A DNA stretch of 64,000 nt, taken from a virus. Below are positions 1 to 64,000 of the stretch, in pieces. Numbering within the stretch: the stretch's first letter is position 1; each line of letters opens with the position of its first letter. The notes beneath the pieces were generated by a model. It did no database searches. It was given only the letters and a program-made list of their open reading frames with translations, and was not told the DNA's origin. The position numbers were made by a program, and so were the translations under genes. The DNA lies in the IMG/VR virus record IMGVR_UViG_3300037264_006128, positions 1-64,000 of that record; one strand, 5' to 3'.

Positions 1-69
1 CTCCCCCGATGCCCGATGCACCACCACATCCCCCACGCTGAACTTAGGCCGCTTGCTTCCTTCTTCCAT
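1..69 (-). CDS. Hypothetical protein, N-terminal fragment (runs off left edge)
   Basis: An ATG on the minus strand opens a frame of 23 codons that continues past the window edge without a stop. The visible N-terminus (MEEGSKRPKFSVGDVVVHR) has the look of a small beta-barrel domain that begins with a Val-Gly-Asp-Val-Val strand, as in many small phage proteins. Nothing more can be said about function. It would be the last visible member of the leftward unit that starts near position 650. Confidence 0.45.
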   Translation of the reverse strand, partial: MEEGSKRPKFSVGDVVVHRASGE

Positions 70-183
70 CACTTCACACCCCCCACCTTCCGCGGCGGAT
101 CCGCCGGCAGCGGCACAGCAAGTAACGGCGCACACATCTTCACCCACCCCTTCCGCGCCTGCCCACCACGATCGCGTAGCCGA

Positions 184-525
184 TTATCGGGCGTTGGGCA
201 CACAGGCATAAAGGCGTTCGATCAGCGCCAGCACGTCTTGTGTTTCCCACACCGCAAACATCTGGTCGTCGTCGAACAATCCATCACGGCCCACGCAATC
301 CAAGTCGAGCGCGAGGGATTCCCCGGTGCGCGCGGCATTGTCGCACCGGTCGAAAAAGTCTTCATTGCCGTCGCACTTTACGGCGGACGCGATTTCTTGA
401 GTCAGGAAGTCGCGCTCCCATGATTCCCCTTTGATCGCCAGTTCTCTAAACACGCACGGTTCCCACCTCGAAAACAGCGTGTTCCCCGGCATCGCCATGA
501 ACGTCTTGCGGTCAACGATCTTCAT
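184..525 (-). CDS. Hypothetical acidic protein (113 aa)
   Basis: The start ATG follows a purine-rich GGGAGAAGAAC ribosome site. The protein is acidic and rich in Asp and Glu in its second half, with single Cys residues and no membrane segment or recognised motif. It is the first gene downstream of a leftward promoter candidate at 652-680 and is probably cotranscribed with the truncated gene at the window edge. I do not recognise the family. Confidence 0.6.
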   Translation of the reverse strand: MKIVDRKTFMAMPGNTLFSRWEPCVFRELAIKGESWERDFLTQEIASAVKCDGNEDFFDRCDNAARTGESLALDLDCVGRDGLFDDDQMFAVWETQDVLALIERLYACVPNAR

Positions 526-651
526 GCTGTTCTTCTCCCGCGCCTAACATTGGCTCGGCACCTCTCGCCTTGCCCACACCCATTCACAACCCCCTTCAAT
601 ACGAACATTGCCGCAACGTGAACCGTGCCCTTCTTTTCCTTCATATGATGC

Positions 652-680
652 CATATACACCACCGGCGGTGAAATGTAAA
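652..680 (-). promoter_or_regulatory. Putative sigma70-like promoter, leftward
   Basis: On the minus strand a TTTACA box (675-680) is followed after 17 bp by TATATG (652-657). This gives 5/6 and 4/6 matches to the sigma70 consensus, upstream of the gene ending at 184. The -10 region lies within an AT-rich patch flanked by GC-rich DNA. It lacks the GCTTGCA signature of the other promoters in this window. Confidence 0.45.
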
Positions 681-708
681 GCTACGGTGCGAACGCTGCC
701 AAGTAGAA

Positions 709-880
709 GAAGGCAGTAAGGGAAAGAAGGGCAGGGAAAGAAGGCCCAGCGGGGCTGGCTCGGAAAGCAGTGAAAGAAGAAGCGAAAGGCCTCGGGGAAT
801 TGAAAAATGTAGGGGCCGGAAAAGAAGAACGGCCCGAATGTTCAGCGGAACTGGCGTGGAAAGCAGTAAAGTAGGAAGCG
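709..880. repeat. Purine-rich degenerate repeats with GCAGTRAAG core
   Basis: The non-coding stretch between 526 and 1121 carries three purine-rich units around GGAAAGCAGTRAAG, near 709, 762 and 858. The second and third are 23-mers matching at 19 positions. Long purine runs fill the intervals. No frame here has a convincing ribosome site, so the block is treated as non-coding. Its role is unknown. Confidence 0.4.
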
Positions 881-912
881 GGGCAGGGGGGCTGAGGCGC
901 GGAGGGGGAGGG

Positions 913-961
913 GTAACCCGCCCGAAACAGCCCCCCAGACCCTCTCCTAGGGGCGGGTTAC
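913..961. terminator. Perfect 11-bp inverted repeat with 27-nt loop
   Basis: GTAACCCGCCC (913-923) and GGGCGGGTTAC (951-961) are exact inverse complements. It lies between divergent units, downstream of neither, so it could be a structured operator or insulator rather than a terminator. No T-tract follows on either strand. Confidence 0.35.
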
Positions 962-1044
962 TGGGCATCTGCCACACGGCACCTTTCCGCTGCCCCTTGC
1001 GCCACAAGGCTTTCCCGCATATCCCGTTTGCACAGTGTTTCCGC

Positions 1045-1073
1045 TTGCATCGCCCGTGCGCTAGTGGCATAAC
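1045..1073 (+). promoter_or_regulatory. Putative promoter of the small rightward cassette
   Basis: TTGCAT (1045-1050), a 17-bp spacer and CATAAC (1068-1073) lie 49 bp upstream of the ATG at 1122. The -35 hexamer sits in the context CCGCTTGCAT, the same GCTTGCA signature as at the promoters near 4120, 6200, 15887 and 21156. That recurrence is the main support. Confidence 0.6.
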
Positions 1074-1121
1074 GGGCTTACCGGAATTTACCGGCGCCAA
1101 GGAATCCGAAAGGGGAACCGA

Positions 1122-1322
1122 ATGGAAACGATGTACCGAATCACCATCGCAATCGCACACAACGCGCCACCCGTATGTTTGCCCGATATGTACAGCGCAC
1201 ATGCCGGCATGGCGATCGCCGCTGGGCAAGCGCTGGGCGCAGCATATGCGCCGTGCACGCTGGGTATATTCGCGCCCGAATCCAAGGGTGGTGGATTGTG
1301 CCTACATCAGATCTACGCGTAG
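1122..1322 (+). CDS. Hypothetical small protein (66 aa)
   Basis: The ATG follows AAAGGGG with a 6-nt gap. A second Met (codon 4) is less well placed. The product is small and Ala/Gly-rich with four Cys residues and no recognised motif. The coding DNA contains several short palindromes such as GCATATGC. Its TAG stop lies inside a hairpin-forming sequence, and the next gene follows 53 bp later, so the two probably form one short rightward transcript pointing against the flanking leftward genes. Confidence 0.5.
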   Translation: METMYRITIAIAHNAPPVCLPDMYSAHAGMAIAAGQALGAAYAPCTLGIFAPESKGGGLCLHQIYA

Positions 1323-1357
1323 GCAATCACGCCTACGCTTACCGTAGCTACCGCTAC
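1318..1357 (+). promoter_or_regulatory. Two small hairpins in the intercistronic leader
   Basis: CGTAGGC (1318-1324) pairs with GCCTACG (1331-1337), and GTAGC (1344-1348) pairs with GCTAC (1353-1357). They lie between two rightward genes, directly upstream of the AAAAAGGAAG ribosome site for the ATG at 1376. They could modulate translation or processing; this is inference from position. Confidence 0.35.
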
Positions 1358-1375
1358 AGAAAAAGGAAGTGAACC

Positions 1376-1972
1376 ATGGCCGAAATCGAAACCGCAGCGC
1401 CGCTGGAAACCCCGGTGGAAATCCAGCTACCGGTGGAAATCCAGCTACCGGCGGAACCGCCGGTGGCACGCAAGGGCAAGGGCAAGGGCAAGGTGCCCGC
1501 TGATCTATTGGCCAGCATCGCCGATTGCGCGGCAATCGCGGCGAAGCAACCAGGCAAGGCGCGCACGGCCAGCGCCCCTGGTTCACGTTCGCCCATCGAA
1601 AACACGCTTTTCGCCGTACCCGCTAGCACGCTAGCGGTACAGCCGGTAGTGCCCGGAAGGCCGATCTTCGGCGTAACGGCAGATGGCCTGATCTGCCGGG
1701 GCTGCGTGTACGGCACGCCAGCAAGGCCGTGGCTGTATTTCAGCCCCAGCGGCGTGGCCAGTAGCCTGGGCGATACGCCTACCGCTGCACGCAAGGCGTT
1801 GGGCCTTTCCGCCGCGAAAGCGGCGGAATCGGCATCGGCGCTAATCGCTAGTGGCCACAAGGGCACGCCGAAGCCGGTGATCGAATCGCTGGTAATGGCA
1901 GGGTACGCCGATGGCACGGTGTATCGCCGCAGCGAAGGGCCGCAAGGGGGTAGCAAGCGCGCCAAGAAGTAG
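1376..1972 (+). CDS. Hypothetical Ala/Pro-rich protein with C-terminal ordered region (198 aa)
   Basis: The start follows AAAAAGGAAG. Residues 1-45 are low complexity: two near-identical PVEIQLP repeats, then a Lys-Gly run (KGKGKGK). The rest includes a CRGC motif near residue 103 and an alanine-rich helical segment with the pattern of a small DNA-associated domain, but no known family is recognised. The charged flexible N-terminus would suit nucleic-acid binding. It is the last gene of the rightward cassette and is followed after 28 bp by a strong hairpin. Confidence 0.55.
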   Translation: MAEIETAAPLETPVEIQLPVEIQLPAEPPVARKGKGKGKVPADLLASIADCAAIAAKQPGKARTASAPGSRSPIENTLFAVPASTLAVQPVVPGRPIFGVTADGLICRGCVYGTPARPWLYFSPSGVASSLGDTPTAARKALGLSAAKAAESASALIASGHKGTPKPVIESLVMAGYADGTVYRRSEGPQGGSKRAKK

Positions 1973-2000
1973 CGCACAGCCCACATACCCGCACCCCTGC

Positions 2001-2032
2001 ACAAGGCCCGTGGTATCCGCCACGGGCCTTGT
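2001..2032 (+). terminator. Strong hairpin, probable transcription terminator
   Basis: ACAAGGCCCGTGG (2001-2013) and CCACGGGCCTTGT (2020-2032) form a perfect 13-bp stem with a 6-nt loop, 28 bp after the stop of the rightward gene. There is no T-run, so it is not a classical intrinsic terminator, but it sits at the junction of converging transcription units, where a block is expected. Confidence 0.6.
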
Positions 2033-2261
2033 GCCATCCTGCAAGCGCTAGCATTTTGCAAGCGCGCCTATGGTGGCACGCTACGTGATCAAATCACGCG
2101 CCGTGCCAAGCGCGCCAGCTATGCAAATACGCTTGCCCTACGAACGCGCCAGCGAATTCCCACGAACGTTTCGCCGTGCCACACAAAAGCAGCGCAGGAA
2201 TTCCGCTGCGCAGGAAGATCGCTGCGCAGGAAAAAAGCTGCGGTCGGGGCCGAAGGGTCCC

Positions 2262-2649
2262 CAGTACGTCGCCGGGATGTCCTTACTGTCGGTCCCTTCC
2301 ATCTCCCAAGTACGTCGTTCGCATCTCCTTACTGGCAACTCTTGGCACTTCCCTCTTCGCTCGCGTCCGCGGCGAGGTCCCGGGACCTCCCAAGAACACA
2401 CTCCCAAGTACGGGGGCCGCGAGGCTTACTGAGGGGAAGCGAGGGGGAGCCGCTGGCTGTCCCAAGTACGTCGCCCGGACCTTCTTACTGAGGGAACGCG
2501 AGCGCGGCCCGAAGGGACCTCGGAAGAGGTCCTTACTGCTCGGAAGTGCGACGTCGTGCCGGCTTACTGAGGTCCCGGCCCGTTTCAGCGACGGCACCGA
2601 GAGGGGTATGGCGCAGCCCTCTAAGTACGTCGCCTTGTGCGTCTTACTG
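2262..2649 (+). repeat. Cluster of six or seven 26-27-bp imperfect palindromes
   Basis: Copies begin at 2262, 2308, 2406, 2464, 2544 and 2623, with a decayed copy at 2512. Each starts with (C/A)AGTACG, has 12-13 variable bases often beginning TCGCC, and ends with CTTACTG. The ends are inverted repeats (CAGTA/TACTG) with a conserved C-T mismatch and an inner G-C pair. The cluster fills the gap between converging genes (1973-2654). Purine-rich or GGTCCC-type palindromic stretches separate the copies. No gene is supported in this gap. Orientation is constant on the + strand. Confidence 0.75.
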
Positions 2650-2654
2650 AGGGC

Positions 2655-2921
2655 TTACGCCCGCGGCTCTTCCACTAGGCACTTCTGGTGGAAGAACATC
2701 TCGCAGCCTTCGGTCAGCGGCCGGCTGCAGGCGACGCAGCGGTGAGCCTGCGCATCTTCGATCAGGCAGAGGATCGACATGGTCGCTTCCGAAAGCGCCT
2801 TCTTTGGGGCATAACCGCGGTCTAACGTGTCTGCCAAGCACGTCAGGTCCGGGTCGCTTCCGATCGTCCCGCCCAGCAGTCGCAGCATCTTGTTCACGAA
2901 CGCCTCCCGATCAACGTCCAT
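2655..2921 (-). CDS. Hypothetical zinc-knuckle protein (88 aa)
   Basis: The ATG follows GAAGGAGGTG and overlaps the upstream stop in a TGATG arrangement, indicating translational coupling. The N-terminal two thirds look helical. The C-terminal part contains CVAC, then a further Cys, a His and a Cys (FFHQKC), a plausible four-ligand zinc site. It is the last gene of the leftward accessory operon, and its stop lies a few bases from the palindrome cluster. Function unknown. Confidence 0.6.
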   Translation of the reverse strand: MDVDREAFVNKMLRLLGGTIGSDPDLTCLADTLDRGYAPKKALSEATMSILCLIEDAQAHRCVACSRPLTEGCEMFFHQKCLVEEPRA

Positions 2922-3085
2922 CACTTCACCTCCTTCGCTTCGTCTGCCGCCGCCATCTTCGCGGCGAGGGTTTCCCAATCCCGTGCGGTGACCCGGCGGG
3001 AGCCATCCTTGTGGGTGGCGGCGAGGTGCAGTTGCTTGCCGGTGAACAGACCGCTGATGATCCAATTGCCAACACCTTCCAACAT
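2921..3085 (-). CDS. Hypothetical small protein (54 aa)
   Basis: Two ATG codons overlap the preceding TGA. The second (3085) is chosen because GGAGG lies at a workable distance. The product is a short helical polypeptide with a Trp-Ile-rich start and an Ala/Lys/Glu C-terminal helix, without a recognised motif. It is embedded in a run of overlapping small leftward genes. The long upstream extension of the same frame overlaps the preceding gene and has no start signal. Confidence 0.5.
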   Translation of the reverse strand: MLEGVGNWIISGLFTGKQLHLAATHKDGSRRVTARDWETLAAKMAAADEAKEVK

Positions 3086-3417
3086 CATCCCTCCTTCCAA
3101 CAGTCTTTCTTGTGCCCTGCGATCAGAGCTTTCAGCGCCTTCTTCGGGTGGCGGGTGAAGCGCCAGAGCCATCCGCACTTGCTGCAACGGATCATGCTGC
3201 AACCTGCCACATGATCTACCAGGCGGGAGTTTTCCCAGTAGGGCTTGCCTTCCTGTCTGCGCAAGAGCTGCGCCTTGTTGATTGCCGGCCCGAGGGGGCG
3301 GGGCTTGGGTGGCGCCCAGCATTTGCAGGCGAGCACCGTTTCGTGATCTGGGGTTGGGGGAAGGGGCGGGAGGGCCCGCGCAGCCTTCGCCTTCTTACCT
3401 TCCGGCCACATCTCCAT
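3085..3417 (-). CDS. Hypothetical Cys/His-rich protein (110 aa)
   Basis: Three consecutive ATG codons follow AAGGAG. The third (3417) has the best spacing. The N-terminus is Pro/Lys-rich. The C-terminal half has the pattern Cys, CSKC, several aromatic residues, then His and Cys (GHKKDC), consistent with a zinc ribbon of nucleic-acid-binding type. It overlaps the next gene by its stop (TGATG). No family is recognised. Confidence 0.55.
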   Translation of the reverse strand: MEMWPEGKKAKAARALPPLPPTPDHETVLACKCWAPPKPRPLGPAINKAQLLRRQEGKPYWENSRLVDHVAGCSMIRCSKCGWLWRFTRHPKKALKALIAGHKKDCWKEG

Positions 3418-3431
3418 CATCATCTCCTTGC

Positions 3432-3662
3432 CTACCTTCTGGCGCGGGAGAACCGGGCCACCCGCATTTCCAACTGCTCCGCGCAGATCCCCAGCAGATC
3501 CCCCTGGGAGAACACGGGTTCCCTGCCCACCACAGTTAACCCGTTGGGGGCGACCCTGATGGGGATATCCCAGCGGGCGAGCTGGGCGATCAGTTCCTGC
3601 GGAACCACCACAGGGGAAATCGCCGGTTCCACCATCGCGAGTTCAGCCATCTTCCTTGCCAT
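3432..3662 (-). CDS. Hypothetical protein (76 aa)
   Basis: The ATG follows GAAAGGG with an 8-nt gap. An in-frame Met at codon 5 is an alternative. The product has a hydrophobic, valine-rich middle and a basic C-terminus (ARFSRARR). It has no membrane segment long enough to span and no recognised domain. It lies between two other small leftward genes with short gaps. Confidence 0.45.
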   Translation of the reverse strand: MARKMAELAMVEPAISPVVVPQELIAQLARWDIPIRVAPNGLTVVGREPVFSQGDLLGICAEQLEMRVARFSRARR

Positions 3663-3736
3663 CTTCAGAGCCCTTTCTTTCGATCCCCCGTGCGGGAGGC
3701 CGGCCCCATGCCAGCCCCCCGGCGGGAGGGGGTGGC

Positions 3737-4021
3737 CTATTCAGCCAGACCCTTAGCTTCGCATCCCGCGCAGAACACGCGCCCAGAGGCCCTACGGCGC
3801 CAGCATTCAGGGCATACCTTCTGAAGGTAGGCAGCCACCACTAGCGTAGCCGCGGGGAGGGGCGCGTACCCTGGATCGCGATCTTCTGGGTACAGTTTGC
3901 CGAGGGCCATCAGTTCCCTGGCGGTATCCAGCCAGATCTGGCGGGACAGTTCTTCATCTATATCCACAAGCGCATTCATACGCTTATGGATATACCCCAC
4001 GAGCTGATCCTGCACTTCCAT
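3737..4021 (-). CDS. Hypothetical protein with C-terminal CxxC pair (94 aa)
   Basis: The ATG at 4021 (MEVQDQL) is preceded by AGGAAAGGGG, 7 nt away. The longer frame reaching 4102 would start inside the -10 box of a promoter and is rejected. The N-terminal half is helical and acidic. The C-terminal part carries CPEC and CAGC about 16 residues apart, a compact zinc ribbon. It is the first gene downstream of the promoter at 4097-4125. Confidence 0.6.
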   Translation of the reverse strand: MEVQDQLVGYIHKRMNALVDIDEELSRQIWLDTARELMALGKLYPEDRDPGYAPLPAATLVVAAYLQKVCPECWRRRASGRVFCAGCEAKGLAE

Positions 4022-4096
4022 ATCGGGACCCCTTTCCTGTGCGCAAGCGTGCTTCCCGTTCCGAACGCTTGCGGTTATCAGGTTGAACATGGTGCC

Positions 4097-4125
4097 ATTC
4101 AATCACAAGTCAAAACGCTTTGCAA
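4097..4125 (-). promoter_or_regulatory. Promoter with palindromic -35 region, leftward
   Basis: On the minus strand TTGCAA (4120-4125) and TTGAAT (4097-4102) are 17 bp apart. The -35 box is centred in a 13-bp imperfect palindrome, CGCTTGCAAAGCG (4116-4128), which recurs exactly at 6196-6208 (minus) and 21153-21165 (plus). A shared regulator binding over the -35 box is a reasonable inference. Confidence 0.7.
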
Positions 4126-4334
4126 GCGCCACGTTTTACATCTCCCTTCCATCTGCCGGCATCTCGCCAAACTTCATGTCCGCGGCGGCAGGTCCCGCGT
4201 GGGGTCTTTCCGGCGGGAGCGCGCGGCGGAAGAGGTCCCAGGACTTGGCGGCGGGAGATCGCGGGCCGAAAGGACGTCCCAAGAGGTCCCCGCCCGCGAA
4301 GCGGGCGCACCGGGAGGGCTGACCTACTACCTCC

Positions 4335-4361
4335 CAGTACGCGAACCGGCGAGGCTTACTG
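4335..4361 (+). repeat. Dispersed 27-bp imperfect palindrome
   Basis: CAGTACG begins at 4335 and CTTACTG ends at 4361. It lies in the 400-bp gap (4022-4425) between leftward genes, near GC-rich short palindromes. Apart from this copy, its neighbour at 4384 and the promoter, the gap holds nothing I can assign. Confidence 0.75.
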
Positions 4362-4383
4362 GAGGGTTTCCGGCGGGCCCTCC

Positions 4384-4410
4384 TGATACGTCGCCCGGCG
4401 CTCCTTACTG
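4384..4410 (+). repeat. Dispersed 27-bp imperfect palindrome (variant left arm)
   Basis: The left arm is TGATACG instead of CAGTACG, followed by TCGCC as in several other copies; the right arm CTTACTG is intact. It lies 16 bp from the stop of the next leftward gene, 49 bp from the copy at 4335. Confidence 0.65.
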
Positions 4411-4425
4411 TCGGGCTGGGGCGTT

Positions 4426-4803
4426 TCAGTAGTTACCAAGATCCGCCCATTCGCCCTCTCCGCTTTCGATGTCTAAGGCGCGCGCACTGTCGATCTCCCC
4501 CAGCACCCGGAAGGCATTCGCCATTTCCTGTAGGCACTCCCACGAAAGCGCCTCCGCCCCCGAGATGACGAATCCATACCAGGCGGTCCGGCCGCCGCAT
4601 TCGTTAGGCCGCATGTCCTTTGGCCCATCGGTCATCCAGTAGATCGCCAGCCCGAAGGTCGGCGTATTCATCCGCGCCAGCCAGTCCTTCACTTCCGCAC
4701 GGGCGTGGGTCACTTCCAGCTTCTCGTTCGCCTCGATCACGGTCGGGAAGGCGAAGTCGAATGGGAGTTTCCCCTGAATCGTCACCTGTTTCACGTTTGC
4801 CAT
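4426..4803 (-). CDS. Hypothetical protein (125 aa)
   Basis: AAAGGAG precedes the ATG. The product is soluble and mixed alpha/beta, with a DWLARMNTPTFG segment and a Trp-rich middle, and a C-terminus rich in Glu and Gly. I do not recognise the family. It is followed downstream by two palindromic elements and separated from the next leftward gene by a promoter. Confidence 0.55.
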   Translation of the reverse strand: MANVKQVTIQGKLPFDFAFPTVIEANEKLEVTHARAEVKDWLARMNTPTFGLAIYWMTDGPKDMRPNECGGRTAWYGFVISGAEALSWECLQEMANAFRVLGEIDSARALDIESGEGEWADLGNY

Positions 4804-4828
4804 TTCGATCTCCTTTCCGCGCGCTCGC

Positions 4829-5044
4829 TCACTCCGCTTCCGGCTCTTCCGCCGCCGGGGGCTCCGCTTCCGGCTCCGCCGCCAGCGTCACCAGCAGGAA
4901 CAGCTCCTTCGGTGGGTCCGGGAACGCGGCCTTTTCCAGGTACACCGTCTGCGCTTTGCCGTGGAACGTGGGGACACCGGGGCCGGAGAGGTGGTACTTC
5001 CAGCAATTCGGCGATTCGCCTACCAAGGTCAGCTTCCACTCCAT
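4829..5044 (-). CDS. Hypothetical small protein with acidic tail (71 aa)
   Basis: The ATG at 5044 follows AAGGAGGAG with a good gap; the longer in-frame extension has no ribosome site. The N-terminal 50 residues form a predicted beta-rich fold (MEWKLTLVGES start). The last 18 residues are almost only Glu, Ala and Pro. No family is recognised. Confidence 0.55.
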   Translation of the reverse strand: MEWKLTLVGESPNCWKYHLSGPGVPTFHGKAQTVYLEKAAFPDPPKELFLLVTLAAEPEAEPPAAEEPEAE

Positions 5045-5110
5045 GATCAACTCCTCCTTGCCATTTGCGGGCAGGGGAAGCACATCGCCTCCCCCGCCCA
5101 GTTCTCCCGA

Positions 5111-5551
5111 TCACCCAACCGGCAGTTCGATGTCCGCCGCCGGCGTCTCAACCGGGGCCTCGATCACGGGCTTCCGCGCGCGCTCCTTCTTCGGCTTCGC
5201 CGCCTTCTCCGCGGCGGCCCGCAGGCTGTCCAGGAACGCCCTCGCCTTCGTGAAGCTCCCGAACACATTGTCCCCCACAGCCATCTTCTGCACCGCGGTC
5301 CCGTTCGGGTAGCTCTTCAGGTAGATCACGATCCCGTCCGTCGTGGCCCCCTGGGCCTTCATGCTCTCACTGGCCAGCGTCGGCTTAAAGCTTTTCGGCA
5401 GCGGTTGGATCACGTTCCGGGGGTCGTTCGCGCCCTTCCCCGCGCGCCTCTTCTTCGGGTGCGCCGCTTCGTACTCCGCCACCGCCTTCGCGTTCTGCTC
5501 GAACATGCGATTCAAGTGCTTCTCGAAGTCGATCTCTTTCGCCTTACCCAT
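5111..5551 (-). CDS. Hypothetical basic protein (146 aa)
   Basis: GGAGGTG precedes the ATG, and the start overlaps the end of the upstream gene by 8 bp. The protein begins with a charged helix and a KKRRAGKG patch and has a central region resembling a small sequence-specific or scaffold domain. It ends in a Lys/Arg/Ala-rich helix and an acidic-Pro tail. Its C-terminal composition resembles that of the 18019-18870 product. It may bind nucleic acid, but no family is recognised. Confidence 0.55.
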   Translation of the reverse strand: MGKAKEIDFEKHLNRMFEQNAKAVAEYEAAHPKKRRAGKGANDPRNVIQPLPKSFKPTLASESMKAQGATTDGIVIYLKSYPNGTAVQKMAVGDNVFGSFTKARAFLDSLRAAAEKAAKPKKERARKPVIEAPVETPAADIELPVG

Positions 5552-5735
5552 GATTCACCTCCTTCGCCCAGGGCTGGCGCCCCAGGAACTGCTGCGCGGC
5601 CTCTTCGTACCCTGCCCCACGCAGGTTCCGATAGGCCGTCCGTTGCACACTCTGCAACTTGCGGATCGCCCGTTGATGTTCGTAGCGGTCCGCAACTTCC
5701 ATCTCTTCCCGTTCCCATCTGCGGGGGACCTTCAT
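5544..5735 (-). CDS. Hypothetical basic helical protein (63 aa)
   Basis: The ATG overlaps the upstream TGA (ATGA), a sign of coupled translation. The product is almost entirely helical and Arg/Gln/Glu-rich with no Cys. It sits between two overlapping small genes. Function unknown. Confidence 0.5.
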   Translation of the reverse strand: MKVPRRWEREEMEVADRYEHQRAIRKLQSVQRTAYRNLRGAGYEEAAQQFLGRQPWAKEVNHG

Positions 5736-6022
5736 TCCGTACCCCCACCATCCACACACGTGGGGCAGTACACTTGGTCTGCTTCGCGCTCTTCCCCGCA
5801 TTCGATGCAGCACCCACCACCGAAGTATTCCAGATGATGGGCGAGGATATCGCACATCTCGTTCATCCCTGCCTGCCATGTGGCGTGCAGGACCCCTTCC
5901 AGATCTGCCCCGGCGGCAAGAGCCTTCTGGGCATGCGCGATGCTTCTGATTGGATGTGGGGTCTGCCAGTACATTCCCACCACCTTTTCTACGAACGCGG
6001 CGACCTTCTGTTCGGTTTCCAT
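5732..6022 (-). CDS. Hypothetical protein with C-terminal zinc ribbon (96 aa)
   Basis: GAAAGGG lies upstream of the ATG at 6022. The N-terminal 65 residues are helical. The C-terminal segment has CCIEC and CPTC with 13 intervening residues, a four-Cys zinc ribbon. It is the first gene of a leftward unit driven by the promoter at 6177-6205, with a 150-nt leader. The longer in-frame extension upstream crosses the promoter and is rejected. Confidence 0.6.
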   Translation of the reverse strand: METEQKVAAFVEKVVGMYWQTPHPIRSIAHAQKALAAGADLEGVLHATWQAGMNEMCDILAHHLEYFGGGCCIECGEEREADQVYCPTCVDGGGTE

Positions 6023-6176
6023 CTTCAAGACCCTTTCAGTTGCCAGGTTGTGGGCAGGGGAAGCCAAGAGCCCCCCTGCCAGTTGCCCATCAGAGCCCCA
6101 TTGCCTACCTGGTGCAAACCTAACGGTACATAGCGAGCCCCCTTTCTGTTTTCGTGATTCGGTTTCATCCTGCGTG

Positions 6177-6205
6177 ATTCTACCGCAAGCCGAAACGCTT
6201 TGCAA
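6177..6205 (-). promoter_or_regulatory. Strong sigma70-like promoter, leftward
   Basis: TTGCAA (6200-6205), 17 bp, TAGAAT (6177-6182) on the minus strand; the -10 box matches consensus at 5 of 6 positions. The -35 box again lies in the 13-bp palindrome CGCTTGCAAAGCG. This is the best-matching promoter in the window and drives the run of genes from 6022 leftward. Confidence 0.75.
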
Positions 6206-6435
6206 GCGCCAAACCTGGCACCTCCCCCGGCGCCTCTGGGTGGGTCGCCGGGTTCCCTGTCTCCGGGATCCCTCCCGTCCTGGGCGAGGTCCCAGGAGGC
6301 TGGCGGGCACGGCCCCGGGCCCCAACCTCCCCAACCCTTCCAGGCAGCGGCCACCGGTGGGGAGGTCTCCGGCCGATCGGGGAGGGAAAGGCGGCAAACC
6401 GGCGAGGGGAAGAAGAGGCCCACCGCCGCCCCTCC

Positions 6436-6462
6436 CAGTACGCGGAACCCCCAGGCTTACTG
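6436..6462 (+). repeat. Dispersed 27-bp imperfect palindrome
   Basis: CAGTACG starts at 6436 and CTTACTG ends at 6462. It lies in the large non-coding block 6206-7656, left of the iteron region. Confidence 0.75.
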
Positions 6463-6594
6463 TCAGGATCTGGCCCCCGCTTCATCATCTCCCCCCGAAG
6501 GGGGGAGATACACACGTGGCCCCTCGCGCCCCCGATTTCGGGAGGGCTTCGAACGAATCAGGGAGAGCATCAAGAGCGCCCACCCGGGCCCCTC

Positions 6595-6621
6595 CCGTAC
6601 GTCGCCTGCAGAACCTTACTG
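6595..6621 (+). repeat. Dispersed 27-bp imperfect palindrome
   Basis: The left arm is CCGTACG and the right arm CTTACTG. It lies 15 bp before the first iteron, so this element family borders the presumed origin. Confidence 0.7.
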
Positions 6622-6635
6622 GTCGGTTTCCCAAC

Positions 6636-6924
6636 TTCCCCGCGAAGATCCCCAGGATAACAATTAGGCCTCCCGAACTTCCCCCAGATGTTTCGCTGGG
6701 GGAACTGAACCTCCCCCTGAACCTCCCCCCGAACTTCCCCACAACAATCTTCCTGGTAACCTCCCGCTACCCCATTTCAGATAACTGCGATCTTCCTGGG
6801 GAAGCAAAACGCCCCTCCCGAACTTACCATAAAGATTATCTGGGGGAAGCAAGCCCTCTCGATTCATTCCCCACGAAGATGAGCTGTGGGAAGCGAAAAA
6901 CGACCCAAAATTCCCCACAATGAT
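6636..6924. other. Putative replication origin: iteron array with hairpin
   Basis: A 14-bp motif TTCCCCRCRANRAT occurs at 6636, 6735, 6867 and 6911 on the + strand. Close relatives occur at 6679 on the + strand and at 6790-6803 and 6835-6848 on the minus strand. CCCCCAG (6681-6687) pairs with CTGGGGG (6696-6702) across an 8-nt loop. Between the copies are further CTGAACCTCCCC-like repeats. The array lies in a 1.4-kb block without genes, immediately downstream of four replication-type genes. An iteron origin bound by one of their products is the likeliest reading. Confidence 0.55.
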
Positions 6925-7011
6925 CCCAATTATCCGGTTTTGCTCCCTAGAAATGTAGCTGTGGGAGTTCTTCAGCGAAATCAATAGGATGGCGAGATCG
7001 GACGCGCTCCT

Positions 7012-7038
7012 AAATCCGACCTCCCCAGAGCGTTACTG
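7012..7038 (+). repeat. Dispersed imperfect palindrome (decayed copy)
   Basis: The left arm is degraded (AAATCCG); the right arm reads GTTACTG. Length and spacing agree with the family. It separates the iterons from the DnaA-type box. Confidence 0.5.
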
Positions 7039-7141
7039 AGCGATCATGGCGAGGGCGAGACCTCCCTCCCGCCCCTTTCCGCCCTTCTGGCCCGCGCCCC
7101 TCTTTTCCCCCATAACCTTATCTCTCTTCACATTTTCCCAC

Positions 7142-7150
7142 TTATCCACA
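7142..7150 (+). promoter_or_regulatory. DnaA box (exact consensus)
   Basis: TTATCCACA is an exact match to the bacterial DnaA box. It stands in a pyrimidine-rich, locally AT-rich stretch with a long T-run nearby (about 7170-7190), a plausible unwinding element. The remaining DNA from 7190 to 7656 shows no convincing gene. Confidence 0.55.
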
Positions 7151-7656
7151 CCCCATTTCCTCCCTTTGGCAGCTACTAGGACCTTTTTTTTCTTTTTCCC
7201 CTATAGACTTACAATTTCGCGGAGAATTTCGGGGGAAGGGCGGGGACAGGACTAAGAAGACCGATATTACCAAGACACATATTCAGCTACCCCAGACCGG
7301 AAAAGAAGCAAAGGCACAGAACGCGCGCGTAGGGGATCTGCGGGCGTGACAGTACGGGCGCGAGGGGGGGCGATTTCGTTCAGAAATCTTTATTGCTGGG
7401 AGTTTGAAGCCGGGGGGCTGGGGTTCTTGCAAGTTCGAGACTCGCGCTTGTGCCCGGAACGGGCTGCCCCCCGGCGTGGGGAGTTCACCGGTGGTCGATC
7501 GGCGGAGAACGGCCGCGGGGTTGGATCTTCGACTGCGCTTGACCCGTTTTGTGCCCCTCACGCATTTCCAGGCGATTTCCCGCGTTTTCGTGACCTACTG
7601 GCTACGGTGGTAGCCCCTGAGCGTGAAACAGGGCTTAAACGGGCTGGTTCGCGTTC

Positions 7657-8211
7657 CTACCGCCATTCCGGTCTGTACCCACGGCCTGTTCTTTCCTCTT
7701 CGTGCCGTTCCGCTTGGATTTGCTTCTTCACGAGGGCGGCTTGCCGTTTCAGTTTGCAGGGTCCCCACAGGATGTCGATCCGGGCGGTTGATCGGTGGGG
7801 GGAGGCGGAGAGTTCCAGGCGGCGGGGGATCAGGGCGGAGCAGTTACCGGCTTCTTTCGCTTCGCAGCGGGGGAGGCCGGGGCAGAAGTCCTTGCAGTTC
7901 CACATTGCCCTACCGGCGGCGGCGAGGGTGGCAAGGTTTTCCAGCACATCCTGGTCGTCCACCATGTCCCACCCCACATCTGGCTGCAGCTGGTGCATTC
8001 GGCGCAGCACGGTTTCCGCCAGGTCCCGTTCCGGGGCCAGGAGGGTTTCCCACTGATCCGGGGATGGGACTGTGCGTGACGTGCGGTTCAGTACGTGCGT
8101 GTACTGGTCGGGTTTCTGTTCTGGCTGGAGGTTGGGGGTTTCGTCCCCGGGTTCGCGCAGGGGATACTCTTCCCGGTCCTGCGGTTCGGAGTGATCAAGC
8201 CACGGCGTCAT
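7657..8211 (-). CDS. DnaI-like helicase-loader zinc-domain protein without ATPase domain (184 aa)
   Basis: The ATG overlaps the stop of the upstream gene. The N-terminal half is acidic and probably disordered. The second half has the Cys pattern CKDFC, C, C, then a late Cys (GPC), with a CPGL core, closely resembling the N-terminal zinc domain of DnaI-type helicase loaders. Those families continue with an AAA+ domain, which is missing here; the protein stops after a basic helix. A role in recruiting the host replicative helicase is inferred from this and from its place in the replication operon. Confidence 0.55.
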   Translation of the reverse strand: MTPWLDHSEPQDREEYPLREPGDETPNLQPEQKPDQYTHVLNRTSRTVPSPDQWETLLAPERDLAETVLRRMHQLQPDVGWDMVDDQDVLENLATLAAAGRAMWNCKDFCPGLPRCEAKEAGNCSALIPRRLELSASPHRSTARIDILWGPCKLKRQAALVKKQIQAERHEEERTGRGYRPEWR

Positions 8212-8786
8212 CGTGCTCCACCTTTCCGGCCATCGTTGGCCATCCGGCCCTCTGGGCCATTCCGGCCTTCAGGGGCCTTGTTGAACCACTCGATCAGTTT
8301 CGTTGCCCGCGATTGGTCGATCAGCGGCAGCCCATCCGCATCGTGGGCGATCAGGTCTTCCGTTGCCTTGCGGGCGTTCGCCTCGTACGCCCTGCAGAAC
8401 TGCGAGTACAGGGTTTGTTCGTTCCGCGGGTCGCAGGTACAGAACGTATCCCACCCAAGTTGGGCGATGGTCTTGTTCAGGGCCTTGTTGCGGAAGTGGG
8501 GCGTTTGGTGCCTACCCAGCTCCCGCACATCTTCCTGCACGATCCCCCAGGCCTCCGCCGCCGCCAGGCTGGTGATCCCGGTCGCCATCACTTCGCGCCT
8601 GATGTCCGCCGGCTTCGGCCGCCGCGTTTGGGTCCGCATCCACGTGCCGGTTGCTGCGACCGTGGCTTTGTAGTCCAGGTCGTCGATCAGCCGGGCGTAG
8701 ATCCCCAGTGTGGCTTCGGACCACATCGGGACGGGATCCCAGGCGGCGATAGCGAGCCAGATTCTTTCCGCTTCGTTCAGTGTCAT
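8208..8786 (-). CDS. Probable replication accessory protein / helicase-loader-like (192 aa)
   Basis: The ATG overlaps the upstream stop (ATGA). The first 70 residues show the arrangement seen in phage replisome-loading proteins: a helical bundle with a Trp-x-Pro turn (AWDPVP), a LIDDLDY segment and a basic PKPADIR motif similar to the (R)PTxxDIR motif of such proteins. The remainder is helical, with two Cys in a CTCD loop, and has a basic Gly-rich end. It lies between other replication-type genes, with a 4-bp overlap on each side. Confidence 0.45.
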   Translation of the reverse strand: MTLNEAERIWLAIAAWDPVPMWSEATLGIYARLIDDLDYKATVAATGTWMRTQTRRPKPADIRREVMATGITSLAAAEAWGIVQEDVRELGRHQTPHFRNKALNKTIAQLGWDTFCTCDPRNEQTLYSQFCRAYEANARKATEDLIAHDADGLPLIDQSRATKLIEWFNKAPEGRNGPEGRMANDGRKGGAR

Positions 8787-9298
8787 TCTTCCCCCCAGAC
8801 TTCTTGGCAGTCGGCGTTCGGGTCTTCTTCCGCCGGCACAGATACCGTTGCCATCTTCCCCACAGGTGCGAACAGGAACTCGTTCTGTGCGATGCGCGCT
8901 TCCTCCTCGTCCGCTTGGCGGTCCAACACGTTCTGGATCATCCGCATCGTTTGCTCCGCGGCCGGGACGTAGCCGTTACCGCTGCGCTTCTTTGCGATCA
9001 CATCGCTCTGCACGGCTCTCCGTTTCCATTCCACCGTTGTGCGGACCCAGTTCTTCCACACCCCCCCATCCCAGTCCCGCCGTGGGTCTTTGAACTCGTG
9101 ATCCTTCATCGACTCGAAAGCCTCTTGCGCTTCTTGCTTGGTTAGGCCGCGGTCTATCGCGAACCGCAGCATCGTTGTGCTCAACGCCAACTCCCTGGGG
9201 GCCCGCTTCCCCTTCGTCCATCCACCACCAGGCTTGATGCGCGAGAAGTATTCGGCCTGCCTCCGTTCCGCTTTCAGTTTTGCTGGTGTTGGGAACAA
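8783..9298 (-). CDS. Probable DNA-replication protein (171 aa)
   Basis: The frame is open back to a TAG with no ATG upstream; TTG at 9298 is the only early start and its ribosome site is poor, so the start is uncertain. The central part (residues 40-100) has the pattern of a replisome-organiser C-terminal domain: a helical region followed by a DWDGGVWKNWVR segment. Its order next to the helicase-loader-like genes supports a replication role; the exact function is not known. Confidence 0.45.
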   Translation of the reverse strand: MFPTPAKLKAERRQAEYFSRIKPGGGWTKGKRAPRELALSTTMLRFAIDRGLTKQEAQEAFESMKDHEFKDPRRDWDGGVWKNWVRTTVEWKRRAVQSDVIAKKRSGNGYVPAAEQTMRMIQNVLDRQADEEEARIAQNEFLFAPVGKMATVSVPAEEDPNADCQEVWGEE

Positions 9299-9394
9299 CT
9301 CCGGATTTCCGGGGGTATCGTCGCGTGCGGATCTGGAACCGCTACGCGCAGATCCAGTACCGCGACCTTTTGCAGACCCGCCCCCTTTTCCCCC

Positions 9395-9994
9395 CTAACC
9401 CCCCATATCCCCCACCCATATTATTTCTTTTTCTTCTCTTTCTTTTATAGCTTCTTCCTCAGAAGAAGAAGACTCTTCTACCCTACGCACGGGCGCGGGC
9501 GTAACAAGAGACGCGGGCGCGTATACACGCGATGAAACCCCCGGAAAAGGCGAGCCGTTTTTTGGGATTTCCTGCGCAGGGATTTCTGGGGGAGAAGCGC
9601 GGAGGGAAAGAGCGTCAGGTGAAGAGTTGCCGGCCGGGTTCAGGGGTGAGTTCGATGCCCACCAGGCCCCGACGGAGTTGCCGGCGGGCTGGCTGCGGCG
9701 GAGGATCCAGCCCCAGCCGACGATCCGGTAGCTGCCCAGAAACTCATCCACCACCGCCACAAACCCGTCTTCCACCAACCGGGCAAGAAGCGTCTTCGCA
9801 TCGAACAGGTCCTTCGGGAAGCACCGCATCTTGATCTCCGCCGCATCCCCGATGAACTGGCCCACTTCGCTGCACTCCGCCAACACAGCCAGGTAGAACG
9901 ACCTGGCGGGCGCCCCAGTTTGCTGTTCGATCTCCCACAGCCGGTGGCTGGAGAGCGCTGCGCGAATCACATCCGGGTGGAGCGGTTGAACCAT
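9395..9994 (-). CDS. Putative replication initiator, winged-helix type (199 aa)
   Basis: The ATG at 9994 has GGGGGA 5 nt upstream; longer in-frame versions lack a start signal. Residues 1-110 look like the winged-helix domain of phage replication proteins: three helices, then a LLARLVEDGFVAVV strand-turn and a GWGWILRR hairpin. The C-terminal half is Pro/Ser-rich and acidic, with poly-Glu runs, and probably disordered. It is first in the leftward replication operon, making it the best candidate to bind the iterons at 6.6-6.9 kb. Confidence 0.5.
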   Translation of the reverse strand: MVQPLHPDVIRAALSSHRLWEIEQQTGAPARSFYLAVLAECSEVGQFIGDAAEIKMRCFPKDLFDAKTLLARLVEDGFVAVVDEFLGSYRIVGWGWILRRSQPAGNSVGAWWASNSPLNPAGNSSPDALSLRASPPEIPAQEIPKNGSPFPGVSSRVYAPASLVTPAPVRRVEESSSSEEEAIKEREEKEIIWVGDMGG

Positions 9995-10026
9995 GCCGTC
10001 CCCCAACTGCCACTGCCGTTCAACAT
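9967..10026 (-). CDS. Possible 19-aa leader peptide
   Basis: AAAGGAG stands 7 nt before an ATG that opens a 19-codon frame ending in TGA at 9967. It overlaps the start of the presumed initiator gene (ATG at 9994) in another frame and has a much better ribosome site than that gene. Translation of this leader could couple or attenuate expression of the initiator. No homology can be judged at this length. Confidence 0.3.
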   Translation of the reverse strand: MLNGSGSWGTAWFNRSTRM

Positions 10027-10098
10027 CACGAATCTCCTTTCTTTTCAGTGCGTTGCCGAGCCCTTTTCCGCCATCTGCCGAAATCAAGCGGAACGCTT

Positions 10099-10127
10099 CA
10101 ACTACCACCAACAGCCCCCGGTTGCAA
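10099..10127 (-). promoter_or_regulatory. Weak promoter candidate for the leftward replication operon
   Basis: TTGCAA (10122-10127) is followed after 17 bp by TAGTTG (10099-10104) on the minus strand. The -10 match is poor. It is listed because a leftward promoter is expected here and because the -35 hexamer is the one shared by the other promoters. Confidence 0.25.
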
Positions 10128-10202
10128 TGTCGTTCGCAGGGCCTCAGCCGGCCGGGCGAGGCGCGAGGGTACGAGGGCCGCCGGCTGTGCAAGCTGGCGC
10201 GC

Positions 10203-10231
10203 TTGTGTTACGTGCGCGCTTGTGCCAGTAT
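10203..10231 (+). promoter_or_regulatory. Promoter of the rightward early operon
   Basis: TTGTGT (10203-10208), 17 bp, CAGTAT (10226-10231). The surrounding sequence (GCGCTTG, then CGTGCGCG and TTGTGC) matches the promoter region at 21153-21184 almost base for base, which is stronger evidence than the hexamers themselves. It sits 60 bp upstream of the first rightward gene. Confidence 0.6.
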
Positions 10232-10290
10232 GTGGTTGAAATGTGCGCCGAAACAACAACCCTCGCAGCAAGAAAAGAAAGGGCACTCCT

Positions 10291-10641
10291 ATGTTATGTA
10301 TAACTTGTGGAACCCCATTCACGCAGCGTCCCAAGCAACCGGGGTTGCGCGGGCAATGCTATGATTGCGGTCGCCTGGAAGAAAGGCGCCGGGGGGTCCG
10401 CCGAACCCTTGGGCTGCAAGGTGGGGAAGGGATTAGCAAGAGTGCGAACATAAGCATCTGGCGCAACCCAACGGCCAGACAGGCGAAGTTGGTGAAGGCT
10501 ATTAACAAGGCTCCCTTCCAGGCTAATTCCGGCATGTGGCTGGGTGGGGGTCGCGGTGGCAATGAAGAAGAAAAACCGCTCGCCGATTTGTTTCAAACGT
10601 TGGGAAAGATGGCGAGCCGAACAAAAGGAGGGAAGGCATGA
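10291..10641 (+). CDS. Hypothetical zinc-ribbon protein (116 aa)
   Basis: The ATG at 10291 follows AAAGAAAGGG; the upstream in-frame GTG at 10243 is less likely. The N-terminus carries CITC and CYDC 16 residues apart, a small zinc ribbon. The remainder is basic, then Gly-rich. As the first gene after the early promoter it could be a regulator, but nothing proves this. Its TGA overlaps the next ATG. Confidence 0.6.
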   Translation: MLCITCGTPFTQRPKQPGLRGQCYDCGRLEERRRGVRRTLGLQGGEGISKSANISIWRNPTARQAKLVKAINKAPFQANSGMWLGGGRGGNEEEKPLADLFQTLGKMASRTKGGKA

Positions 10642-11120
10642 AGATCAGCGATGTGGCAGGCTTCGGGGACGCGGCAAAGGCACTGCGGCGGGAGCAGCGC
10701 AAGGCCAAGCGGCGGGAGCGGCGGCAATTGCTGGAATGGCACGCGGATCTGCGGAAGGAGGGGCGCGTGCGGGAGCAGCGGGCGCGGGAGGCCGGCATGA
10801 AAAGGGCGGTAGACACCGCCCTAGGACTGTTCGTGCCGGAAGGGGCAGAGGCCGATGCGGGGCTGCTGGTGCGGGACCGATCGCACATCACGGTGAACGA
10901 GAGGGGGAAGCCGGTTACGTTCGAAAGGGTGGTGATCCGCTGCGCGCAGGTGGAAGGACTGCTGGCGCAGTTCAAGCCGGCGACCACCCGCAAGCTGGCG
11001 AACGTGGTGATCCCGCGCGACGCAATCCCGAAAGGGTGGCTGGACATGCGGGCCCTGACCTACACCAGCCAACTGCTGCGGGAACGTGGGGCGAGTAACT
11101 TCAAAGTGTCGATCGCGTGA
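10638..11120 (+). CDS. Hypothetical protein with basic N-terminal coiled coil (160 aa)
   Basis: AAAGGAGGG precedes an ATG that overlaps the previous TGA. Residues 10-60 are an Arg/Lys/Glu-rich helix with coiled-coil character. The C-terminal 100 residues are a mixed alpha/beta region that I do not recognise. It is cotranscribed with its neighbours. Confidence 0.55.
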   Translation: MKISDVAGFGDAAKALRREQRKAKRRERRQLLEWHADLRKEGRVREQRAREAGMKRAVDTALGLFVPEGAEADAGLLVRDRSHITVNERGKPVTFERVVIRCAQVEGLLAQFKPATTRKLANVVIPRDAIPKGWLDMRALTYTSQLLRERGASNFKVSIA

Positions 11121-11142
11121 AGGGATCGGAAGGAGGACAACG

Positions 11143-11403
11143 ATGTGGGTGCAATGGGAATGTGGATGCGACGGGGTGATCCTGGCGAATGGGGACACGT
11201 TGGTGCTGTATCCGTGTGACCGGCAAGACGATGCCCCGCCATTCGCCCTCGGCGTGCGTTGTTGTGGCGGAATATCCGCCAAGGCGCACAGAGAGCTTTC
11301 AGACAACGAACGCACCGCTCTGTTGCATGCGATCAACGCCGTACTCAGCCGCGGGAGTCGCATGGCCAACTGGCCGCACACGAACAAGGAGGAGAAAGCA
11401 TGA
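11143..11403 (+). CDS. Hypothetical Cys-containing protein (86 aa)
   Basis: GGAAGGAGG lies 6 nt before the ATG at 11143; a 19-codon extension upstream has no ribosome site. The protein has CGC near residue 7 and a Cys pair (RCCGG) near residue 46, then a helix. No family is recognised. Its stop overlaps the next start. Confidence 0.55.
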   Translation: MWVQWECGCDGVILANGDTLVLYPCDRQDDAPPFALGVRCCGGISAKAHRELSDNERTALLHAINAVLSRGSRMANWPHTNKEEKA

Positions 11404-11876
11404 CGCAGCAATTCATCGAACGCGAAGGGACCGGTACCGTGGTGTACTGGGGGGACCTTCCCCCACCGGATCAACAAGCCCTGATCGTCCTGCTACGTCT
11501 TGACGAAAACGGCGACGCCCCGGCGTTGATCGGATACTGGCCGGATCGCGACAGCGTCCACCAGAGGGCAGAATGGGACGAGTGCTACGAGCCGCTGATT
11601 CCGTTCACGCTGGAAATCCTGCGGGAAGACCAGTCGGAAGGGGTCTTCCGCCGCTTGATGCTGGTGCCGGAGTGGCCGCCGATTCCGTGCGACCCAGATA
11701 CGGGTAAGCCGCGGGAGCGCTCCGCCCGGGAACTGCGCCGCCAGTACCTGGCAACCTCGCCACGGCTTCTGGGCGCCGCGACCCCGATCACGCTGATGCC
11801 TGGGGTGGACCCGGATAAACTGGGGGAAGAATGCGACAAGTGGGACCGGCATCTGAACGAGCCGGAAGCGGAGTGA
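11400..11876 (+). CDS. Hypothetical acidic protein (158 aa)
   Basis: AAGGAGGAG precedes the ATG, which overlaps the preceding TGA (ATGA). The product is soluble and rich in Pro, Asp and Glu, with no Cys cluster. An internal basic segment (KPRERSARELRRQYLA) looks helical. The family is unknown. A 27-bp palindromic element follows 32 bp after its stop. Confidence 0.55.
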   Translation: MTQQFIEREGTGTVVYWGDLPPPDQQALIVLLRLDENGDAPALIGYWPDRDSVHQRAEWDECYEPLIPFTLEILREDQSEGVFRRLMLVPEWPPIPCDPDTGKPRERSARELRRQYLATSPRLLGAATPITLMPGVDPDKLGEECDKWDRHLNEPEAE

Positions 11877-11908
11877 GTGCGGAGCCAAGGAGCGCCCGAA
11901 GAAGTAGC

Positions 11909-11935
11909 CAGTACGTCGCGTACCGAACCTTACTG
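11909..11935 (+). repeat. Dispersed 27-bp imperfect palindrome
   Basis: CAGTACG begins at 11909 and CTTACTG ends at 11935. It lies between two rightward genes, 13 bp before the AAAGGAGG of the next. It is preceded by a GTGCGGAGCCAAGGAGCG block that recurs before the copies near 15365, 20699 and 25864. Confidence 0.75.
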
Positions 11936-11962
11936 CGGAGAAACGGGAAAAGGAGGAACGAA

Positions 11963-12196
11963 ATGGGGAACATCATCATGCGGGACAAGCTGTTGGATTT
12001 CCTTGTGGCAGTGCAGGCAGACGAGGATTTCGGCGGCCGACCCAAGGTGGGCGGATCGATCACCTCGTTCATGGGTGCCGGGGATGAATTCTTGATCGGG
12101 GACGATGCCTACTACCTGAAGGACGGGGAACCGCACAATCTGGCCGCGGAGCTGAACGCGACCGAGCGTGGCTTGGAAATCGTGGTGATCGGCTGA
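11963..12196 (+). CDS. Hypothetical small protein (77 aa)
   Basis: AAAGGAGGAACGAA precedes the ATG. The product is acidic, mixed alpha/beta, without Cys. No family is recognised. It follows a palindromic element and precedes another small gene by 13 bp. Confidence 0.55.
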   Translation: MGNIIMRDKLLDFLVAVQADEDFGGRPKVGGSITSFMGAGDEFLIGDDAYYLKDGEPHNLAAELNATERGLEIVVIG

Positions 12197-12209
12197 AGGG
12201 AGAAGCACA

Positions 12210-12416
12210 ATGCCAAACGAGAACTGCCTTGCCGGGATGGTGTGCCCGGCCTGTGGCTCCGAAGAGCCCTTCCTCATCGCATGCACATCGTCGTTCTACG
12301 TACACGACAACGGCGCAGAGGAGCACGAAGATGTGGAATGGGCAGACGACAGCGGCTGCTACTGCGTTGTCTGCGGCCACAAGGGGACCGTGAAGAGCTT
12401 CACGATAACGACCTGA
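12210..12416 (+). CDS. Small zinc-ribbon protein (68 aa)
   Basis: GAAGGGAG precedes the ATG. CPAC (residues 12-15) and CVVC (52-55), separated by a beta-rich acidic segment, form a typical two-knuckle zinc ribbon. Small proteins of this type are common in phage early operons; their targets are generally unknown. Confidence 0.6.
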   Translation: MPNENCLAGMVCPACGSEEPFLIACTSSFYVHDNGAEEHEDVEWADDSGCYCVVCGHKGTVKSFTITT

Positions 12417-12428
12417 AAGGAGGATCCA

Positions 12429-12986
12429 ATGGCGAAAGTGCAAGTAGAGTACTGCGGCATGCCGGGGGAAGGAAAGACGCTGACGGCCGCGAAACAGGAC
12501 GCAGCGCGGAAGGCAGAAGATGCCCTCAAAGGAGATTACACGCCAACCCTGCTGTGCGTTGGCGACCAGATGGGGTTGCTGTTCCGAACCCCACAGGGGT
12601 GGTTTGGGGAGCGGATTACTGGCTACAAAAGTGGCCTCATCTACGGGTCATCGTACGGCCTAGACCAACAAGCCGCCCGCATCCGGTTCTCGTACAATCT
12701 TGCCCAGCTTGCCTGGACCCCAGAATTCATTTCCAGATACTTCGGGGGCTCCGATGACGACTTCATCAAATACGCCATCGGGGAAGGCAAGGACAAGGAA
12801 AGCCGCCAATCCGCCAGCGAGTTACGTTCATGGATCAAGTGGCAGAGGGGCTATCGGGAACTTCGCGCACGGGGGATCAGTGAGAACGGGGCGCACAACA
12901 TCGTGAGCGGCAACGAGCATCTGGCCAGCCAGGAAGACCGCGAACTTTTGGTTGGCTGGGCAGAGGGGGAATCTGCGAATGGGTAA
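12429..12986 (+). CDS. Hypothetical protein (185 aa)
   Basis: AAAGGAGG precedes the ATG. The first 35 residues (CGMPGEGKT near residue 10) resemble a P-loop at first sight, but there is no Walker B or supporting strand pattern, so ATP binding is not claimed. The rest is mixed and ends acidic. Its 3' end overlaps the start of radC by 8 bp. Confidence 0.55.
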   Translation: MAKVQVEYCGMPGEGKTLTAAKQDAARKAEDALKGDYTPTLLCVGDQMGLLFRTPQGWFGERITGYKSGLIYGSSYGLDQQAARIRFSYNLAQLAWTPEFISRYFGGSDDDFIKYAIGEGKDKESRQSASELRSWIKWQRGYRELRARGISENGAHNIVSGNEHLASQEDRELLVGWAEGESANG

Positions 12987-13665
12987 CCAGATTCGATCGG
13001 AAGACGCGGCGGAATATCCTTCAGAGAGCCGCAAGTCCCCAGATGGACCAGTGGCGAATCCCTCCACGCGCGAACGAACGTACATCGACCTGTTATCGGA
13101 GGTGCTGGGGGTAAACCGGGACGTAGCAGCGCAGGTGCTGGTTACCGCCGGCGGTAAGCTGCGGGAGTTGGGGAAAGTGACCCACAATGAGTTAGTTGGC
13201 GCCGGGGTGGTGGCCAGGAAGCGCCAAGAGCGGTTCCGGGCCTTGATTGCATTTGCCTTGTCCTATGGGGAGGAACCATGGGAGGTGGGTGCCCCGTTCC
13301 GCGGCAGCTACGATGTGTACGCACACTTCCGCGAGCGCCTGGCGGCCGAGCCGCGAGAGCACTTTTACGCGGTTCTCCTGGACAACAAGAACCGCAAGCT
13401 GAAGGAGGTGTGCGTTTCAGTGGGAACGCTAACCGGGTCGCTGGTGGTACCGCGGGACGTGTACCTGCCGGCAATCAGGGAGTCCGCCGCCGCGGTGATC
13501 TTCGTGCATAACCATCCCAGCGGCGACCCAACCCCATCGAAGGAAGACATCGACATCACCCGCCGGCTGCGGGAAGTGGGGGACCTGATCGGGATTCGCG
13601 TGTTGGATCACGTGATCATCGGACAGGGCAGGTACGTGAGCTTCGTGGACGATGGGTACTGGTGA
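12979..13665 (+). CDS. radC: RadC-family JAB/MPN protein (228 aa)
   Basis: Residues about 25-100 contain a helix-hairpin-helix-like region. The C-terminal 120 residues are the RadC JAB domain with the signature HNHPSGDP(T)PS near residue 177, which supplies the two His and the Asp of the JAMM metal site. The length matches bacterial RadC. Cellular RadC proteins have no settled biochemical activity; copies are frequent in phages, plasmids and anti-restriction loci, where they lie among accessory genes, as here. The start at 12979 is chosen for its AGAGGGGG site. Confidence 0.9.
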   Translation: MGNQIRSEDAAEYPSESRKSPDGPVANPSTRERTYIDLLSEVLGVNRDVAAQVLVTAGGKLRELGKVTHNELVGAGVVARKRQERFRALIAFALSYGEEPWEVGAPFRGSYDVYAHFRERLAAEPREHFYAVLLDNKNRKLKEVCVSVGTLTGSLVVPRDVYLPAIRESAAAVIFVHNHPSGDPTPSKEDIDITRRLREVGDLIGIRVLDHVIIGQGRYVSFVDDGYW

Positions 13666-13685
13666 GCGAAGGAAAGGAGGCAACG

Positions 13686-14012
13686 ATGGGAGCATGTGAT
13701 TTTACGGTGAAGGTGAAAGCAAAGGACGCAAGGGACGCCTTCAACAAGGCGGTGGGGGATGCGCAGTGGGAGCATGGGCACGGCGGATACACGGGGACAA
13801 TCGCAGAGAAAAGCGAATATCAAGCCTTCGAAATGCCTGCCGGCATGGACACCGAAACACTGCTCCAGCACGCCCTGTACGGGAACCCAGTGAAAACAGA
13901 TCCACCGGCGGTCTTTCGGATGGCTGAGTTGGCAAACGACAAGTGGGGGCCGGCCGTCTGCGTGAAGGTGGCCGAAGGGACGTTCTTGTTCTTTGGCATG
14001 GCGAGCAGCTGA
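13686..14012 (+). CDS. Conserved small phage protein with HGGYTGTIAEK motif (108 aa)
   Basis: GAAAGGAGG precedes the ATG at 13686. The N-terminal half (a strand, an AFNKAVGDAQ helix, then HGHGGYTGTIAEK) is a pattern I associate with small uncharacterised proteins of many tailed phages. No function is known to me. The operon context is a series of small genes with strong ribosome sites. Confidence 0.6.
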   Translation: MGACDFTVKVKAKDARDAFNKAVGDAQWEHGHGGYTGTIAEKSEYQAFEMPAGMDTETLLQHALYGNPVKTDPPAVFRMAELANDKWGPAVCVKVAEGTFLFFGMASS

Positions 14013-14025
14013 AAGGAGGCAAAGG

Positions 14026-14472
14026 ATGGCAGACTACTACCAGAAGTTCTCGGTGATCGTTGAATGCGGGAGCCCCGCGGCGGCGTTGGATTTGCTGACG
14101 CGGATCAAGGACATCGAAAAGGAAGGGGAAGAAGACGAAAACTTCGACAATCCCGATCTGCACCTGGGGATAGAGCATGCCGAACTGGAGGGCGTCGTAC
14201 CAGACGGCACATCCGTTTGGCTGGCCTCTTCAGAAGGCCCGAACCTGGACGGCATAGCCCACATGCTTGCAGAGTGGCAATCGGCCAACGCGATCGACGA
14301 GCCGATCGTTCTGGAATGGTCAAACGACTGCTCGACGCCGCGCACGGATGCCTACGGAGGAGGGGCCTTTGTGATCTGGCATGGCTGCGTGGCGGGGGAG
14401 GACACCTACACAGTTGCGAAAAGGCTCATCCAGCAGATGAAGGAAGACCACGGATTCGAAGGAGGTGACTAA
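14026..14472 (+). CDS. Hypothetical acidic protein (148 aa)
   Basis: AAAGGAGG precedes the ATG at 14026. The protein starts with a beta strand (YYQKFSVIVE) and a helix. Its general layout (strand, AAL-rich helix, acidic middle, Gly-rich loop, late helix) resembles the product of 15411-15836, suggesting a related fold. Function unknown. Confidence 0.55.
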   Translation: MADYYQKFSVIVECGSPAAALDLLTRIKDIEKEGEEDENFDNPDLHLGIEHAELEGVVPDGTSVWLASSEGPNLDGIAHMLAEWQSANAIDEPIVLEWSNDCSTPRTDAYGGGAFVIWHGCVAGEDTYTVAKRLIQQMKEDHGFEGGD

Positions 14473-14688
14473 ATGCCAAAGTTCCGCGTGACGGAAAAGA
14501 GCGAGAACTACAAGGTCTACCACGTGAAGGCCAAGACGTGGCAGGAGGCGAAGCGGCTGGTTGAAGACGCGGAATCAGACGACCAGCTTTACTGCTTCAG
14601 TGAGGAAACAGACCACAGGGAGGTAGTGTTCGTTGATTCCTTGGACGACGACGATCCGCGCAATTCGCGAACGTACTTCGAGAAGTGA
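14473..14688 (+). CDS. Hypothetical small acidic protein (71 aa)
   Basis: GGAGGTG precedes the ATG, which directly follows the previous TAA. The fold looks like a short beta-alpha-beta unit (strand, WQEAKRLVEDAE helix, strand) with an Asp-rich loop. No family is recognised. Confidence 0.5.
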   Translation: MPKFRVTEKSENYKVYHVKAKTWQEAKRLVEDAESDDQLYCFSEETDHREVVFVDSLDDDDPRNSRTYFEK

Positions 14689-14701
14689 AAGGAGAAACGG
14701 C

Positions 14702-15115
14702 ATGGCAACGGCAGTAGAGGAAATCGCCAGCGCGCTGGACACGCTGCGCCGCGGCGAGAAGCAGGGCAAGAGCGGATGGGTGGCAAGCGCAAACTTCCGG
14801 CTGAAGAATCTGGAACGCGACTGTCTGCAACCTGGAGGGCAGATTGAGTGCGTGGAGCTTTCGGGAAAGTCAGAACCGGACAAGATCAAGATCGCTGCCA
14901 CCTTCCGACACCTGAATGACAACGGCGATACTATCCGGCGAACAGACCACTGGATTGTGGTGACACCAACATTCGTATGCGGGCCGGTCGATGTTAGGCT
15001 AGGCGGATCGCCGCTCGACTATCGCGGGCGAACCGACTTGAACGACGGCTGGGAAGAGATCCTCACCTGCAGCATTCGCCAGTGTCTGCTGCAAAAGGTT
15101 AAAGGAGAAAGATGA
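14702..15115 (+). CDS. Hypothetical protein (137 aa)
   Basis: AAAGGAG precedes the ATG at 14702. The N-terminal helix is followed by a beta-rich section with three scattered Cys residues. No domain is recognised. It overlaps the next gene by 4 bp. Confidence 0.5.
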   Translation: MATAVEEIASALDTLRRGEKQGKSGWVASANFRLKNLERDCLQPGGQIECVELSGKSEPDKIKIAATFRHLNDNGDTIRRTDHWIVVTPTFVCGPVDVRLGGSPLDYRGRTDLNDGWEEILTCSIRQCLLQKVKGER

Positions 15116-15315
15116 TGAAAGTAAGCCTGCTTGTGGTGGCGGAGATCGAAATCGACACCGCCAACCTGGACGATCCGCTGGACCCAGTGGACCAGATGGC
15201 GGAAGCAATGCTGCGGTTTGATGCGTTTCGGGAGGCGGTACTTCCGACTGAGAACTACGGGGTGACGCTGTACATGCCAGGGTCGAAGGACCTAGAAGTG
15301 AAGAGCAGCTACTAG
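15112..15315 (+). CDS. Hypothetical small protein (67 aa)
   Basis: AAAGGAG precedes two consecutive ATG codons overlapping the previous stop. The product has a hydrophobic first strand (SLLVVAEIEI) and an acidic helix. It is followed by the recurrent GAGCGCGGAGC block and a palindromic element. Confidence 0.5.
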   Translation: MMKVSLLVVAEIEIDTANLDDPLDPVDQMAEAMLRFDAFREAVLPTENYGVTLYMPGSKDLEVKSSY

Positions 15316-15364
15316 CCGCCGAAGGGGAACTGAGTGAGCGCGGAGCAAAGGAGCGCAGGGAAGG

Positions 15365-15391
15365 CAGTACGACAGCCACACAACCTTACTG
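15365..15391 (+). repeat. Dispersed 27-bp imperfect palindrome
   Basis: CAGTACG begins at 15365 and CTTACTG ends at 15391, 7 bp before the AAGGAGG ribosome site of the next gene. It is preceded by GAGCGCGGAGCAAAGGAGCG (about 15335-15354), shared with three other copies. Confidence 0.75.
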
Positions 15392-15410
15392 AGCGAAAAG
15401 GAGGAAAACG

Positions 15411-15836
15411 ATGGGATACTGCATGAGACAACGGGACTGCCGGTTCTTCGTCAAGGCGGAGAATAAACCAGCTGCCCTTGCCGCGATCAAAGCGCTGGCC
15501 GGCAAGGAGACAATCCACGACGGAGTGAACCAACAGAACCACCACTTCTCATGGGTTACCACAAGCAAATTCCTGGAAGCCGACTCGCTAGAAGAAGCGA
15601 TGGGGGCATGGCGGTGGACTGCATACGAAGACCCAAATGGGAACATCGACAGCATCGCCTTCGAAGGAGAAAAGGCGGGCGATGACACCGTTCTGTTTGA
15701 AGCTATCGCCCCGTTCGTAGAGCACGGATCGTACATTATGATGGAAGGCGAGGACGGGTACATCTGGCGGTGGATGTTCACGGATGGCGCGGTAGAGGAA
15801 GAAGAAGGGCCCATCACCTTCCCCCACGATGCATAG
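15411..15836 (+). CDS. Conserved phage hypothetical protein (141 aa)
   Basis: AAGGAGG precedes the ATG. The start (MGYCMRQRDCRFFVK), a following Ala/Lys-rich helix and the late IWRWMF strand are features I associate with a family found in phages of several host groups. No function is known to me. Its TAG stop is the first three bases of a palindromic element, so the end of the gene and the repeat overlap. Confidence 0.6.
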   Translation: MGYCMRQRDCRFFVKAENKPAALAAIKALAGKETIHDGVNQQNHHFSWVTTSKFLEADSLEEAMGAWRWTAYEDPNGNIDSIAFEGEKAGDDTVLFEAIAPFVEHGSYIMMEGEDGYIWRWMFTDGAVEEEEGPITFPHDA

Positions 15837-15860
15837 TACGACACCTACGAAGCCTTACCG
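15834..15860 (+). repeat. Dispersed imperfect palindrome overlapping a stop codon
   Basis: The arms are TAGTACG and CTTACCG, two changes that keep the terminal bases T and G unpaired but leave the AGTACG/CTTAC core. The TAG is the stop of the gene ending at 15836. Confidence 0.65.
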
Positions 15861-15886
15861 GAGGAACGAGGGCAAAGCGGCTGGGC

Positions 15887-15929
15887 TTGCGTTGTTTTGC
15901 GTGTTTTGATACTTTGCAAGTGAACTTGC
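15887..15929 (+). promoter_or_regulatory. Internal promoter with operator-like palindrome at the start site
   Basis: TTGCGT (15887-15892), 17 bp, TACTTT (15910-15915), in the context GGGCTTGCG. Directly downstream, GCAAGT (15916-15921) and ACTTGC (15924-15929) form a 14-bp palindrome that would cover the transcription start. It has the same GCAAG/CTTGC half-site as the -35 palindromes elsewhere. Confidence 0.5.
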
Positions 15930-15953
15930 GAAACGAAAGGAAAGGAGGTGCCG

Positions 15954-16223
15954 ATGGCTTGTGGGAAGAGGAAGTTTCAGAAGGGCGGACCGTTCCGCAC
16001 GCTGGACGAATTGAATGACTGGCTCCTGGATTGGCGCTGGGTCTACTGGCACAATGTGCCGAAGCACCCCGCGATCATCCGGAATATGTCGTTTTCGAGC
16101 GTGTACCGGGCCATGATGCTCTCAACGTTGTGCCGCGCCGAGCTTACGGAATTCGGCATACAGCAGGAAGCTGAAAAGAGGATCGATATCGTAGCGGTAT
16201 TTCAATCGGCAGAGGAACCTTGA
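15954..16223 (+). CDS. Hypothetical protein (89 aa)
   Basis: GAAAGGAGGTG precedes the ATG; the in-frame GTG two codons earlier lies inside the ribosome site. The product is helical with Trp-rich WLLDWRWVYW at residues 26-35 and no Cys cluster. It is the first gene after an internal promoter. Function unknown. Confidence 0.5.
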   Translation: MACGKRKFQKGGPFRTLDELNDWLLDWRWVYWHNVPKHPAIIRNMSFSSVYRAMMLSTLCRAELTEFGIQQEAEKRIDIVAVFQSAEEP

Positions 16224-16225
16224 AG

Positions 16226-16645
16226 ATGACCACCCCGCCATTCTCCCGTACCAAATGCAGTTGCCCAGACTGCCAAGACTGTTGCCGGCGCGGGAGCGGC
16301 CCACTTCTACCTGGCGATGCGGAACGGATCGAGCAGTACACTGGGAAGCCAGCGCCGACCAAGGCCGGGACCGGAACGGTTATCGGGCGGCGGGACGAAT
16401 GCGGGGACCTGTTGATCCTGCGGATTCCATCCGTGGTGTTGCAGACAGCGCCTTCTGGCGGGTGCGTGTTCTATGCGGCAGAGGAAGGGTTGTGCGCGAT
16501 CCATGAGGTTGCGCCGTGGGGATGTGCGTACTTCGACACGCACATGGATCGGGACGAAGCGGACGATCGGGTGCGGTGGTACGTGAGCCAGATGCTGGGG
16601 GAACCGTGGCGAAGGAAACCGAAAGAAAAGGAGGTGAACGAATGA
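16226..16645 (+). CDS. YkgJ-like CxxCxxCC metal-binding protein (139 aa)
   Basis: The N-terminus carries CSCPDCQDCC, and a later part has GGCVFY, GLCAIH and GCAYFDTH. This spacing of Cys clusters is that of the YkgJ family (zinc- or iron-chelating CxCxxCC domain). The start is placed at the ATG following AGAGGA; a TTG two codons earlier overlaps the previous stop. The family's biological role is not established. In an early phage operon it may chelate metal or bind a host protein; this is inference. Confidence 0.75.
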   Translation: MTTPPFSRTKCSCPDCQDCCRRGSGPLLPGDAERIEQYTGKPAPTKAGTGTVIGRRDECGDLLILRIPSVVLQTAPSGGCVFYAAEEGLCAIHEVAPWGCAYFDTHMDRDEADDRVRWYVSQMLGEPWRRKPKEKEVNE

Positions 16646-17250
16646 AGAACTTCAAGTTCCTGACGGGAGACGTGAACTGGAAGGACTATGGCGGCAAGTG
16701 GTACCGAGAGGCCTTGCCGGGGATCTACCACGTGATCGAGCTGACCGACATGCCGGATGCGTGCGGGTGGGACGCAACCTGTACGTACGACGTTATGCTG
16801 AAGGTGGTAGACCTACATGAAGTCAACGGGAAGATGATCGAAGACGCCTTCCGATCTTACGGGATTGATCGGGAGGCGCTTGCCGATGCCCATTCCGATT
16901 CGCCGGAATGGTGGCAGGTGCGGGACCAGCTTGTTCTGGTGGAGGCCATGTGCGGCCACGGGCTGTACGCCCCGATGGGGAGTTGGGATGGGAATGCGTA
17001 CAAACCGCTGTTGGCGGCGGCGAGACAGAGAAGCCACGAACTGGAAGATGAAGATACCTATGAAGAGGCGATGGAGCGGCCGGTGAACCGGATAGGGAGC
17101 ACTGCGTTTGAGTGCATGCGGGGGGACATGATTTCGGCCATTGCGCGCGGGCTTGAACCCGGGCGCCCGCGGAACCAAGAGGCCCGGATCATGGCGAAAA
17201 TGATGGGGGCGAAAGAGGCGGATCTCCCGCCGAAAGAGGATCGGCCATGA
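16642..17250 (+). CDS. Hypothetical protein (202 aa)
   Basis: AAAGGAGGTG precedes the ATG, which overlaps the previous TGA. The first 90 residues look like a beta-rich domain (repeated Trp/Tyr/Asp strands); the second half is helical and Arg/Glu-rich. No family is recognised. It overlaps the next gene (ATGA). Confidence 0.5.
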   Translation: MKNFKFLTGDVNWKDYGGKWYREALPGIYHVIELTDMPDACGWDATCTYDVMLKVVDLHEVNGKMIEDAFRSYGIDREALADAHSDSPEWWQVRDQLVLVEAMCGHGLYAPMGSWDGNAYKPLLAAARQRSHELEDEDTYEEAMERPVNRIGSTAFECMRGDMISAIARGLEPGRPRNQEARIMAKMMGAKEADLPPKEDRP

Positions 17251-17477
17251 AGTGCCAGGTGTGCGGCAGAGAAATGGAACCGTGCAAGCCGCCGTGGGTC
17301 GCCAGCCGGCTGAAGGACGTATTCAACTACTTCTGGTGCATTGCATGCTGGCATCTTCGGAGCGAACTGAAACCGAGCGAACCGCACCAGGTGATCGCGG
17401 AGGCATATCCGCAGGAGCCGTGGTGCGCGTGCTGCAACCGGCCGCAGAGCCGGTGCCTGAAAGGAGGTGAGGTATGA
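17247..17477 (+). CDS. Small Cys-rich zinc-finger protein (76 aa)
   Basis: The start overlaps the previous stop. Three CxxC motifs (CQVC, CIAC, CACC) plus two further Cys residues in 76 residues indicate one or two zinc sites. The stop overlaps the following ATG, so the three genes 16642-18001 are translationally coupled. Confidence 0.55.
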   Translation: MKCQVCGREMEPCKPPWVASRLKDVFNYFWCIACWHLRSELKPSEPHQVIAEAYPQEPWCACCNRPQSRCLKGGEV

Positions 17478-18001
17478 AGATCGAGAACGTGAAGGTTGCG
17501 CTCCTGGAAGATTCAGATTCCGACACTAGCTTCTTAGGGGAATTCACGGACGATTTCGAGCCCGGTGTGATGTTGGCCTCCACGTGGGATTTCCCGCGGT
17601 ACCACTTCGGGGAGCCGCAGGGGATCCCGGAGCGGGGGCGGCACTATCGCTTCTTCAAGCCGTACGCGGGCGGGGAGAAACCAGGGAGCCGACTGTACCG
17701 CAAGTACGCCAAGCAGGACGCGGAGCGCATGCGGGGGTTGTGCAATAACCTCTGGGCCTTCGTGGGCGTGCAGGCGACCGCCACCGTATCGTACCCGATC
17801 GGGAATGGGAGTGCCCGGCTGGAGACACTTCGCAGTGGCGGGTTGTGGGGTATCGAGTCGGATGCTGGGTCCTACCTGAAGGAAGTGGCCCAGGAGGAAC
17901 TGGCCGATCTGCGCGGGCACCTGGAGCACTTCGGGATCAAGGCCCGGGACGAAGCCTGGGAAGCGCTGAAGGAACGGGCGTTAGAGAAAGCGGACTTTTG
18001 A
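17474..18001 (+). CDS. Hypothetical protein (175 aa)
   Basis: AAAGGAGGTGAGGT precedes the ATG. The first 60 residues are beta-rich and acidic; a basic loop follows, then a C-terminal helical region with a SYLKEVAQEELADLRGHL helix. No Cys cluster beyond a single Cys. Unknown family. Confidence 0.5.
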   Translation: MKIENVKVALLEDSDSDTSFLGEFTDDFEPGVMLASTWDFPRYHFGEPQGIPERGRHYRFFKPYAGGEKPGSRLYRKYAKQDAERMRGLCNNLWAFVGVQATATVSYPIGNGSARLETLRSGGLWGIESDAGSYLKEVAQEELADLRGHLEHFGIKARDEAWEALKERALEKADF

Positions 18002-18018
18002 CGGAAAGGAGAGAACCG

Positions 18019-18870
18019 ATGAAGCACGTGCGGGTTCCCGGAACGGAACGGATGGCCCGGGGGGTCTCCTTCCGCAGGCTGCGCCGGCTGCACGGGAAAG
18101 AGGTGGCACAGATCGCAGAAGAGGCGATGCGCTGCGCCAAGAAACGAGGGCACAAGCCGGGGATGTTGATGGACTGTGGGGGGACGGGTTTAAGGCTGAA
18201 GGCGCGGTGCATGAAAGAGGGCTGCGGGTGTGCCGTGATGGTGGCGCCGGACAGGGCAGCCGTGGACGGTGCTGGATTTGGGGGCAGCGCGATAGAGAAC
18301 CGCTGCCCAACAGCCAACCCGATAGGGTTAAGGAGGAACGAGATGAGCGACGGAAAGAAGAAGCGAACGAAAAAGGCAGAGGCGGGGATAGGCACCGAAA
18401 CCGTGCCGGTGGAGGTGCAGGTGGAGCAACCCGCCCCAAAACGGAAGCGGAAGGCGGCAGAGCCGCAGGCGGAAGCCACGAAGGTGCAGAAGCCCTCCCC
18501 GCCGCCATTCAAGCCGCGCAAGCCGAAGGTGGACATCGAGCCGCCGGTGGAAGCCACGAAGGACCTGAAGCAGGTGGTGGCACGCGCCAAGAAGGCGAAG
18601 GCGGAGGCGGTGGAACGTCAGAAGGTGAAGACGGAAGAGGCGAAGCAACGCCGCCACAAGCACGACATCGTTCCGTTCAAGGGCAAGCTGCCGGTGGAGG
18701 AGAACCCAAGCCTGAAGTTCCTGGGGAAGGTGGGGAATGACCTGTATGTGTACGAGAAGACCTTCAAGAGCGGAACGACATGGAACTACTACTTCACCCT
18801 GGACGGGAAGAGGTTCGAGTCCGTGCCGGCGGCCGAGCGCTACTTGGAAGAGCTTGCCAAGGCTGCCTGA
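18019..18870 (+). CDS. Composite gene: zinc-motif N-part fused in frame to Lys/Pro-rich protein (283 aa)
   Basis: GAAAGGAGAG precedes the ATG at 18019. Residues 1-105 form a unit with CMKEGCGC and a final NRCPT, typical of small Cys-containing phage proteins that end there. The frame then runs without a stop into a second unit (MSDGKKK, codon 108) that has its own AAGGAGG at 18328. That unit has a long Lys/Pro/Glu-rich linker and a small C-terminal globular domain with YVYEKTFKSG and LDGKRF. Out-of-frame TAG and TAA triplets lie just before the internal start. Two products, 283 and 176 residues, are likely. Confidence 0.6.
   Translation: MKHVRVPGTERMARGVSFRRLRRLHGKEVAQIAEEAMRCAKKRGHKPGMLMDCGGTGLRLKARCMKEGCGCAVMVAPDRAAVDGAGFGGSAIENRCPTANPIGLRRNEMSDGKKKRTKKAEAGIGTETVPVEVQVEQPAPKRKRKAAEPQAEATKVQKPSPPPFKPRKPKVDIEPPVEATKDLKQVVARAKKAKAEAVERQKVKTEEAKQRRHKHDIVPFKGKLPVEENPSLKFLGKVGNDLYVYEKTFKSGTTWNYYFTLDGKRFESVPAAERYLEELAKAA
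18342..18870 (+). CDS. Alternative shorter product from internal start (176 aa)
   Basis: The ATG at 18342 has AAGGAGG with an ideal gap, as strong as any in the operon, inside the longer frame. The product would be a basic, mostly disordered protein with a small C-terminal domain. This would be its normal form if the upstream gene lost its stop codon recently. Confidence 0.5.
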
Positions 18871-18878
18871 AAAAAGGG

Positions 18879-18929
18879 GGGGCAACCTCCGGGTCTACCT
18901 TGGGGGTGGTGTGACTCGGCGGTTGCCCC
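18879..18929 (+). terminator. Inverted repeat with 9-bp stem
   Basis: GGGGCAACC (18879-18887) pairs with GGTTGCCCC (18921-18929) across a 33-nt loop, right after an A-run and the stop at 18870. It may reduce transcription into the lipoprotein gene. There is no T-tract. Confidence 0.4.
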
Positions 18930-19005
18930 GGCAACGGAAAGGAGGTTGAACGGCAGGCCAACCTGATGGACCGTTTACAGGAAAAGAAAGGAGTGTGCAA
19001 GGGCT

Positions 19006-19254
19006 ATGACAAGAAAAACATGTGGTGCGGCACTGCTCGCCCTGGCCTTGTTGGTGGCAGGCGGGTGCAGCGACCAGTGCGACGAGGAGTACAGTTACAC
19101 AGACTCATACGGCAGTTCCGTGGAGTGCTGCAAGGAATGCGACTCAAACGGGGAGCAGTGCACTACGGACTGTTCCGGCAGTGGTGGCGGGGGTGGAACG
19201 GAGCCGACGCCAACGCCAACGCCAAAGGAGGTGACAGATGGCGAATCAGCCTGA
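19006..19254 (+). CDS. Small phage lipoprotein, Cys-rich (82 aa)
   Basis: The N-terminus (TRKTC, then a 12-residue hydrophobic run) ends in VAGGC, a good type II signal-peptide site; the mature part would start at Cys 22. It contains about eight further Cys residues, a Gly run and a Thr-Pro repeat tail. The ribosome site AAAGGAG is 14 nt from the ATG, longer than usual. Early lipoproteins of phages and prophages often act in superinfection exclusion by blocking receptors; that role is inferred from location only. The next gene starts inside its 3' end. Confidence 0.65.
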   Translation: MTRKTCGAALLALALLVAGGCSDQCDEEYSYTDSYGSSVECCKECDSNGEQCTTDCSGSGGGGGTEPTPTPTPKEVTDGESA

Positions 19255-19552
19255 CAAAATCCTGCACGTGGACCTGGATCTGCTTGTTCAACAGGCGGAC
19301 GTTCTTGGCGACGTGGGGGATGAACTGGAAGAAGAAGACAACGACCTGCTGGAAGGTGTCAGGAACATGCTTGGCGACATCTACGCGGCGTTGGTCGCGA
19401 ACCAAAACGTGCTTCTGACCCGCAAGGCGGTAGGCGAGTGCAAGTTCTGCGGGCTGGATGGCCCGGGGTTCTCGCCGGAAGACTTCCACTACCACGACGG
19501 TGGTTGGGTGTGCCCGAACTGCTGGGACGAGCGGCTGCGGGAAACGGAGTGA
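19238..19552 (+). CDS. Hypothetical protein with C-terminal zinc ribbon (104 aa)
   Basis: AAAGGAGGTG precedes the ATG within the end of the lipoprotein gene. An acidic helical N-terminus (VDLDLLVQQ, EEEDND) is followed by CKFC and CPNC about 22 residues apart. It is cotranscribed with two other zinc-ribbon genes immediately downstream. Confidence 0.55.
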   Translation: MANQPDKILHVDLDLLVQQADVLGDVGDELEEEDNDLLEGVRNMLGDIYAALVANQNVLLTRKAVGECKFCGLDGPGFSPEDFHYHDGGWVCPNCWDERLRETE

Positions 19553-19556
19553 CGGG

Positions 19557-19823
19557 ATGTACGTGTTCGACCTGAAATGCCCACGATGCGAAGAGGCGGG
19601 GTTCGCGATCCCTTTCATTTTTGAATTCACAATCGAGCCGTATTGCCCACCGAATTCCTGCGGACCGGCAGACAACTGGTTCCCGGCGGAAGGCGGATAC
19701 GCAGAGCATAACAACGGGGATTACGTGAACGGGAGGTGGGTTTGCCCGAAGTGCAGCGGGAGGGCCCCAGGGGAAGAGGAGGCGTACACCGCGTGGAAGA
19801 ATTACCAGCGGGATTGCTACTGA
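19557..19823 (+). CDS. Small zinc-ribbon protein (88 aa)
   Basis: The ATG lies 4 bp after the preceding stop, with GAGTGACGGG as a weak ribosome site, so coupling is likely. CPRC at residues 8-11 and CPKC near residue 64 frame a Pro- and aromatic-rich loop. No family is recognised. Confidence 0.5.
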   Translation: MYVFDLKCPRCEEAGFAIPFIFEFTIEPYCPPNSCGPADNWFPAEGGYAEHNNGDYVNGRWVCPKCSGRAPGEEEAYTAWKNYQRDCY

Positions 19824-19834
19824 AGGGAGAGTTG

Positions 19835-20305
19835 ATGGCAGATCTACAATGTCCGAAGTGCCTACAAAGGCACGGAATGGTAGTGACCGCAACGGCGGAT
19901 TTCATCATCATGGCTGGGTCGCGGCCGGAACTGGCCGCAGACAGCCGGCCGCAGTGGGTAAGCGAAAGTCGTTGCACGTGCCCACGGTGCGGGTGGGTGG
20001 GGGAGATGCAGGAAGCTGGGGCGATGGCTGCTGTCAACGGCGGGTCCTTCACGCAGCTTCTGCTTCAAGCGGTACGCCCACGGGGGTACGACCCAGCCAA
20101 CCGGCCGGTGTTCGAGGCCGTAGAGGGCCCAGGGACCGGCAACGACTATGTGGTGATCTGCGGGCTGGAACCCTCCGGGGTTCGTTGCCAGCTTACGTCG
20201 CCAATGGAGCAGGATGCAGCAAAGGCACTACTTGGCGTTATCAACAGGAGGGCGGCGTTGCCCATTTTGAAAAGAAAGGAGGCGGGGGAATGCAATACAA
20301 AGTGA
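19835..20305 (+). CDS. Hypothetical zinc-ribbon protein (156 aa)
   Basis: GAAGGGAGAG precedes the ATG at 19835. CPKC at residues 6-9 and CTCPRCGW near residue 48 make a zinc ribbon. The C-terminal 80 residues have a beta strand pattern (NDYVVICGLE, VRCQLTS) and a final helix. It overlaps the next gene by 16 bp. It is the third consecutive Cys-pair protein in this stretch. Confidence 0.55.
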   Translation: MADLQCPKCLQRHGMVVTATADFIIMAGSRPELAADSRPQWVSESRCTCPRCGWVGEMQEAGAMAAVNGGSFTQLLLQAVRPRGYDPANRPVFEAVEGPGTGNDYVVICGLEPSGVRCQLTSPMEQDAAKALLGVINRRAALPILKRKEAGECNTK

Positions 20306-20496
20306 TCGTGGGCAATATCGGGACGGTGTGCAGAACGAACAGCCGTATGGCCGCAGTGGAGCGGTATGGCGACTACGTGCTGCAGAGCACGATCGGTTAC
20401 GGGCGGGCGGCGGGGGAGCCTGTGACGCTGATGAGGGATGGGGAGCCGATCAAGGAGCATTTCGGGGACCCTGGCGAAGGAAAAAGCGAGGGGTAG
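20290..20496 (+). CDS. Conserved small phage protein (68 aa)
   Basis: AAAGGAGG precedes the ATG, which lies inside the upstream gene. The pattern MQYKVIVGNIGTV, a short helix, then GYGRAAGEPVTLMRDGEPI is one I associate with small proteins found in many phages and plasmids. Function is unknown to me. Confidence 0.6.
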   Translation: MQYKVIVGNIGTVCRTNSRMAAVERYGDYVLQSTIGYGRAAGEPVTLMRDGEPIKEHFGDPGEGKSEG

Positions 20497-20498
20497 GC

Positions 20499-20726
20499 AT
20501 GAAGGAACGGATTTTTTGCGAGTGGTGCGAAGGTGAAGAGATGCTACCAGCCACCGTCGTGCTGACGGTGACCGACTTAGAAGGCCTCCTGTTCGAACGG
20601 TACCAGTTATGCGTGGCGTGCCTAGCTAGTATTTCGAAGACCCTTTACTTCGGTCTTCCGGGAGAAATGAGCCAGAGCGCGAAGCAAGGGAGCAGGGGTT
20701 GTAACGAAGGGAGTAAATCTTACTGA
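20499..20726 (+). CDS. Small zinc-motif protein whose 3' end overlaps a repeat (75 aa)
   Basis: The ATG lies 2 bp after the preceding stop with GAGGGG upstream. CEWC and CVAC frame an acidic beta segment. The last 20 codons correspond to the conserved block and palindromic element found intergenically elsewhere, and the TGA lies within CTTACTGA of that element. This suggests that insertion or spread of the element extended or replaced the original C-terminus. Confidence 0.5.
   Translation: MKERIFCEWCEGEEMLPATVVLTVTDLEGLLFERYQLCVACLASISKTLYFGLPGEMSQSAKQGSRGCNEGSKSY
20699..20725 (+). repeat. Dispersed imperfect palindrome at a gene end (divergent)
   Basis: The right arm CTTACTG is intact; the left arm has become TTGTAACG. 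Its upstream GAGCGCGAAGCAAGGGAGC block matches those before 11909, 15365 and 25864. Confidence 0.55.
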
Positions 20727-20759
20727 GGCAAAGAAAGACTGACGGAAGGAGGATGGTGG

Positions 20760-20954
20760 ATGTGTGGGTTCAAGCGGGACGAAGTCAACGGGTTACTGTA
20801 CTTCCTACCCTATCACGCGGAGGTGGCAGCAATGGAGCTTGGAGCAACGGCAGAATTCGCCTCTTCGATCGCGAACCGAATGTTACAGAAGGCAATCGAG
20901 GCGGAAGAAAGGAACGGGGACAATGGACAGGAAGCAGATGCGGGAATGGATTGA
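20760..20954 (+). CDS. Hypothetical small protein (64 aa)
   Basis: GGAAGGAGG is 7 nt from the ATG at 20760; an ATG at 20753 in another frame is too close to it. The product is a mostly helical acidic protein. The next gene starts within it. Confidence 0.5.
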   Translation: MCGFKRDEVNGLLYFLPYHAEVAAMELGATAEFASSIANRMLQKAIEAEERNGDNGQEADAGMD

Positions 20955-21120
20955 CGGAGCCACCTACGAGGAACTTCTGAGCAGATGGCGCTTCGCACCG
21001 GCCGGGGACCCGATGTTCTGTGGGGAAATCGGGGATTACTACACTGAGGTGATCAGAAGAAAGCGCGACGAGTTGCCCGCCGGTGAAGCCGTAAGAACGA
21101 GCAGGGCGATCGGATGGTAG
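20923..21120 (+). CDS. Conserved small phage protein (65 aa)
   Basis: GGAACGGGG precedes the ATG. The sequence (WIDGATYEELLSRWRFAP, then DPMFCGEIGDYY and a basic helix) is a pattern I associate with small proteins of unknown function in phages of many hosts. It is the last gene before a promoter and the Ycf46-like module. Confidence 0.6.
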   Translation: MDRKQMREWIDGATYEELLSRWRFAPAGDPMFCGEIGDYYTEVIRRKRDELPAGEAVRTSRAIGW

Positions 21121-21155
21121 CGGCGCGGAGCGAGAACGCTCCCACAGAAGCGCGC

Positions 21156-21184
21156 TTGCAAAGCGTGCGCGTTTGTGCGATGAT
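21156..21184 (+). promoter_or_regulatory. Promoter of the Ycf46/Ycf35 module
   Basis: TTGCAA (21156-21161), 17 bp, GATGAT (21179-21184), in the 107-bp gap before the ATPase gene. The -35 box is in the palindrome CGCTTGCAAAGCG (21153-21165), and the spacer closely matches that of the early promoter at 10203. Confidence 0.65.
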
Positions 21185-21186
21185 TC

Positions 21187-21211
21187 TTTCGGCCGCGGTT
21201 TTCGGCCGAAA
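21187..21211 (+). promoter_or_regulatory. Hairpin or operator at the transcript start
   Basis: TTTCGGCCG (21187-21195) and CGGCCGAAA (21203-21211) form a perfect 9-bp stem with a 7-nt loop. The stem begins 2 bp after the -10 box, so it covers the expected start site and the 5' end of the mRNA, before AAAGGAGG. Confidence 0.5.
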
Positions 21212-21227
21212 TTGAAAGGAGGTGGGC

Positions 21228-22751
21228 ATGAAGGAGCTGATCGAACAGCTGAAACAGGCAAGAAAGGTGGCGACCCCACTGGTGGTGGTGGGGACGTATG
21301 ACCCGGAAGTTACGTTGACCACCCTGCGTACGTTGCTGAACGGAAAGAGCCCGCTGTTGACGTGGGATTGCGTTGACGGCGTACGGGAAAGGAACGAGCT
21401 GGGGCAGGCGGCAATGAGTGCTGTAAACCCAGAGCAGTGCTTCAAACCTACGGGGATGCTGGTGCAGGCAAGGGAACTACCGGCGAAGACCGTTTTGGCA
21501 ATGGTTCACCCGCATCGGTTCTTCGATGACCCCACGGTGGTAGAGGCGATTCGGCAGCTACGCGACCCGTTCGCTACGAACACGCGCATGCTGGTGCTGC
21601 TGTGCCCGGAGGCATCGGTGCCGCAGGAGTTGCGGCAATCGGTGGTGACGCTGAACGAACGGCTGCCTACAAAGGAGCAGCTGAGTTCCGTGGCGCAGGT
21701 GGTGTACAACGACCTGCGGGAGAAGAACCCGGCAACGCCAGCCCCTACCGAACAGGACCTGACGGCCGCGGCGCAAGCCATGCAGGGGTTCGGCAAGTTC
21801 ATGGCTAGCCAGGTCGGCTACCTGGGGATCAACTTCGATACCGCACGGGTGGACATCGAAGCGATGTGGGGCGTGAAGCGTTCGTTGATTGCGCAGGTGC
21901 CGGGGCTGAGCGCGGTGGAACCGGGCCTAACGTTTGCGGACATCGGCGGTTGCGGGGCGGCGAAGGAATACATGCTGCGCCGCGCTGCCGGAAAGAGGCG
22001 CCCAGCCCTGATCGTGATGATTGACGAGATCGAGAAGCAGATGGCGGGGAGCGGTTCCGGTGGGGATTCCAGTGGTGTGAGCACCTACATCAAGGGCGCG
22101 ATTCTGCAAGCGTGGCAGGACTACGAGTGGGATGGGATGTTGGAGCCGGGGCCGCCGGGGTGCAGCAAGAGCCACTTCATCAAGTGCTGCGCGGCGGAAC
22201 TGAAAGTGCCTGTTTTCAAGATGGACCTTGGCGCGACCAAGGGCCAGTACGTGGGCGTATCCGAACAGAACATCAACGAGGCCTTGCGCACGTTGCACGC
22301 CATCGGCGGGAAGGACGTGTTCTTCATGGCCACGTGCAACGACATGCAGGTGGTGACCGCCGATCTGCGACGCCGGTTCCGTTCTGGCGTATGGTACTTC
22401 CCACTTCCGGGGGGCGACGAGTTGGACGCGATCTGGGGCATTCACCTTACCAAACGCGGATTGCCGCTGGATATGCCGCGGCCGGACGATACGAACTACA
22501 CCGGCAGCGACGTGGAAACGGTGTGCGAACGGGCGTGGGAGCTGGAGATCGACTTGAAAGAAGCGGCCGAGAAGTACCTGACGCCAGTGTTCAAGACCAA
22601 CCGGGAAAGCATCCTAGCGTTGGAGAAGTTGGCGGCAGGGCGATTCCTGGACGCGAACACCGGAGGGCTGTACAACCCAAGCGCAGGTAGCCGCAGACAG
22701 GTCAGGCGGGTTTCCTCCGGGCGTGGGTTGGGAGCCGTGGCGAATGGGTAG
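21228..22751 (+). CDS. ycf46: Ycf46-like AAA+ ATPase with rearranged core (507 aa)
   Basis: AAAGGAGGTG precedes the ATG. Residues 1-175 match the N-terminal domain of Ycf46-type ATPases: PLVVVGTYDPE start, TWDCVDG, HPHRFFDDP, a VLLCP strand and ERLPTKE. An AAA+ core follows, but in unusual order. First come ADIGG and a Walker B strand IVMIDEIEK (Asp-Glu at 266-267) with a Gly/Ser loop. Then come the P-loop GPPGCSKS (308-315), VGVSE, the sensor-1 strand FFMATCND (about 367) and an Arg finger region LRRRFRSG. In canonical AAA+ proteins the P-loop comes first. The lid follows, to about residue 450. It probably remodels a protein target with its DUF1257 and DUF2997 neighbours. Confidence 0.8.
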   Translation: MKELIEQLKQARKVATPLVVVGTYDPEVTLTTLRTLLNGKSPLLTWDCVDGVRERNELGQAAMSAVNPEQCFKPTGMLVQARELPAKTVLAMVHPHRFFDDPTVVEAIRQLRDPFATNTRMLVLLCPEASVPQELRQSVVTLNERLPTKEQLSSVAQVVYNDLREKNPATPAPTEQDLTAAAQAMQGFGKFMASQVGYLGINFDTARVDIEAMWGVKRSLIAQVPGLSAVEPGLTFADIGGCGAAKEYMLRRAAGKRRPALIVMIDEIEKQMAGSGSGGDSSGVSTYIKGAILQAWQDYEWDGMLEPGPPGCSKSHFIKCCAAELKVPVFKMDLGATKGQYVGVSEQNINEALRTLHAIGGKDVFFMATCNDMQVVTADLRRRFRSGVWYFPLPGGDELDAIWGIHLTKRGLPLDMPRPDDTNYTGSDVETVCERAWELEIDLKEAAEKYLTPVFKTNRESILALEKLAAGRFLDANTGGLYNPSAGSRRQVRRVSSGRGLGAVANG

Positions 22752-23172
22752 CCGGCGGAAGAAGGGCCAGTGCAGACCCGCGCCGCCGCCGCCACAAAAG
22801 CCAGCCAAGAAGATCGAGGTTGTTCGCCTGATCTTCATCGCGCTCTGCGTTGGCTACATCTTCGTGGCAAGGGAACCGGACCCAGAGTGCGGCAAGGCAC
22901 AGGCGCGGTTCTACGTGGCGGTGGAGGAATCAATGCGCCAGCAATCGTGTAGTGGGCTGAAGCAGGCGAGGGTGGAACTGGAGAAGATCCGCGCCCACTG
23001 CGGAAAGGCTGGGGCGTCGAACGAAGCGCGGATGCAGCGGTTGCAGGACATGGGCATCTGCGGGGTACGGCAATCATTCTTCTACTTCGAGGTTCCGATG
23101 GGGGAGGAGGATGATCTGGGATGGGCAGAGGAATGGGCCGCGAAGGCGGTGGAATACGTAACGGCGTTGTGA
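22744..23172 (+). CDS. Single-pass membrane protein in the ATPase module (142 aa)
   Basis: The ATG overlaps the end of the ATPase gene. Residues 1-25 are basic and Pro-rich (positive-inside). About residues 26-42 (VVRLIFIALCVGYIFVA) form one transmembrane helix. The rest is an acidic helical domain with five Cys residues, presumably in the periplasm by the positive-inside rule. Its place inside the Ycf46/Ycf35 unit suggests a membrane anchor for the complex; this is inference. Confidence 0.6.
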   Translation: MGSRRKKGQCRPAPPPPQKPAKKIEVVRLIFIALCVGYIFVAREPDPECGKAQARFYVAVEESMRQQSCSGLKQARVELEKIRAHCGKAGASNEARMQRLQDMGICGVRQSFFYFEVPMGEEDDLGWAEEWAAKAVEYVTAL

Positions 23173-23203
23173 GTAACGCGCGAATTTACAAAGGAGGTGT
23201 ACG

Positions 23204-23668
23204 GTGAGCCATACGGTAAGTATCGAAATCGAGGTGACAGACTTGCACGCACTGGGGAAAGCCGCGGAAGACTGCGGATTGACGTTGGCGCTCGGACAGG
23301 AAACGTACCGCAAGTACCAGCGTTCAACCCCGGGGGAATGCACCCACGCCATTGGGGACCCGGCCGCCACGCGGACGTACGAAGTGGGCATAATGGAAGT
23401 CGGCTGCGAGGAGAAGGGCGCCCGCTACGAATTGATGTGGGACCCATACAATGGTGGGTACGGCCTGATGGATCACGTTGGGGAGGGCGCCTGTAAGCTG
23501 CGCCAGGCGTATGCCGTGCGGGTGGCGGAGAAGCAGGCACGTAAGGAAGGGTGGGAGGTGAACCTGAAGAAGCAGGACAACGGGGATGTGGTGTTGGAGC
23601 TGCGGCAGGAAGTAGGGGCAGGGGCGCAACAGTACGGCGCCGCCGCTCAGGCAGGACGCAACTGGTAG
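23204..23668 (+). CDS. ycf35: Ycf35-like protein, DUF1257 (154 aa)
   Basis: GTG start after AAAGGAGGTG. The start SHTVSIEIEVTDLHALGKA and the GQETYR strand are the hallmark of DUF1257/Ycf35. Later parts also fit: a WDPYNGGYGL turn, LRQAYAVRVAEKQARKEGW helix and a final strand DVVLELR. Length agrees with the family. In cyanobacteria and other bacteria DUF1257 genes are found near Ycf46-type ATPases and DUF2997; the same set is present here, in one operon. Confidence 0.8.
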   Translation: MSHTVSIEIEVTDLHALGKAAEDCGLTLALGQETYRKYQRSTPGECTHAIGDPAATRTYEVGIMEVGCEEKGARYELMWDPYNGGYGLMDHVGEGACKLRQAYAVRVAEKQARKEGWEVNLKKQDNGDVVLELRQEVGAGAQQYGAAAQAGRNW

Positions 23669-23682
23669 GAAAGGAGGGAGCG

Positions 23683-23994
23683 ATGGCAAGGACGGCATTG
23701 ACAGACGGATCGGGTAGGTGGTTCGACCCAACGAAGTCTCAATCTTGGGAAGAAGGGACTTACTGGAACGGGAACAACCCCATTTCAATGGTGACCGGCA
23801 GCCAGTGGAATCACGAACAGCTCTACCGAACCAAGGGTGGCCGGTGGATCCTGCACGGGTGGTCCCAATGGCAAGGTTCCACGGACAGCTGGGCGGAAAT
23901 CACAAATGAAACTGCCGCACGTTGGCTCGTGCGCAACGAATGCGAGCCGCACGAAGCATGTGCGGCGGAGTTTGCGGAACTGGAAATCCAGTGA
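23683..23994 (+). CDS. Conserved hypothetical protein with TGSQW...WSQW motif (103 aa)
   Basis: GAAAGGAGGG precedes the ATG at 23683. The motif pair VTGSQWNHEQLYRT and WSQWQGS, followed by a helix AARWLVRNE, is a pattern I associate with a family of small proteins in mobile elements and phages. It lies between the DUF1257 and DUF2997 genes. Role unknown. Confidence 0.6.
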   Translation: MARTALTDGSGRWFDPTKSQSWEEGTYWNGNNPISMVTGSQWNHEQLYRTKGGRWILHGWSQWQGSTDSWAEITNETAARWLVRNECEPHEACAAEFAELEIQ

Positions 23995-24010
23995 AGGGAA
24001 GGAGGCGTTG

Positions 24011-24205
24011 ATGGCAGAGGTGTTCGTGAAAGTAACGGTTCACGCAGATGCGAAGACCGAAATTGCCGTGATGGAAGGCGCGGCCGGGGTGGAGTGCGAA
24101 AACCTGACAGCGGGGCTGGAGAAGGCGTTGGGGGTGCCGAAGAACCGCCAGCACACGGAAGACTACTTCAAGGTGAAGCGGCAGGGGCAGAGGCTGCGAT
24201 CGTAA
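24011..24205 (+). CDS. DUF2997 protein (64 aa)
   Basis: GAAGGAGG precedes the ATG. The fold signature is clear: a first strand (AEVFVKVTVHADAKTEIAV), a Gly-x-x-C turn (GVECENLTAGLEKALG) and a final DYF. This matches DUF2997 in order and length. It completes the Ycf46/Ycf35/DUF2997 set. Confidence 0.75.
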   Translation: MAEVFVKVTVHADAKTEIAVMEGAAGVECENLTAGLEKALGVPKNRQHTEDYFKVKRQGQRLRS

Positions 24206-24225
24206 GGGCGGGAGGAGGTGAAACG

Positions 24226-24483
24226 ATGACATTCCTAACGGCACACTGCCTGGTGATCAAGCGGGACGGGACGATCAAGTGCGTGTACAACGATCGCGTG
24301 CAGCCGACCCTGGAAGGGCTTGGGGGAAAAATGAGCATCCGCAGGGCCAGCCACGTGGAGCCAACGGCGGATTGCAAGTGGGAAGCGGACCTTTCGCCTT
24401 CCCAGGGCCCGGTGCTGGGACCGTTCGAACGGCGGGAAGATGCGCTGGAAGCGGAACGGGCGTGGCTAGGGAGAAACTTGTAA
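24226..24483 (+). CDS. Conserved small protein with RASHVEP motif (85 aa)
   Basis: GGAGGAGGTG precedes the ATG. The pattern (IKRDGTIKCVYND, IRRASHVEP, GPVLGPFERREDALEAE) is one I associate with small phage and plasmid proteins of unknown role. It shares the operon with the Ycf46 module. Confidence 0.6.
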   Translation: MTFLTAHCLVIKRDGTIKCVYNDRVQPTLEGLGGKMSIRRASHVEPTADCKWEADLSPSQGPVLGPFERREDALEAERAWLGRNL

Positions 24484-24515
24484 GCGGGCTGGCAGCCCAA
24501 AAGGAGGAACAAGCA

Positions 24516-25505
24516 ATGAGTGAGGCAACGGAACAGGCAACTGAGAGCGCGCAGAACCAGGAAGTGGCCGCCAGCTTGATGAGCAAGTGCGTGGCCCTGG
24601 AAATCCGCAAGAGCGTACTGAACGTACAGCGAAAGACCAACGTGCGCAAGGCGCAGGCATCGGGGGATGGGGAGGTGACCAACATCGCGGAAATGGAAGG
24701 CGCGGTGTTGACGGATGCGGACCCGGATCAGGTGACGGTGCACAAGCGGATCCTGGACAGCCCGGAACTGAAGCAGGTAACCAAGAAGGACGGCGAGATT
24801 ACGCGGTGGCTGGACGATCGTTCCCTGAAGAGCTGCTTCCGGGGCGTGAAGTTCGTGCCGGTGGTGCTGTTGGAAGAGGTGGACGAACGGCTGTGCGAGT
24901 ACGTGGAAAACGAACGGCCCGTGTTGATCGAGGCATTCTTCGAAACGTACCCGGCGATGAAGGAGAAAGCCGAAGCGGAGTTGGGCAGCCTGTACCAGGA
25001 GTCGGACTATCCGCCGGAAACGTACTTGCGGGAGAAATTCAACTTCCGCTGGCAGTACCTAACGTACGACACGCCAGGCCGCCTGAAGCAGCTGAAGCGG
25101 GACGTGTGGCAGCGGGAAAAGGAGAAGATGAACGAACGGTTGACGGAGGCGTACGGGGAAATCCAGCAATCCCTGCGCGTGGTGTTCGCCGAACTGGTCG
25201 GCAACATGGCCACCTTCCTGCAGCCGGACGAGGAAGGGAAGCCCCGGCGGTTCAAGAAATCCAGCGTGGAGAAACTGGTGGGATTCATCGAGCTGTTCCA
25301 ACAGCGGAACGTGACCGACGATGCGCAGCTTGCTGGGCTGGTGGAAACCGCGAAGGAGATGTTGGAAGGAACGGACGCGGAAGATCTGCGCAAAGACGAG
25401 GCGCTACGGGCCGCGTTGGCGGACGGCATGGGCACGTTGTCTGTGGAACTGAAGAAGCTGACGGAGCAGGCGCCCACCCGGGGGCTGCTGGGGGAAGACG
25501 AGTAG
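24516..25505 (+). CDS. DUF3150-like helical protein (329 aa)
   Basis: AAAAGGAGG precedes the ATG at 24516. Residues 35-110 resemble the start of DUF3150 proteins. A segment FRGVKFVPVVLLEEVDERL then leads into a long helical region, with a FNFRWQYLTYDTPG turn near residue 175 and a helical C-terminus. DUF3150 genes are often neighbours of MoxR-type AAA+ ATPases; here the neighbour is the Ycf46-like ATPase. Assignment to the family is by pattern only and moderately secure. It may be the substrate adaptor of the ATPase. Confidence 0.5.
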   Translation: MSEATEQATESAQNQEVAASLMSKCVALEIRKSVLNVQRKTNVRKAQASGDGEVTNIAEMEGAVLTDADPDQVTVHKRILDSPELKQVTKKDGEITRWLDDRSLKSCFRGVKFVPVVLLEEVDERLCEYVENERPVLIEAFFETYPAMKEKAEAELGSLYQESDYPPETYLREKFNFRWQYLTYDTPGRLKQLKRDVWQREKEKMNERLTEAYGEIQQSLRVVFAELVGNMATFLQPDEEGKPRRFKKSSVEKLVGFIELFQQRNVTDDAQLAGLVETAKEMLEGTDAEDLRKDEALRAALADGMGTLSVELKKLTEQAPTRGLLGEDE

Positions 25506-25544
25506 GGGGGGCATCCTACACGAGGGCTTGCACAGCTGCTGCGT

Positions 25545-25573
25545 TTGCAACGACACGGCGGTTGTGCAAGCAT
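25545..25573 (+). promoter_or_regulatory. Possible internal promoter
   Basis: TTGCAA (25545-25550), 17 bp, AAGCAT (25568-25573), in the 90-bp gap after the DUF3150-like gene. A second GGGCTTGCAC motif lies just upstream. The -10 box is poor. Confidence 0.35.
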
Positions 25574-25594
25574 GGGGGGAAGGAAGGGAACGAC

Positions 25595-25813
25595 ATGAAA
25601 GTGTTTGTTTGGGAAGAAATCTGCCAATGTGCCACCCGCTACCATCACGAAGGTGGGGTTGTGGTCTTTGCGGAAAGCGAAACCCGGGCACGGGAGATTG
25701 CCAATGCGTGCCCAGGATGCGCGATCGATCCAACGGAGCACCCCAATGACATTCGGGAAGTGGCGGGCGGCGAAGAGGCAGTTTACATCATGCCGAATGC
25801 GGGGTGTTGCTGA
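25595..25813 (+). CDS. Conserved small phage protein (72 aa)
   Basis: GGAAGGGAACGAC precedes the ATG. The start MKVFVWEEI, a YHHEGGVVVFAES strand and a helix RAREIANA are features I associate with a small family of phage proteins. Several Cys residues suggest metal binding. The recurrent GGAGCGC block and a palindromic element follow. Confidence 0.6.
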   Translation: MKVFVWEEICQCATRYHHEGGVVVFAESETRAREIANACPGCAIDPTEHPNDIREVAGGEEAVYIMPNAGCC

Positions 25814-25863
25814 GAAGGCGGAAGGGGAGGTGGAACAAGGAGCGCTCGCCAAGGGAGCGGGGG

Positions 25864-25890
25864 ATATAACGAAGGGGACAAAGCTTACTG
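25864..25890 (+). repeat. Dispersed imperfect palindrome (divergent left arm)
   Basis: Right arm CTTACTG intact, left arm ATATAAC. The element lies 6 bp before the AAAGGAGG of the next gene. The left arm and middle (TAACGAAGGG) match the copy at 20699, so these two form a subfamily. Confidence 0.55.
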
Positions 25891-25910
25891 AGCAGAAAGG
25901 AGGCTAAGTG

Positions 25911-26240
25911 ATGATAGTGGACGTTCCAGGAGAAGGGCAGTACAGCATCCGATTCGCCTACTTCCCAAGCGAAGACGGACGAAGGGCGGTTGGCTGTACC
26001 ATCGACAAGGTGGTGATGGATGGCGATGAGCCAACCTACCACACGCGCGCGGAGGGGATTTCTACGTGCAGCCGCAAGGACAACTACTGCCGCAAGGTGG
26101 GCCGCCTGATCGCTTTCCGGCGCGCGGTCGAGGAGGCTTTCCCGGGACCGAACCTCGAACGCAAGCGGGCCAGGGAGATGTTCTGGGGGACATTCCGCGC
26201 CATTTGCAAGCTGCCGGCAAAGAATCGCGGGGTGAGATAG
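25911..26240 (+). CDS. Hypothetical basic protein (109 aa)
   Basis: AAAGGAGG precedes the ATG. Beta-rich N-terminus, two Cys in a CSRKDNYC loop, then an Arg/Lys-rich helix. Family unknown. It directly abuts the next gene. Confidence 0.5.
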   Translation: MIVDVPGEGQYSIRFAYFPSEDGRRAVGCTIDKVVMDGDEPTYHTRAEGISTCSRKDNYCRKVGRLIAFRRAVEEAFPGPNLERKRAREMFWGTFRAICKLPAKNRGVR

Positions 26241-26573
26241 ATGCCTGGCGACGGGAAGCCGATTGGACACGTGAAGTTCTCCAGGTACTCCTGCGATATT
26301 TTTGCCCATAGGTATCGTGGGGGCGGTGGGGTAGCGCTGGAGTTGATCGAACAGGGAACAGGGCAGCCAGTTGCGGTGGCGACCGTGAACATGCCGGAAG
26401 CACCGCGGGAGGGATGTGTGTGGGCGAAGGATTGGATGGAGAACGAAGGGTTGATGGCGGAGATGACCGCCGCGAAGATCTGGGCGCCGACTGGGAGGAC
26501 GGCCCCATCTGGACACGTGCTGGTGTACGAATGCCGGCTGTTGGCGGAGATTCCAGGGGAACAAGAAGGGTAA
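26241..26573 (+). CDS. DUF4313-like protein (110 aa)
   Basis: The ATG follows the previous TAG directly. The pattern of strands with VATVNMPEAP, then W(A)KDWMENEGLM and a PTGR turn with a C-terminal YECRL strand resembles DUF4313 proteins (VNL, KDYSENEG, small C-terminal strand). Role unknown. Followed by 47 bp without other features. Confidence 0.5.
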   Translation: MPGDGKPIGHVKFSRYSCDIFAHRYRGGGGVALELIEQGTGQPVAVATVNMPEAPREGCVWAKDWMENEGLMAEMTAAKIWAPTGRTAPSGHVLVYECRLLAEIPGEQEG

Positions 26574-26620
26574 GAGGAGCAACCAGATTCTGTTAGACGA
26601 AGAGAAAGGAGAACGAAAAG

Positions 26621-26902
26621 ATGCCGAATGACAAGACAGCAACGATGCAGTGCCCGCACTGCGAGGGAAGCGGGATTGCCCCGCTGCCGAAACCGCTCCT
26701 ACAAACCGTGCAGGCGCTGGGAAGCGAATCGCTGGGCATGACGGAGATGATGCACAGGATGAAGATCACCAGCCAGTTGGCGAACTACAGGCTCTCCCGC
26801 CTACTGAAGTTGGGGGTGCTCCAGAAGGTCGCCGTTGACGGAAGACCCAAGTACCGGCTGGCCGTGCGCCGGCCGAAGAGCAAACCAAGAAAGGTGGCGT
26901 AG
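26621..26902 (+). CDS. Zinc finger plus winged-helix regulator (93 aa)
   Basis: AAAGGAG precedes the ATG. CPHCEGSG near residue 11 is a DnaJ-like zinc-knuckle motif. Residues 30-80 form a helix-turn-helix with LGMTEMMHRMKITSQLANYRL and a KLGVLQKV wing. The C-terminus is basic. A DNA-binding regulator of the early operon, or a RecT accessory factor, is likely; target unknown. Confidence 0.55.
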   Translation: MPNDKTATMQCPHCEGSGIAPLPKPLLQTVQALGSESLGMTEMMHRMKITSQLANYRLSRLLKLGVLQKVAVDGRPKYRLAVRRPKSKPRKVA

Positions 26903-26904
26903 GT

Positions 26905-28218
26905 ATGGCGAACGGAAAACCGACGCAGCAAGACGATCCGCAGAACAAGAAACTGGCGACCGTGCCAGAAGGGGCAGCTGAATTCTCCCTGACGGTTCGC
27001 GGCAACCAGCCGGACCAGATGGTGGTACGGCCCCACAACCTGGACGAACTGCTCGCGAACGCGAAGATGATCGCCTTTTCGAATCTCGTGCCGGAAGCAT
27101 TCAAGGGCAAGCCGGATGATGTCGCCGTGGCTATCCAGATGGGAATGGAAGTGGGATTGCACCCCATGCAGGCAATGCAGTCCATCGCCGTGATCCGTGG
27201 CCGACCGTGCATCTGGGGGGAAGCCGTGAAGGCTTTGGTGCTCTCCAGCGGCCTGTGTGAATACTGGATTGATTCCCCGCCGGATCAGATCCGCGAAACG
27301 GGGGTCGCCACCTGCCGCACGAAACGGCGCGGCTGGCCGGAGGAGTCCGTTTACAGCTTTTCCGTTGACGACGCCAAGATCGCCGGCCTGTGGGGGAAAG
27401 AGGGCCCATGGAAGGCATACCCTGCCCGGATGCTACTCGCCCGCGCACGCGGCTTCCTGGCAAAGGACACGTATCCAGACGTTCTGCGGGGCATGGCGGT
27501 ACGGGAAGAGGTGGATGATCTGCCGGAAGCGGGGCAGTTCGCTGCCGCGGAGGTGATCATCCCGTTGCAGGAGCCGCGGCGGAAGAGTGCGGCCGAAGCC
27601 TCCCGGGAAACCGTCACGGTTCAGCGCGTGGTTCCCGAAGAAGCGATCAATGCGGAGTTTCACGTGAAACACGCCCAGGCCGCCGAAGCGGAGGAAGCCC
27701 CACCGCAGAAGAAGACGGTGCCGCCGAAGAAGCAACCTGAACCGAAGCCCGCCCTGAAAGTTCAGGAGGATCCGCCGCCACCGCCACCAGACGACGACCC
27801 TCAAGGCGAAGACCAGCCGCCATTTGACGCGCCAACCACAACCAAGGCCTCCGTGGAAAAGGCGCAGGCGGCAGAGGCGGAGCTGGGCGAACAGCTGAAC
27901 CTCCTGAAGGGCGCAGCAAAGCCAGCCGCACAACCCGTGGCGCAGGAGGCCAAACGTGCGCCTGCGAAAGCAACCGCCTGGGAGCTGACTACGACGGTGC
28001 AATACGCAGGGAAGCAGATCAAGACCGGCGGGATCAGTGCCATCACCCTGCTAAAAGTGCAGCGCGGGGCAGAGCGGTTCGATGGCATTCACTACCAGGG
28101 CGCGGCGACGGAGGCCCTGGCAACGATGTTCCCGGACGACACCCCGCCGGGGTTTGAATACCTGGGCGAAGACGCAGGGCGGGAATTCTTGCAGTACATG
28201 AAAGAGAACGAGAAGTAG
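26905..28218 (+). CDS. recT: RecT-family single-strand annealing protein (437 aa)
   Basis: Residues about 40-200 contain the RecT core: AIQMGMEVGLHPMQAMQSIAV, IRGRPCIWGEA, a WKAYPARMLLARARGF segment and DTYPDVLRG. This family anneals complementary single strands during phage recombination. A long Pro/Ala/Glu/Lys linker (about residues 240-340) and a separate C-terminal domain of about 80 residues follow, which makes it longer than most RecT proteins. The exonuclease gene follows 16 bp downstream, the normal pairing. Confidence 0.85.
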   Translation: MANGKPTQQDDPQNKKLATVPEGAAEFSLTVRGNQPDQMVVRPHNLDELLANAKMIAFSNLVPEAFKGKPDDVAVAIQMGMEVGLHPMQAMQSIAVIRGRPCIWGEAVKALVLSSGLCEYWIDSPPDQIRETGVATCRTKRRGWPEESVYSFSVDDAKIAGLWGKEGPWKAYPARMLLARARGFLAKDTYPDVLRGMAVREEVDDLPEAGQFAAAEVIIPLQEPRRKSAAEASRETVTVQRVVPEEAINAEFHVKHAQAAEAEEAPPQKKTVPPKKQPEPKPALKVQEDPPPPPPDDDPQGEDQPPFDAPTTTKASVEKAQAAEAELGEQLNLLKGAAKPAAQPVAQEAKRAPAKATAWELTTTVQYAGKQIKTGGISAITLLKVQRGAERFDGIHYQGAATEALATMFPDDTPPGFEYLGEDAGREFLQYMKENEK

Positions 28219-28234
28219 CGGTGGGGGTGGGATC

Positions 28235-28834
28235 ATGGAACGGAGCGAGTACCCAAGTGTCACAAAGATCATACGGGGCATGGGCCTCTATAAGGCCATG
28301 CCTACTGGTGGCGTTGCCACGGGGAACATGCAGCGCGGAATGGAGCGCGGAACGCTAGCCCACTCCGTCTGCCAACTGTGGGATCAGGAAGACCTTGACG
28401 AAAGCTCCGTTGACCCCCGCCTTGACCCATACCTGGAAGGATTCAAGCTGTGGAAGCGGGATTACGAGACGGTGCCGATCTGGTGGGAAATCCCCATGTT
28501 CGACGACACGTTGCAAGCAAAGGGGCGGCCGGACACGGGGCAGTGGGTACGTGGGTACAGAACGTTGGTGGACCTGAAAACAGGGGATGGTGGGGCGGAC
28601 CCGGCGCATCCGATCCAGGGGGCGGCGTACAGGCGCATGGTGATGCTCCCGGAAAACCTCTCCGTAAGCCGTATGGTGCAAACAGCGGACATTTACTTCG
28701 GGAATCTCTACCTACTGTCCAACGGGAAGTACCAATACTTCGAATGCTCCCAGGAGGATATTCTTGGGGCAGAACAGAAGTGGCTCGCCGCCGTGCTTCT
28801 CTACCACTTCCGGCTCCAGCACGGCCGCCTCTAA
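28235..28834 (+). CDS. PD-(D/E)XK exonuclease, RecT partner (199 aa)
   Basis: The ATG has GGTGGGGGTGGG upstream. Glu 86 (WWEIP), Asp 100 (GRPD) and Asp 113-x-Lys 115 (VDLKTG) form the PD-(D/E)XK active-site pattern. The order of residues and the downstream Gln in HPIQGAAYRR match RecB/Cas4-like phage exonucleases. It would resect double-stranded ends to give the strand annealed by the RecT protein. Confidence 0.75.
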   Translation: MERSEYPSVTKIIRGMGLYKAMPTGGVATGNMQRGMERGTLAHSVCQLWDQEDLDESSVDPRLDPYLEGFKLWKRDYETVPIWWEIPMFDDTLQAKGRPDTGQWVRGYRTLVDLKTGDGGADPAHPIQGAAYRRMVMLPENLSVSRMVQTADIYFGNLYLLSNGKYQYFECSQEDILGAEQKWLAAVLLYHFRLQHGRL

Positions 28835-28854
28835 CCCCACCCCTCCTAAGCCCG

Positions 28855-28880
28855 CAGTACGCCAGCTGCCAGGCTTACTG
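28855..28880 (+). repeat. Dispersed 26-bp imperfect palindrome
   Basis: CAGTACG begins at 28855, CTTACTG ends at 28880. This is the rightmost copy found. Confidence 0.75.
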
Positions 28881-28898
28881 AGGAGTTTTGAGAATCTT

Positions 28899-28928
28899 GA
28901 TCCGGCCGTTCTGGCGTGCGGCCGGATC
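28899..28928 (+). terminator. Perfect 10-bp hairpin between cistrons
   Basis: GATCCGGCCG (28899-28908) and CGGCCGGATC (28919-28928) with a 10-nt loop, 23 bp before the next ATG. It could be a processing site, attenuator or operator. No T-run follows. Confidence 0.5.
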
Positions 28929-28951
28929 GCAACCGAAAGGAATGGTGAACG

Positions 28952-29719
28952 ATGGCATCGAGGGCGTTAGCGTTTGAAGAGGAAGATTTTCAGTACCAAA
29001 CGTTGCAGGGCGAATCGGGCGCGCTGCCGAACGAACTGCAGGTGGAACTGCAGGAATTTGCGGCTGGTTCCGATCTGCCGGTAACCACGGACGAGGAATT
29101 CGTTGTGGCGGCGCAATATCTGCGGGATGAAGTTGCCCCACGAATCCGGGCGGTGAAGGCATTCTTCAAGCCCATGAAGGAATCTGCTGCCAAGGCGCAT
29201 GCGGCGATCTGCACCCAGGAACATCGGGTACTGGACAAGATCGTGAACATTGGGGATTTGGTGAAGAAACGGCTGAACGATTACGACAACGCGAAGCGGG
29301 AAGCGGCCGAACAGTTGGCCCGGGCGGCGCGGGAGGAAGCACAGCGGCAAGCTGCGGAACAGCGGTTGACGGAAGTGCAGAAGAAGCTGGACGAAGGGGA
29401 CGATGAAGCTGCGGAAAGGTTACTGCAGGCGAACGTGGTACCCAAGATTGCCGTTCCGGTTGTGGCGCCCACGGCACCGGCAGTGAAGGGGATCACGCGG
29501 CAATCCCGTTGGGTTGGCGAAGTGGTGGACCCGGTGGCGTTTGTTCGCTGGATTGCCAGCGGTACGGACGAAGAAGTGCGGCACCGCCTGCACTTCGTGG
29601 AAATCTCCCAGGCCGAACTGAACCGCCTGGCCGCTGCGCAGCGTGGCACCATGCAGGTTCCCGGCGTGGTGGCGAAAGAAGTTTCCAACATGATCACCCG
29701 CGGCAAGGCGGGGGCATGA
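28952..29719 (+). CDS. Coiled-coil recombination-operon protein (255 aa)
   Basis: GAAAGGAATG precedes the ATG. Residues 75-170 are a long Ala/Glu/Lys/Arg coiled coil. The C-terminal 80 residues contain QSRWVGEVVDPVAFVRWI, an ELNRLAA helix and PGVVAKEVS, a layout common in phage proteins encoded beside RecT/exonuclease pairs. The role is not established; protection or loading of ends is a reasonable guess. Confidence 0.55.
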   Translation: MASRALAFEEEDFQYQTLQGESGALPNELQVELQEFAAGSDLPVTTDEEFVVAAQYLRDEVAPRIRAVKAFFKPMKESAAKAHAAICTQEHRVLDKIVNIGDLVKKRLNDYDNAKREAAEQLARAAREEAQRQAAEQRLTEVQKKLDEGDDEAAERLLQANVVPKIAVPVVAPTAPAVKGITRQSRWVGEVVDPVAFVRWIASGTDEEVRHRLHFVEISQAELNRLAAAQRGTMQVPGVVAKEVSNMITRGKAGA

Positions 29720-29742
29720 TGGGGCAATACGAGGAGGTGTTC

Positions 29743-30198
29743 ATGGGGCTGGTTTCAGAAGAGATTCTGTTCGACTTTTCCCAGCGTACGCACGAATGTG
29801 GCGTGCAGTACGTTCAACAGGGGGAACCGGTGCTTCCTGTGGTGGCGCTGTACACGGATGAATCAGGCCCCCTTCCGTTCAAGATCACGGCGCTGGACCC
29901 GGATGATCCGTTGGGGGAACTGGCCGGTTTGGTAGCCAACGACAAGGCTAGGGCGTTCGTTTACATGACGCAGGGTGAGTTGGCAACGATGGCGGGGGAA
30001 CCGGCAGGTGATGCGATCTTCCTGTTCTTGGTTCACCCCGAACTGATCCACGCCCAACACACGACGTTCTGCGGCTACGGCCCGAAAGCGGCCTTCCAGG
30101 TGCCTACTGTATGGGTAAAGCCGGCAAACCTACTGGGGGCCCTGCGGGAAATCGTGATCGGGATGGGGATCAGCCCTGAACTGGCGGTGAGGCAGTAA
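29743..30198 (+). CDS. Hypothetical protein (151 aa)
   Basis: GAGGAGG stands 5 nt before the ATG at 29743, the best site. ATGs at 29716 and 29719 overlapping the previous stop are alternatives that add eight or nine residues. The product is mixed alpha/beta with a Val/Ala-rich core and no recognised motif. Confidence 0.55.
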   Translation: MGLVSEEILFDFSQRTHECGVQYVQQGEPVLPVVALYTDESGPLPFKITALDPDDPLGELAGLVANDKARAFVYMTQGELATMAGEPAGDAIFLFLVHPELIHAQHTTFCGYGPKAAFQVPTVWVKPANLLGALREIVIGMGISPELAVRQ

Positions 30199-30224
30199 GA
30201 AAGCGCCAAAAAGGAGAAGGCCAC

Positions 30225-30539
30225 ATGAAGATAACCGCCCTGTGGAAAGCAACGTCAAAGGACGGCACCCGGTACTTGCAGGGGAACCTTGGCCCGGACC
30301 TGAAGATCCTGGTGATGCCGAACCGTAGGAAAACGCACGAGAAGCAGCCGGATTACGATCTACTGCTGGTGGAACGGGTGCCAAGGGAAACGCGGGCACC
30401 ACGGGAACAGGGGCCGGGGCCCGCTGGCTGGCCCGCCAAGGTGACGGAACCGCCCCCATTCGGGGCACCACCACCAGCCGATGAAGCCGGGGTGCCCCCA
30501 GAAGGGGAAGAACCGAACGGCCGCCAGAAGCGATGGTAG
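30225..30539 (+). CDS. Hypothetical protein, DUF736-like N-terminus (104 aa)
   Basis: AAAGGAGAAGG precedes the ATG. The first 55 residues (ALWKATSKDGTRYLQGNLG, VMPNRRK, PDYDLLL) resemble the single-strand-binding-like DUF736 family. The second half is a Pro/Gly/Glu-rich disordered tail. Last gene of the rightward operon. Confidence 0.5.
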   Translation: MKITALWKATSKDGTRYLQGNLGPDLKILVMPNRRKTHEKQPDYDLLLVERVPRETRAPREQGPGPAGWPAKVTEPPPFGAPPPADEAGVPPEGEEPNGRQKRW

Positions 30540-30554
30540 CCCGTTTAAGGCACA

Positions 30555-30660
30555 CGGCACTTCCGGGGGTGCCGCGATAGCCAGCGGGGCAGGGAAAGCC
30601 GCTACGGGCTTCCTGCTTCGCTTAACGCCGCCTACGGTTTGGCCGGGGGTTGGCTATCGC
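30555..30660. terminator. Structured convergence region between early and late operons
   Basis: CGGCAC/GTGCCG (30555-30574) forms a small hairpin. GCGATAGCCA (30574-30583) and TGGCTATCGC (30651-30660) form a perfect 10-bp inverted repeat about 70 bp apart. The rightward operon ends at 30539 and the leftward one at 30632, so a two-way terminator is expected here. No other gene is seen in the gap. Confidence 0.5.
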
Positions 30661-31216
30661 CCGCCCCCTGGCTGGCCGCCCGTTCCGCCCGCCGCTTCCG
30701 CACGTTATCGGCCCGCCATCGGCGTTCATGCTTCAGCACGGCAATCGCCTGATCCTTCAACCCAACCTCGTACATATCGTGGCTTCTGGCCATCTGCGCC
30801 AGGATGTATTCTTCGTGCTTCCGATCCTCTGCCACTACCGCCGATTCCAGGCTGATTCGCGGGGGTTCCCCGCCCATGAAATCATCCTGCAGCTTCACGA
30901 ACCGTTCCCGCCGCAAAGCCCACCCCGAACGTTTCTTTTCCCAGCCCCACACTTCGATCAACCACCCACATTCCATCAGCTGGTACAGCGCGGGGCTGTT
31001 CCGTACCTTTTCGATCCGTTCCGCAACGTGATCGCCCGTGGTGGCCTGAATCCCCATCGTGGCGTGCAGGCGCGGGTTGATCGCCACGATATCCAGGATC
31101 CCGTACAGATCGTGCCGCGTGCGGGAAAACGGGTTCCACCGCTCCGCCACAGCCGGCCACCACCCACGCTTGCGCAGGTAATCCATCGAACGGGCAGTGG
31201 GCGAAGGGGCAGCCAT
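30632..31216 (-). CDS. Nuclease-like protein, VRR-NUC or PD-(D/E)XK type (194 aa)
   Basis: The ATG overlaps the upstream stop. Residues 30-110 show RHDLYGILDIVAI, then GIQATTGDH, a basic helix with R and K, and a WLIEVWGWEKKR strand. This is the arrangement of phage nuclease-like proteins in which the usual E-x-K is replaced by Q-x-T. Catalytic competence is uncertain. The C-terminal half is a basic helical extension. It is the last gene of the late operon. Confidence 0.5.
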   Translation of the reverse strand: MAAPSPTARSMDYLRKRGWWPAVAERWNPFSRTRHDLYGILDIVAINPRLHATMGIQATTGDHVAERIEKVRNSPALYQLMECGWLIEVWGWEKKRSGWALRRERFVKLQDDFMGGEPPRISLESAVVAEDRKHEEYILAQMARSHDMYEVGLKDQAIAVLKHERRWRADNVRKRRAERAASQGAGDSQPPAKP

Positions 31217-31893
31217 CAGCCCATTGTGGGAACTGACGGCCCCGGGGTTGGCGTAGTCAGCACCAGATCAAGCCCTTCCAGGCATCCGCCAACAACTTGC
31301 TGCAGAACCACGTAGTACATCGCCTCCGTGTCCACCCACCCTTGCTTGACGATCAGCGCCTTCGCCGCAGCCAAGGCTGGCCCCAGGTACTTCTCCCAGT
31401 TTTCCAATACCGCCATGATGTCGTCTGTCACGCCGGCACGAATGGCCCCGGGATGATAGCCCACCGCCGCCCGCGGGCCCAGCACTTGTACGATCGTCTT
31501 CAGCACCTGCCGGATCTGCTTCGCTTCTTCCGGGTACTTCACCGCCGTTGCGGTGCAGCTGGCCTTACCATTCGCCCGGATCGCTTCCAGGGATGTGGTT
31601 TGCGTCGGCGTCGAAGGCTCCGAAGTCATAAACCCACAACCCGCCGCGGCAAGAACGGCCAAGACCGCCACCGCCTTTCCGATCTTCGTGGAACCGAACA
31701 CGATCCGGTGAAGCAGTTCCAGCGGCCAGGCGTACCAGGGGACGTACAGTTCGACGAAAGCTTTCGTCGGGTAAGGCCCACTTGCGTTGACTCTCGGATC
31801 GATCACGACGCGCCCGCGCAACCACCACCGGCACAGGATCGGATGCCTGCCTACCGCAACTTTGTTCCGCCCGATACTGCTCTCGCTATCCAT
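31216..31893 (-). CDS. Membrane-anchored or lipoprotein-like protein with N-terminal extension (225 aa)
   Basis: AAAGGAGGAG precedes the ATG at 31893. Residues 1-68 carry aromatic and basic residues. Then IGKAVAVLAVLAAAGC (about residues 71-86) looks like a signal peptide with a lipobox, but it lies too far from the start for a standard signal. Either the real start is internal at a non-ATG codon or the segment is a membrane anchor. The C-terminal part is helical and ends in Thr/Pro. Confidence 0.5.
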   Translation of the reverse strand: MDSESSIGRNKVAVGRHPILCRWWLRGRVVIDPRVNASGPYPTKAFVELYVPWYAWPLELLHRIVFGSTKIGKAVAVLAVLAAAGCGFMTSEPSTPTQTTSLEAIRANGKASCTATAVKYPEEAKQIRQVLKTIVQVLGPRAAVGYHPGAIRAGVTDDIMAVLENWEKYLGPALAAAKALIVKQGWVDTEAMYYVVLQQVVGGCLEGLDLVLTTPTPGPSVPTMG

Positions 31894-32428
31894 GATTTGC
31901 TCCTCCTTTGCGTTTCGCGCTTCCGCCTTTTCGTTTCAACCCCGATGGGGAACGTTTCACGTTTCCCCGGTTTCGTTTCACCGAAGCCCCTTTTCGTTTC
32001 ACCTGGGGCCATTTCGGCAACGGTAGCCTCCGTGCCCAGTTCGAAGAAATCGCATCCACAGCGTGTTCCACTTCCCGCTTCGCCTGTCGCCAGAAACAGT
32101 CATATTCGACTTGACTGATCGCCTTGCAGGCCGGAAGATCCACCCGGGTCACGTCCGCAAGGCGCCGCAAGTGACAATGGGCAAGCTCGTGTACAACTAT
32201 TTCGCGTTGTTCGTACGGCGGTAGGCCGCGGAACCCTGCGCCCAAGCGAATGGTGGCCTTCTTGCGGCCTTCAACTGGGGACACCTTCCCCCATGTGATA
32301 TCACCGTCTTCGTTCGGTTCTTCAGCTGACGGTTCGTGGCTCAGGTCTAGGTGCCAGTCCCGCAGGCCCATCATATCTGCGATCGCTCTCAGATACTCGC
32401 CCAGCGCGTGCCATTCGGCCTTGTTCAT
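31886..32428 (-). CDS. HExxH metalloprotease-like protein with basic tail (about 180 aa)
   Basis: Residues about 75-95 hold IVVHELAHCHL, the HExxH zinc motif of metallopeptidases. A GTG at 32437, overlapping the previous stop, is an alternative start. The last 35 residues are a basic repeat (KRKG, VKRN, LKRK) rich in Lys and Arg. It could act in lysis or in processing; similar HExxH proteins occur in phage late operons. Confidence 0.6.
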   Translation of the reverse strand: MNKAEWHALGEYLRAIADMMGLRDWHLDLSHEPSAEEPNEDGDITWGKVSPVEGRKKATIRLGAGFRGLPPYEQREIVVHELAHCHLRRLADVTRVDLPACKAISQVEYDCFWRQAKREVEHAVDAISSNWARRLPLPKWPQVKRKGASVKRNRGNVKRSPSGLKRKGGSAKRKGGANHG

Positions 32429-32433
32429 GTGGC

Positions 32434-32610
32434 TCACGTCACCAAAATTACCGCACGGTAGTCACAGTAGAACAGGCGGTCGTTGTTTGCCGCGAGCAGT
32501 GTGACGGTATCCCGATCGAACTCAATCACCCGGACTGCAACTGGCATCCCGCCCAGAACAACCTGAACCACGTTCCCTTCCGCCATGATTGCCGCCAGGA
32601 TCTTTTCCAT
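32434..32610 (-). CDS. Hypothetical small protein (58 aa)
   Basis: The ATG overlaps the stop of the lipoprotein gene (TGATG). The product has the alternating hydrophobic pattern of a small beta-barrel (VVQVVLGGMPVAVRVIEF). No family is recognised. Confidence 0.5.
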   Translation of the reverse strand: MEKILAAIMAEGNVVQVVLGGMPVAVRVIEFDRDTVTLLAANNDRLFYCDYRAVILVT

Positions 32611-33146
32611 CACCGCCCATCGCCCAGCGCCTTTTCGATCAGCGCCCGGGTTGCCGGATCCGCCGCCCCCAGTGCTTCCACCGCACGCCGCGTTTCCGTT
32701 GCCTTGTCTGCGTCCGTCATTGCACGCACGGTTGCCAGGGCTTCGCTGTAGATGGCACGGATATCGGCGGGGGACAGGTTCCCCGCAGCGGATTGTTCGC
32801 AAGCTGCGTAGAGCGTCGTTCGAAGTACGAGTACAACTTGTGTGCGCCCCGCCAGTTCCACAACGCGCGCCGTCAATTCGGGGGTAAGGCTGCCGGTTGC
32901 ACCTGCGTAGTTGGCGGTCAGTAAAAGCTTGGCCGTTTGTTCGACAGCAACATCCGGGCTTGGCTCAGAGCAGATCGCCCGATGTTCGCCAGCTGGTAGG
33001 ATGAACGCGCCGCGCCGCGTGGCGTCGTAGTTGGCCCAGTAGGCGCTGCGCGCACCCCCCTTGATTTCCTTGATCCCCGCCGGGGCGGTCAGCATGGAAC
33101 AGCCAGCGGGAAGAAGGAGCAGTAGGCCGGCTATCGCCTGGCGCAT
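32610..33146 (-). CDS. Lipoprotein of the lysis region (178 aa)
   Basis: The N-terminus RQAIAGLLLLLPAGC has a short hydrophobic stretch and a lipobox with Cys 16, a good type II signal peptide. The mature part is helical and Ala/Thr/Glu-rich. It lies two genes from the endolysin in the same operon; an outer-membrane spanin-type role is possible but the length and lack of Pro-rich features do not prove it. Confidence 0.6.
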   Translation of the reverse strand: MRQAIAGLLLLLPAGCSMLTAPAGIKEIKGGARSAYWANYDATRRGAFILPAGEHRAICSEPSPDVAVEQTAKLLLTANYAGATGSLTPELTARVVELAGRTQVVLVLRTTLYAACEQSAAGNLSPADIRAIYSEALATVRAMTDADKATETRRAVEALGAADPATRALIEKALGDGR

Positions 33147-33346
33147 CCCTTCGCCTTCGCTGCCGCAGGCTTTGCCTTCGCCTTCGCCACAACAGGCGCG
33201 ATCACGTTGGCCTGGACTTGCAGAACTTTCCCAAGCAGATCACCGAGGATGTGCTGCCACATCTTCTTGTCGCGAAGCAAGGCCAGCTTCTCCTTCGACT
33301 CCATCTCGATCGCAATCGTCAACTTACGCATCTGCACAACCTTCAT
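33131..33346 (-). CDS. Small basic protein (71 aa)
   Basis: AAAGGGAG precedes the ATG. A charged helix (KEKLALLRDKKMWQHILGDLLGK) leads to a Lys/Ala repeat tail (AKAKAKPAAAKAK). It overlaps the start of the lipoprotein gene. Function unknown; basic tails of this kind bind nucleic acid or membranes. Confidence 0.5.
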   Translation of the reverse strand: MKVVQMRKLTIAIEMESKEKLALLRDKKMWQHILGDLLGKVLQVQANVIAPVVAKAKAKPAAAKAKGCARR

Positions 33347-33364
33347 CCGATTTCTCCCTTTCTG

Positions 33365-33928
33365 TCAGTTGATCCAGAGCGACGTAGGATCGTATTCCGC
33401 ACGCCGCAACCATCCATCCAGGAAAACCGCCTGGCCCGGGTTACGCTTCACAACTTCCCTGTGGTACTTCGCTTGCAGGTGGGATAATCCGTCGATGACA
33501 AGAGGATACCCCTTGATCTCGTCGGCCCGATTCGCGGTGAACGGTCCCAATATGGAATCGATCTTTAGCGCCGCCCCCTGGCCGTGTTCAGCCTGGTAGG
33601 CCATGTTCAGGGCTTTCTGGAGGAACTGGATAGCCTTGGGCCCCATCAACACCACTTGATCGAACACCTTACAAGCAATCGTAGCAGGCCCCCGCCCGGT
33701 AAGCCGCCATAATCCGTTTTTCTGCCACACGTTGCCGTAATACAACTCCAGCGCATCGGCTAGCGTCAGCTTCGCCGGGTCGGCATCGTCGCCATGCCCG
33801 CATTCCCGCAGGAAGCGTTGCGTGATGCCGTACTTCGTGCGCCCGCCAGCATCGGCGGGGTGATCCGTGAACCCTTCGCCTTCCCACTGCAACGTGCCGG
33901 TGACGGCACGAAGAAAGTCAAGCGTCAT
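33365..33928 (-). CDS. Endolysin, GH108 muramidase (187 aa)
   Basis: The N-terminal motif WEGEGFTDHPADAGGRTKYG is the catalytic signature of glycoside hydrolase family 108, with Glu 16 as the general acid. The remainder, with its ELYYGNVW and FDQVVLMGPKAIQFLQKALN helices, matches the GH108 lobe and the C-terminal peptidoglycan-binding part. Length is typical. It cleaves the glycan backbone of peptidoglycan at the end of infection. No signal peptide is seen, so export needs a holin; a two-helix membrane protein is encoded at 38742-39029. Confidence 0.85.
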   Translation of the reverse strand: MTLDFLRAVTGTLQWEGEGFTDHPADAGGRTKYGITQRFLRECGHGDDADPAKLTLADALELYYGNVWQKNGLWRLTGRGPATIACKVFDQVVLMGPKAIQFLQKALNMAYQAEHGQGAALKIDSILGPFTANRADEIKGYPLVIDGLSHLQAKYHREVVKRNPGQAVFLDGWLRRAEYDPTSLWIN

Positions 33929-34424
33929 CCTCTTCCACTGGATCCTTCAACATCGGCCACAACTGCAACAGCTGTTCCGGCGTGGTTTCCATCGGGATGT
34001 CCACCTGCCCGATCCTGTGAACCTTCACTTCGACGGGGCCTTGGATCAGTTCTTCCAGGTCCTTCTCGTGCTTTTCCTGTTCCGCGATCTCAGCTTCGTA
34101 CAGCTTCTTCAGTTCCCCTTCGCGGCGTTCGAATTCCGCACGGTTGTCCCGGATCTGGAACATCTCCCGCCCATTCGGCAGCGTCTGCACGATCGGGTTC
34201 CCCCGCTCATCCTTGTCCGACATTTCCACCAACAGGGCATTCCGCGCGTCGGAATACTTCGAAAACCCCGGCAGGGGCTTCAAGGCATCCGTGATGCTTT
34301 CCACTTCATTCCGCAATCGCCGCGCGTTGATCGCCACTGCGTAAGAAAAGGTGCCGCCCCTGGGCAACCGTTTCTGCATCAGCCCGCGGTAGAACTCCAT
34401 CACGTCTCGTCGCTTCAGAAGCAT
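33918..34424 (-). CDS. Hypothetical coiled-coil protein (168 aa)
   Basis: GAAGGGGGAACGA precedes the ATG at 34424; a GTG five codons earlier is less likely. A central Glu/Lys-rich helix of about 45 residues (REGELKKLYEAEIAEQEKHEKD) is coiled-coil-like. No family is recognised. Its 3' end overlaps the endolysin start. Confidence 0.5.
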   Translation of the reverse strand: MLLKRRDVMEFYRGLMQKRLPRGGTFSYAVAINARRLRNEVESITDALKPLPGFSKYSDARNALLVEMSDKDERGNPIVQTLPNGREMFQIRDNRAEFERREGELKKLYEAEIAEQEKHEKDLEELIQGPVEVKVHRIGQVDIPMETTPEQLLQLWPMLKDPVEEDDA

Positions 34425-34522
34425 TCGTTCCCCCTTCACTTGCGGATTGCCAATGCGAGCGGTCTTACCACCGCTGGCTGTCGCCTGTCAATGCCCAGGC
34501 GGTAAATTCGCTTCTAATGGGA

Positions 34523-35110
34523 TCACGGGTAATTGGCCAGGTTCGTCACGCACGCCGTGTATTCGGCCGTCAGCTGCCCCCCGCCCACCCACGTTGATTC
34601 CATCGTCAGGCGGTTGTACTGCACGGCCTGCCCGCGCGGCAATACGCAATGCTGCCCAGCAGCGCAGTTCGGATCCCCCACGCAGCACGTTGCCGGCGAA
34701 CCGCTGCACTTCCCCACGATCGCGTGGGTGCCCGATGAAAACACGACCGTGAACGGGTTGCTGTTTGGGTCAACGCTGGTTTCTGCGAGCACTTCGCATT
34801 CGTTGCTGGCTATCTTTTCCCAGTACCGCAGCTCCGTCCAATCATTCGGGTCCACCATCGCCCCCGTCAACCCCAACGCCGTGCAGTTCGGATCTTGCAC
34901 GCCAACCCCATCGCACAGGGTAAGCTGCAAGGCCCCGGTGCTTTGCTCGTTCACAGAAAGCGTGCAGGTGGGGGCCGTGATTCCTTCGGCAGCAGGCAGT
35001 AAGCCGAAAAGGCGGGCCCCAAAAAACAGCGCTACCATCACAGCCAGCCAGAAGCCGAAGGTGACTAAGGCGGGCAGAATGTTGCCCTCAAAATCCCAAT
35101 TCTTCTTCAT
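34523..35110 (-). CDS. Membrane-anchored Cys-rich protein (195 aa)
   Basis: One hydrophobic helix at about residues 13-40 (ALVTFGFWLAVMVALFF) anchors it. The outside domain has ten Cys residues, including ATCCVGDPNC, suggesting disulphides in the periplasm. It overlaps the end of the preceding exported protein. Role unknown. Confidence 0.55.
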   Translation of the reverse strand: MKKNWDFEGNILPALVTFGFWLAVMVALFFGARLFGLLPAAEGITAPTCTLSVNEQSTGALQLTLCDGVGVQDPNCTALGLTGAMVDPNDWTELRYWEKIASNECEVLAETSVDPNSNPFTVVFSSGTHAIVGKCSGSPATCCVGDPNCAAGQHCVLPRGQAVQYNRLTMESTWVGGGQLTAEYTACVTNLANYP

Positions 35111-36876
35111 GGCACTTGGACCTCCTGTGCGTTCATTCCTGGGCTAACCCCATCATCGCCAGCTTGCGCGGGGCAACGTTGGGCAACTTCTGCGGCAGAG
35201 ACAAGCGCAACCGGCGCAGCCCCGGCAGCTTGCGGGGTAACCGCAGCCATGGGGGGGATGGCAAGCGCTGCCATTTCGGCCGGTACCGGCGTGTTCGTGT
35301 GGGTCTTCGTAGGCGTTGCGGTTGGTGTCCATGCGGGGCACCCTTCCACCGACACGTCATCAACGTACCAACCGGACCACCCGAAAGATTCGTCCGACCC
35401 GAGTCGGAGCCGGAACCTGACCGACATGCCTGCGTAACCGCTTACGTCGGCAACGACGTGAACGTAACTAGCGAGGTCGGTCCACGCGAGTAAGCCACTC
35501 AAGGGGTTCCCGGTAATCGCAAGCGTAGTCGAGTAAGGGCCAATCAGCAGATCGTCGTTGGGAACTTGGGCCCACGTCGCCCCGTCGTTCGTCGATACCT
35601 CCAGGATTCCACCGTCCCAATCGTCTTCAAGGTCGGGCATGTGCCAGAATTTGAGGAGTAGTGGGTCTTGCCCAGATGGGAGAACGAGAGAGGGAGACAT
35701 CAAGCGTTGATCAGAAACACCATCTGGATTGTCGGCGTGGTAAGCGGACAACCCGCTGTATGGGTTGCTGGTGAGGATTGCCCAACTGTTATTCGTTCCA
35801 CTTGAGGTCCACCCATCTGCGCCGGACTCGAAATCGTACGCATGCAACACTTGCGTGGACGTGCCATAAGAACAGAAGGTTGGTTCTGGTGTGCTAGTTT
35901 TGGTTGCGGTTGGCGTTGCCGTAACGGTGGATGTTGCCGTTGTGGTCGAGGTTCTCGTAACGGTGAATGTTGCCGTTGGGGTCGAGGTCACTGTCGGCGG
36001 AGGCCCGCGCACAGCGCGCACCAGGGTGAAATACTGCTGAGCTGGCGCGTATTTAGAGACTTTATCCTTAATTGGCCAGTCCAGGAATTGCACGACGTTT
36101 TGCTGATTTTGAGTGTACGGGAAGTAGTAATAGCTGCTTGCTGACGCATACATCAGATGGTTCAGCATCCCGGTACAACTACAAGAGGTATTGACGCACC
36201 CGGCAACGCACCCTGCATTGAACTCAGGATACACACAAGGACCGCTATTGTCAGAGCACCCGGGAGCACCGTAGTTGATCAAAGTATCCAACTCCGAGAC
36301 TGCCGGGACAGAATCTCCCGGTAAACTCACCTGGTTCATCAAGGGGAGCCTCCAATCGGAGTACCCAGCAAAATTTGAGTCGTTTAGCGCCTTCAGCCAC
36401 GACCACACCGTGTCGCCGCTAGGGTCGAACGTCACGCATGCGCCAACCAGGCACATGTCGCACCCACCGTATGGAACCCCGGCGTTCACCCCTCGCGTCA
36501 CCGAATTGCATAGGGCAGCAAGTTCTGCCGTAGATTGGCAAAACCTCGCCGCCGCGCACTTCCCAGCCCATTGGTACCCAGCGAGCTTATCGTGTAGCCC
36601 GCCAGCCATATCCTTCTTCTCCCACATCAGCCCCGTGCAGTTGTCGGTAGTGGTGCCGTCACCGTTGTCCGTGAAGCATGAGGTGGGCGTCGGCGTCTGC
36701 GTGGCCGTCTGGGTCTGTGTGATCGTCGGCGTTTCTGCCTGCCCAAACGCAGGTATTGCCCAGACGGCCAGCGCTAGAAGTGTTGCGACGGCGAGGCTGC
36801 CACGCATGGGAAGGGGAGCCCGCGTGGCGCCTGGGAGGGGGTGCCTCGCCGTCACGCTGTCAGATGCCGCCGCCAT
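35107..36876 (-). CDS. Exported DUF1566 protein with Thr-rich linkers and MAM-like domain (589 aa)
   Basis: The ATG overlaps the protease stop; a second Met (codon 24) directly precedes a signal peptide (LAVATLLALAVWAIPAFG). After a Thr/Pro-rich stretch come a DUF1566/Lcl-type domain (about residues 65-290: GDGTTTDNCTGLMWEK, SDWRLPLMNQ) and a second Thr-rich linker. A beta-sandwich follows (about 345-520: YDFESGADGW, GWYVDDVSVEG), similar to MAM or peptidase-associated sugar-binding domains. A Thr/Pro/Ala tail ends it. It is probably surface exposed on the host, not a classical virion part. Confidence 0.65.
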   Translation of the reverse strand: MAAASDSVTARHPLPGATRAPLPMRGSLAVATLLALAVWAIPAFGQAETPTITQTQTATQTPTPTSCFTDNGDGTTTDNCTGLMWEKKDMAGGLHDKLAGYQWAGKCAAARFCQSTAELAALCNSVTRGVNAGVPYGGCDMCLVGACVTFDPSGDTVWSWLKALNDSNFAGYSDWRLPLMNQVSLPGDSVPAVSELDTLINYGAPGCSDNSGPCVYPEFNAGCVAGCVNTSCSCTGMLNHLMYASASSYYYFPYTQNQQNVVQFLDWPIKDKVSKYAPAQQYFTLVRAVRGPPPTVTSTPTATFTVTRTSTTTATSTVTATPTATKTSTPEPTFCSYGTSTQVLHAYDFESGADGWTSSGTNNSWAILTSNPYSGLSAYHADNPDGVSDQRLMSPSLVLPSGQDPLLLKFWHMPDLEDDWDGGILEVSTNDGATWAQVPNDDLLIGPYSTTLAITGNPLSGLLAWTDLASYVHVVADVSGYAGMSVRFRLRLGSDESFGWSGWYVDDVSVEGCPAWTPTATPTKTHTNTPVPAEMAALAIPPMAAVTPQAAGAAPVALVSAAEVAQRCPAQAGDDGVSPGMNAQEVQVP

Positions 36877-37580
36877 CAGAACTCCACGTAAACCGGCTTC
36901 AACAGCCGCGCATTGCGCCGCCTTGGCAGGCAGCAATCGCCGCCAGCCATCAATAGCCGGTCCATGTCGTCGAAATTCATGTACATCCGGCCCTTCACGC
37001 CCCAACTGCGGCCCCAGGAGTTCTGGCCGATGAAGTACCGCTTCGGGGCGTTCACGCCGATCCAGACAACTTCATGCCCGCCGACAACGCTGCCCTTTGG
37101 GTAGATGAACCCAGTCGAACTTACCCGGCACATATGTTCGTGCCACGACAGGCCAGTCAACACCGGGCCGCGGTAGGCGATCGCAAGCGCCATCTCGTGC
37201 GCCGTGCGTGCCCAGTGGTAGGCATTGTAATACCCCAGCTTCACGCACGCCTTTGCGCCGGCAGTGGTGGAGGTACCCGAATCGTTGTTCTGGTCGTTGT
37301 CCGGATCCTCGTCCAGCGTGGTGGCCAGCCCGTACACCATGTCCCGTGCGTAGCCGTACGCCGCACGCGAAGATGGGAACTTCACCGGGGCCGGCGTAGC
37401 GATCAGTTCGCCCGTGAAGCCGCAGCCGACGCAAGTCGAGTCGTTCCCCTGCGAAAGCACCAGCGGCAGTTCCCACCGCCACGACTTGAGCGGTCGATCT
37501 ACATTCATCGCCAACCTCAGCGGGAAGTGCAACGATCGCGGGTCGTGCTCCGCGTTCCAGCCGAATCGGAATTTCGCCAT
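36876..37580 (-). CDS. Papain-like (C1A) cysteine protease (234 aa)
   Basis: GAGGAGAATA precedes the ATG at 37580. Gln 44 and Cys 50 lie in a VLSQGNDSTCVGC segment with the six-residue spacing of papain-type enzymes. His (about 169) is in GGHEVVW and Asn (about 187) in IGQNSWGRSWG. All four active-site residues are present, and the length is that of a mature C1A domain without propeptide. No signal peptide is seen. A role in processing virion or host proteins is inferred. Confidence 0.75.
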   Translation of the reverse strand: MAKFRFGWNAEHDPRSLHFPLRLAMNVDRPLKSWRWELPLVLSQGNDSTCVGCGFTGELIATPAPVKFPSSRAAYGYARDMVYGLATTLDEDPDNDQNNDSGTSTTAGAKACVKLGYYNAYHWARTAHEMALAIAYRGPVLTGLSWHEHMCRVSSTGFIYPKGSVVGGHEVVWIGVNAPKRYFIGQNSWGRSWGVKGRMYMNFDDMDRLLMAGGDCCLPRRRNARLLKPVYVEF

Positions 37581-37603
37581 TATTCTCCTCATCTCAGCGT
37601 CGA

Positions 37604-38065
37604 TCATTTGGCCCCCACCCCCAACAACCACGCCAAGAACAAAACCAACAGTGACCCGACCACAGATGATCCACCACACAATGCGACAATTACTCCGTAA
37701 CGGCCTCGCAAATGCTCAAGTGCCTCTGCACGTTCGGATCGCAGCATTTCTGTATGTTCGGCCCGCTCATCTTCGCGCTCTTTTCGCGTGTCCTTCATCA
37801 CCTGATCAAAGTGCCTAGAACAGTTGGCCTTGATCGAGTCGATGGCCCCGTGCAGATCGCTGCACATACGCTCCACCTCTCGCGTGCGTGCCAGCAGGCC
37901 AGTCATCCCGTTGCCGTCGCCGCGCACCGCAGTCACCATGGCAGTCATGTCCCGCTGCAACACTCCGAGAATCGTGGAAGCATCACGCAACTCTCCCGTG
38001 AGTGATGCCACCAGAGCGTTGCTGCTCGTGACGGCGTGGGCGAGTTCGCGGATCAGTTGCTCCAT
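37604..38065 (-). CDS. Coiled-coil protein with C-terminal membrane helix (153 aa)
   Basis: Residues 1-115 form a long amphipathic helical region rich in Arg, Glu and His. About residues 124-150 are one hydrophobic helix ending in LAWLLGVG. The layout suits a membrane-tethered scaffold or holin accessory. It abuts the receiver gene. Confidence 0.5.
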   Translation of the reverse strand: MEQLIRELAHAVTSSNALVASLTGELRDASTILGVLQRDMTAMVTAVRGDGNGMTGLLARTREVERMCSDLHGAIDSIKANCSRHFDQVMKDTRKEREDERAEHTEMLRSERAEALEHLRGRYGVIVALCGGSSVVGSLLVLFLAWLLGVGAK

Positions 38066-38551
38066 CTACTCACCTTTGGTCACGCCCAGTGCGCGTGCCG
38101 TATCGCTTAATGCCTCACGAATCTCCACCAGCTCACGCTCGATGCGGCAGCGGAAGATTGCGTATCGCAGTGTGTGTGCGACCATGAGTGGCGACAGCGC
38201 CGTCTTGGGGATGATTTCATCGGCCCCGTCTTCGATCCACTCGATTGCCGACTTGTCGTGCTCGGACGTTGTAAACACAACAATCGGCACGTCGGGGGCA
38301 AGTCCCTTGAGCCGTTGCACGGACTCCGTGCTGTTCGCGCCAGGAACCGTCGCGTCCAGCAGCACTACATCAGGTGGTTGCCGAATCGCCTCCTCCATCA
38401 TGTCCAGTGTGGCTAGTGTATTCACCACGAAGGGCGCGGTGGTTTCTGAGCCATTGGCAAGCCACTCGCGCACACGTTGGGCAGTCTCGTGCTCTGCCTG
38501 GACGACCAGCACACGAATCGGAGGAGGAAGCAGTCGGCTGCGATGATTCAT
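38066..38551 (-). CDS. Orphan response-regulator receiver protein (161 aa)
   Basis: The ATG overlaps the upstream stop. Residues 12-135 form a CheY-like receiver: strand IRVLVV, phosphoacceptor Asp 66 in VVLLDATVPG, Thr 94 in VFTTSE and Lys 116 in IPKT. The acidic pair that binds Mg is not conserved (Gln-Ala-Glu at 18-20 instead of Asp-Asp/Glu), so phosphorylation may be altered. A C-terminal helix of 25 residues follows instead of an output domain. Receivers are rare in phage late operons. Confidence 0.75.
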   Translation of the reverse strand: MNHRSRLLPPPIRVLVVQAEHETAQRVREWLANGSETTAPFVVNTLATLDMMEEAIRQPPDVVLLDATVPGANSTESVQRLKGLAPDVPIVVFTTSEHDKSAIEWIEDGADEIIPKTALSPLMVAHTLRYAIFRCRIERELVEIREALSDTARALGVTKGE

Positions 38552-38742
38552 AGATCCCTCACGCGACCAACGAACTCTTGCATCTCTTCCGTCACGCCCC
38601 GCAATCGCGCTTGTACATCCTCCAACTGCGCGCATGTGTCGCGCAGGCAAACGGGGGCATCTAGGGGCCGCGCATACGACAACCGCAAGTAGCGATCCGG
38701 CACTGCCGCAACGAGCATCGTGGGCGCGACGACTAAGCACAT
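38548..38742 (-). CDS. Hypothetical small protein (64 aa)
   Basis: The ATG overlaps the stop of the upstream gene (TAATG) and the stop overlaps the next ATG. A hydrophobic N-terminus is followed by a charged helix (QLEDVQARLRGVTEEMQEFV). Family unknown. Confidence 0.45.
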   Translation of the reverse strand: MCLVVAPTMLVAAVPDRYLRLSYARPLDAPVCLRDTCAQLEDVQARLRGVTEEMQEFVGRVRDL

Positions 38743-39029
38743 TACTTCTTCTCGTCCACGAGAGCAGTAGCTGTTGCGACCCGCTCCTCTTTGCGCAACT
38801 CCGGCAAGGTCTTGTTCATCTCGCCGGCTGGGATTAGGCCACCGAGGCCCTGCATCGCTGCGGCAACAAACAGCCACGTCTCGCGGTCTATGAGCATGAA
38901 CATGAACGCCGGTAGCGTCCAGGTAATAGCTGCGGCAGACAGCCCAGCTCCACCTGTCAGCAGAACCAGCCGGGCGTACCGCGCGAACGCCGATTCGTCC
39001 CAGAGTAGTCGCTTCAAGAATGCAAGCAT
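38742..39029 (-). CDS. Two-helix membrane protein, holin candidate (95 aa)
   Basis: GGAGCGAG precedes the ATG. Two hydrophobic helices, about residues 20-48 and 52-68, and a charged cytoplasmic tail (ELRKEERV, DEKK) resemble class II holins. The endolysin lacks a signal peptide, so a holin must exist; this is the best candidate, but it lies 5 kb upstream of the endolysin. Confidence 0.45.
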   Translation of the reverse strand: MLAFLKRLLWDESAFARYARLVLLTGGAGLSAAAITWTLPAFMFMLIDRETWLFVAAAMQGLGGLIPAGEMNKTLPELRKEERVATATALVDEKK

Positions 39030-39040
39030 CTCGCTCCTCC

Positions 39041-40957
39041 TTATCCTGGCGCCTGGTAGTAGTGCGTCCGTGTCGGCGCCACCGTCCTGGTCCTAGTTGC
39101 CACTTGCCCGCAAAAAAAGCCACCCCGCAGTTCGCCGCCGTCCAGCTCCGCGCACGGCGTCTCAGGAACGGGTGTGGGCGTGATCGTGGGTGTAGGCGTC
39201 CGTGTCGCTCCGCAATATTCACAGTCAAGACTCATCTGATCCACCCCAACGCCAGCACCAGCTGATCGCATCATATTCCACGTGAATCCAGTGTCTACAC
39301 TGTTGACCAGATCGGGCGTCCAGGGGTAGTCAGACACGTACTCGATGATCTCGTCATCCGCAGGGTCGACAGAGTGCTGGACGTCCTGATAGTCGGACAG
39401 ATCGGACCCTACTGGCACGGGGGTTATTCCCGGAGCTACAAAGCGCGCATGATTATCCCAGACCCATTTTGTTCCCGGCGTTGCTGGAATCGCTCGCACT
39501 TCTACCCTGCCGGTGAGTTTGATGCCTGTCGCTTCCGTGGGAATCGGAGTAAGGTCAAATCCCGAGCAACGCATATAGCACCCATTGCCGCCATTAGGGT
39601 TGACAACGATGACTCCAGGCGTAGCCTCTCCATGCGGCGCGTACACGTTATCACTCTCCTGCGCATATTCCGGGTGTCCCAAACAATAGCCCCCTGTGGT
39701 GTTTCGGCAGTACGTCGGCTTCGCCCGCTGTGTATACAAACCGCCTGCGGGGCACGTCGGCGTGGGTGTCGCCGCTGGTGTAATTGTCGGAAGACCACGT
39801 AACCCCCAGGCGTAGTATCCCGCCGTTGGGGCATTGCATGGCCCCTCCGCAACAAAACCATTTGGATCAGTACTGAGGGTCAGGCCACGCTGAATTAGAT
39901 CGGTATTACCTTGCAGGTACGGATTCGTGGCTAGGTCTGATTGATTATGACGCAAGCCACGACACAAGTAAGCGGTTTTTGCGTCGGACGTTATCATCGC
40001 CATGCGGGCCATTCCACCGACATTAATAGCCTGCGGTTCCCTTCCGACACCAGACCAGGTGCTGGTCCATAACCAGTTGCTAACCTCAGCGTTCTTTTTT
40101 GCGGCAAAGAAGTAGTATGTTTTCCCCCCCAACACCAGATCGCCAGAGGCAACGAACCCCGTGTCTGAGAATGTCAGTAACCCAGTGCCGCACGACGTTA
40201 CACCTGTAGCCTGAAGGTAAGCGCACGACGTCGTAGTTGGCATGTCTGAGGTTTTGATTTGGTTGTATTCGGTAAAGCTCGAAGTCGTAATCGTCATCAG
40301 TACATCTGGACGCCAACCGAAATCGACCGCTTGAGTAACGCCACTGCCAATCCAGGCACCATCTGTCGCTAATGCCCAGCTTTTGCCAAAGGCGTAGTAA
40401 CAAAACCGAGTATTGTTCTGATTCACATTTTGGTTTGTCCCGAGAGTGAACCCATTATCCGTAAGGTCTAAGATTTGGGTTGTATAGCAGGTGGTTCCCC
40501 CCTGCCATCCACACGATAAATCCGATGGCATTGTGTCGGTCGCTAGAACGCCAGAGAAGTCATCGTATGCGCTTCTCACAAACACTATAGATGAGCGAAA
40601 CCCAACGGTGATCTCGCGAGCAACGCCCGTTCCTGTGTAACAGTCAAACGCAACGTCCACGAATGCGGGGGGCGTTGGGCTCGATCCAGGGGTGATTGTG
40701 GGGGTGCGAGTCCAGGTAGGGGTGTGTGTTTGTGTCGGTGTTCTTGTCAGTGTTTCCGTCGGTGTTGGGGTTCGAGTCGGAGTAATCGTCCTCGTGTTGG
40801 TCGCGGTATTCGTGGGGACAGTCGCGGTTTCGGTGGCTGTCGGAACCGTGGCCGTCTCGGTTGGCGTCTCAGTAGGGACTGTTTCTGTCGGCGACTGCGC
40901 CCACAGCGGCGCGGCGACCAGCAGGCACAGCGCGATCGCAGCAAAGGACTGCTTCAT
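39041..40957 (-). CDS. Exported Thr/Pro-repeat protein with beta-rich domains (638 aa)
   Basis: The ATG at 40957 starts a signal peptide (QSFAAIALCLLVAAPLWAQ). A tract of about 75 residues with Thr-Pro and Thr-Glu repeats follows, then about 300 residues of beta-rich sequence with regularly spaced Cys (DLSCGWQGGTTCYTT, TSCAYL, TSCGTGLLTF). A second Cys-rich beta domain and a short Thr/Pro tail complete it. The composition resembles other exported proteins in this cluster. Confidence 0.6.
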   Translation of the reverse strand: MKQSFAAIALCLLVAAPLWAQSPTETVPTETPTETATVPTATETATVPTNTATNTRTITPTRTPTPTETLTRTPTQTHTPTWTRTPTITPGSSPTPPAFVDVAFDCYTGTGVAREITVGFRSSIVFVRSAYDDFSGVLATDTMPSDLSCGWQGGTTCYTTQILDLTDNGFTLGTNQNVNQNNTRFCYYAFGKSWALATDGAWIGSGVTQAVDFGWRPDVLMTITTSSFTEYNQIKTSDMPTTTSCAYLQATGVTSCGTGLLTFSDTGFVASGDLVLGGKTYYFFAAKKNAEVSNWLWTSTWSGVGREPQAINVGGMARMAMITSDAKTAYLCRGLRHNQSDLATNPYLQGNTDLIQRGLTLSTDPNGFVAEGPCNAPTAGYYAWGLRGLPTITPAATPTPTCPAGGLYTQRAKPTYCRNTTGGYCLGHPEYAQESDNVYAPHGEATPGVIVVNPNGGNGCYMRCSGFDLTPIPTEATGIKLTGRVEVRAIPATPGTKWVWDNHARFVAPGITPVPVGSDLSDYQDVQHSVDPADDEIIEYVSDYPWTPDLVNSVDTGFTWNMMRSAGAGVGVDQMSLDCEYCGATRTPTPTITPTPVPETPCAELDGGELRGGFFCGQVATRTRTVAPTRTHYYQAPG

Positions 40958-40973
40958 GGAAGAATCACGCCCA

Positions 40974-41087
40974 TCAATCGTCTCGCTTACTGAAGAAGTG
41001 CTCACACGCGATCAACACCAGGACCACGGTAAAGAGCCCATAGAGGAAGCCGCAGAAGATCGTGTCAAGCACACCTATGTCGTTCAT
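40974..41087 (-). CDS. Possible single-helix membrane micropeptide (37 aa)
   Basis: An ATG just downstream of the preceding stop opens a 37-codon frame. It has a short polar start, a hydrophobic helix of about 22 residues ([20 protein letters not shown]) and a charged end (SKRDD). No good ribosome site is visible. It fills the gap between two exported proteins and ends 16 bp before the next ATG. It might be a holin-type or regulatory peptide. Confidence 0.35.
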
Positions 41088-41094
41088 TTCATTA

Positions 41095-42072
41095 TCAGAG
41101 GAAGATCCACGGGGTGTCGCCCCCTGGGACTTCAGTTGCGGTTGCTGTCTCGGTCATCGTGACAGTAACCGTGTGCGTTGCGGTTTGTGTCGGCGTCTCA
41201 GTTGGAACGGTTGCCGTCGCTGTCTCGGTTGGTGTCTCAGTAGGGACCGTCGCCGTCGGCGTGTTCGTCGGGGTTGCCGTCGGCGTCTCCGTCGGCGTGT
41301 TGGTCGGTGTTTGCGTCGGCGTCGCCGTCGGGGTTTCCGTCGGCGTGTTGGTCGGTGTTTGCGTCGGCGTGTTGGTCGGTGTTTGCGTCGGCGTCGCCGT
41401 CGGCGTGTTGGTCGGCGTGCTCGTGGGGACAGTGCTTGTCCGGGTTTGGGTAGGAGTTCGCGTAACCGTTGGGGTTGGGTTGTTGTAATAGATACGCACT
41501 TCAATATGGTTTACACGAGCGGTATTCGTTGTTACTCCTGTCTTTAAAACACCAATAGCGACACCCCACGTAGCAGAATTGACAAATGCGCTATCCCATG
41601 TGCTTCCCCAAAGGTCAGTAGAACCACCGTAGGTGACATACGCCTCACTTGCAGCTACGGGCCAAGCAGTACCGGACGCTTTATCGGTCCCAGTTAGGAA
41701 CCCAACCCACACCGTTTTGACAACCTTGTCCACAAAATTTGTTGATGTGCCCGACGAACTCTTCTTAAACCGTGCCTCCATACCTACCACTTGGCTTCCG
41801 ACTGGGATCGAAAAACCCCAGTTGTATCCAGCGAGGCAGTCCGAGAAGTTCCCATTAGTTGGCGCGGCAGTAGCACGATTCGTGTCGTCAGCTACTATGT
41901 AACTGTCGTTTGACCAGGGGTAGGGGGAATTACAAAGTGCGTCGCCAGTAGCCGTTCCATGGGTCGTTGACCCTGGGCTAGTCCATGCCGTTACTTCAAC
42001 CGCAAGCGTTTGCCGTGATGCAAACGCTGTGATCGCAGCAACACAAAGCAAAATGGCCAGAACTTGGCGCAT
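41095..42072 (-). CDS. Exported beta-sandwich protein with Thr/Pro/Glu tandem repeat tail (325 aa)
   Basis: The ATG at 42072 overlaps the upstream stop. A signal peptide ([15 protein letters not shown]) precedes a beta-rich domain of about 170 residues with two Cys. Then comes a tail of about 115 residues made of repeated TPTNTPT, TPTQTPT and TPTETPT units, mirrored in the DNA by a GTCGG-rich tandem repeat (41180-41460). No membrane anchor or sorting signal is seen. Probable surface or secreted adhesive protein. Confidence 0.6.
41180..41460 (-). repeat. Tandem repeat region encoding Thr/Pro tail
   Basis: Units of 12-18 bp built from GTCGGCGT, GTTGGTCGG and GTTTGCGTC variants fill this stretch. 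Such repeats expand and contract readily, so the tail length is likely to vary between relatives. Confidence 0.6.
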
Positions 42073-42677
42073 CACATTGCTGCAACCACGAGGTTTTTCA
42101 GCCGTGTGTGGCCGATAAGAGTTAGATGATACTCGTCACGGAAATACCTAATCCCGTAGGGCAGACCGGCCTGTGTTTCGACGACGATCTTCCCGGTGCA
42201 GACCTGCCGGATCGCAGCGCGATAGTTATCGAGTGTCAGACCGAGGGTGTTTGTCTCACCATCGTGCGCGTTCGGCGGTGGGATAACGCACACGACCTGC
42301 GCGTAGGGCCATGAATCGCACATTACCGAGTAAGCAGCGGTGAAATCGGCAAGCGTCGTAGATAGTATCCAATCGTTTGTACCGAGCAGGACGAACAACC
42401 GAGTTGCCCAGAGATCCTGCAAAGGTGGGACGTACGAGACGACTGCGCCGCCCATGTTCCAGAAAAACGGCTCAGTTGGGTTCCCCGCCGTCTGCCCCTC
42501 GCGCGCAAAGACGTGAGGCAAGAAATTCAGCGAATTGGACACCTGCCCCCACCATAAGTTATCCGTGTTCCCAAACGTGGTGTCTCGCGTGAGGCTATCC
42601 CCTACGAAAGCGACCGGCTCAAGTGTAGCCGCACACGGCGCGCAGAGGAGCGCGAGCAACAGCAACATTTTTTTCAT
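42072..42677 (-). CDS. Exported SGNH/GDSL hydrolase (201 aa)
   Basis: Residues 1-17 form a signal peptide ([16 protein letters not shown]). Block I is FVGDSLT (Ser 28), block III is LLGTND, and block V is [10 protein letters not shown], giving the Ser-Asp-His triad of SGNH hydrolases. Length is normal. It may deacylate a cell-envelope polysaccharide, either to release progeny or to modify receptors; it is encoded in the cluster of exported proteins. Confidence 0.75.
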
Positions 42678-42680
42678 TTC

Positions 42681-43643
42681 TCATTCCCCCAACTGATCGG
42701 TTGGGTACAGCACCGACACCGACAGCAGTTTGATGTCTGCAACAGTCGTGTTAGTGGTGTCCACCACGGTGTAACAACTCAGAGAGTCACCAGAGTTACA
42801 TGGCCCGTCGATAAACACACCCAGCGCTTGCGTATGCACACGATCATTCGCCACGCCGTGAACAATGTCTGCATCCTTCTTTATACCCCAGGTATTGTTT
42901 TCTGGATCGTCACCAGTGCGGCAGTGACAGTAGAGATCAAGGGCTAGGGTGCCAGAACCAGCAGCTTGCCAGCTTGTAAACAGGAGGTTAATGGTTGTCT
43001 CACCTGACGACCACTCCTCTGGCATCCGCTCCACGCCGAAGTCAAAACGACCATCGGCATGATCAGCGCAGGTGACGGTACTCTTGAACGGGCCACTGTT
43101 GAGCTGTTCGGTTGCTTTGACACACTGGGCACCATCCACTACCCAGGCACCAGTATGGATCAGAATAGGCTTGATCGGCCAGCTCGCGGTGAAGGTATTG
43201 CTCTCAGTGGTCAGGATGCCGGACGAAGCCCCGGTGATCCCAACAACGTCATTCGGATCAACGCAATGCGAGCACGCGAGGTTCGCAACATCAACTTCGT
43301 CAGCACCGCCGTTGGAATGACGAGCAGCGTGGGTGTTGATCGTGGCGAGGTGCGCCAGGTCGCCGGTTGGCGATTGGCAGGCGTAGTCCGTGTTCGGATC
43401 CCCGCACCGGTTGTCCACATCGCCGCACCACATTTCACCACCAACGACTGCGGGCGGCACCCCGGCCGTTACGCCGCAGTTCGGGTAGAGCGTCATCCCG
43501 GCAGGCTTGCTCGGGTTCATGTTCCGCGCCGCCTGGGTATCGCAGGTTTGGACGCCCGCCACTTCAACGCAGGCCGCGCCCCAGGCAGAGACCGGCAAGG
43601 AAACTGCAAGAATAAGAAGGGTTGCTAGTCTGAGATTCTTCAT
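42681..43643 (-). CDS. Exported fibre-like or surface protein (320 aa)
   Basis: Signal peptide LRLATLLILAVSLPVSAWG; mature N-terminus Cys-rich. A THAARHSNGGADEVD segment resembles the repeat seen in phage tail-fibre proteins (HxxxHxxGG(A/T)D), followed by a beta-rich domain with Cys. Such motifs with a signal peptide are unusual: fibres are normally assembled in the cytoplasm. Confidence 0.55.
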   Translation of the reverse strand: MKNLRLATLLILAVSLPVSAWGAACVEVAGVQTCDTQAARNMNPSKPAGMTLYPNCGVTAGVPPAVVGGEMWCGDVDNRCGDPNTDYACQSPTGDLAHLATINTHAARHSNGGADEVDVANLACSHCVDPNDVVGITGASSGILTTESNTFTASWPIKPILIHTGAWVVDGAQCVKATEQLNSGPFKSTVTCADHADGRFDFGVERMPEEWSSGETTINLLFTSWQAAGSGTLALDLYCHCRTGDDPENNTWGIKKDADIVHGVANDRVHTQALGVFIDGPCNSGDSLSCYTVVDTTNTTVADIKLLSVSVLYPTDQLGE

Positions 43644-44020
43644 GCAGGGGCCTCGTGCTCGTGATCGTGCAGTATGATGCGGAAGCGAAATGCAACGTCG
43701 AATCCGTCAACATCCCCGCCCTCGTCAAATACAACACGGAAGCGGTCGCCGTCGTAGACACCAACCGGGCCTAGGTCGGTTTGCGCCTCGGTTGTGGTTG
43801 TCGCGATTGCGTTCCCACCGGGCAGGTGCCCGAACGTAGGCATGTCCCTAGTTTTGCGCTGCACGGCAAACACGCCGGAACCAGAAACGGTGGCATGCTC
43901 CACGCCGATCAGCCACGCCTTCTGCCCTGGGCCGACCGCAATGAACAGGGCGTGGGTGGTTACACCGCCAAGCGGGCCTACGATCGCCAGACATTCCGCC
44001 CTGTAGATCTCGTGTGCCAT
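43640..44020 (-). CDS. Hypothetical beta-rich protein downstream of the fibre (126 aa)
   Basis: The ATG overlaps the fibre stop and the stop overlaps the next gene. Alternating strands without Cys and a His/Glu-rich end (HDHEHE). It may be a fibre chaperone or a small virion protein; position only. Confidence 0.5.
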   Translation of the reverse strand: MAHEIYRAECLAIVGPLGGVTTHALFIAVGPGQKAWLIGVEHATVSGSGVFAVQRKTRDMPTFGHLPGGNAIATTTTEAQTDLGPVGVYDGDRFRVVFDEGGDVDGFDVAFRFRIILHDHEHEAPA

Positions 44021-47000
44021 CAGCTATCCACTGCAAGCGTAACCGTGTACCCGTCGCCGAAGGTAACCTTCAGGTCCCCATCGGCCGTGTCTACAAAGAT
44101 GGTCGCTGTGCCTGCGATGGCAGCCGGTGCGGTTACGCCGTCCGTGATGCCCAAGACGCCCGCAGCCCCGCCAAGCCGCAACGCGAGGTTTGGGTGGGCA
44201 TTGATGTCAACGCCAAGGTGGTTGTCGATCCGAACCTGGTCCCCGTCTATGGTAACCACTTCGCTTCCGGCGGGATCGCCCAGATACGTACCGCCGTTGG
44301 CAATCTTGAACTTGTCCCCATCGCTGTTATCGACCCCGAGAACCCAATCGTAAGTTCCGGTGATGCAGAAGTGGATGTACGTGTCCGCATCGCTGTCGTT
44401 CTCGATCTTCATCCATGCGTGTTCGTTGGCCGTGTTCCGGTAGATGTGCAGCATGGACTCTGGCGTCGGCAGCACTGTTTCTGGGGTTAACAGCAGGGTG
44501 CCCGCCAAGAGGCTATCTTCCGTGCCCGTCTGTTTGATGCCCCATCGGTTTGTTGCCGTGCCCGTTACCGTGAATGCCGGAAGGAGGAGGCCAACAGCGT
44601 CCGTTGCTTCCCCCGCCACGGAAACCGCAGCTTCAACCCCAGCAAGAACAGCAACCACGCCACCTGTAGCCCCGGCGTACGCCCTGCCGTACACGCCAAC
44701 AACCTTTGCGGCGGTACCGCTGCCGTAGTGTAGGGCATATCCGTAGAGCCCGGAAAGATTCGGATAATTGCCTGCGGTAAGATCCATCGCGCACGCAACG
44801 GCGGACGCTGCCCGGCCTTGCACTCCCGTGAAACCAGCCACAGAAGCTGAAGCGGGGTCCGCTTCGACGCTAGCATAGGCCGCCGGTTCGAGAGTAGCCC
44901 CAATCGCGGTGTAAGATGCTGGCTCGACACTCAGAAAGCCGGGCCTCGTAGGGTACGACGTTGCATCGTGGACAACGACGGAACCCGTACCGCTTAAGAC
45001 CTCGAATCCCTTCGACGGCTTTACCGAACTGCCGAAAATCGTACGCCCCGCGAACACGTTGCACTGGTCCGTGCTCGGCTGGTAAATCCCGTAGTTGTTC
45101 GTTGCCGATGCGCCAAGGTCGTCTGCGATGTACACCCGGTAGGCGTTGGTCATCGTAGCGTTGTTAGTGATGCCGACGTACAGGCCGTAGGCGTCTGTGA
45201 TCGTACCGCTGCCGTCGTGGGTAACCTGGGCGTAGAGCGCGCGTAGGCGGTTAAGATCGCCGCTTCCCGTGGGCCAAATGTGGAAATAGCCTCCGTCCGA
45301 GTTGTAGCTGTCGCCAGATCCGGTAACTGTCAACGTGCCGCTGAACAGACGGAACGTTTCCCCCGCAGCAGCACCGGTGAGCGTTGCGGTGAGGTTTGAG
45401 ATGAAGGCGAAGGCGCTTGTGTGCTCGGATGGGGTAACATCGACACGTACCATGCCGTCGCTTTGGATGGCGCGATAAGCCTGGTCCCCCGCCACCACAT
45501 AGAGTGGAACGGTGGTAGAGGCTGCCGGCGTGGCAACTTTGAGTAGATAGTTCGAATCGCCAGTGCCTGCCGCCTCTTCGGTGACCACGAACCCTAACTG
45601 GTTGTCGTTGCCACTGAAGTTCCACCGCCACGTTTGGGTGTATGCCTCGCAGTCTATTGTGCTGGCTGCGGCGGCGTCCCCAAGCCCAGAAATGTACCCA
45701 AGCGGGCCTACTACCACACCAGCGTCGTCTTCTGTGTACAGCCCGTCTGACTTGAAGAACAACCGCCAGTGATCGGCATCGGGATCGCCAGCCGGGTTCC
45801 CCGCCAGTTCCCGCCACAGGATGGTGCGGTCATCTGGGATCGAGAAAACGTGGGTTGAGCCGTCTAGGATCTCCAGGTACCGGCCAACCCCATCGCTAGT
45901 AAGCCGCAACAACGGTTTGTCGTCTGTAACGTTGTCTGCGAAAATCTCCACGATCGCTTCTGCAGGTGCAGATGTGGAATCCCTGTAGAAATACCCAGCC
46001 CGCCCGGTTGTCGAACTGCCGTAAATCCCAGTACCAGATGCGCTGCTTCCGGTCGTGCCGACACCAATCGTTCCGGTTCCCTTCACGCCGCTCTTGCCGG
46101 CGGTGCTTGCGCTACCTACGATAGCGTCCTTGCCATCGCCGACGACGTTGAATTCCCCGCTGCCAGAGAATGCGTTGATGCAGACGCTTGCGGCATCGCC
46201 GTCAACAAAGAACAGCGGAGTTGCGCCCGTTCCGTACACGGCGAAGTCGTAGGCGGACTGTGTCGCGTTGACAACGAACGCGGTGTTCCCAACTGAGACG
46301 ATCTCGTCACTCCCGATATACGCATACAGTAAACCGGCGTCTGGGCTTGCTACCTTCAGAAGCAACGCCGCCTGCGTTGCGGTGGCATCCTGGTCTTCAA
46401 TCTGCACCACAGGTTCGGTTGGGGAACTTTGCGCCCGCAGAAAATACCCAGCCTGCACTGCGCCCCCGCTGGCCATGATGGTTGCGCCTAGATTGCCCGG
46501 CGTTGTGGCCGTTGCCCCATCCATCGCCGCCACGATCGCACCGTAGGCCGTACCGCCCTGCCCCAGGGCGTAGATTGCCGGCCGCGCGGTGCCCACAGAG
46601 GAAGCGTGAAATACCCCAAGTGCCGTGCCGGAAGCGTTCACGAACACCGCATTCGTGCCTGCGTCGATGTTGAAGGCGTACTCTAGGCCGGTTGTTTCGA
46701 CACGCAAGTTCCAATCAGCCCCAGCGTCGTTGAACACGGTGTCCGTTGTCGCCGGTTGCCGCAGGGCGTACTGCGTGTGGTCGTCGTCGGCAAGGCCGGC
46801 CAGATCCCCGTGGTGCACAACGCCGCCAGTCAGCACGGGGCCGACTTCCACGCCGGCATCGCTGACGTAGTACAATCCACCTGCCTTGAAGTACAACTTC
46901 CATTGGCCTGTACTTGGAACAACCGGCTTCGCGCCAATTTCGGTGACAAGTAAGCTGTGGGCGCCAAGCTGCAGGTCCCCGGCCATCACTCTGGTGCCGT

Positions 47001-47799
47001 CCGCGAGTACGTACTGCGAATGGTCGTCGTCGGCAAGGCCGGTCAGCCCCCCGTGGTCCGTTACGCCACCCCCGCCTGCACCAAGCGGCCCTATTTCCGC
47101 CCCGGTAGCGTCTTGGTAGTACAAACCGTCCGACTTGGCGTAGGCGAAGATCGATCCTGCGGCGGGATAAACTGCGGGGGTAGCGCGATTGTAAAGCTGA
47201 AGCGTACGGTTTGCGACACGCAGGTCTTCCTGAAGTGATCCAGCCCGCATCGAGGAGATCGCCAGGTAGGCATCCAGACCTGTGGCAATGTTCGCATCCT
47301 CCCATGCCCACACGAACTTCGCCGCAAGGTTGCTCGTTCCGCCGTCATCTTCCAAATACACAGGCAGGGCGCCACCGAACCCATCTTGGGCTGCGCCGGT
47401 CGTGTTCAGCTTCAGCGTCAGTAGGTCGTAGACTGCCGCAGTGCCGGCCACCTCCCGTTCGACAACCACGCCGTTCGAAACGGTCGTTGGGATGTTGATG
47501 GTAGTTGAACCGTCCGCGAGAACGTACTCGCTTCCCTGTTTTCCGTCGAGCAAGTCCGCATCTAGGCCAGTGTCGTGCCCATCCTGAAACGAGAGCGCCC
47601 ACAGCACATCCTCTGGGTCTAGGTTGGCCCCCGGGATGTAACTGCCGTCAAGCATTGGAATGCCATCGGTCGCGTTGCGGGCTGCGATGATGATGTTGAC
47701 GGCATCCACCAAATCAAGAAGGTCCTCCCTCGCATCGTCCGGGTCCTTGCTTGAATCGATCAGGTTGCTGCGGTTGATTGGGGCGGTTGGCCACGACAT
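44020..47799 (-). CDS. Long tail-fibre protein (1259 aa)
   Basis: AAAGGAG precedes the ATG at 47799. Residues 30-110 include AEL-type N-terminal sequence with DLLDGKQGSEYV. Repeats of the type H(G/D)DLAGLADDDHxQY occur near residues 250 and 340, the classical collar of phage fibres. The long middle is Gly/Ala/Thr-rich beta-helical sequence, and the end looks like a compact beta domain. Probable receptor-binding side or central fibre, assembled onto J. Confidence 0.75.
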   Translation of the reverse strand: MSWPTAPINRSNLIDSSKDPDDAREDLLDLVDAVNIIIAARNATDGIPMLDGSYIPGANLDPEDVLWALSFQDGHDTGLDADLLDGKQGSEYVLADGSTTINIPTTVSNGVVVEREVAGTAAVYDLLTLKLNTTGAAQDGFGGALPVYLEDDGGTSNLAAKFVWAWEDANIATGLDAYLAISSMRAGSLQEDLRVANRTLQLYNRATPAVYPAAGSIFAYAKSDGLYYQDATGAEIGPLGAGGGGVTDHGGLTGLADDDHSQYVLADGTRVMAGDLQLGAHSLLVTEIGAKPVVPSTGQWKLYFKAGGLYYVSDAGVEVGPVLTGGVVHHGDLAGLADDDHTQYALRQPATTDTVFNDAGADWNLRVETTGLEYAFNIDAGTNAVFVNASGTALGVFHASSVGTARPAIYALGQGGTAYGAIVAAMDGATATTPGNLGATIMASGGAVQAGYFLRAQSSPTEPVVQIEDQDATATQAALLLKVASPDAGLLYAYIGSDEIVSVGNTAFVVNATQSAYDFAVYGTGATPLFFVDGDAASVCINAFSGSGEFNVVGDGKDAIVGSASTAGKSGVKGTGTIGVGTTGSSASGTGIYGSSTTGRAGYFYRDSTSAPAEAIVEIFADNVTDDKPLLRLTSDGVGRYLEILDGSTHVFSIPDDRTILWRELAGNPAGDPDADHWRLFFKSDGLYTEDDAGVVVGPLGYISGLGDAAAASTIDCEAYTQTWRWNFSGNDNQLGFVVTEEAAGTGDSNYLLKVATPAASTTVPLYVVAGDQAYRAIQSDGMVRVDVTPSEHTSAFAFISNLTATLTGAAAGETFRLFSGTLTVTGSGDSYNSDGGYFHIWPTGSGDLNRLRALYAQVTHDGSGTITDAYGLYVGITNNATMTNAYRVYIADDLGASATNNYGIYQPSTDQCNVFAGRTIFGSSVKPSKGFEVLSGTGSVVVHDATSYPTRPGFLSVEPASYTAIGATLEPAAYASVEADPASASVAGFTGVQGRAASAVACAMDLTAGNYPNLSGLYGYALHYGSGTAAKVVGVYGRAYAGATGGVVAVLAGVEAAVSVAGEATDAVGLLLPAFTVTGTATNRWGIKQTGTEDSLLAGTLLLTPETVLPTPESMLHIYRNTANEHAWMKIENDSDADTYIHFCITGTYDWVLGVDNSDGDKFKIANGGTYLGDPAGSEVVTIDGDQVRIDNHLGVDINAHPNLALRLGGAAGVLGITDGVTAPAAIAGTATIFVDTADGDLKVTFGDGYTVTLAVDS

Positions 47800-47826
47800 G
47801 ATGGGCACTCCTTTTGCTTTCTTCTA

Positions 47827-50800
47827 TCATACAACGGACGACGGACCTTCGATAGAAAGATCCACCTTCCCGCTGCACTCTTGGCCGGTTTGGGCATCGA
47901 ATAACTTCACCCGCACGCCATACGGCTCGCGGGCCACAATACGCGCCACAGCAATAGACTCCCCGGCCGCCGTTCCCTGAATAGCTGAAACCATCGCGGT
48001 AGTAACCGCACGAAACCGCCGCTTCGGTATGTACGTGAAGTCGCCGGATGAACATCGGGTGCCAAACCGGAATTTGAACTTCCTGATATACGGTCTGGGG
48101 AACTCGAATTCGCCCACCTCTGCGACGATGAAGATCCGAGCGTAGACCCTGTAGTTGAACAGGTCTTCGCCGTGCAACGCGCCATTGCGTTGGAATTCCT
48201 CAAACGGCAGCTCCCCATCGCACGCTTCACCGCCATACTCCATTGAAGTCCAGTCGTGCGTTACCTCTTCGGTTCCGTTCTCTTTGATGTGCGCCAGCTT
48301 GACATGCACGGCCATGAAAGCCTCAAGGCCCCCGGAAGCCTGCCAGTTCAACCTCGCACTCATTAGGCACTGGATCACATCGCAGTTGAACGGGGGGGGC
48401 AGCCAGGTACAATATCGCACTCGTGCTGGGCTTTGCATGGTAGCCATGTGCATCGCGTTTTTCGTGAGATCCCAAATCACCTCCCCATCTTCCTCTGAGC
48501 ATGGCCAGTAGCCCACTAACCCCGTCTCTGTGCCGTTGTGCACGGCCCAACAATCCGCGGCAACATCACCCTTCGACCTTGCGTAGTTCCACACCCGTAT
48601 TTCTTCGACGATCCCAGAGAAGTAATCACTTACCGTTCCTGGGGCAGGGGCAGGGCCACTGGGTGCCCCCGCACCGACCATGAATAGGGAGTCTGAAGGG
48701 TTGATGGTGAACGCTAGCTGATCTTTTTCGAACTGAAGCACGCCGTCGAGATACCCGCGGAACAAGCCACGCTCCTCATCGATCGCATCATATGTGTAGG
48801 CGATGGTGGTGGGCGCGAACCCTTCGTTCCCGATGTTCATCATGGAATACGGCTGCGGGTCGTCTCCGCTATGCCCCACGCAACAGAAGTCGATCACCCC
48901 ATTGCCTGCCATACCGTAACGAATCCGCCAGTCTGGGCCTTTCCCAACCAAAACCCCGCTGCTCAACCACGACAGTGGCCTAACCTTGATTTCGACGGTC
49001 CAACTGCCTGGAAGGCGCAGGTGGGGGGCGTCACTGGAAAACGCCCCCTGTTCCGCTGTCTCGTCAAGGTACAGGGACGGGTCGTGCTCCGGGCAGAGGC
49101 ACGCCTTTGGTTTTTGGTTGGTATCCGCGGCCCCGCTTTCGCCGTCCCCGGTGATATTGAAGGCATGTTCGAGCACGTGCGTGTTGCCGTGCGTTCCCGT
49201 GTTCCACTCGGAAGTATATTCGATGCGATAAGAAACCGCCCGAAGCAAGGAAGTGCCCCCTACGCCATCCGGTACGGTAGACATGCAATCGTTGGCAACT
49301 TCACGCACCGCGTTTTCAACCAAGTACATCGCCATGCGATTGATGCGGGAGGCCATCTGAGATTCGTCTTGCCTCCATCCGACCATTCTGAATTCCACGA
49401 AGCGAACGTCACCAAGATCCCCCAGGGGCTGGAAGACTCCGAACTCTCCCGTAGCCGAACGGCCACGCGCAAACACGAACACGAAGGCGTTCTCGCTTGA
49501 AATGTCGCATACGGCAGAAACGTTCGTATCTGTGCCAAGATCGATCTCGTGCGTGTACGAAAACGCATTCGCGGAAATTGGCCAACGCGGGAACGTCCCC
49601 CACGTATGCTCATCCCCACCCGCATCCGCCCACGTTCCGACACCACGGGCGAACAGCGCACCGCCTTCGGTGGAGCGCCGGCACCTGACAAGAGTGCCGG
49701 GCCAATTCATTTCACTCGCCTCTTCGGTGCGTACGATGTTCCTGTGTAAGGTGTCCTGCACTTCGACCACGATCGCCGTGGTGTTGTCACTCAAAAACCC
49801 CTGGGCATCCAAGGCGCGGATGTAAAAGGTGTACTCGCCTGGCGCGTTCGGGAACGGGGTGCTTACTTTGTTACCCTTTACGGTCAGGAAATTGCTTGCG
49901 TCTTCCCATTCGGTGTTGGGATCTGTGCCCAGGAGGCCATTGCGGTAGCGGATCTGATACCCCACCAGGTCGCTTGGTTCCGGCTCTGCCATCGACCATT
50001 CGAAGACGCGAGCGCCGTTCTGGATAGAGAACAGAAAGGAAGTCACGTCCGGCGGCCCGATGGTAAGGATGGTAGTTGAAACGTAGGCCCGCGCCGCGTG
50101 AATACTCTGGACCCCCATCTGGTTCACCGTCCAAACGTAAATGCGGTACATGCCCTGTTCCATGCCGCGAAATTCGTAGTGCCTCCCTGCCGTTTTTACA
50201 TGACTAGCACTCGCAGCCGGCTCCCCGATCTTGCGCAGACGGATATGGTAGTGCCCCACGTGCGTTCGGTCTGCTGGGGCATCCCAATCCAGGACTATCT
50301 TTGACGTTCGCTTTCCATCCGGCTGTACATGCGTAGCTTCTACCGCTACTAGGTTTGTTGGGGTACCGCACGTAAATGGGTTCGCCAGCGAAGTGTCAGG
50401 TGCGGCATCGCCAACGATCGCGTCTTGTTCCGTCCAGGCGTAGACGCTGTCGCTGTATTCGGTCAACTTGAGCGTCACCCCCGCATCTTCGGAGAATCGC
50501 CAATCCTGGACAAGGAACTCTTTTGGGGAATCCCCATCGACTCCCCACCCGAACGTAGTGCTAGTTACGCCAAGAACGTCCCCCTCCTTCACCGTGATCT
50601 TTTTCGGCTTAGCGACCGCTTCGCACACGATTCCCTGCCGCATCCTCTTCAGGTGGATTTGGGCAACGCGCTGCGCGCGGTACACGTCGTTGATGAAGGG
50701 GAAGTCCACATCTTGAACGTATTCGTGGCCACCATCTTCTTTCACATACTGATCTATCACCACCTTCGGAAATTCCGAACTTACCCACTGGTTCTGTGGG

Positions 50801-51951
50801 TCAATAAAGGTCCCCTTGATGGCGTTCACCTTGCCTTTGCGCCCCGGTTTCGGCAAGACCGAAATTGAGCCGCAAATATCATCCTCCGTAAGCTCCCCGA
50901 CTTCCCCATCGTACTGCGGATTCAGCTCCCCCCCCGTTCCAACGACGTACATTTCGCTCTCGTACGGCCTGCCGCAGCGGATCTGCCATTTGCCCTGAAC
51001 GAAGGAGATGGAACCTGCGGCAGAGGCGAGGAGGCTGGTGAGCACTTCTATCCGCGGGGTTGTAGTTTCCCACACCCCATCGATGGTGTACCGCGCCTGC
51101 GTCGTTACCGGGTCTGGGTCGGCAAGCGAATTCGCCTCAAGCAAACTCTGCGGAATGTCCACGGGTTGGTCGCAATAATCCGCTTCGGCCGCAATCTGCA
51201 CAAGGTCAAATTCTTCGATCGAAATGCCCATTCCGTACCGGGTGCTCGTCAAGAAGTCCAACACGCACAAGACCCAGTTGTTCGACCATGCCCAGGTTAC
51301 GTCATTAGATGAACTCTGCGTACCGTCCCTGGGGTCGTACACCAACCGGCCATCTATCGTTGCGGTGATATTCGGGGCCCCGGACGGAAACGATTCGGCG
51401 TTGAACTCCATACACATCCACAGATATGCAATCCCACGAAGCCTGTGCTTGGCAGTCCATAGATCCCCGCCATTCCAGTCCGTTTTGGGAATGGAGATTT
51501 CCGTTGACCCGATCTTTATCTTTGGGTCGATGGCTTCCTGGTCGGTTGTCCCCAGGAACGGGATGGCGATGGCCTTGTCCGCAAACATCGGATCGTCCAT
51601 GCTGGCCCCGTTGAACTGCACATCGTAAATACTTTGAATAGGGCCATCGGCCATAAGTAGGCACGAATGGAAATACTTCGCTCCGTTCGTCTCTACGCCG
51701 TCCTTGTCTGTTGTATCTGCAAATGCCAGCACACCGCTTGTTCTTACCGTTCCGTAAATGATCCGCGTGGGGGCAGCCGCATCACGTTGAATGTCGCTCA
51801 GGCCGAGGCGGGAAGAAGATGGCTTTTTCTTCGGGCGCGGCGCCAGGGCAGCGGAAACAAACTGAATCGTTGTCATAAGCAGGGCGGACGCGAAGATTGC
51901 CCCTGCCGGATGAGCCAAGAATGCCAAGAGGGCTACGCTTATTCCCGCCAT
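47827..51951 (-). CDS. J-like central tail-tip protein with FN3 and LamG-type domains (1374 aa)
   Basis: GAGGTG precedes the ATG at 51951; the frame extends farther but without a start signal. After a hydrophobic start, residues about 50-500 match the J/host-specificity core (PTRIIYGTVRTSGVL, WQIRCGRPY, Asp/Glu-rich). Two fibronectin III domains lie near 525-630 and 630-730. A concanavalin/LamG-like sandwich is at about 960-1170 (PSLYLDE, GIVEEIRVWNYARS, LVGYWPCSEEDG). It sits directly after the NlpC-like peptidase, as in lambda-type tails. Confidence 0.8.
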   Translation of the reverse strand: MAGISVALLAFLAHPAGAIFASALLMTTIQFVSAALAPRPKKKPSSSRLGLSDIQRDAAAPTRIIYGTVRTSGVLAFADTTDKDGVETNGAKYFHSCLLMADGPIQSIYDVQFNGASMDDPMFADKAIAIPFLGTTDQEAIDPKIKIGSTEISIPKTDWNGGDLWTAKHRLRGIAYLWMCMEFNAESFPSGAPNITATIDGRLVYDPRDGTQSSSNDVTWAWSNNWVLCVLDFLTSTRYGMGISIEEFDLVQIAAEADYCDQPVDIPQSLLEANSLADPDPVTTQARYTIDGVWETTTPRIEVLTSLLASAAGSISFVQGKWQIRCGRPYESEMYVVGTGGELNPQYDGEVGELTEDDICGSISVLPKPGRKGKVNAIKGTFIDPQNQWVSSEFPKVVIDQYVKEDGGHEYVQDVDFPFINDVYRAQRVAQIHLKRMRQGIVCEAVAKPKKITVKEGDVLGVTSTTFGWGVDGDSPKEFLVQDWRFSEDAGVTLKLTEYSDSVYAWTEQDAIVGDAAPDTSLANPFTCGTPTNLVAVEATHVQPDGKRTSKIVLDWDAPADRTHVGHYHIRLRKIGEPAASASHVKTAGRHYEFRGMEQGMYRIYVWTVNQMGVQSIHAARAYVSTTILTIGPPDVTSFLFSIQNGARVFEWSMAEPEPSDLVGYQIRYRNGLLGTDPNTEWEDASNFLTVKGNKVSTPFPNAPGEYTFYIRALDAQGFLSDNTTAIVVEVQDTLHRNIVRTEEASEMNWPGTLVRCRRSTEGGALFARGVGTWADAGGDEHTWGTFPRWPISANAFSYTHEIDLGTDTNVSAVCDISSENAFVFVFARGRSATGEFGVFQPLGDLGDVRFVEFRMVGWRQDESQMASRINRMAMYLVENAVREVANDCMSTVPDGVGGTSLLRAVSYRIEYTSEWNTGTHGNTHVLEHAFNITGDGESGAADTNQKPKACLCPEHDPSLYLDETAEQGAFSSDAPHLRLPGSWTVEIKVRPLSWLSSGVLVGKGPDWRIRYGMAGNGVIDFCCVGHSGDDPQPYSMMNIGNEGFAPTTIAYTYDAIDEERGLFRGYLDGVLQFEKDQLAFTINPSDSLFMVGAGAPSGPAPAPGTVSDYFSGIVEEIRVWNYARSKGDVAADCWAVHNGTETGLVGYWPCSEEDGEVIWDLTKNAMHMATMQSPARVRYCTWLPPPFNCDVIQCLMSARLNWQASGGLEAFMAVHVKLAHIKENGTEEVTHDWTSMEYGGEACDGELPFEEFQRNGALHGEDLFNYRVYARIFIVAEVGEFEFPRPYIRKFKFRFGTRCSSGDFTYIPKRRFRAVTTAMVSAIQGTAAGESIAVARIVAREPYGVRVKLFDAQTGQECSGKVDLSIEGPSSVV

Positions 51952-51953
51952 GA

Positions 51954-52415
51954 TCACCTCAACGGAAACACGCGGACACCCATGCGCAGGAGGGGGTTGA
52001 TGGGGATCGAACGCAAGCCGTCTGTGGCAAGGAAAATGCCCGCTTCGCCTACCGCGACCCCAAGCATCCCTATGGGGCCGCCATCGGGCAACCCGGGGCC
52101 GGCAGGGGGAATCAGCAAGATGTCCCCCGAACGTACGCACGCTGGATTCTTCATCGCTGGGGCCACAAGCGATTCGAGCATTTCGCCCAGATTCACCCAA
52201 CCGAATTGGGCCAGAATCGCGATCGCTTCCGCTTCGGTTGCGTACGGGGGAACGTTCAGGTGCTTGATGAAATCAACCCCACAGACTGCGCGAATCGCGC
52301 CGGCAGCCCACAATACGCAGTCGTGCACCCCGTACGCCAATTTGCGGTCCTGCGCCTCGTTGACGTAACGGATCAGTTCGGTTTCCCAGCCGGGCAATTT
52401 GCGGAGTAACACCAT
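51954..52415 (-). CDS. NlpC/P60-like tail peptidase, DUF6950 type (153 aa)
   Basis: Residues 25-60 hold YGVHDCVLWAAGAI (nucleophile Cys) and the late GMLGVAV strand carries the usual small-residue pattern. The whole resembles DUF6950, a distant NlpC/P60 group encoded before J in many siphovirus genomes. It would cut peptide cross-links during DNA entry or help assemble the tip. Confidence 0.6.
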   Translation of the reverse strand: MVLLRKLPGWETELIRYVNEAQDRKLAYGVHDCVLWAAGAIRAVCGVDFIKHLNVPPYATEAEAIAILAQFGWVNLGEMLESLVAPAMKNPACVRSGDILLIPPAGPGLPDGGPIGMLGVAVGEAGIFLATDGLRSIPINPLLRMGVRVFPLR

Positions 52416-54656
52416 CTAGAATCCGCCACCCACACCGGGGGTGCTGACGCCACCTGGATACGAGGGCACCCCGCCGCCGGTTTCCCAATCCCCACCTTCG
52501 GATGCCACTTCGGTGGCAATCCTCCCTGGCCACCACAATTCCTTGTCCTTCATTACGGCGATAAACTCCAACCCCTTGTCGTCTGGAAATCGCCGACGCT
52601 GTTCTGCGTACGACCATCTCCTCGTAGCGGACGATTCCCATTCCGCGAATCTGGATTCGATCGTGACTGAAACAGCACCGCGTTCCTTTTCGATGGCGAT
52701 CGGCATGGTATCCATCTTGCCCTGGAACAAGAGAACCGGATCGGCAACCATCACGCCATCTTCGTCGAAGTACACCCCGTACAGCTTTGCCCCGCGATCC
52801 ATGTAGTGCTGGCCCAGCGCCAACGAAATGAAATCCGGGATTACACCGGAAAGCGTTAGCTTGATCGTTCGCGACTCCAAATCGGACGTTTCCTGTATCT
52901 CCCCATCAACACCACCGAAATTGCCAACCCCAATGTAGGTGTTGCCATCCCATGCGATGTCGAAGGGGGCGTTCGTGATGTGCAGCGTATCCCCCGCGTA
53001 CCCCAATGACATCGCCCGCGAAACGCGGAATGGGTAAAGTCTACCGCTCGGATCGTTCGGGATTCTCCTACCTGGCCACCCCTTTGGCGATTGGGTTCCC
53101 ATGACGAGCAGCCCCATAGGATCGTGCTGCCCGTAACAAATTGGCTCAAGCATGATCCCGTTGCTCGTTTTTGACCGTCTGCGCTCGCTCCTTGAACTGC
53201 CTTCGAAACTCCAATACGCTTTCAGCCCGATCAGTTCGAACCTGGCCACTTCCTGCGCCGTCAACGGCCTGCGTTGGCGGCTTCCAAGGCCGGTCACCCC
53301 ACGTTCGGAATTCCACAGGCGGATGTCCCCAATTTTCCCGTTCAAGAACCGAGTCGGCAGGGTTCCGGTTGGATCGCACCCGATCGTCAACGTTCCCCTT
53401 GTTTCGCAAATGAACCCTCGGCTTAACCGCCTCGTTCGCCACCCCCCGGTCTGGTAGGAGTCGCCCCACCATATCGTTTCGCCGGTTTCGGGATCCTTCA
53501 TCGATTGAGCGAAATCAGCCACGGTTGTAGATACGTAGGCAACGGACTTTCCATCAACAACGATCTGCGCCTGCGTTCCACTATGCACGAATGCGATGTG
53601 GTGCCATATGCCAATCTGAACCACGCCGGCTCGGCTGGAAAAGTGCATCCCACGGTGGCGTGCGCTAAGGGCACCCACGGTTGGGTGCGCCGGCCAGTAA
53701 AGGAACCGAGAGTCAACCCTGATAGACCCATCCGATTGGACGCGCAGCGAAGTGCCAATCGTCGGATCCCCATCGGGATCGTTTACCGTTGGCGGCCAAG
53801 CCCCCGCTGGTGAAGTTGTGCGCGGCGGCCCCTTCCAAAACCACAAAGCGATCGGATCGTTCGCAGCGGGGAGCGCGTTCAAGAAGACCCACATCTCGAC
53901 CGTCATTGCGGCATCTTCGGCCGTTGTGTACTGGATAGCTGTAGTGTCAATGTAATACTGGTCTATGGGTGCGCCCACGAAGGTCCACGCCCCTTCCTTT
54001 CCTCTCGACAACCACAGATCTCGCTCTGAATAACTCTGCCTCGCTACAAAGCAGGCGCCCGCGGGTGGGGTCGCAGTTGGGGATGGGGTAAACGCAGCCG
54101 CATTGTAGAATTTTGTAACCAGCTTGCCATCTTCAGGGTCGTTTGGGTTGGCCACAGCGATACATCCGTACAAGTCGCCATCTGCCCATTCGTCGTACGT
54201 CCGCTCTGTGTATTCCCTGGTGAGCACCTCGTCATTAGCGTTGACCATGACGGCCCGGATAGTAACGTAGTTGATCGCCAAGCCCGGGTATAGAAGCGTT
54301 ATCCGGGTACGAATGCTCGTGCCACCCAACGAATCGCCGATTTGGATGTTAGGCAGTGGCGCGGAAGTGACCCCAGTGCCGTGATCTAAGGAATACGACC
54401 ACCCGGCTTTTTCGGCTTCCACGATCGGGCTGTACCACGTTTCCCCATCGTAGCTGACTTCAACCATCTCGGCTGGTTGCTCTGTCCCCATCACAGATGG
54501 GATTGTTTTCCATTCGATCAGTGTGTCTGGTTCTCCCGGATGGGTGAGGCTTTCCCGCACCTTGCTGTCGAACTCCAGCTCCGCCATGAAGAAAAACTGC
54601 TGCCGCTTCTGTTCCTCTGCCGCTTCGACGGCAGCCGCTGTCATGTTTCGCGCCAT
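52416..54656 (-). CDS. Minor tail protein with inserted LamG-like domain (746 aa)
   Basis: The N-terminal 190 residues and the C-terminal 180 (about residues 565-740: DIAWDGNTYIGVGNFGG, LTLSGVIPDF, GKMDTMPI, RRWSYAEQRR) resemble minor tail proteins that precede the NlpC-like gene. Between them (about 200-490) is a concanavalin/LamG-type sandwich (MTVEMWVFLNALP, IGDIRLWNSERG, LKAYWSFEGS). It shares motifs with the LamG-like domain of the J-type protein, suggesting a common origin. Confidence 0.65.
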   Translation of the reverse strand: MARNMTAAAVEAAEEQKRQQFFFMAELEFDSKVRESLTHPGEPDTLIEWKTIPSVMGTEQPAEMVEVSYDGETWYSPIVEAEKAGWSYSLDHGTGVTSAPLPNIQIGDSLGGTSIRTRITLLYPGLAINYVTIRAVMVNANDEVLTREYTERTYDEWADGDLYGCIAVANPNDPEDGKLVTKFYNAAAFTPSPTATPPAGACFVARQSYSERDLWLSRGKEGAWTFVGAPIDQYYIDTTAIQYTTAEDAAMTVEMWVFLNALPAANDPIALWFWKGPPRTTSPAGAWPPTVNDPDGDPTIGTSLRVQSDGSIRVDSRFLYWPAHPTVGALSARHRGMHFSSRAGVVQIGIWHHIAFVHSGTQAQIVVDGKSVAYVSTTVADFAQSMKDPETGETIWWGDSYQTGGWRTRRLSRGFICETRGTLTIGCDPTGTLPTRFLNGKIGDIRLWNSERGVTGLGSRQRRPLTAQEVARFELIGLKAYWSFEGSSRSERRRSKTSNGIMLEPICYGQHDPMGLLVMGTQSPKGWPGRRIPNDPSGRLYPFRVSRAMSLGYAGDTLHITNAPFDIAWDGNTYIGVGNFGGVDGEIQETSDLESRTIKLTLSGVIPDFISLALGQHYMDRGAKLYGVYFDEDGVMVADPVLLFQGKMDTMPIAIEKERGAVSVTIESRFAEWESSATRRWSYAEQRRRFPDDKGLEFIAVMKDKELWWPGRIATEVASEGGDWETGGGVPSYPGGVSTPGVGGGF

Positions 54657-55273
54657 TAGACTGCCACCAGATCTTCCGTCATGCTTGCCGTGAAAGAATA
54701 GAACGCAGGCGGAACGGCCTGCGGGATAACCGGGCCGTCAAGCCGCACTTTCAGAATCGCGCTGGTCCCCGTTTGGATCAGCTTCCCGTTAGTCGGGGAA
54801 TCGCGGATGTAGGGCGCTATCGATACAGCCGCAAGGCCGGTCGGGCCTGCGTTTACGTCGTCTGTAACCACAAAGTATTCCCCGGTCGTTTCTATCGAAA
54901 ACACATCGCCCGCGAGGAGCACGCCAGTGGCGTTATGCGTCCACCCCTTGGTGTTGAGCGTTGTACCGGTTTGCCCAGAACCGTTAACGAGCGGCGTGCC
55001 GGCTACGCTTCCCAGCGGCGTGCACCGAATGTCATCGTACAACGTAAACACGTCGTTCTGCCCGTTCATCTTGTCAAAGAAGGCAAGAAGCGGCAGGGCA
55101 TCTTGGCGGTCGATCATTTCCCATTCGAGTTCCACCTTCCACACCGCCGGCCGGCGCAACCGCTGTTCCGTCCGCGTGAAAGGGGAGGTGAACACGACCG
55201 CAGCGTGGTCGAGGTAAAACTTGCCCCGGCCTGGCAGGTACAAGTTTCCTTGCGGCATCGCTGGGTACGACAT
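54656..55273 (-). CDS. Distal-tail-like protein (205 aa)
   Basis: The stop overlaps the next gene. A first beta-rich part with VWKVELEWEMIDRQDALPLLAFFDKMNGQ followed by a barrel-like C-terminal half fits the hub protein between tape measure and tail tip in siphoviruses. The order of genes supports it. Confidence 0.55.
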   Translation of the reverse strand: MSYPAMPQGNLYLPGRGKFYLDHAAVVFTSPFTRTEQRLRRPAVWKVELEWEMIDRQDALPLLAFFDKMNGQNDVFTLYDDIRCTPLGSVAGTPLVNGSGQTGTTLNTKGWTHNATGVLLAGDVFSIETTGEYFVVTDDVNAGPTGLAAVSIAPYIRDSPTNGKLIQTGTSAILKVRLDGPVIPQAVPPAFYSFTASMTEDLVAV

Positions 55274-55278
55274 CTACG

Positions 55279-58200
55279 CTAACTCCTTCGCCCCACAGCC
55301 CGGGCCAGGGTGCCCCCACGTTCGATTGCCCGGTAGATCCCTGCTTCAATCTGCGGCATCTGGGCCTGAATCACTGCGGCTGCGCCGCGGGGGTCCAGGC
55401 TCGTCACGCCGATCGGCATGGAAAGGTTGATCATTATGCCGCCGCTTCCACCACCACCGCTATCGCCAGCACCGCCGGCGCCGGACAACACCCCGGCCAC
55501 ATGCTCCTTCGGCACCACCAGTTCACCGCGCTGCAGGATGGCAGGCATTTCGTTGGAAGCTAGGCCCCCGGAATGCTTCTTGGGCGCGGAAGCGTACCGT
55601 TCCCCGAAGTTGGCCGCGTTCCAATCCATCTGCTCGCCCTGCGTCATGGGAATCCGGGTCTGCTGCGATGGCCCAGCTGCCAGTGCGCCCATCCCCCAAC
55701 CAAACGCTGCCCCGCCCGTGTTGATAGCAAGCGACTTGAAAAACCCCCCTGCGGAAACATCGGGCTGGCCGCCGATCAGCGCGGTAAGCAGGGTACCCAT
55801 CATGGTGTTGAAGGCGCCGCCCACCCATTGCAGCATGCCAACGAACTCGCTGCCCATCTTGACGGTTTCCTGTTTCCAGGAAGTGCCCATTTCCTCGACG
55901 CCCTTTTCTACGACATCCCCGGTTGGGGCCATCCCTTCACCCCAGGGGCCATTGCCGGTAGGCTCTAGCCCCCTACGATACGGCGATGCGGGCACTTCGT
56001 ATGGTTGCTCGTACCCAAGGGGGGATGTTGGGTATCCAGTTAGGCTCGGGCGCCCCCCGTGGCCGATCGTTACTGGCGTGTAATGTTCTTCAAGTCTTAG
56101 GGAATCCTGCGGTGGTTGAACCTCGATCCCGCGCCCCAGCCGGTATGGCGAATACGCCGGCCCTTCGTTCACAGGCTGCGTGTTGGCGGTGTTCCAGATC
56201 GCCTGTTGCCCACGTTGCCCAACGTTCGCAATCGCTTCCGGCATGAGGCCGGCTTCGGCCCGGGCCTTTACGCTACCGATCGTTTCGTATTCGTACCCGG
56301 CGACCTGCGCCATCATCTTCTTCAACGGCGTCTCGATCGGCATCACTAGCGCCTGGTGGATGTTCCACTTCAGAAGATCCTTCGCCAGCGACTCGAAGAA
56401 ACCCTTCCAGTCCCCCTTCCCGGTAAGCAGCGTTTCCGCCAGCGTGTCCTCGAAGGAACTGCAGAAGTTGTCCACGACGGACATCAGGCTTGAGAACCCC
56501 CTGTTCACCGTGTCGAAGTATTCGTTCCACCGCTCCTGCGAACTGTTCATGTCGTTCGCGATCTGGTCCCACAGCTGTTCCCGCAGGCGGGATGAAACTT
56601 CCGGCGTCATGCCACCAACCATCGGGCCTTCCAGGTCGGCATCGCGATGTACCTTTGCGTACGCCTCTTCCTGTGCCCTTAGTTCGCGCATGCCTTCCGC
56701 AAGGGCGTACAAGGGATCCACAGACGCTCGGCGTTGCCTTACCGTTTCCTCTTCCGCGGCAGTCTGTTGGCGTTGGGCGTTGGTCATCTCGAAGATTTTG
56801 TCCAGCCGCCTCTGTTCGACCGCAGATAGGCCAGAACTGGATTCCCCGAGCCCGTCCACAGCTTTCCGTGCCAGTTCGTACGTGAACGTAACACCTTCAA
56901 CGGTGTGCCCAACTGAAGCCCAAATCAAACGCTCCTGTTCGGCAACCAACGCCGCTGACGACCCATATTCCTCTACCGCCTTCTTGGCAGCTTCGAACTG
57001 TTCCGGGAACCACTTCTTCCAGGTCCCCTCTTGAAGCTCGGCTGCCATCTTCGCCGTAATGAGAATGCCGTTGTAGTATTGCCCCTCTGTAGGTTGCCTT
57101 GGGCCGACTGCCCCAGGGCCGCCGGCCAACTCCTCCAGCTCTTCCTGGTAGCTTCGTTTGTACAGGGCCGATTTGTACGATTCGGAAAGTTTCTCCAGCT
57201 GCGGCCCTATCCTTTGCATCTGCTCGCTATACAGCACTTGCGAATCGAGGAGTTCTTTTTGTAGGTCGGAAAAGCGCCCGACGAAACTTTCCCAAGCCCC
57301 CATAAGCCCAACCAGGAAGTTCTCCTGATCCGCGAACGCAACGCCCCCCTCCTTCGTGGCGTCCGTTATGTCCTTCAGTGCGTCGATGATCTCCCCGGTG
57401 ATCGGAATCATCTCTCCGCGAACGTTCTCAAACAGTGCTGCAAGGATGGGGGTGCCCCTCATCACCGCCTTTGTCTGCTCGTCGAAGGCGGCCGTGAAGT
57501 TCTGCGTCCACTGCACCAACTCCTTCGACTCGTCCGGTATGCCCCCTACGTACCCTCCCTTTTCGCCGTACAGCTCGGCGCGCGTCATCACTTTCGGCAG
57601 GTACTTCGACTTAACCAGCGTCTTCGCCCAATCATCCGATGCCAGCTGCTTCAGCCAGGCTTCAAGAAAATCCGTTGCTGTCGGAAGTTTCGCGACTTCG
57701 GTTTTCAGGAACCCCGCCGGGACTTCGAACATGCCCTGAATCCCGTCCGTGAATTCTTCCGAAAACGTCTGCGTGCTGTCGCGCAGGTGCTCCGCGCCTT
57801 CCCTTACCCGATCCCCCATGTCCTTGAAGAACGTCTTCAGTTCGTGCTCGGTTGGGGCACGCAGTTCCGCAAATTTTGGGGCGAGCGCTGGCGCCTGAAG
57901 TTCAAGTTCGGTTGGGGCGCGCAATTCGCCAACTGCCCCCTTCGCGGAAGCGGCAAAATCAGAGATCGAGGACGCAAACTGGCTGCCAAGATCGCGCATC
58001 GCCTTTCCGGCAAGTTCGCTTTCCCTGTCTACTGGGGCTGGGAAGTTTCGAACTGCCTGGGTGAGGTTCTTCAGCGCCCCGTCAAACGGGGACTCCACTG
58101 CCTCGCCTTTATCGCCTACGAACAAATTCGCTATACGTTGGTCAAGCGATTCGAAGTCTCGCCTGAAATCACTGAGCGACAATACGCGATTGCGCGACCC

Positions 58201-59904
58201 GGAAGGAAATACATCGTTGGTGAGCGCCCCCGGCATCCTGCGTTCGAAAATCTCCCGAACTTCCCCCGTATTGATGCCGCGTGCGAATTCCCTGAAAACA
58301 TCACCAAGCTCGCTTAAGGCATCCCCTGCCTCCAAAGTGCCTTCCTTGGTTTTCCGCACGTCTTCTAGGTAGGCAGTGACGAATTTGGAGCCGAGCCAAG
58401 CAGCGCCCGACTTCGTGTACTCCATCGAGCTTTGCCCGCTTTCCTCCGCTGCCTTACCGTAAAAGTGCGCCCCGATTCCGCCAGCAGCAATGGCGCTAGT
58501 AAGTGGGCGTGTTTGCGGGATGGCCATGCCAAGCAGGAAAGCCCCCTTTGCCCACTCTGGAATCTTGTCGAAGGAAGCCGCCAATTCACCAATGGCAAGG
58601 GCGAATTTGCCGACGTAGGGGGCTGCAACCTGCGCCGTCTTTCCCATCCCCTCCATGACCCCGCGCATGCCTTCAGCAAGCGCTGGCTCGTTTGCTGCAA
58701 CCCAATCGCGGGTTGCGGAAATCATGTCCCTCATGGCCGGCAGGTAATCGTTACCAACCGCAATGGCCACCCGGGTAAAGTCGTTCGCCAGCAGGGTCAA
58801 CTGGTTGCGGATCGTTGCGAAGCGCACTTCTGATTGCCGCTGTAGGGCGATGTCCTTCTCATACGCATCCTTGTTTAGCTTCATCGCAGATTCGAGAACG
58901 CGATACCCAGCAGCCACCCTCAACAAAGCATCGCGCAAGCGGATCTCCTGCAGCCCAAGCTGCCTGACGGCTTCGTACTGTTCGCCGGAGCCTTTCTTCA
59001 TCTGCCCAAGGCCCTTGAGGAAATCCGCGTACACCCTGGCGGGGTCCCCAGTCTCGGGATCCAGTCCGGCCTTGAACGCATCGACGCTCGCCCTTATGGC
59101 CGCGCTGCGGTCTGTCTTCCACAGTTGCGTAAATTTCTGGGCCCCCTTCGCCGCGATTTCCGCGAATAGCTCAAGTTTGTGTCCGCCAGTTGAGGCGGCT
59201 TCTCCGATGCGCAGCATCATCCTGGAAATGGCCGAACCACCGGCATCGGACCGAACGCCCAACGAGGCCAGGGCGGTACCAAATGCCAGGATGCGGTCTT
59301 CGCCAACGCCAACCACGCTGGCCGCACCAGCGATCCGCAGCGTCATGTCCAAGATTTCGGATTCCGTGGCTGCCGACTTCACCCCCAATTCCACCAACGC
59401 GCTGGCCAGATTCGTCAGCTTGTCCCCAGCCGTTCCGGTCATGTTCTTCAGCTTGGCCAGGCCCACGATCGCCTCTTCGGCGGACATATTCGTGGCTACG
59501 CCCAAGCGAACGGCCGTTTCAGCGAAGTTCTCGATATCCGCGGTTGCTACACCCAGCTGCCCTGCCGCTTCACCAAGTTTGTAAATGTCGTCCACGGAAA
59601 CTGGCAGGGTGCGGGTCATCCCCATCATGGTCTTGCGCAGCTCTTCCAGTTGGTTGTTGGTTGCCTCCACCGTTCGCTTGACGCCGGCAAAGGCACTTTC
59701 GGCCGATATTGCCGGGCCCGCGATGGCACCCATCACGATTTCCACACTGCGGAAAGTGCGGCGGGCAAGATCCAGCGCCTGGTTGAAGGTGATGATCCGA
59801 TATTCGAGGCCGGAAAAGGCGTTGTCGATGCCCTTCACCCCGGTGATCACCGCCGCCTGGCCAGATGTCTGGAAGGCAAACGTCGTCCCGCTGCCTACAG
59901 CCAT
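55279..59904 (-). CDS. Tape measure protein (1541 aa)
   Basis: Length, position after the G/GT pair, long helical regions and the TP901-type N-terminus (AISAESAFAGVKRTVEAT, LRKTMMGMTRTLPVSVDDIYKLGEAAGQLGV) identify it. The C-terminal part is Gly/Ala-rich. At about 3 residues per 0.45 nm of tail, a long flexible tail is expected. The tape measure fixes tail length and is ejected with the DNA. Confidence 0.9.
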   Translation of the reverse strand: MAVGSGTTFAFQTSGQAAVITGVKGIDNAFSGLEYRIITFNQALDLARRTFRSVEIVMGAIAGPAISAESAFAGVKRTVEATNNQLEELRKTMMGMTRTLPVSVDDIYKLGEAAGQLGVATADIENFAETAVRLGVATNMSAEEAIVGLAKLKNMTGTAGDKLTNLASALVELGVKSAATESEILDMTLRIAGAASVVGVGEDRILAFGTALASLGVRSDAGGSAISRMMLRIGEAASTGGHKLELFAEIAAKGAQKFTQLWKTDRSAAIRASVDAFKAGLDPETGDPARVYADFLKGLGQMKKGSGEQYEAVRQLGLQEIRLRDALLRVAAGYRVLESAMKLNKDAYEKDIALQRQSEVRFATIRNQLTLLANDFTRVAIAVGNDYLPAMRDMISATRDWVAANEPALAEGMRGVMEGMGKTAQVAAPYVGKFALAIGELAASFDKIPEWAKGAFLLGMAIPQTRPLTSAIAAGGIGAHFYGKAAEESGQSSMEYTKSGAAWLGSKFVTAYLEDVRKTKEGTLEAGDALSELGDVFREFARGINTGEVREIFERRMPGALTNDVFPSGSRNRVLSLSDFRRDFESLDQRIANLFVGDKGEAVESPFDGALKNLTQAVRNFPAPVDRESELAGKAMRDLGSQFASSISDFAASAKGAVGELRAPTELELQAPALAPKFAELRAPTEHELKTFFKDMGDRVREGAEHLRDSTQTFSEEFTDGIQGMFEVPAGFLKTEVAKLPTATDFLEAWLKQLASDDWAKTLVKSKYLPKVMTRAELYGEKGGYVGGIPDESKELVQWTQNFTAAFDEQTKAVMRGTPILAALFENVRGEMIPITGEIIDALKDITDATKEGGVAFADQENFLVGLMGAWESFVGRFSDLQKELLDSQVLYSEQMQRIGPQLEKLSESYKSALYKRSYQEELEELAGGPGAVGPRQPTEGQYYNGILITAKMAAELQEGTWKKWFPEQFEAAKKAVEEYGSSAALVAEQERLIWASVGHTVEGVTFTYELARKAVDGLGESSSGLSAVEQRRLDKIFEMTNAQRQQTAAEEETVRQRRASVDPLYALAEGMRELRAQEEAYAKVHRDADLEGPMVGGMTPEVSSRLREQLWDQIANDMNSSQERWNEYFDTVNRGFSSLMSVVDNFCSSFEDTLAETLLTGKGDWKGFFESLAKDLLKWNIHQALVMPIETPLKKMMAQVAGYEYETIGSVKARAEAGLMPEAIANVGQRGQQAIWNTANTQPVNEGPAYSPYRLGRGIEVQPPQDSLRLEEHYTPVTIGHGGRPSLTGYPTSPLGYEQPYEVPASPYRRGLEPTGNGPWGEGMAPTGDVVEKGVEEMGTSWKQETVKMGSEFVGMLQWVGGAFNTMMGTLLTALIGGQPDVSAGGFFKSLAINTGGAAFGWGMGALAAGPSQQTRIPMTQGEQMDWNAANFGERYASAPKKHSGGLASNEMPAILQRGELVVPKEHVAGVLSGAGGAGDSGGGGSGGIMINLSMPIGVTSLDPRGAAAVIQAQMPQIEAGIYRAIERGGTLARAVGRRS

Positions 59905-59907
59905 CGT

Positions 59908-60707
59908 TTACCTCTTCTTGCCGCGCGGCTTTCGCGGCGGTTGTTCTTTCGGTGGTTTATCATCGGCGGCCTTCTTCCGTCTCGACTTCCGCGCTGATTC
60001 TTCGCTGTGGATCTTCATGTATTCGCGATCCAGGTGTTCTGTGACTTCCGCAAGCTCCTCCCATCGTCGCCGCGGCACATTGTGCAGAACGCAGTACGCC
60101 AGCATTTCCGACTGGGGGATCCCCTGCGGGTCCCCCATGTCGCGCTGACGTGCGTTGGCAAGCGTGCTGTAAGCGTCCCAGAGCCACTGTAGATCGTGTC
60201 GTAGGCATGGCCCTGGCGGTTCCTTCTTGCGCAGCCCTAATCGGACGAGTTCGTCGAGGATGTCTCTGTCTCGCTTCCCCCGCCGGTAGTTCCAACGAAG
60301 GAAGCGAGCAAGTTTCCCAGGGCGTTCCCATCCGTGTGCGCCATGTACGGCTCCCGCAGCTGGGCCATTCGCCAGATGCGTTCGCGGAACCACGAAACGT
60401 TCTTCAGGATGACGTAAGCAGCTTCCGGGCTGTACGGGATCACCTGATCGCGGAACTTCATGTTCTCCCATCCCAACAGCGTGGCCTCTGCCATCGTCTT
60501 CGCCAGGGCTTCTTCCGTGATTTCGTTCGCCCTGCCATCGGCGCTTGCGTCAAGGAACTCCTCTCGTCGTTCCTCCATGTTCTTCTGCAGGCACTCCGCG
60601 TACCTGCGGCTGAACGCGCGGCCGATCAGAACCTTCGCGTCGTCGATCTCTTGCCAAACGCCATCCTCGACCTTCTCCGAGTCGAGGACCCATTCTTCGA
60701 TGTTCAC
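59908..60707 (-). CDS. Tail assembly chaperone GT, -1 frameshift product (about 266 aa)
   Basis: The G frame shifts by -1 at GGGAAAC (60312-60318) into a frame that runs to the TAA at 59908, just before the tape measure start. The T part is basic (KLARFLRWNYRRG, KIHSEESARKSRRKK) with a Lys/Pro-rich end. As in lambda, G and GT are expected to coat the tape measure during tail tube assembly. Confidence 0.75.
60237..60707 (-). CDS. Tail assembly chaperone G (156 aa)
   Basis: The ATG at 60707 has GGAAGGGG upstream. An acidic helical protein with an end rich in Ser, Thr and Glu, placed between tail tube and tape measure genes. It ends at a TAG in the frame that the slippery site leaves. Unshifted product of the chaperone pair. 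Confidence 0.75.
   Translation of the reverse strand: MNIEEWVLDSEKVEDGVWQEIDDAKVLIGRAFSRRYAECLQKNMEERREEFLDASADGRANEITEEALAKTMAEATLLGWENMKFRDQVIPYSPEAAYVILKNVSWFRERIWRMAQLREPYMAHTDGNALGNLLASFVGTTGGGSETETSSTNSSD
60312..60318 (-). promoter_or_regulatory. Programmed -1 ribosomal frameshift site
   Basis: G-GGA-AAC in the zero frame is a canonical X-XXY-YYZ heptamer. After slippage the ribosome reads Lys/Leu in the -1 frame, which stays open for 134 codons to the tape measure. The site lies 24 codons before the end of G, as in lambda-type phages. Confidence 0.8.
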
Positions 60708-60743
60708 GGCATTCCCCTTCCTGCCCCCGCCGGGCGCTTCTTC

Positions 60744-61988
60744 CTACGCAAACGAATCCACTTGGATCATGTACTTTTCGTTGTCGCTGGCGGTGTACGG
60801 CTCAACGCCGAAGTTGATCGTTTCGATGATGTCCGTGTTCAGCCCGCTTGCCGGCGTGTCTTCCGCCATCAGCTCGATCTGCGGCAGCGTCACGATGAAG
60901 TAGTTTCTGGCGGGGTTTCCGACGGTCACGCCGTAGCCATCGTGCATGGTGTATTCGAGGGAAGTTCGTTCGTCCGCCAGGAACTTCGTGTACAGGGCCA
61001 GGTTCTGGAAGTACATTTGCACCTGGCCGGTGATCTCCACATCGCCTTGCCCGAAGCTGATCGGCCGATCGCGCCGCGGCGTGTCGTCCGGGCATCCCAA
61101 GCCGGTACGCTGCCGGATGTTGTTCATCATCTCCAGCGTGATCCCACTGACGACCACGGTCATCGTAGTCCCATCCTCTTTGATCGGGCACACGTTCAAG
61201 CTGCCCACATACGGGGTGAAGTCGATCGCATCCAGAATGGACCCGCCACCAGGGATGGTGCCGTCCGAAACGAGCACGGTGTTCGCGCCTATCCACGTGA
61301 AGCTCGTCTGGATGATCTGCTTCGCCGCAGCTTCCAACCGCCAGCGGTCCACTTCACAGCCCGTGTGGTAGATCCTGGCGCCCAGCGCGTTCACGTCGGT
61401 CATGTCCGTCATCGACTTGATCAGCGTGAAGGCAGTTTCACGTGTTCCGTTGCGAATGCAGTGAACGTTCACGTCCCCGGTTTCAGTCCCGTTGGTCAAG
61501 GTTTCACTGACAACCACGGTGGTTTCGTTCGTCACTGCGGTGATCGTATGCACGCCGTTGTCCGCCAATAGCCCAGTCGTGAACCCCTTCAGGCGGATCT
61601 TCATCCCCACCTGCACCCCGCTCGTCACGAATGTGGCCCCAACGACGGCAATGGTATGCGTGGTGCTGACGGTAACGCTTGCCGTGTAGTCGCAAGTGAC
61701 CCACGTGTTCATCATCACGGCCTTCAGCCAGTCGTCCATGGCCAGGTATCCCAGCTCCGTAGCCACGTCGCCTTCGGCCCCCTGCATCACCTGCATGTAC
61801 TGGCCGCCCATGCGGTCGGATCGCAGCCGCGCAGACTTGATCGTTTCCTTCGTCGGCTTCAGCGTTTCCGAGTTGATGTAGATCGCCCGCTTGTTTTCGG
61901 TCGGTACGACGTTCCATCCGTTGGTGCTGGCGCGGAGTTCTTCCCCGTACGCCATCTGCATCCTGTTGCTTTGCGCCTGGTTGCCCAT
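60744..61988 (-). CDS. Major tail (tube) protein (414 aa)
   Basis: AAAAGGAGAG precedes the ATG. The first 130 residues show the tube-protein pattern: a helix, RSDRMGGQYMQVMQG, GYLAMDDWLKAV and a beta-rich core with a Thr/Val-rich insertion of about 80 residues (Ig-like or tube-insert). Later blocks with IDFTPYVGSLN and LADERTSLEYTMHD agree with the family of siphovirus tube proteins. Confidence 0.8.
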   Translation of the reverse strand: MGNQAQSNRMQMAYGEELRASTNGWNVVPTENKRAIYINSETLKPTKETIKSARLRSDRMGGQYMQVMQGAEGDVATELGYLAMDDWLKAVMMNTWVTCDYTASVTVSTTHTIAVVGATFVTSGVQVGMKIRLKGFTTGLLADNGVHTITAVTNETTVVVSETLTNGTETGDVNVHCIRNGTRETAFTLIKSMTDMTDVNALGARIYHTGCEVDRWRLEAAAKQIIQTSFTWIGANTVLVSDGTIPGGGSILDAIDFTPYVGSLNVCPIKEDGTTMTVVVSGITLEMMNNIRQRTGLGCPDDTPRRDRPISFGQGDVEITGQVQMYFQNLALYTKFLADERTSLEYTMHDGYGVTVGNPARNYFIVTLPQIELMAEDTPASGLNTDIIETINFGVEPYTASDNEKYMIQVDSFA

Positions 61989-62001
61989 TGATTCTCTCCT
62001 T

Positions 62002-62412
62002 TTACTGCGTCAAGTGATAGAAATACTCCCAGGCGAATCCCTCGCCGTACCATTCTTCCTCTTCGGCCATCGACCACGGGATGCGATCCCCGGTGGTGAT
62101 GCCATCGAACTGTTGCGTAGCAAAGATCCCCTCTGCGCGATCCAACAAAACCGAAACCTCATGCCGCCCCGAATCCCTCGGTACGAAGATGTACAGAACA
62201 ACGTGCCCAAAGTTCCGCAGCCGCGTGCTTCCCGGGCCGCACCCCAAGCTGATCGGGCCACCTAACCCCTCCTGAATGCGCAACCGCACCCACGGTGCCG
62301 GCGGATTGCGTGGCGGCGTGAAATCCAGGTTTGGCAGCGCGTACGGACACGCACCAGCCCAGCCGGTTATGAAATGCGATTTCAAGGCAATGTCCACTTC
62401 CGCCGCGGTCAT
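62002..62412 (-). CDS. Tail terminator-like protein, DUF4128 type (136 aa)
   Basis: The ATG at 62412 follows GAGGGCAAGCAA. A helix (AAEVDIALKSHF), a PWVRLRIQEG strand, GHVVLYIFVP and an LLDRAEGIF helix form the alpha/beta fold of tail terminators (U-like) and DUF4128. The next gene downstream is the tube protein. Confidence 0.65.
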   Translation of the reverse strand: MTAAEVDIALKSHFITGWAGACPYALPNLDFTPPRNPPAPWVRLRIQEGLGGPISLGCGPGSTRLRNFGHVVLYIFVPRDSGRHEVSVLLDRAEGIFATQQFDGITTGDRIPWSMAEEEEWYGEGFAWEYFYHLTQ

Positions 62413-62441
62413 TTGCTTGCCCTCGCGTGAGATGCTAAAAC
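62413..62441 (+). promoter_or_regulatory. Promoter of the antisense HNH gene
   Basis: TTGCTT (62413-62418), 17 bp, TAAAAC (62436-62441) on the plus strand. The -10 box ends 6 bp before the ATG, so the mRNA would have no leader; no ribosome site exists. Confidence 0.5.
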
Positions 62442-62447
62442 GCCGCC

Positions 62448-63011
62448 ATGGACGAACAGATGGCAATTGCCGAATGTGCCCCCAACGAAGAATGGCGCCC
62501 CGTCGAAGGGTACGTGGGCCTGTACGAAGTCAGCAACCTCGGCCGCGTCCGATCCCTCCCGCGCTTCGTGCGTTCCCGTGGCGGTGGAACTGCCTCGATC
62601 GACGGCCGCATCCTGAAGCCCTCCCCTGTGGAGGGGGGCTACCTGCAAGTACGGCTTGCGCGGGACGGAAGGCAGAAAGCCGTTAACATCCACAGACTCG
62701 TGCTGGCCGCCTTCTGCGGGCCCCGGCCGCCCGGAATGGAAACGCGGCACCTGAACAACGACCCGGCCGACAACCGGGTTGAAAACCTCCGGTGGGGCAC
62801 CCGCAAGGAGAACGCTGCGGACAAAGAACTGCACGGGACGGTTGTGCGTGGAAGTTCCCATCCGATGGCCACCCTCAACGAATCCCAAGTGCTTTCCGTT
62901 CTGGCGCGCATTGAACGCGGGGACAAGATGACCGACATCGCCCGGGACCTGGGGGTTTCCACCCACGCGATCTTCAGAATCAAACATGGCATTTCCTATC
63001 GCCATCTGTAG
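62448..63011 (+). CDS. HNH homing-type endonuclease with NUMOD4 (187 aa)
   Basis: Residues about 12-40 (EWRPVEGYVGLYEVSNLGRV) are NUMOD4. The HNH core follows (VNIHRLVLAAFC, HLNNDPADNR, NLRWGTRKEN). The last 45 residues are a helix-turn-helix that fits a DNA-recognition module. The gene lies on the strand opposite to all neighbours, between two tail genes whose coding is intact, and has its own promoter. It is a free-standing homing endonuclease, a selfish gene. Confidence 0.85.
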   Translation: MDEQMAIAECAPNEEWRPVEGYVGLYEVSNLGRVRSLPRFVRSRGGGTASIDGRILKPSPVEGGYLQVRLARDGRQKAVNIHRLVLAAFCGPRPPGMETRHLNNDPADNRVENLRWGTRKENAADKELHGTVVRGSSHPMATLNESQVLSVLARIERGDKMTDIARDLGVSTHAIFRIKHGISYRHL

Positions 63012-63016
63012 CCCGC

Positions 63017-63610
63017 CTAGAACTTCCTCGTCTTCAGCTGCTTCAGGTGGCCGGCAAGCCCTTCAGTCTTGCCATGCCACTTCACGTACACATCGACTTC
63101 CGGGGCAATCGGGACATCCATCCTGGGCAGCACGACGGTGAAATCACCGCTGTACTTGTTCTTCACGGCACGCTGCGCATCCAGCACCCAGTTCTCCGAT
63201 TGCTGGTCGCTCCACCCGTGCATCAACCTGAAGATGTAGGGCACGCTGTTCGTGATGAACACCGCCGTGTCCAGATCGATGTTCTTTATCAGCGCGGTTG
63301 GAACCTTGGGGCGGATGTAGTAGCGCCCACTGCCCCACGGGATCGGGGCTTCCGGTAGCGCGTACGAGTCCACGTAATCCAGGCCCATGCGCCAGCTTCC
63401 CTGCGCGCGGCCGGAATCGACCGGTGTTCCGTTGACCGCCAGGATCCAGAAATCCCGCGCCATCGCCCGCTTCGTGTCCCGCATCGCCTGCCAGCACGCA
63501 GGCGCCAGGCCGAACGGCATAGCCCTGTAACCGATGCGCGTACCCTGGCCTTCGAATTTCCCAGCCCGGTACACTGGTTTTCGCATCGTCACGTTGACTT
63601 TGAGATCCAT
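63017..63610 (-). CDS. HK97 gp10-like tail completion protein (197 aa)
   Basis: The ATG at 63610 lies 4 bp after the upstream stop. The block FWILAVNGTPVDSGRAQGSW and later beta strands with HGWSDQQSENWVLDAQRAV match the gp10-like neck or tail-completion proteins. The start of the frame at TTG 63613 is less likely. Confidence 0.65.
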   Translation of the reverse strand: MDLKVNVTMRKPVYRAGKFEGQGTRIGYRAMPFGLAPACWQAMRDTKRAMARDFWILAVNGTPVDSGRAQGSWRMGLDYVDSYALPEAPIPWGSGRYYIRPKVPTALIKNIDLDTAVFITNSVPYIFRLMHGWSDQQSENWVLDAQRAVKNKYSGDFTVVLPRMDVPIAPEVDVYVKWHGKTEGLAGHLKQLKTRKF

Positions 63611-63614
63611 CAAC

Positions 63615-63983
63615 TCATCCTGCCCGCAGCTGCAAGATCCACAATGCCGCGGCCGGGTCGGTCTTCCACTTCACCACCCGCACAATCCCACCGCCCGGCC
63701 GCGTGATCACATCGCCTTTGCCCGGCGTAATTTCCAGATCCAACCTCGCAATGTACCCCTTCATGTCTGTGGCCAACACCTGCGGGTTCATGCGCTCGTA
63801 TTCCGTGTACTCGTCGAAAACGACAGGGATGGCAGTGTAGTCGGTCGATGTCGCCGTCACGGCCCCTGTGGCTGGATCTTCCACCGAATCCGCCTTCACG
63901 GAATACGTGCAGCTTTCCGGGATGTTCCCGGTTGCCCCAATCGCCATTTGCGCGACTTTTCTTACTGTCTCCGCCAAGCCCAT
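63615..63983 (-). CDS. Head-tail connector / head-closure-like protein (122 aa)
   Basis: The ATG at 63983 opens a small beta-rich protein (CTYSVKADSVEDPATG, IPVVFDEYTEYER, ITPGKGDVITRPGG) resembling siphovirus stopper or connector proteins. Its position before the gp10-like gene supports this. The upstream neighbours (capsid, portal) are outside the window. Confidence 0.6.
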   Translation of the reverse strand: MGLAETVRKVAQMAIGATGNIPESCTYSVKADSVEDPATGAVTATSTDYTAIPVVFDEYTEYERMNPQVLATDMKGYIARLDLEITPGKGDVITRPGGGIVRVVKWKTDPAAALWILQLRAG

Positions 63984-64000
63984 AACTCACGCCCGCAGGA

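Follow-up and report, generated by a model that had tools for sequence, protein, structure and literature searches.

The window, 64,000 nucleotides of a 96,451-base virus record, contains on its plus strand an intact open reading frame (positions 21228-22751), preceded by a strong ribosome-binding site, AGGAGGTG, upstream of the ATG at 21228. It encodes a Ycf46-like AAA+ ATPase of 507 residues whose motifs are permuted. From the N-terminus, ADIGG (237-241) is followed by IVMIDEIEK (262-270), a Gly/Ser loop with a helix, and GPPGCSKS (308-315); C-terminal of this P-loop are YVGVSE (341-346), FFMATCND (365-372), and RRRF with Arg383. The Walker B motif (Asp266/Glu267) is thus located 42 residues N-terminal to the P-loop. 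The four blocks into which the protein can be divided, together with the conserved neighbouring genes, are listed in Table 1. The N-terminal domain in block A has no P-loop; it consists of alternating strands and helices and then becomes helical, and is AAA-like in outline. The canonical place of block C is after block B.

Table 1. Blocks of the permuted AAA+ gene and conserved neighbouring genes in the window
Feature	Position	Strand	Basis
Block A: N-terminal domain, ADIGG linker and helix; residues 1-259	21228..22004	+	Profile 18-290 of phrog_8638; secondary structure
Block C: Walker B strand IVMIDEIEK, Gly/Ser loop, helix 3; residues 260-300	22005..22127	+	Profile 366-403; Asp266 and Glu267 invariant
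Block B: P-loop strand and GPPGCSKS, helix 1, strand 2, pore loop 1 YVG, helix 2; residues 301-362	22128..22313	+	Profile 307-364; Lys314 invariant
Walker A GPPGCSKS (308-315); Ser replaces Gly before Lys	22149..22172	+	
Block D: sensor 1 (Asn371), Arg finger (Arg383), strand 5, helical lid, C-terminal tail; residues 363-507	22314..22748	+	Profile 407-458; Asn371 and Arg383 invariant
DUF1257 (Ycf35)-like protein	23204..23668	+	Pfam DUF1257 E 0.0084; relative 6e-11; 107 of 117 loci
Small "HVEP..GPVLGPF" protein	24226..24480	+	Present at 46 of 117 permuted loci and at 5 of 8 from Planctomycetota
DUF3150-like partner, 329 residues	24516..25505	+	108 of 117 loci; DUF3150 above cut-off in one locus (L143); model pLDDT 91.8

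The block order was examined with phrog_8638, a profile of 568 positions for phage Ycf46-like proteins in the canonical order. For Stenotrophomonas phage Summit, whose protein has the normal order, the match to this profile is a single stretch, 282-456. The window protein (E value of 4e-29) and its homologue in phage Tunturi_3 (8e-40) are matched in four stretches covering the N-terminal domain and the AAA module. In the window protein, these stretches follow each other as profile positions 18-290 (residues 1-253), 366-403 (Walker B), 307-364 (P-loop), and 407-458 (sensor 1). Each segment is matched once, and no second Walker B or P-loop was found in the 507-residue reading frame. The A-C-B-D order relative to this profile was observed in all of the 21 phage records, in one of which (G018) the Walker B stretch itself was below the threshold.

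A hidden Markov model built from 75 canonical cores gave the same picture; re-ordered strings served for scoring only. As written, the core of the window protein scored 50.5 bits (58 columns); read as A-B-C-D, it scored 147.9 bits (221 columns), whereas the five other block orders scored 50.7 to 89.9 bits. Re-reading as A-B-C-D raised the score in 81 of 84 permuted proteins, with a median gain of 119 bits, and canonical proteins showed the mirror-image gain against a permuted model. Judged by these single-domain scores, the exchanged order is far above chance.

The initial annotation had already given this motif order, and re-reading of the translation reproduced each motif as well as the numbering of Glu267 and Lys314. 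Its statement that the Walker B segment was moved and not duplicated also stands. The term "circular permutation", which it had applied, is not appropriate: block A remains first and block D last, and only B and C trade places. Along the chain, the strands are in the order b3-b1-b2-b4-b5, while a circular permutation would yield beta3-4-5-1-2. The alignments show that two adjacent blocks have been exchanged, one from the P-loop to helix 2 (about 62 residues) and the other from Walker B to helix 3 (about 40 residues). The moved blocks are composed of the P-loop strand, a1, b2 and a2, and of the Walker B strand and a3, respectively; sensor 1, the Arg finger and the lid are unmoved. The lengths of the blocks are nearly unchanged between permuted and canonical proteins (62 and 60 residues for B, 39 and 42 for C).

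The assignment to the Ycf46-like AAA+ ATPases, likewise proposed initially, agrees with the homology to phrog_8638 and with the Pfam AAA score of 45.5 bits (cut-off, 21.2), although that alignment covers only positions 5-62 of 131. A Walker A motif with the invariant Lys, a Walker B of the hhhhDE type (IVMIDE), sensor 1 and the Arg finger are all present. In 185 rows of the homologue set described below, Walker B comes first, then the P-loop and sensor 1, in place of the usual succession of P-loop, Walker B and sensor 1. Because the homology and every residue are retained despite the changed order, the protein is still classed, from its sequence, as an AAA+ ATPase of variant topology.

A scan of viral contigs with the single protein gave no matches. 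When alignments were used to scan viral and genome contigs, some of which appear in more than one scan, 185 permuted rows (129 distinct cores) and 77 canonical relatives were obtained; 15 rows could not be classified by the motif patterns. The spacing from DEIEK to the P-loop is -38 to -45 residues in the permuted proteins and +58 or +59 in the canonical ones, with no intermediates. The search for homologues of the same motif order that the initial annotation had suggested thus returned 184 other rows. One of them is gp103 of Tunturi_3, an isolated podovirus of Tunturiibacter, which is a collinear homologue with 35% identity and 95% coverage in one tblastn piece. This protein is annotated as "ATPase", a word absent from the paper describing the phage (PMC11924767). 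Many phages carrying the permuted gene are 90-110 kb in size. In genome contigs, the gene was found in Acidobacteriota, Nitrospirota, Armatimonadota and a deltaproteobacterial bin, where a prophage, a binned phage or a host gene is alike possible. Since the window belongs to a metagenomic viral record, an error of assembly or sequencing had to be considered as the source of the order. Such an artefact is ruled out with practical certainty, because an isolated phage whose genome is fully sequenced has the same order in a protein of 35% identity, as do many independent contigs. It should be mentioned that one permuted gene (L117:9120-9570, approximately) carries an intein-like insert within sensor 1 (ATC / CLTGDT...VVHN / CNN), which scored 26.7 bits against Pfam Intein_splicing, below the cut-off.

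Asp266, Glu267, Lys314, Asn371, Arg383 and Gly343 are invariant in 80 sequences having about 28-39% identity to the window protein. The position before the P-loop Lys is different in this respect. In the 185 permuted rows it is occupied by Gly (82), Ala (79), Ser (23) or Cys (1), whereas it is Gly in 76 of the 77 canonical rows. The requirement for Gly at this position seems to have been relaxed along with the permutation. Ala or Ser is found here in more than half of the permuted rows (102 of 185) but in only 1 of the 77 canonical rows, a difference that might be taken to mean that the exchange abolished catalysis and that the protein persists as a scaffold. Such an inactive pseudo-ATPase is very unlikely, however, because the Lys, the Asp-Glu pair, the sensor Asn and the Arg finger are all retained in the 80 diverged sequences, an invariance that would scarcely be expected if ATP were not turned over. 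In addition, many permuted members have a perfect GxxGxGKS. Ala at this position does not imply inactivity, since MCM helicases have Ala there.

The structure of the window protein was predicted by AlphaFold2 with 80 permuted sequences, giving a mean pLDDT of 94.1 and a pTM of 0.88. A structure prediction had been proposed as a check by the initial annotation; the model obtained is of high confidence and shows the Walker B segment as a strand. The core elements of the model are b3 (261-265), a3 (284-299), b1 (302-307), a1 (314-325), b2 (329-332), a2 (342-363), b4 (364-370) and b5 (388-390). Ten-residue blocks at the new junctions have mean confidence values of 96-98. In Foldseek searches, the best viral matches were models of phage Ycf46 proteins (TM of 0.71 by query), and the best PDB matches were chains of p97/Cdc48, spanning both AAA domains. 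The latter matches are in line with a predicted arrangement of two AAA-like domains, of which the N-terminal one lacks a P-loop and the second is the permuted one.

The five strands would still assemble as 5-1-4-3-2, since the new junctions need to reach no farther than one or two strand positions away and the handedness of the crossovers can be kept. In such a sheet, the links b2-b3 and b3-b4 are replaced by b3-b1 and b2-b4; each of the new links spans two positions without a change of direction, so that the crossover handedness could be preserved, and the exchange seems to be topologically mild. Mean-field couplings were calculated from 124 permuted cores (effective number, 92). Ranked by the top-five mean z among the ten strand pairs, b3-b4 is first (3.1), b1-b5 second (2.65), b3-b2 fourth (2.35) and b1-b4 sixth (2.14). 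The non-neighbouring pair b4-b5 is third (2.36), due to one pair. Taken alone, these couplings lean only slightly toward the normal sheet. Given the change of order, it is conceivable that the Walker B block inserts into the sheet of the adjacent subunit in a three-dimensionally swapped ring, so that each active site would be formed from two chains even within the core; a monomer prediction does not discriminate between the two arrangements. The junctions are short and confidently predicted in cis, and packing within a single chain needs only small shifts, which makes the swapped ring very improbable.

For the tree, the blocks were aligned one by one and concatenated in the canonical order. 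The 43 permuted rows that were included are all on one side of a branch with an SH-aLRT value of 100, and their sister is a group of seven canonical genes from Planctomycetota (98). The tree based on the unmoved blocks A and D only gave the same grouping, with values of 100 and 98; the single clade is therefore not a product of the block cutting. The simplest account of these sequence relationships is one exchange event in a shared ancestor of a wide range of phages. The family is diverse and has some long branches, as might be expected if permutation had occurred repeatedly and independently. This alternative is even less probable than the swapped ring, because the permuted proteins form one clade with either set of blocks and because the spacing is nearly constant. 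As for the genetic route of the single exchange, a tandem duplication of B-C, after which the first B and the second C were lost, would be the likeliest. No protein carrying both copies, as in an A-B-C-B-C-D-type intermediate, was found among the 185 permuted and 77 canonical rows classified.

The neighbourhood was surveyed at 117 permuted loci with flanks of up to 8 kb; some of these loci are duplicates of one contig, and several of the Pfam assignments are below the curated cut-off for single members. DUF3150-like proteins were found at 108 loci, DUF1257/Ycf35-like proteins at 107, DUF2997-like proteins at 84 and the small HVEP protein at 46. The module predates the exchange, because the Planctomycetota sister loci carry the same neighbours. 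A cyanobacterial cluster of DUF2997, ycf35 and fed7 is also known (PMC4284462). The predicted model of the DUF3150-like partner gave no PDB match with an E value below 0.6. Gp96 of Tunturi_3 (L001:11693-12652), annotated as an HNH endonuclease, belongs to this partner family and has no HNH match in PHROGs; it is probably misannotated. A radical SAM (Fer4_12) protein is located near the module in 18 of the 117 loci (for example, L140:12361-12969). A Cys-rich protein (CSCPDCQDCC...) at window positions 16175-16642, common to eight permuted loci, is possibly a metal-cluster protein.

In one Planctomycetota operon (L156:6500-13507), genes for DUF1257, DUF2997, a canonical Ycf46-like AAA+ protein, the DUF3150-like protein, HVEP, a ThiS-like protein and ThiF are clustered, which might represent a ubiquitin-like conjugation setting for the Ycf46/Ycf35 proteins. 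Conjugation of the ThiF type was rejected for the phages, as ThiF is absent from all 21 phage records. A ternary system of the MoxR-vWA type was also rejected: no vWA domain was above the cut-off in these 21 records, with one weak match. Downstream of the AAA+ gene, the window encodes a RecT-like annealing protein (26905-28215) and an exonuclease (28952-29716), a phage recombination pair, and in another locus (L123) a primase and a beta clamp are near the permuted gene. Judged from these genes, the setting is an early, DNA-metabolism region.

These results are best explained by a working Ycf46-like AAA+ ATPase whose alpha/beta core was rewired once, when the blocks b1-a1-b2-a2 (P-loop) and b3-a3 (Walker B) were exchanged, and which would act as a substrate-remodelling ring; we consider this reading very probable. 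As in the AAA+ family generally, the protein would form a ring. The P-loop and Walker B would come together in the fold to bind ATP, and the Arg finger of the neighbouring subunit would complete the site. Pore loop 1 (YVG) might then move and pull or remodel a protein substrate. From motifs and neighbours, the likeliest role of the co-encoded DUF3150-like, DUF1257 and DUF2997-like proteins is to serve the ring as adaptors or to regulate it. In the early region of the phage, the permuted protein most likely functions as a ring ATPase that remodels substrates. It is also probable, if slightly less so, that the permuted proteins represent a widespread AAA+ lineage of single origin with an active non-canonical core, b3-b1-b2-b4-b5, and that the canonical chain order is dispensable for AAA+ function. 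If this is true, pore loop 1 and helix 2 are wired directly to sensor 1, and the Walker B/pore-loop-2 unit is on the N-terminal side.

Recognition of AAA+ proteins, including automated annotation, presumes a fixed succession of motifs. Searches that depend on this order miss or truncate such proteins; here, Pfam detects only half of the domain. The arrangement suggests that the folding and coupling of AAA+ motors tolerate a changed chain order. As a natural experiment, it can be used to ask which chain connections are important when ATP drives the motion of the pore loops, and a single event with a close unpermuted sister gives a basis for comparison.

No earlier account of an AAA+ ATPase with an exchanged core came up in the open literature searched. 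The initial annotation knew of no such arrangement in the Ycf46 group, and our search, which covered open-access papers, likewise found only permuted methylases, a permuted transglutaminase-like peptidase and permuted GTPases. The circularly permuted GTPases RbgA/YlqF and RsgA/YjeQ (PMC6912228) are also P-loop NTPases that remain functional with re-ordered nucleotide-binding motifs. However, they belong to the TRAFAC class and show true circular permutation, whereas the phage protein is an AAA+ ATPase in which two internal blocks are exchanged. D1-D2 of p97/Cdc48, to which the best PDB matches belong, has a similar tandem AAA-like layout with pore loop 1 before G-x-SE, but is in the canonical order and shows 11-17% identity. 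The Ycf46-like proteins (phage phrog_8638 and plastid or cyanobacterial Ycf46) are homologous over most of the length and have in common the N-terminal domain, the GG linker, all AAA+ motifs, the lid and the DEIEK Walker B; in the known members, however, the P-loop precedes Walker B. The sister clade from Planctomycetota (L149-L156) shares a C-terminal signature (WTGAEI..CC, VPV, GR.LSA) and the neighbours DUF1257, DUF2997, DUF3150-like and HVEP with the permuted loci. It differs in its canonical order and its location on bacterial contigs, one of which (L156) carries the ThiS-like and ThiF genes.
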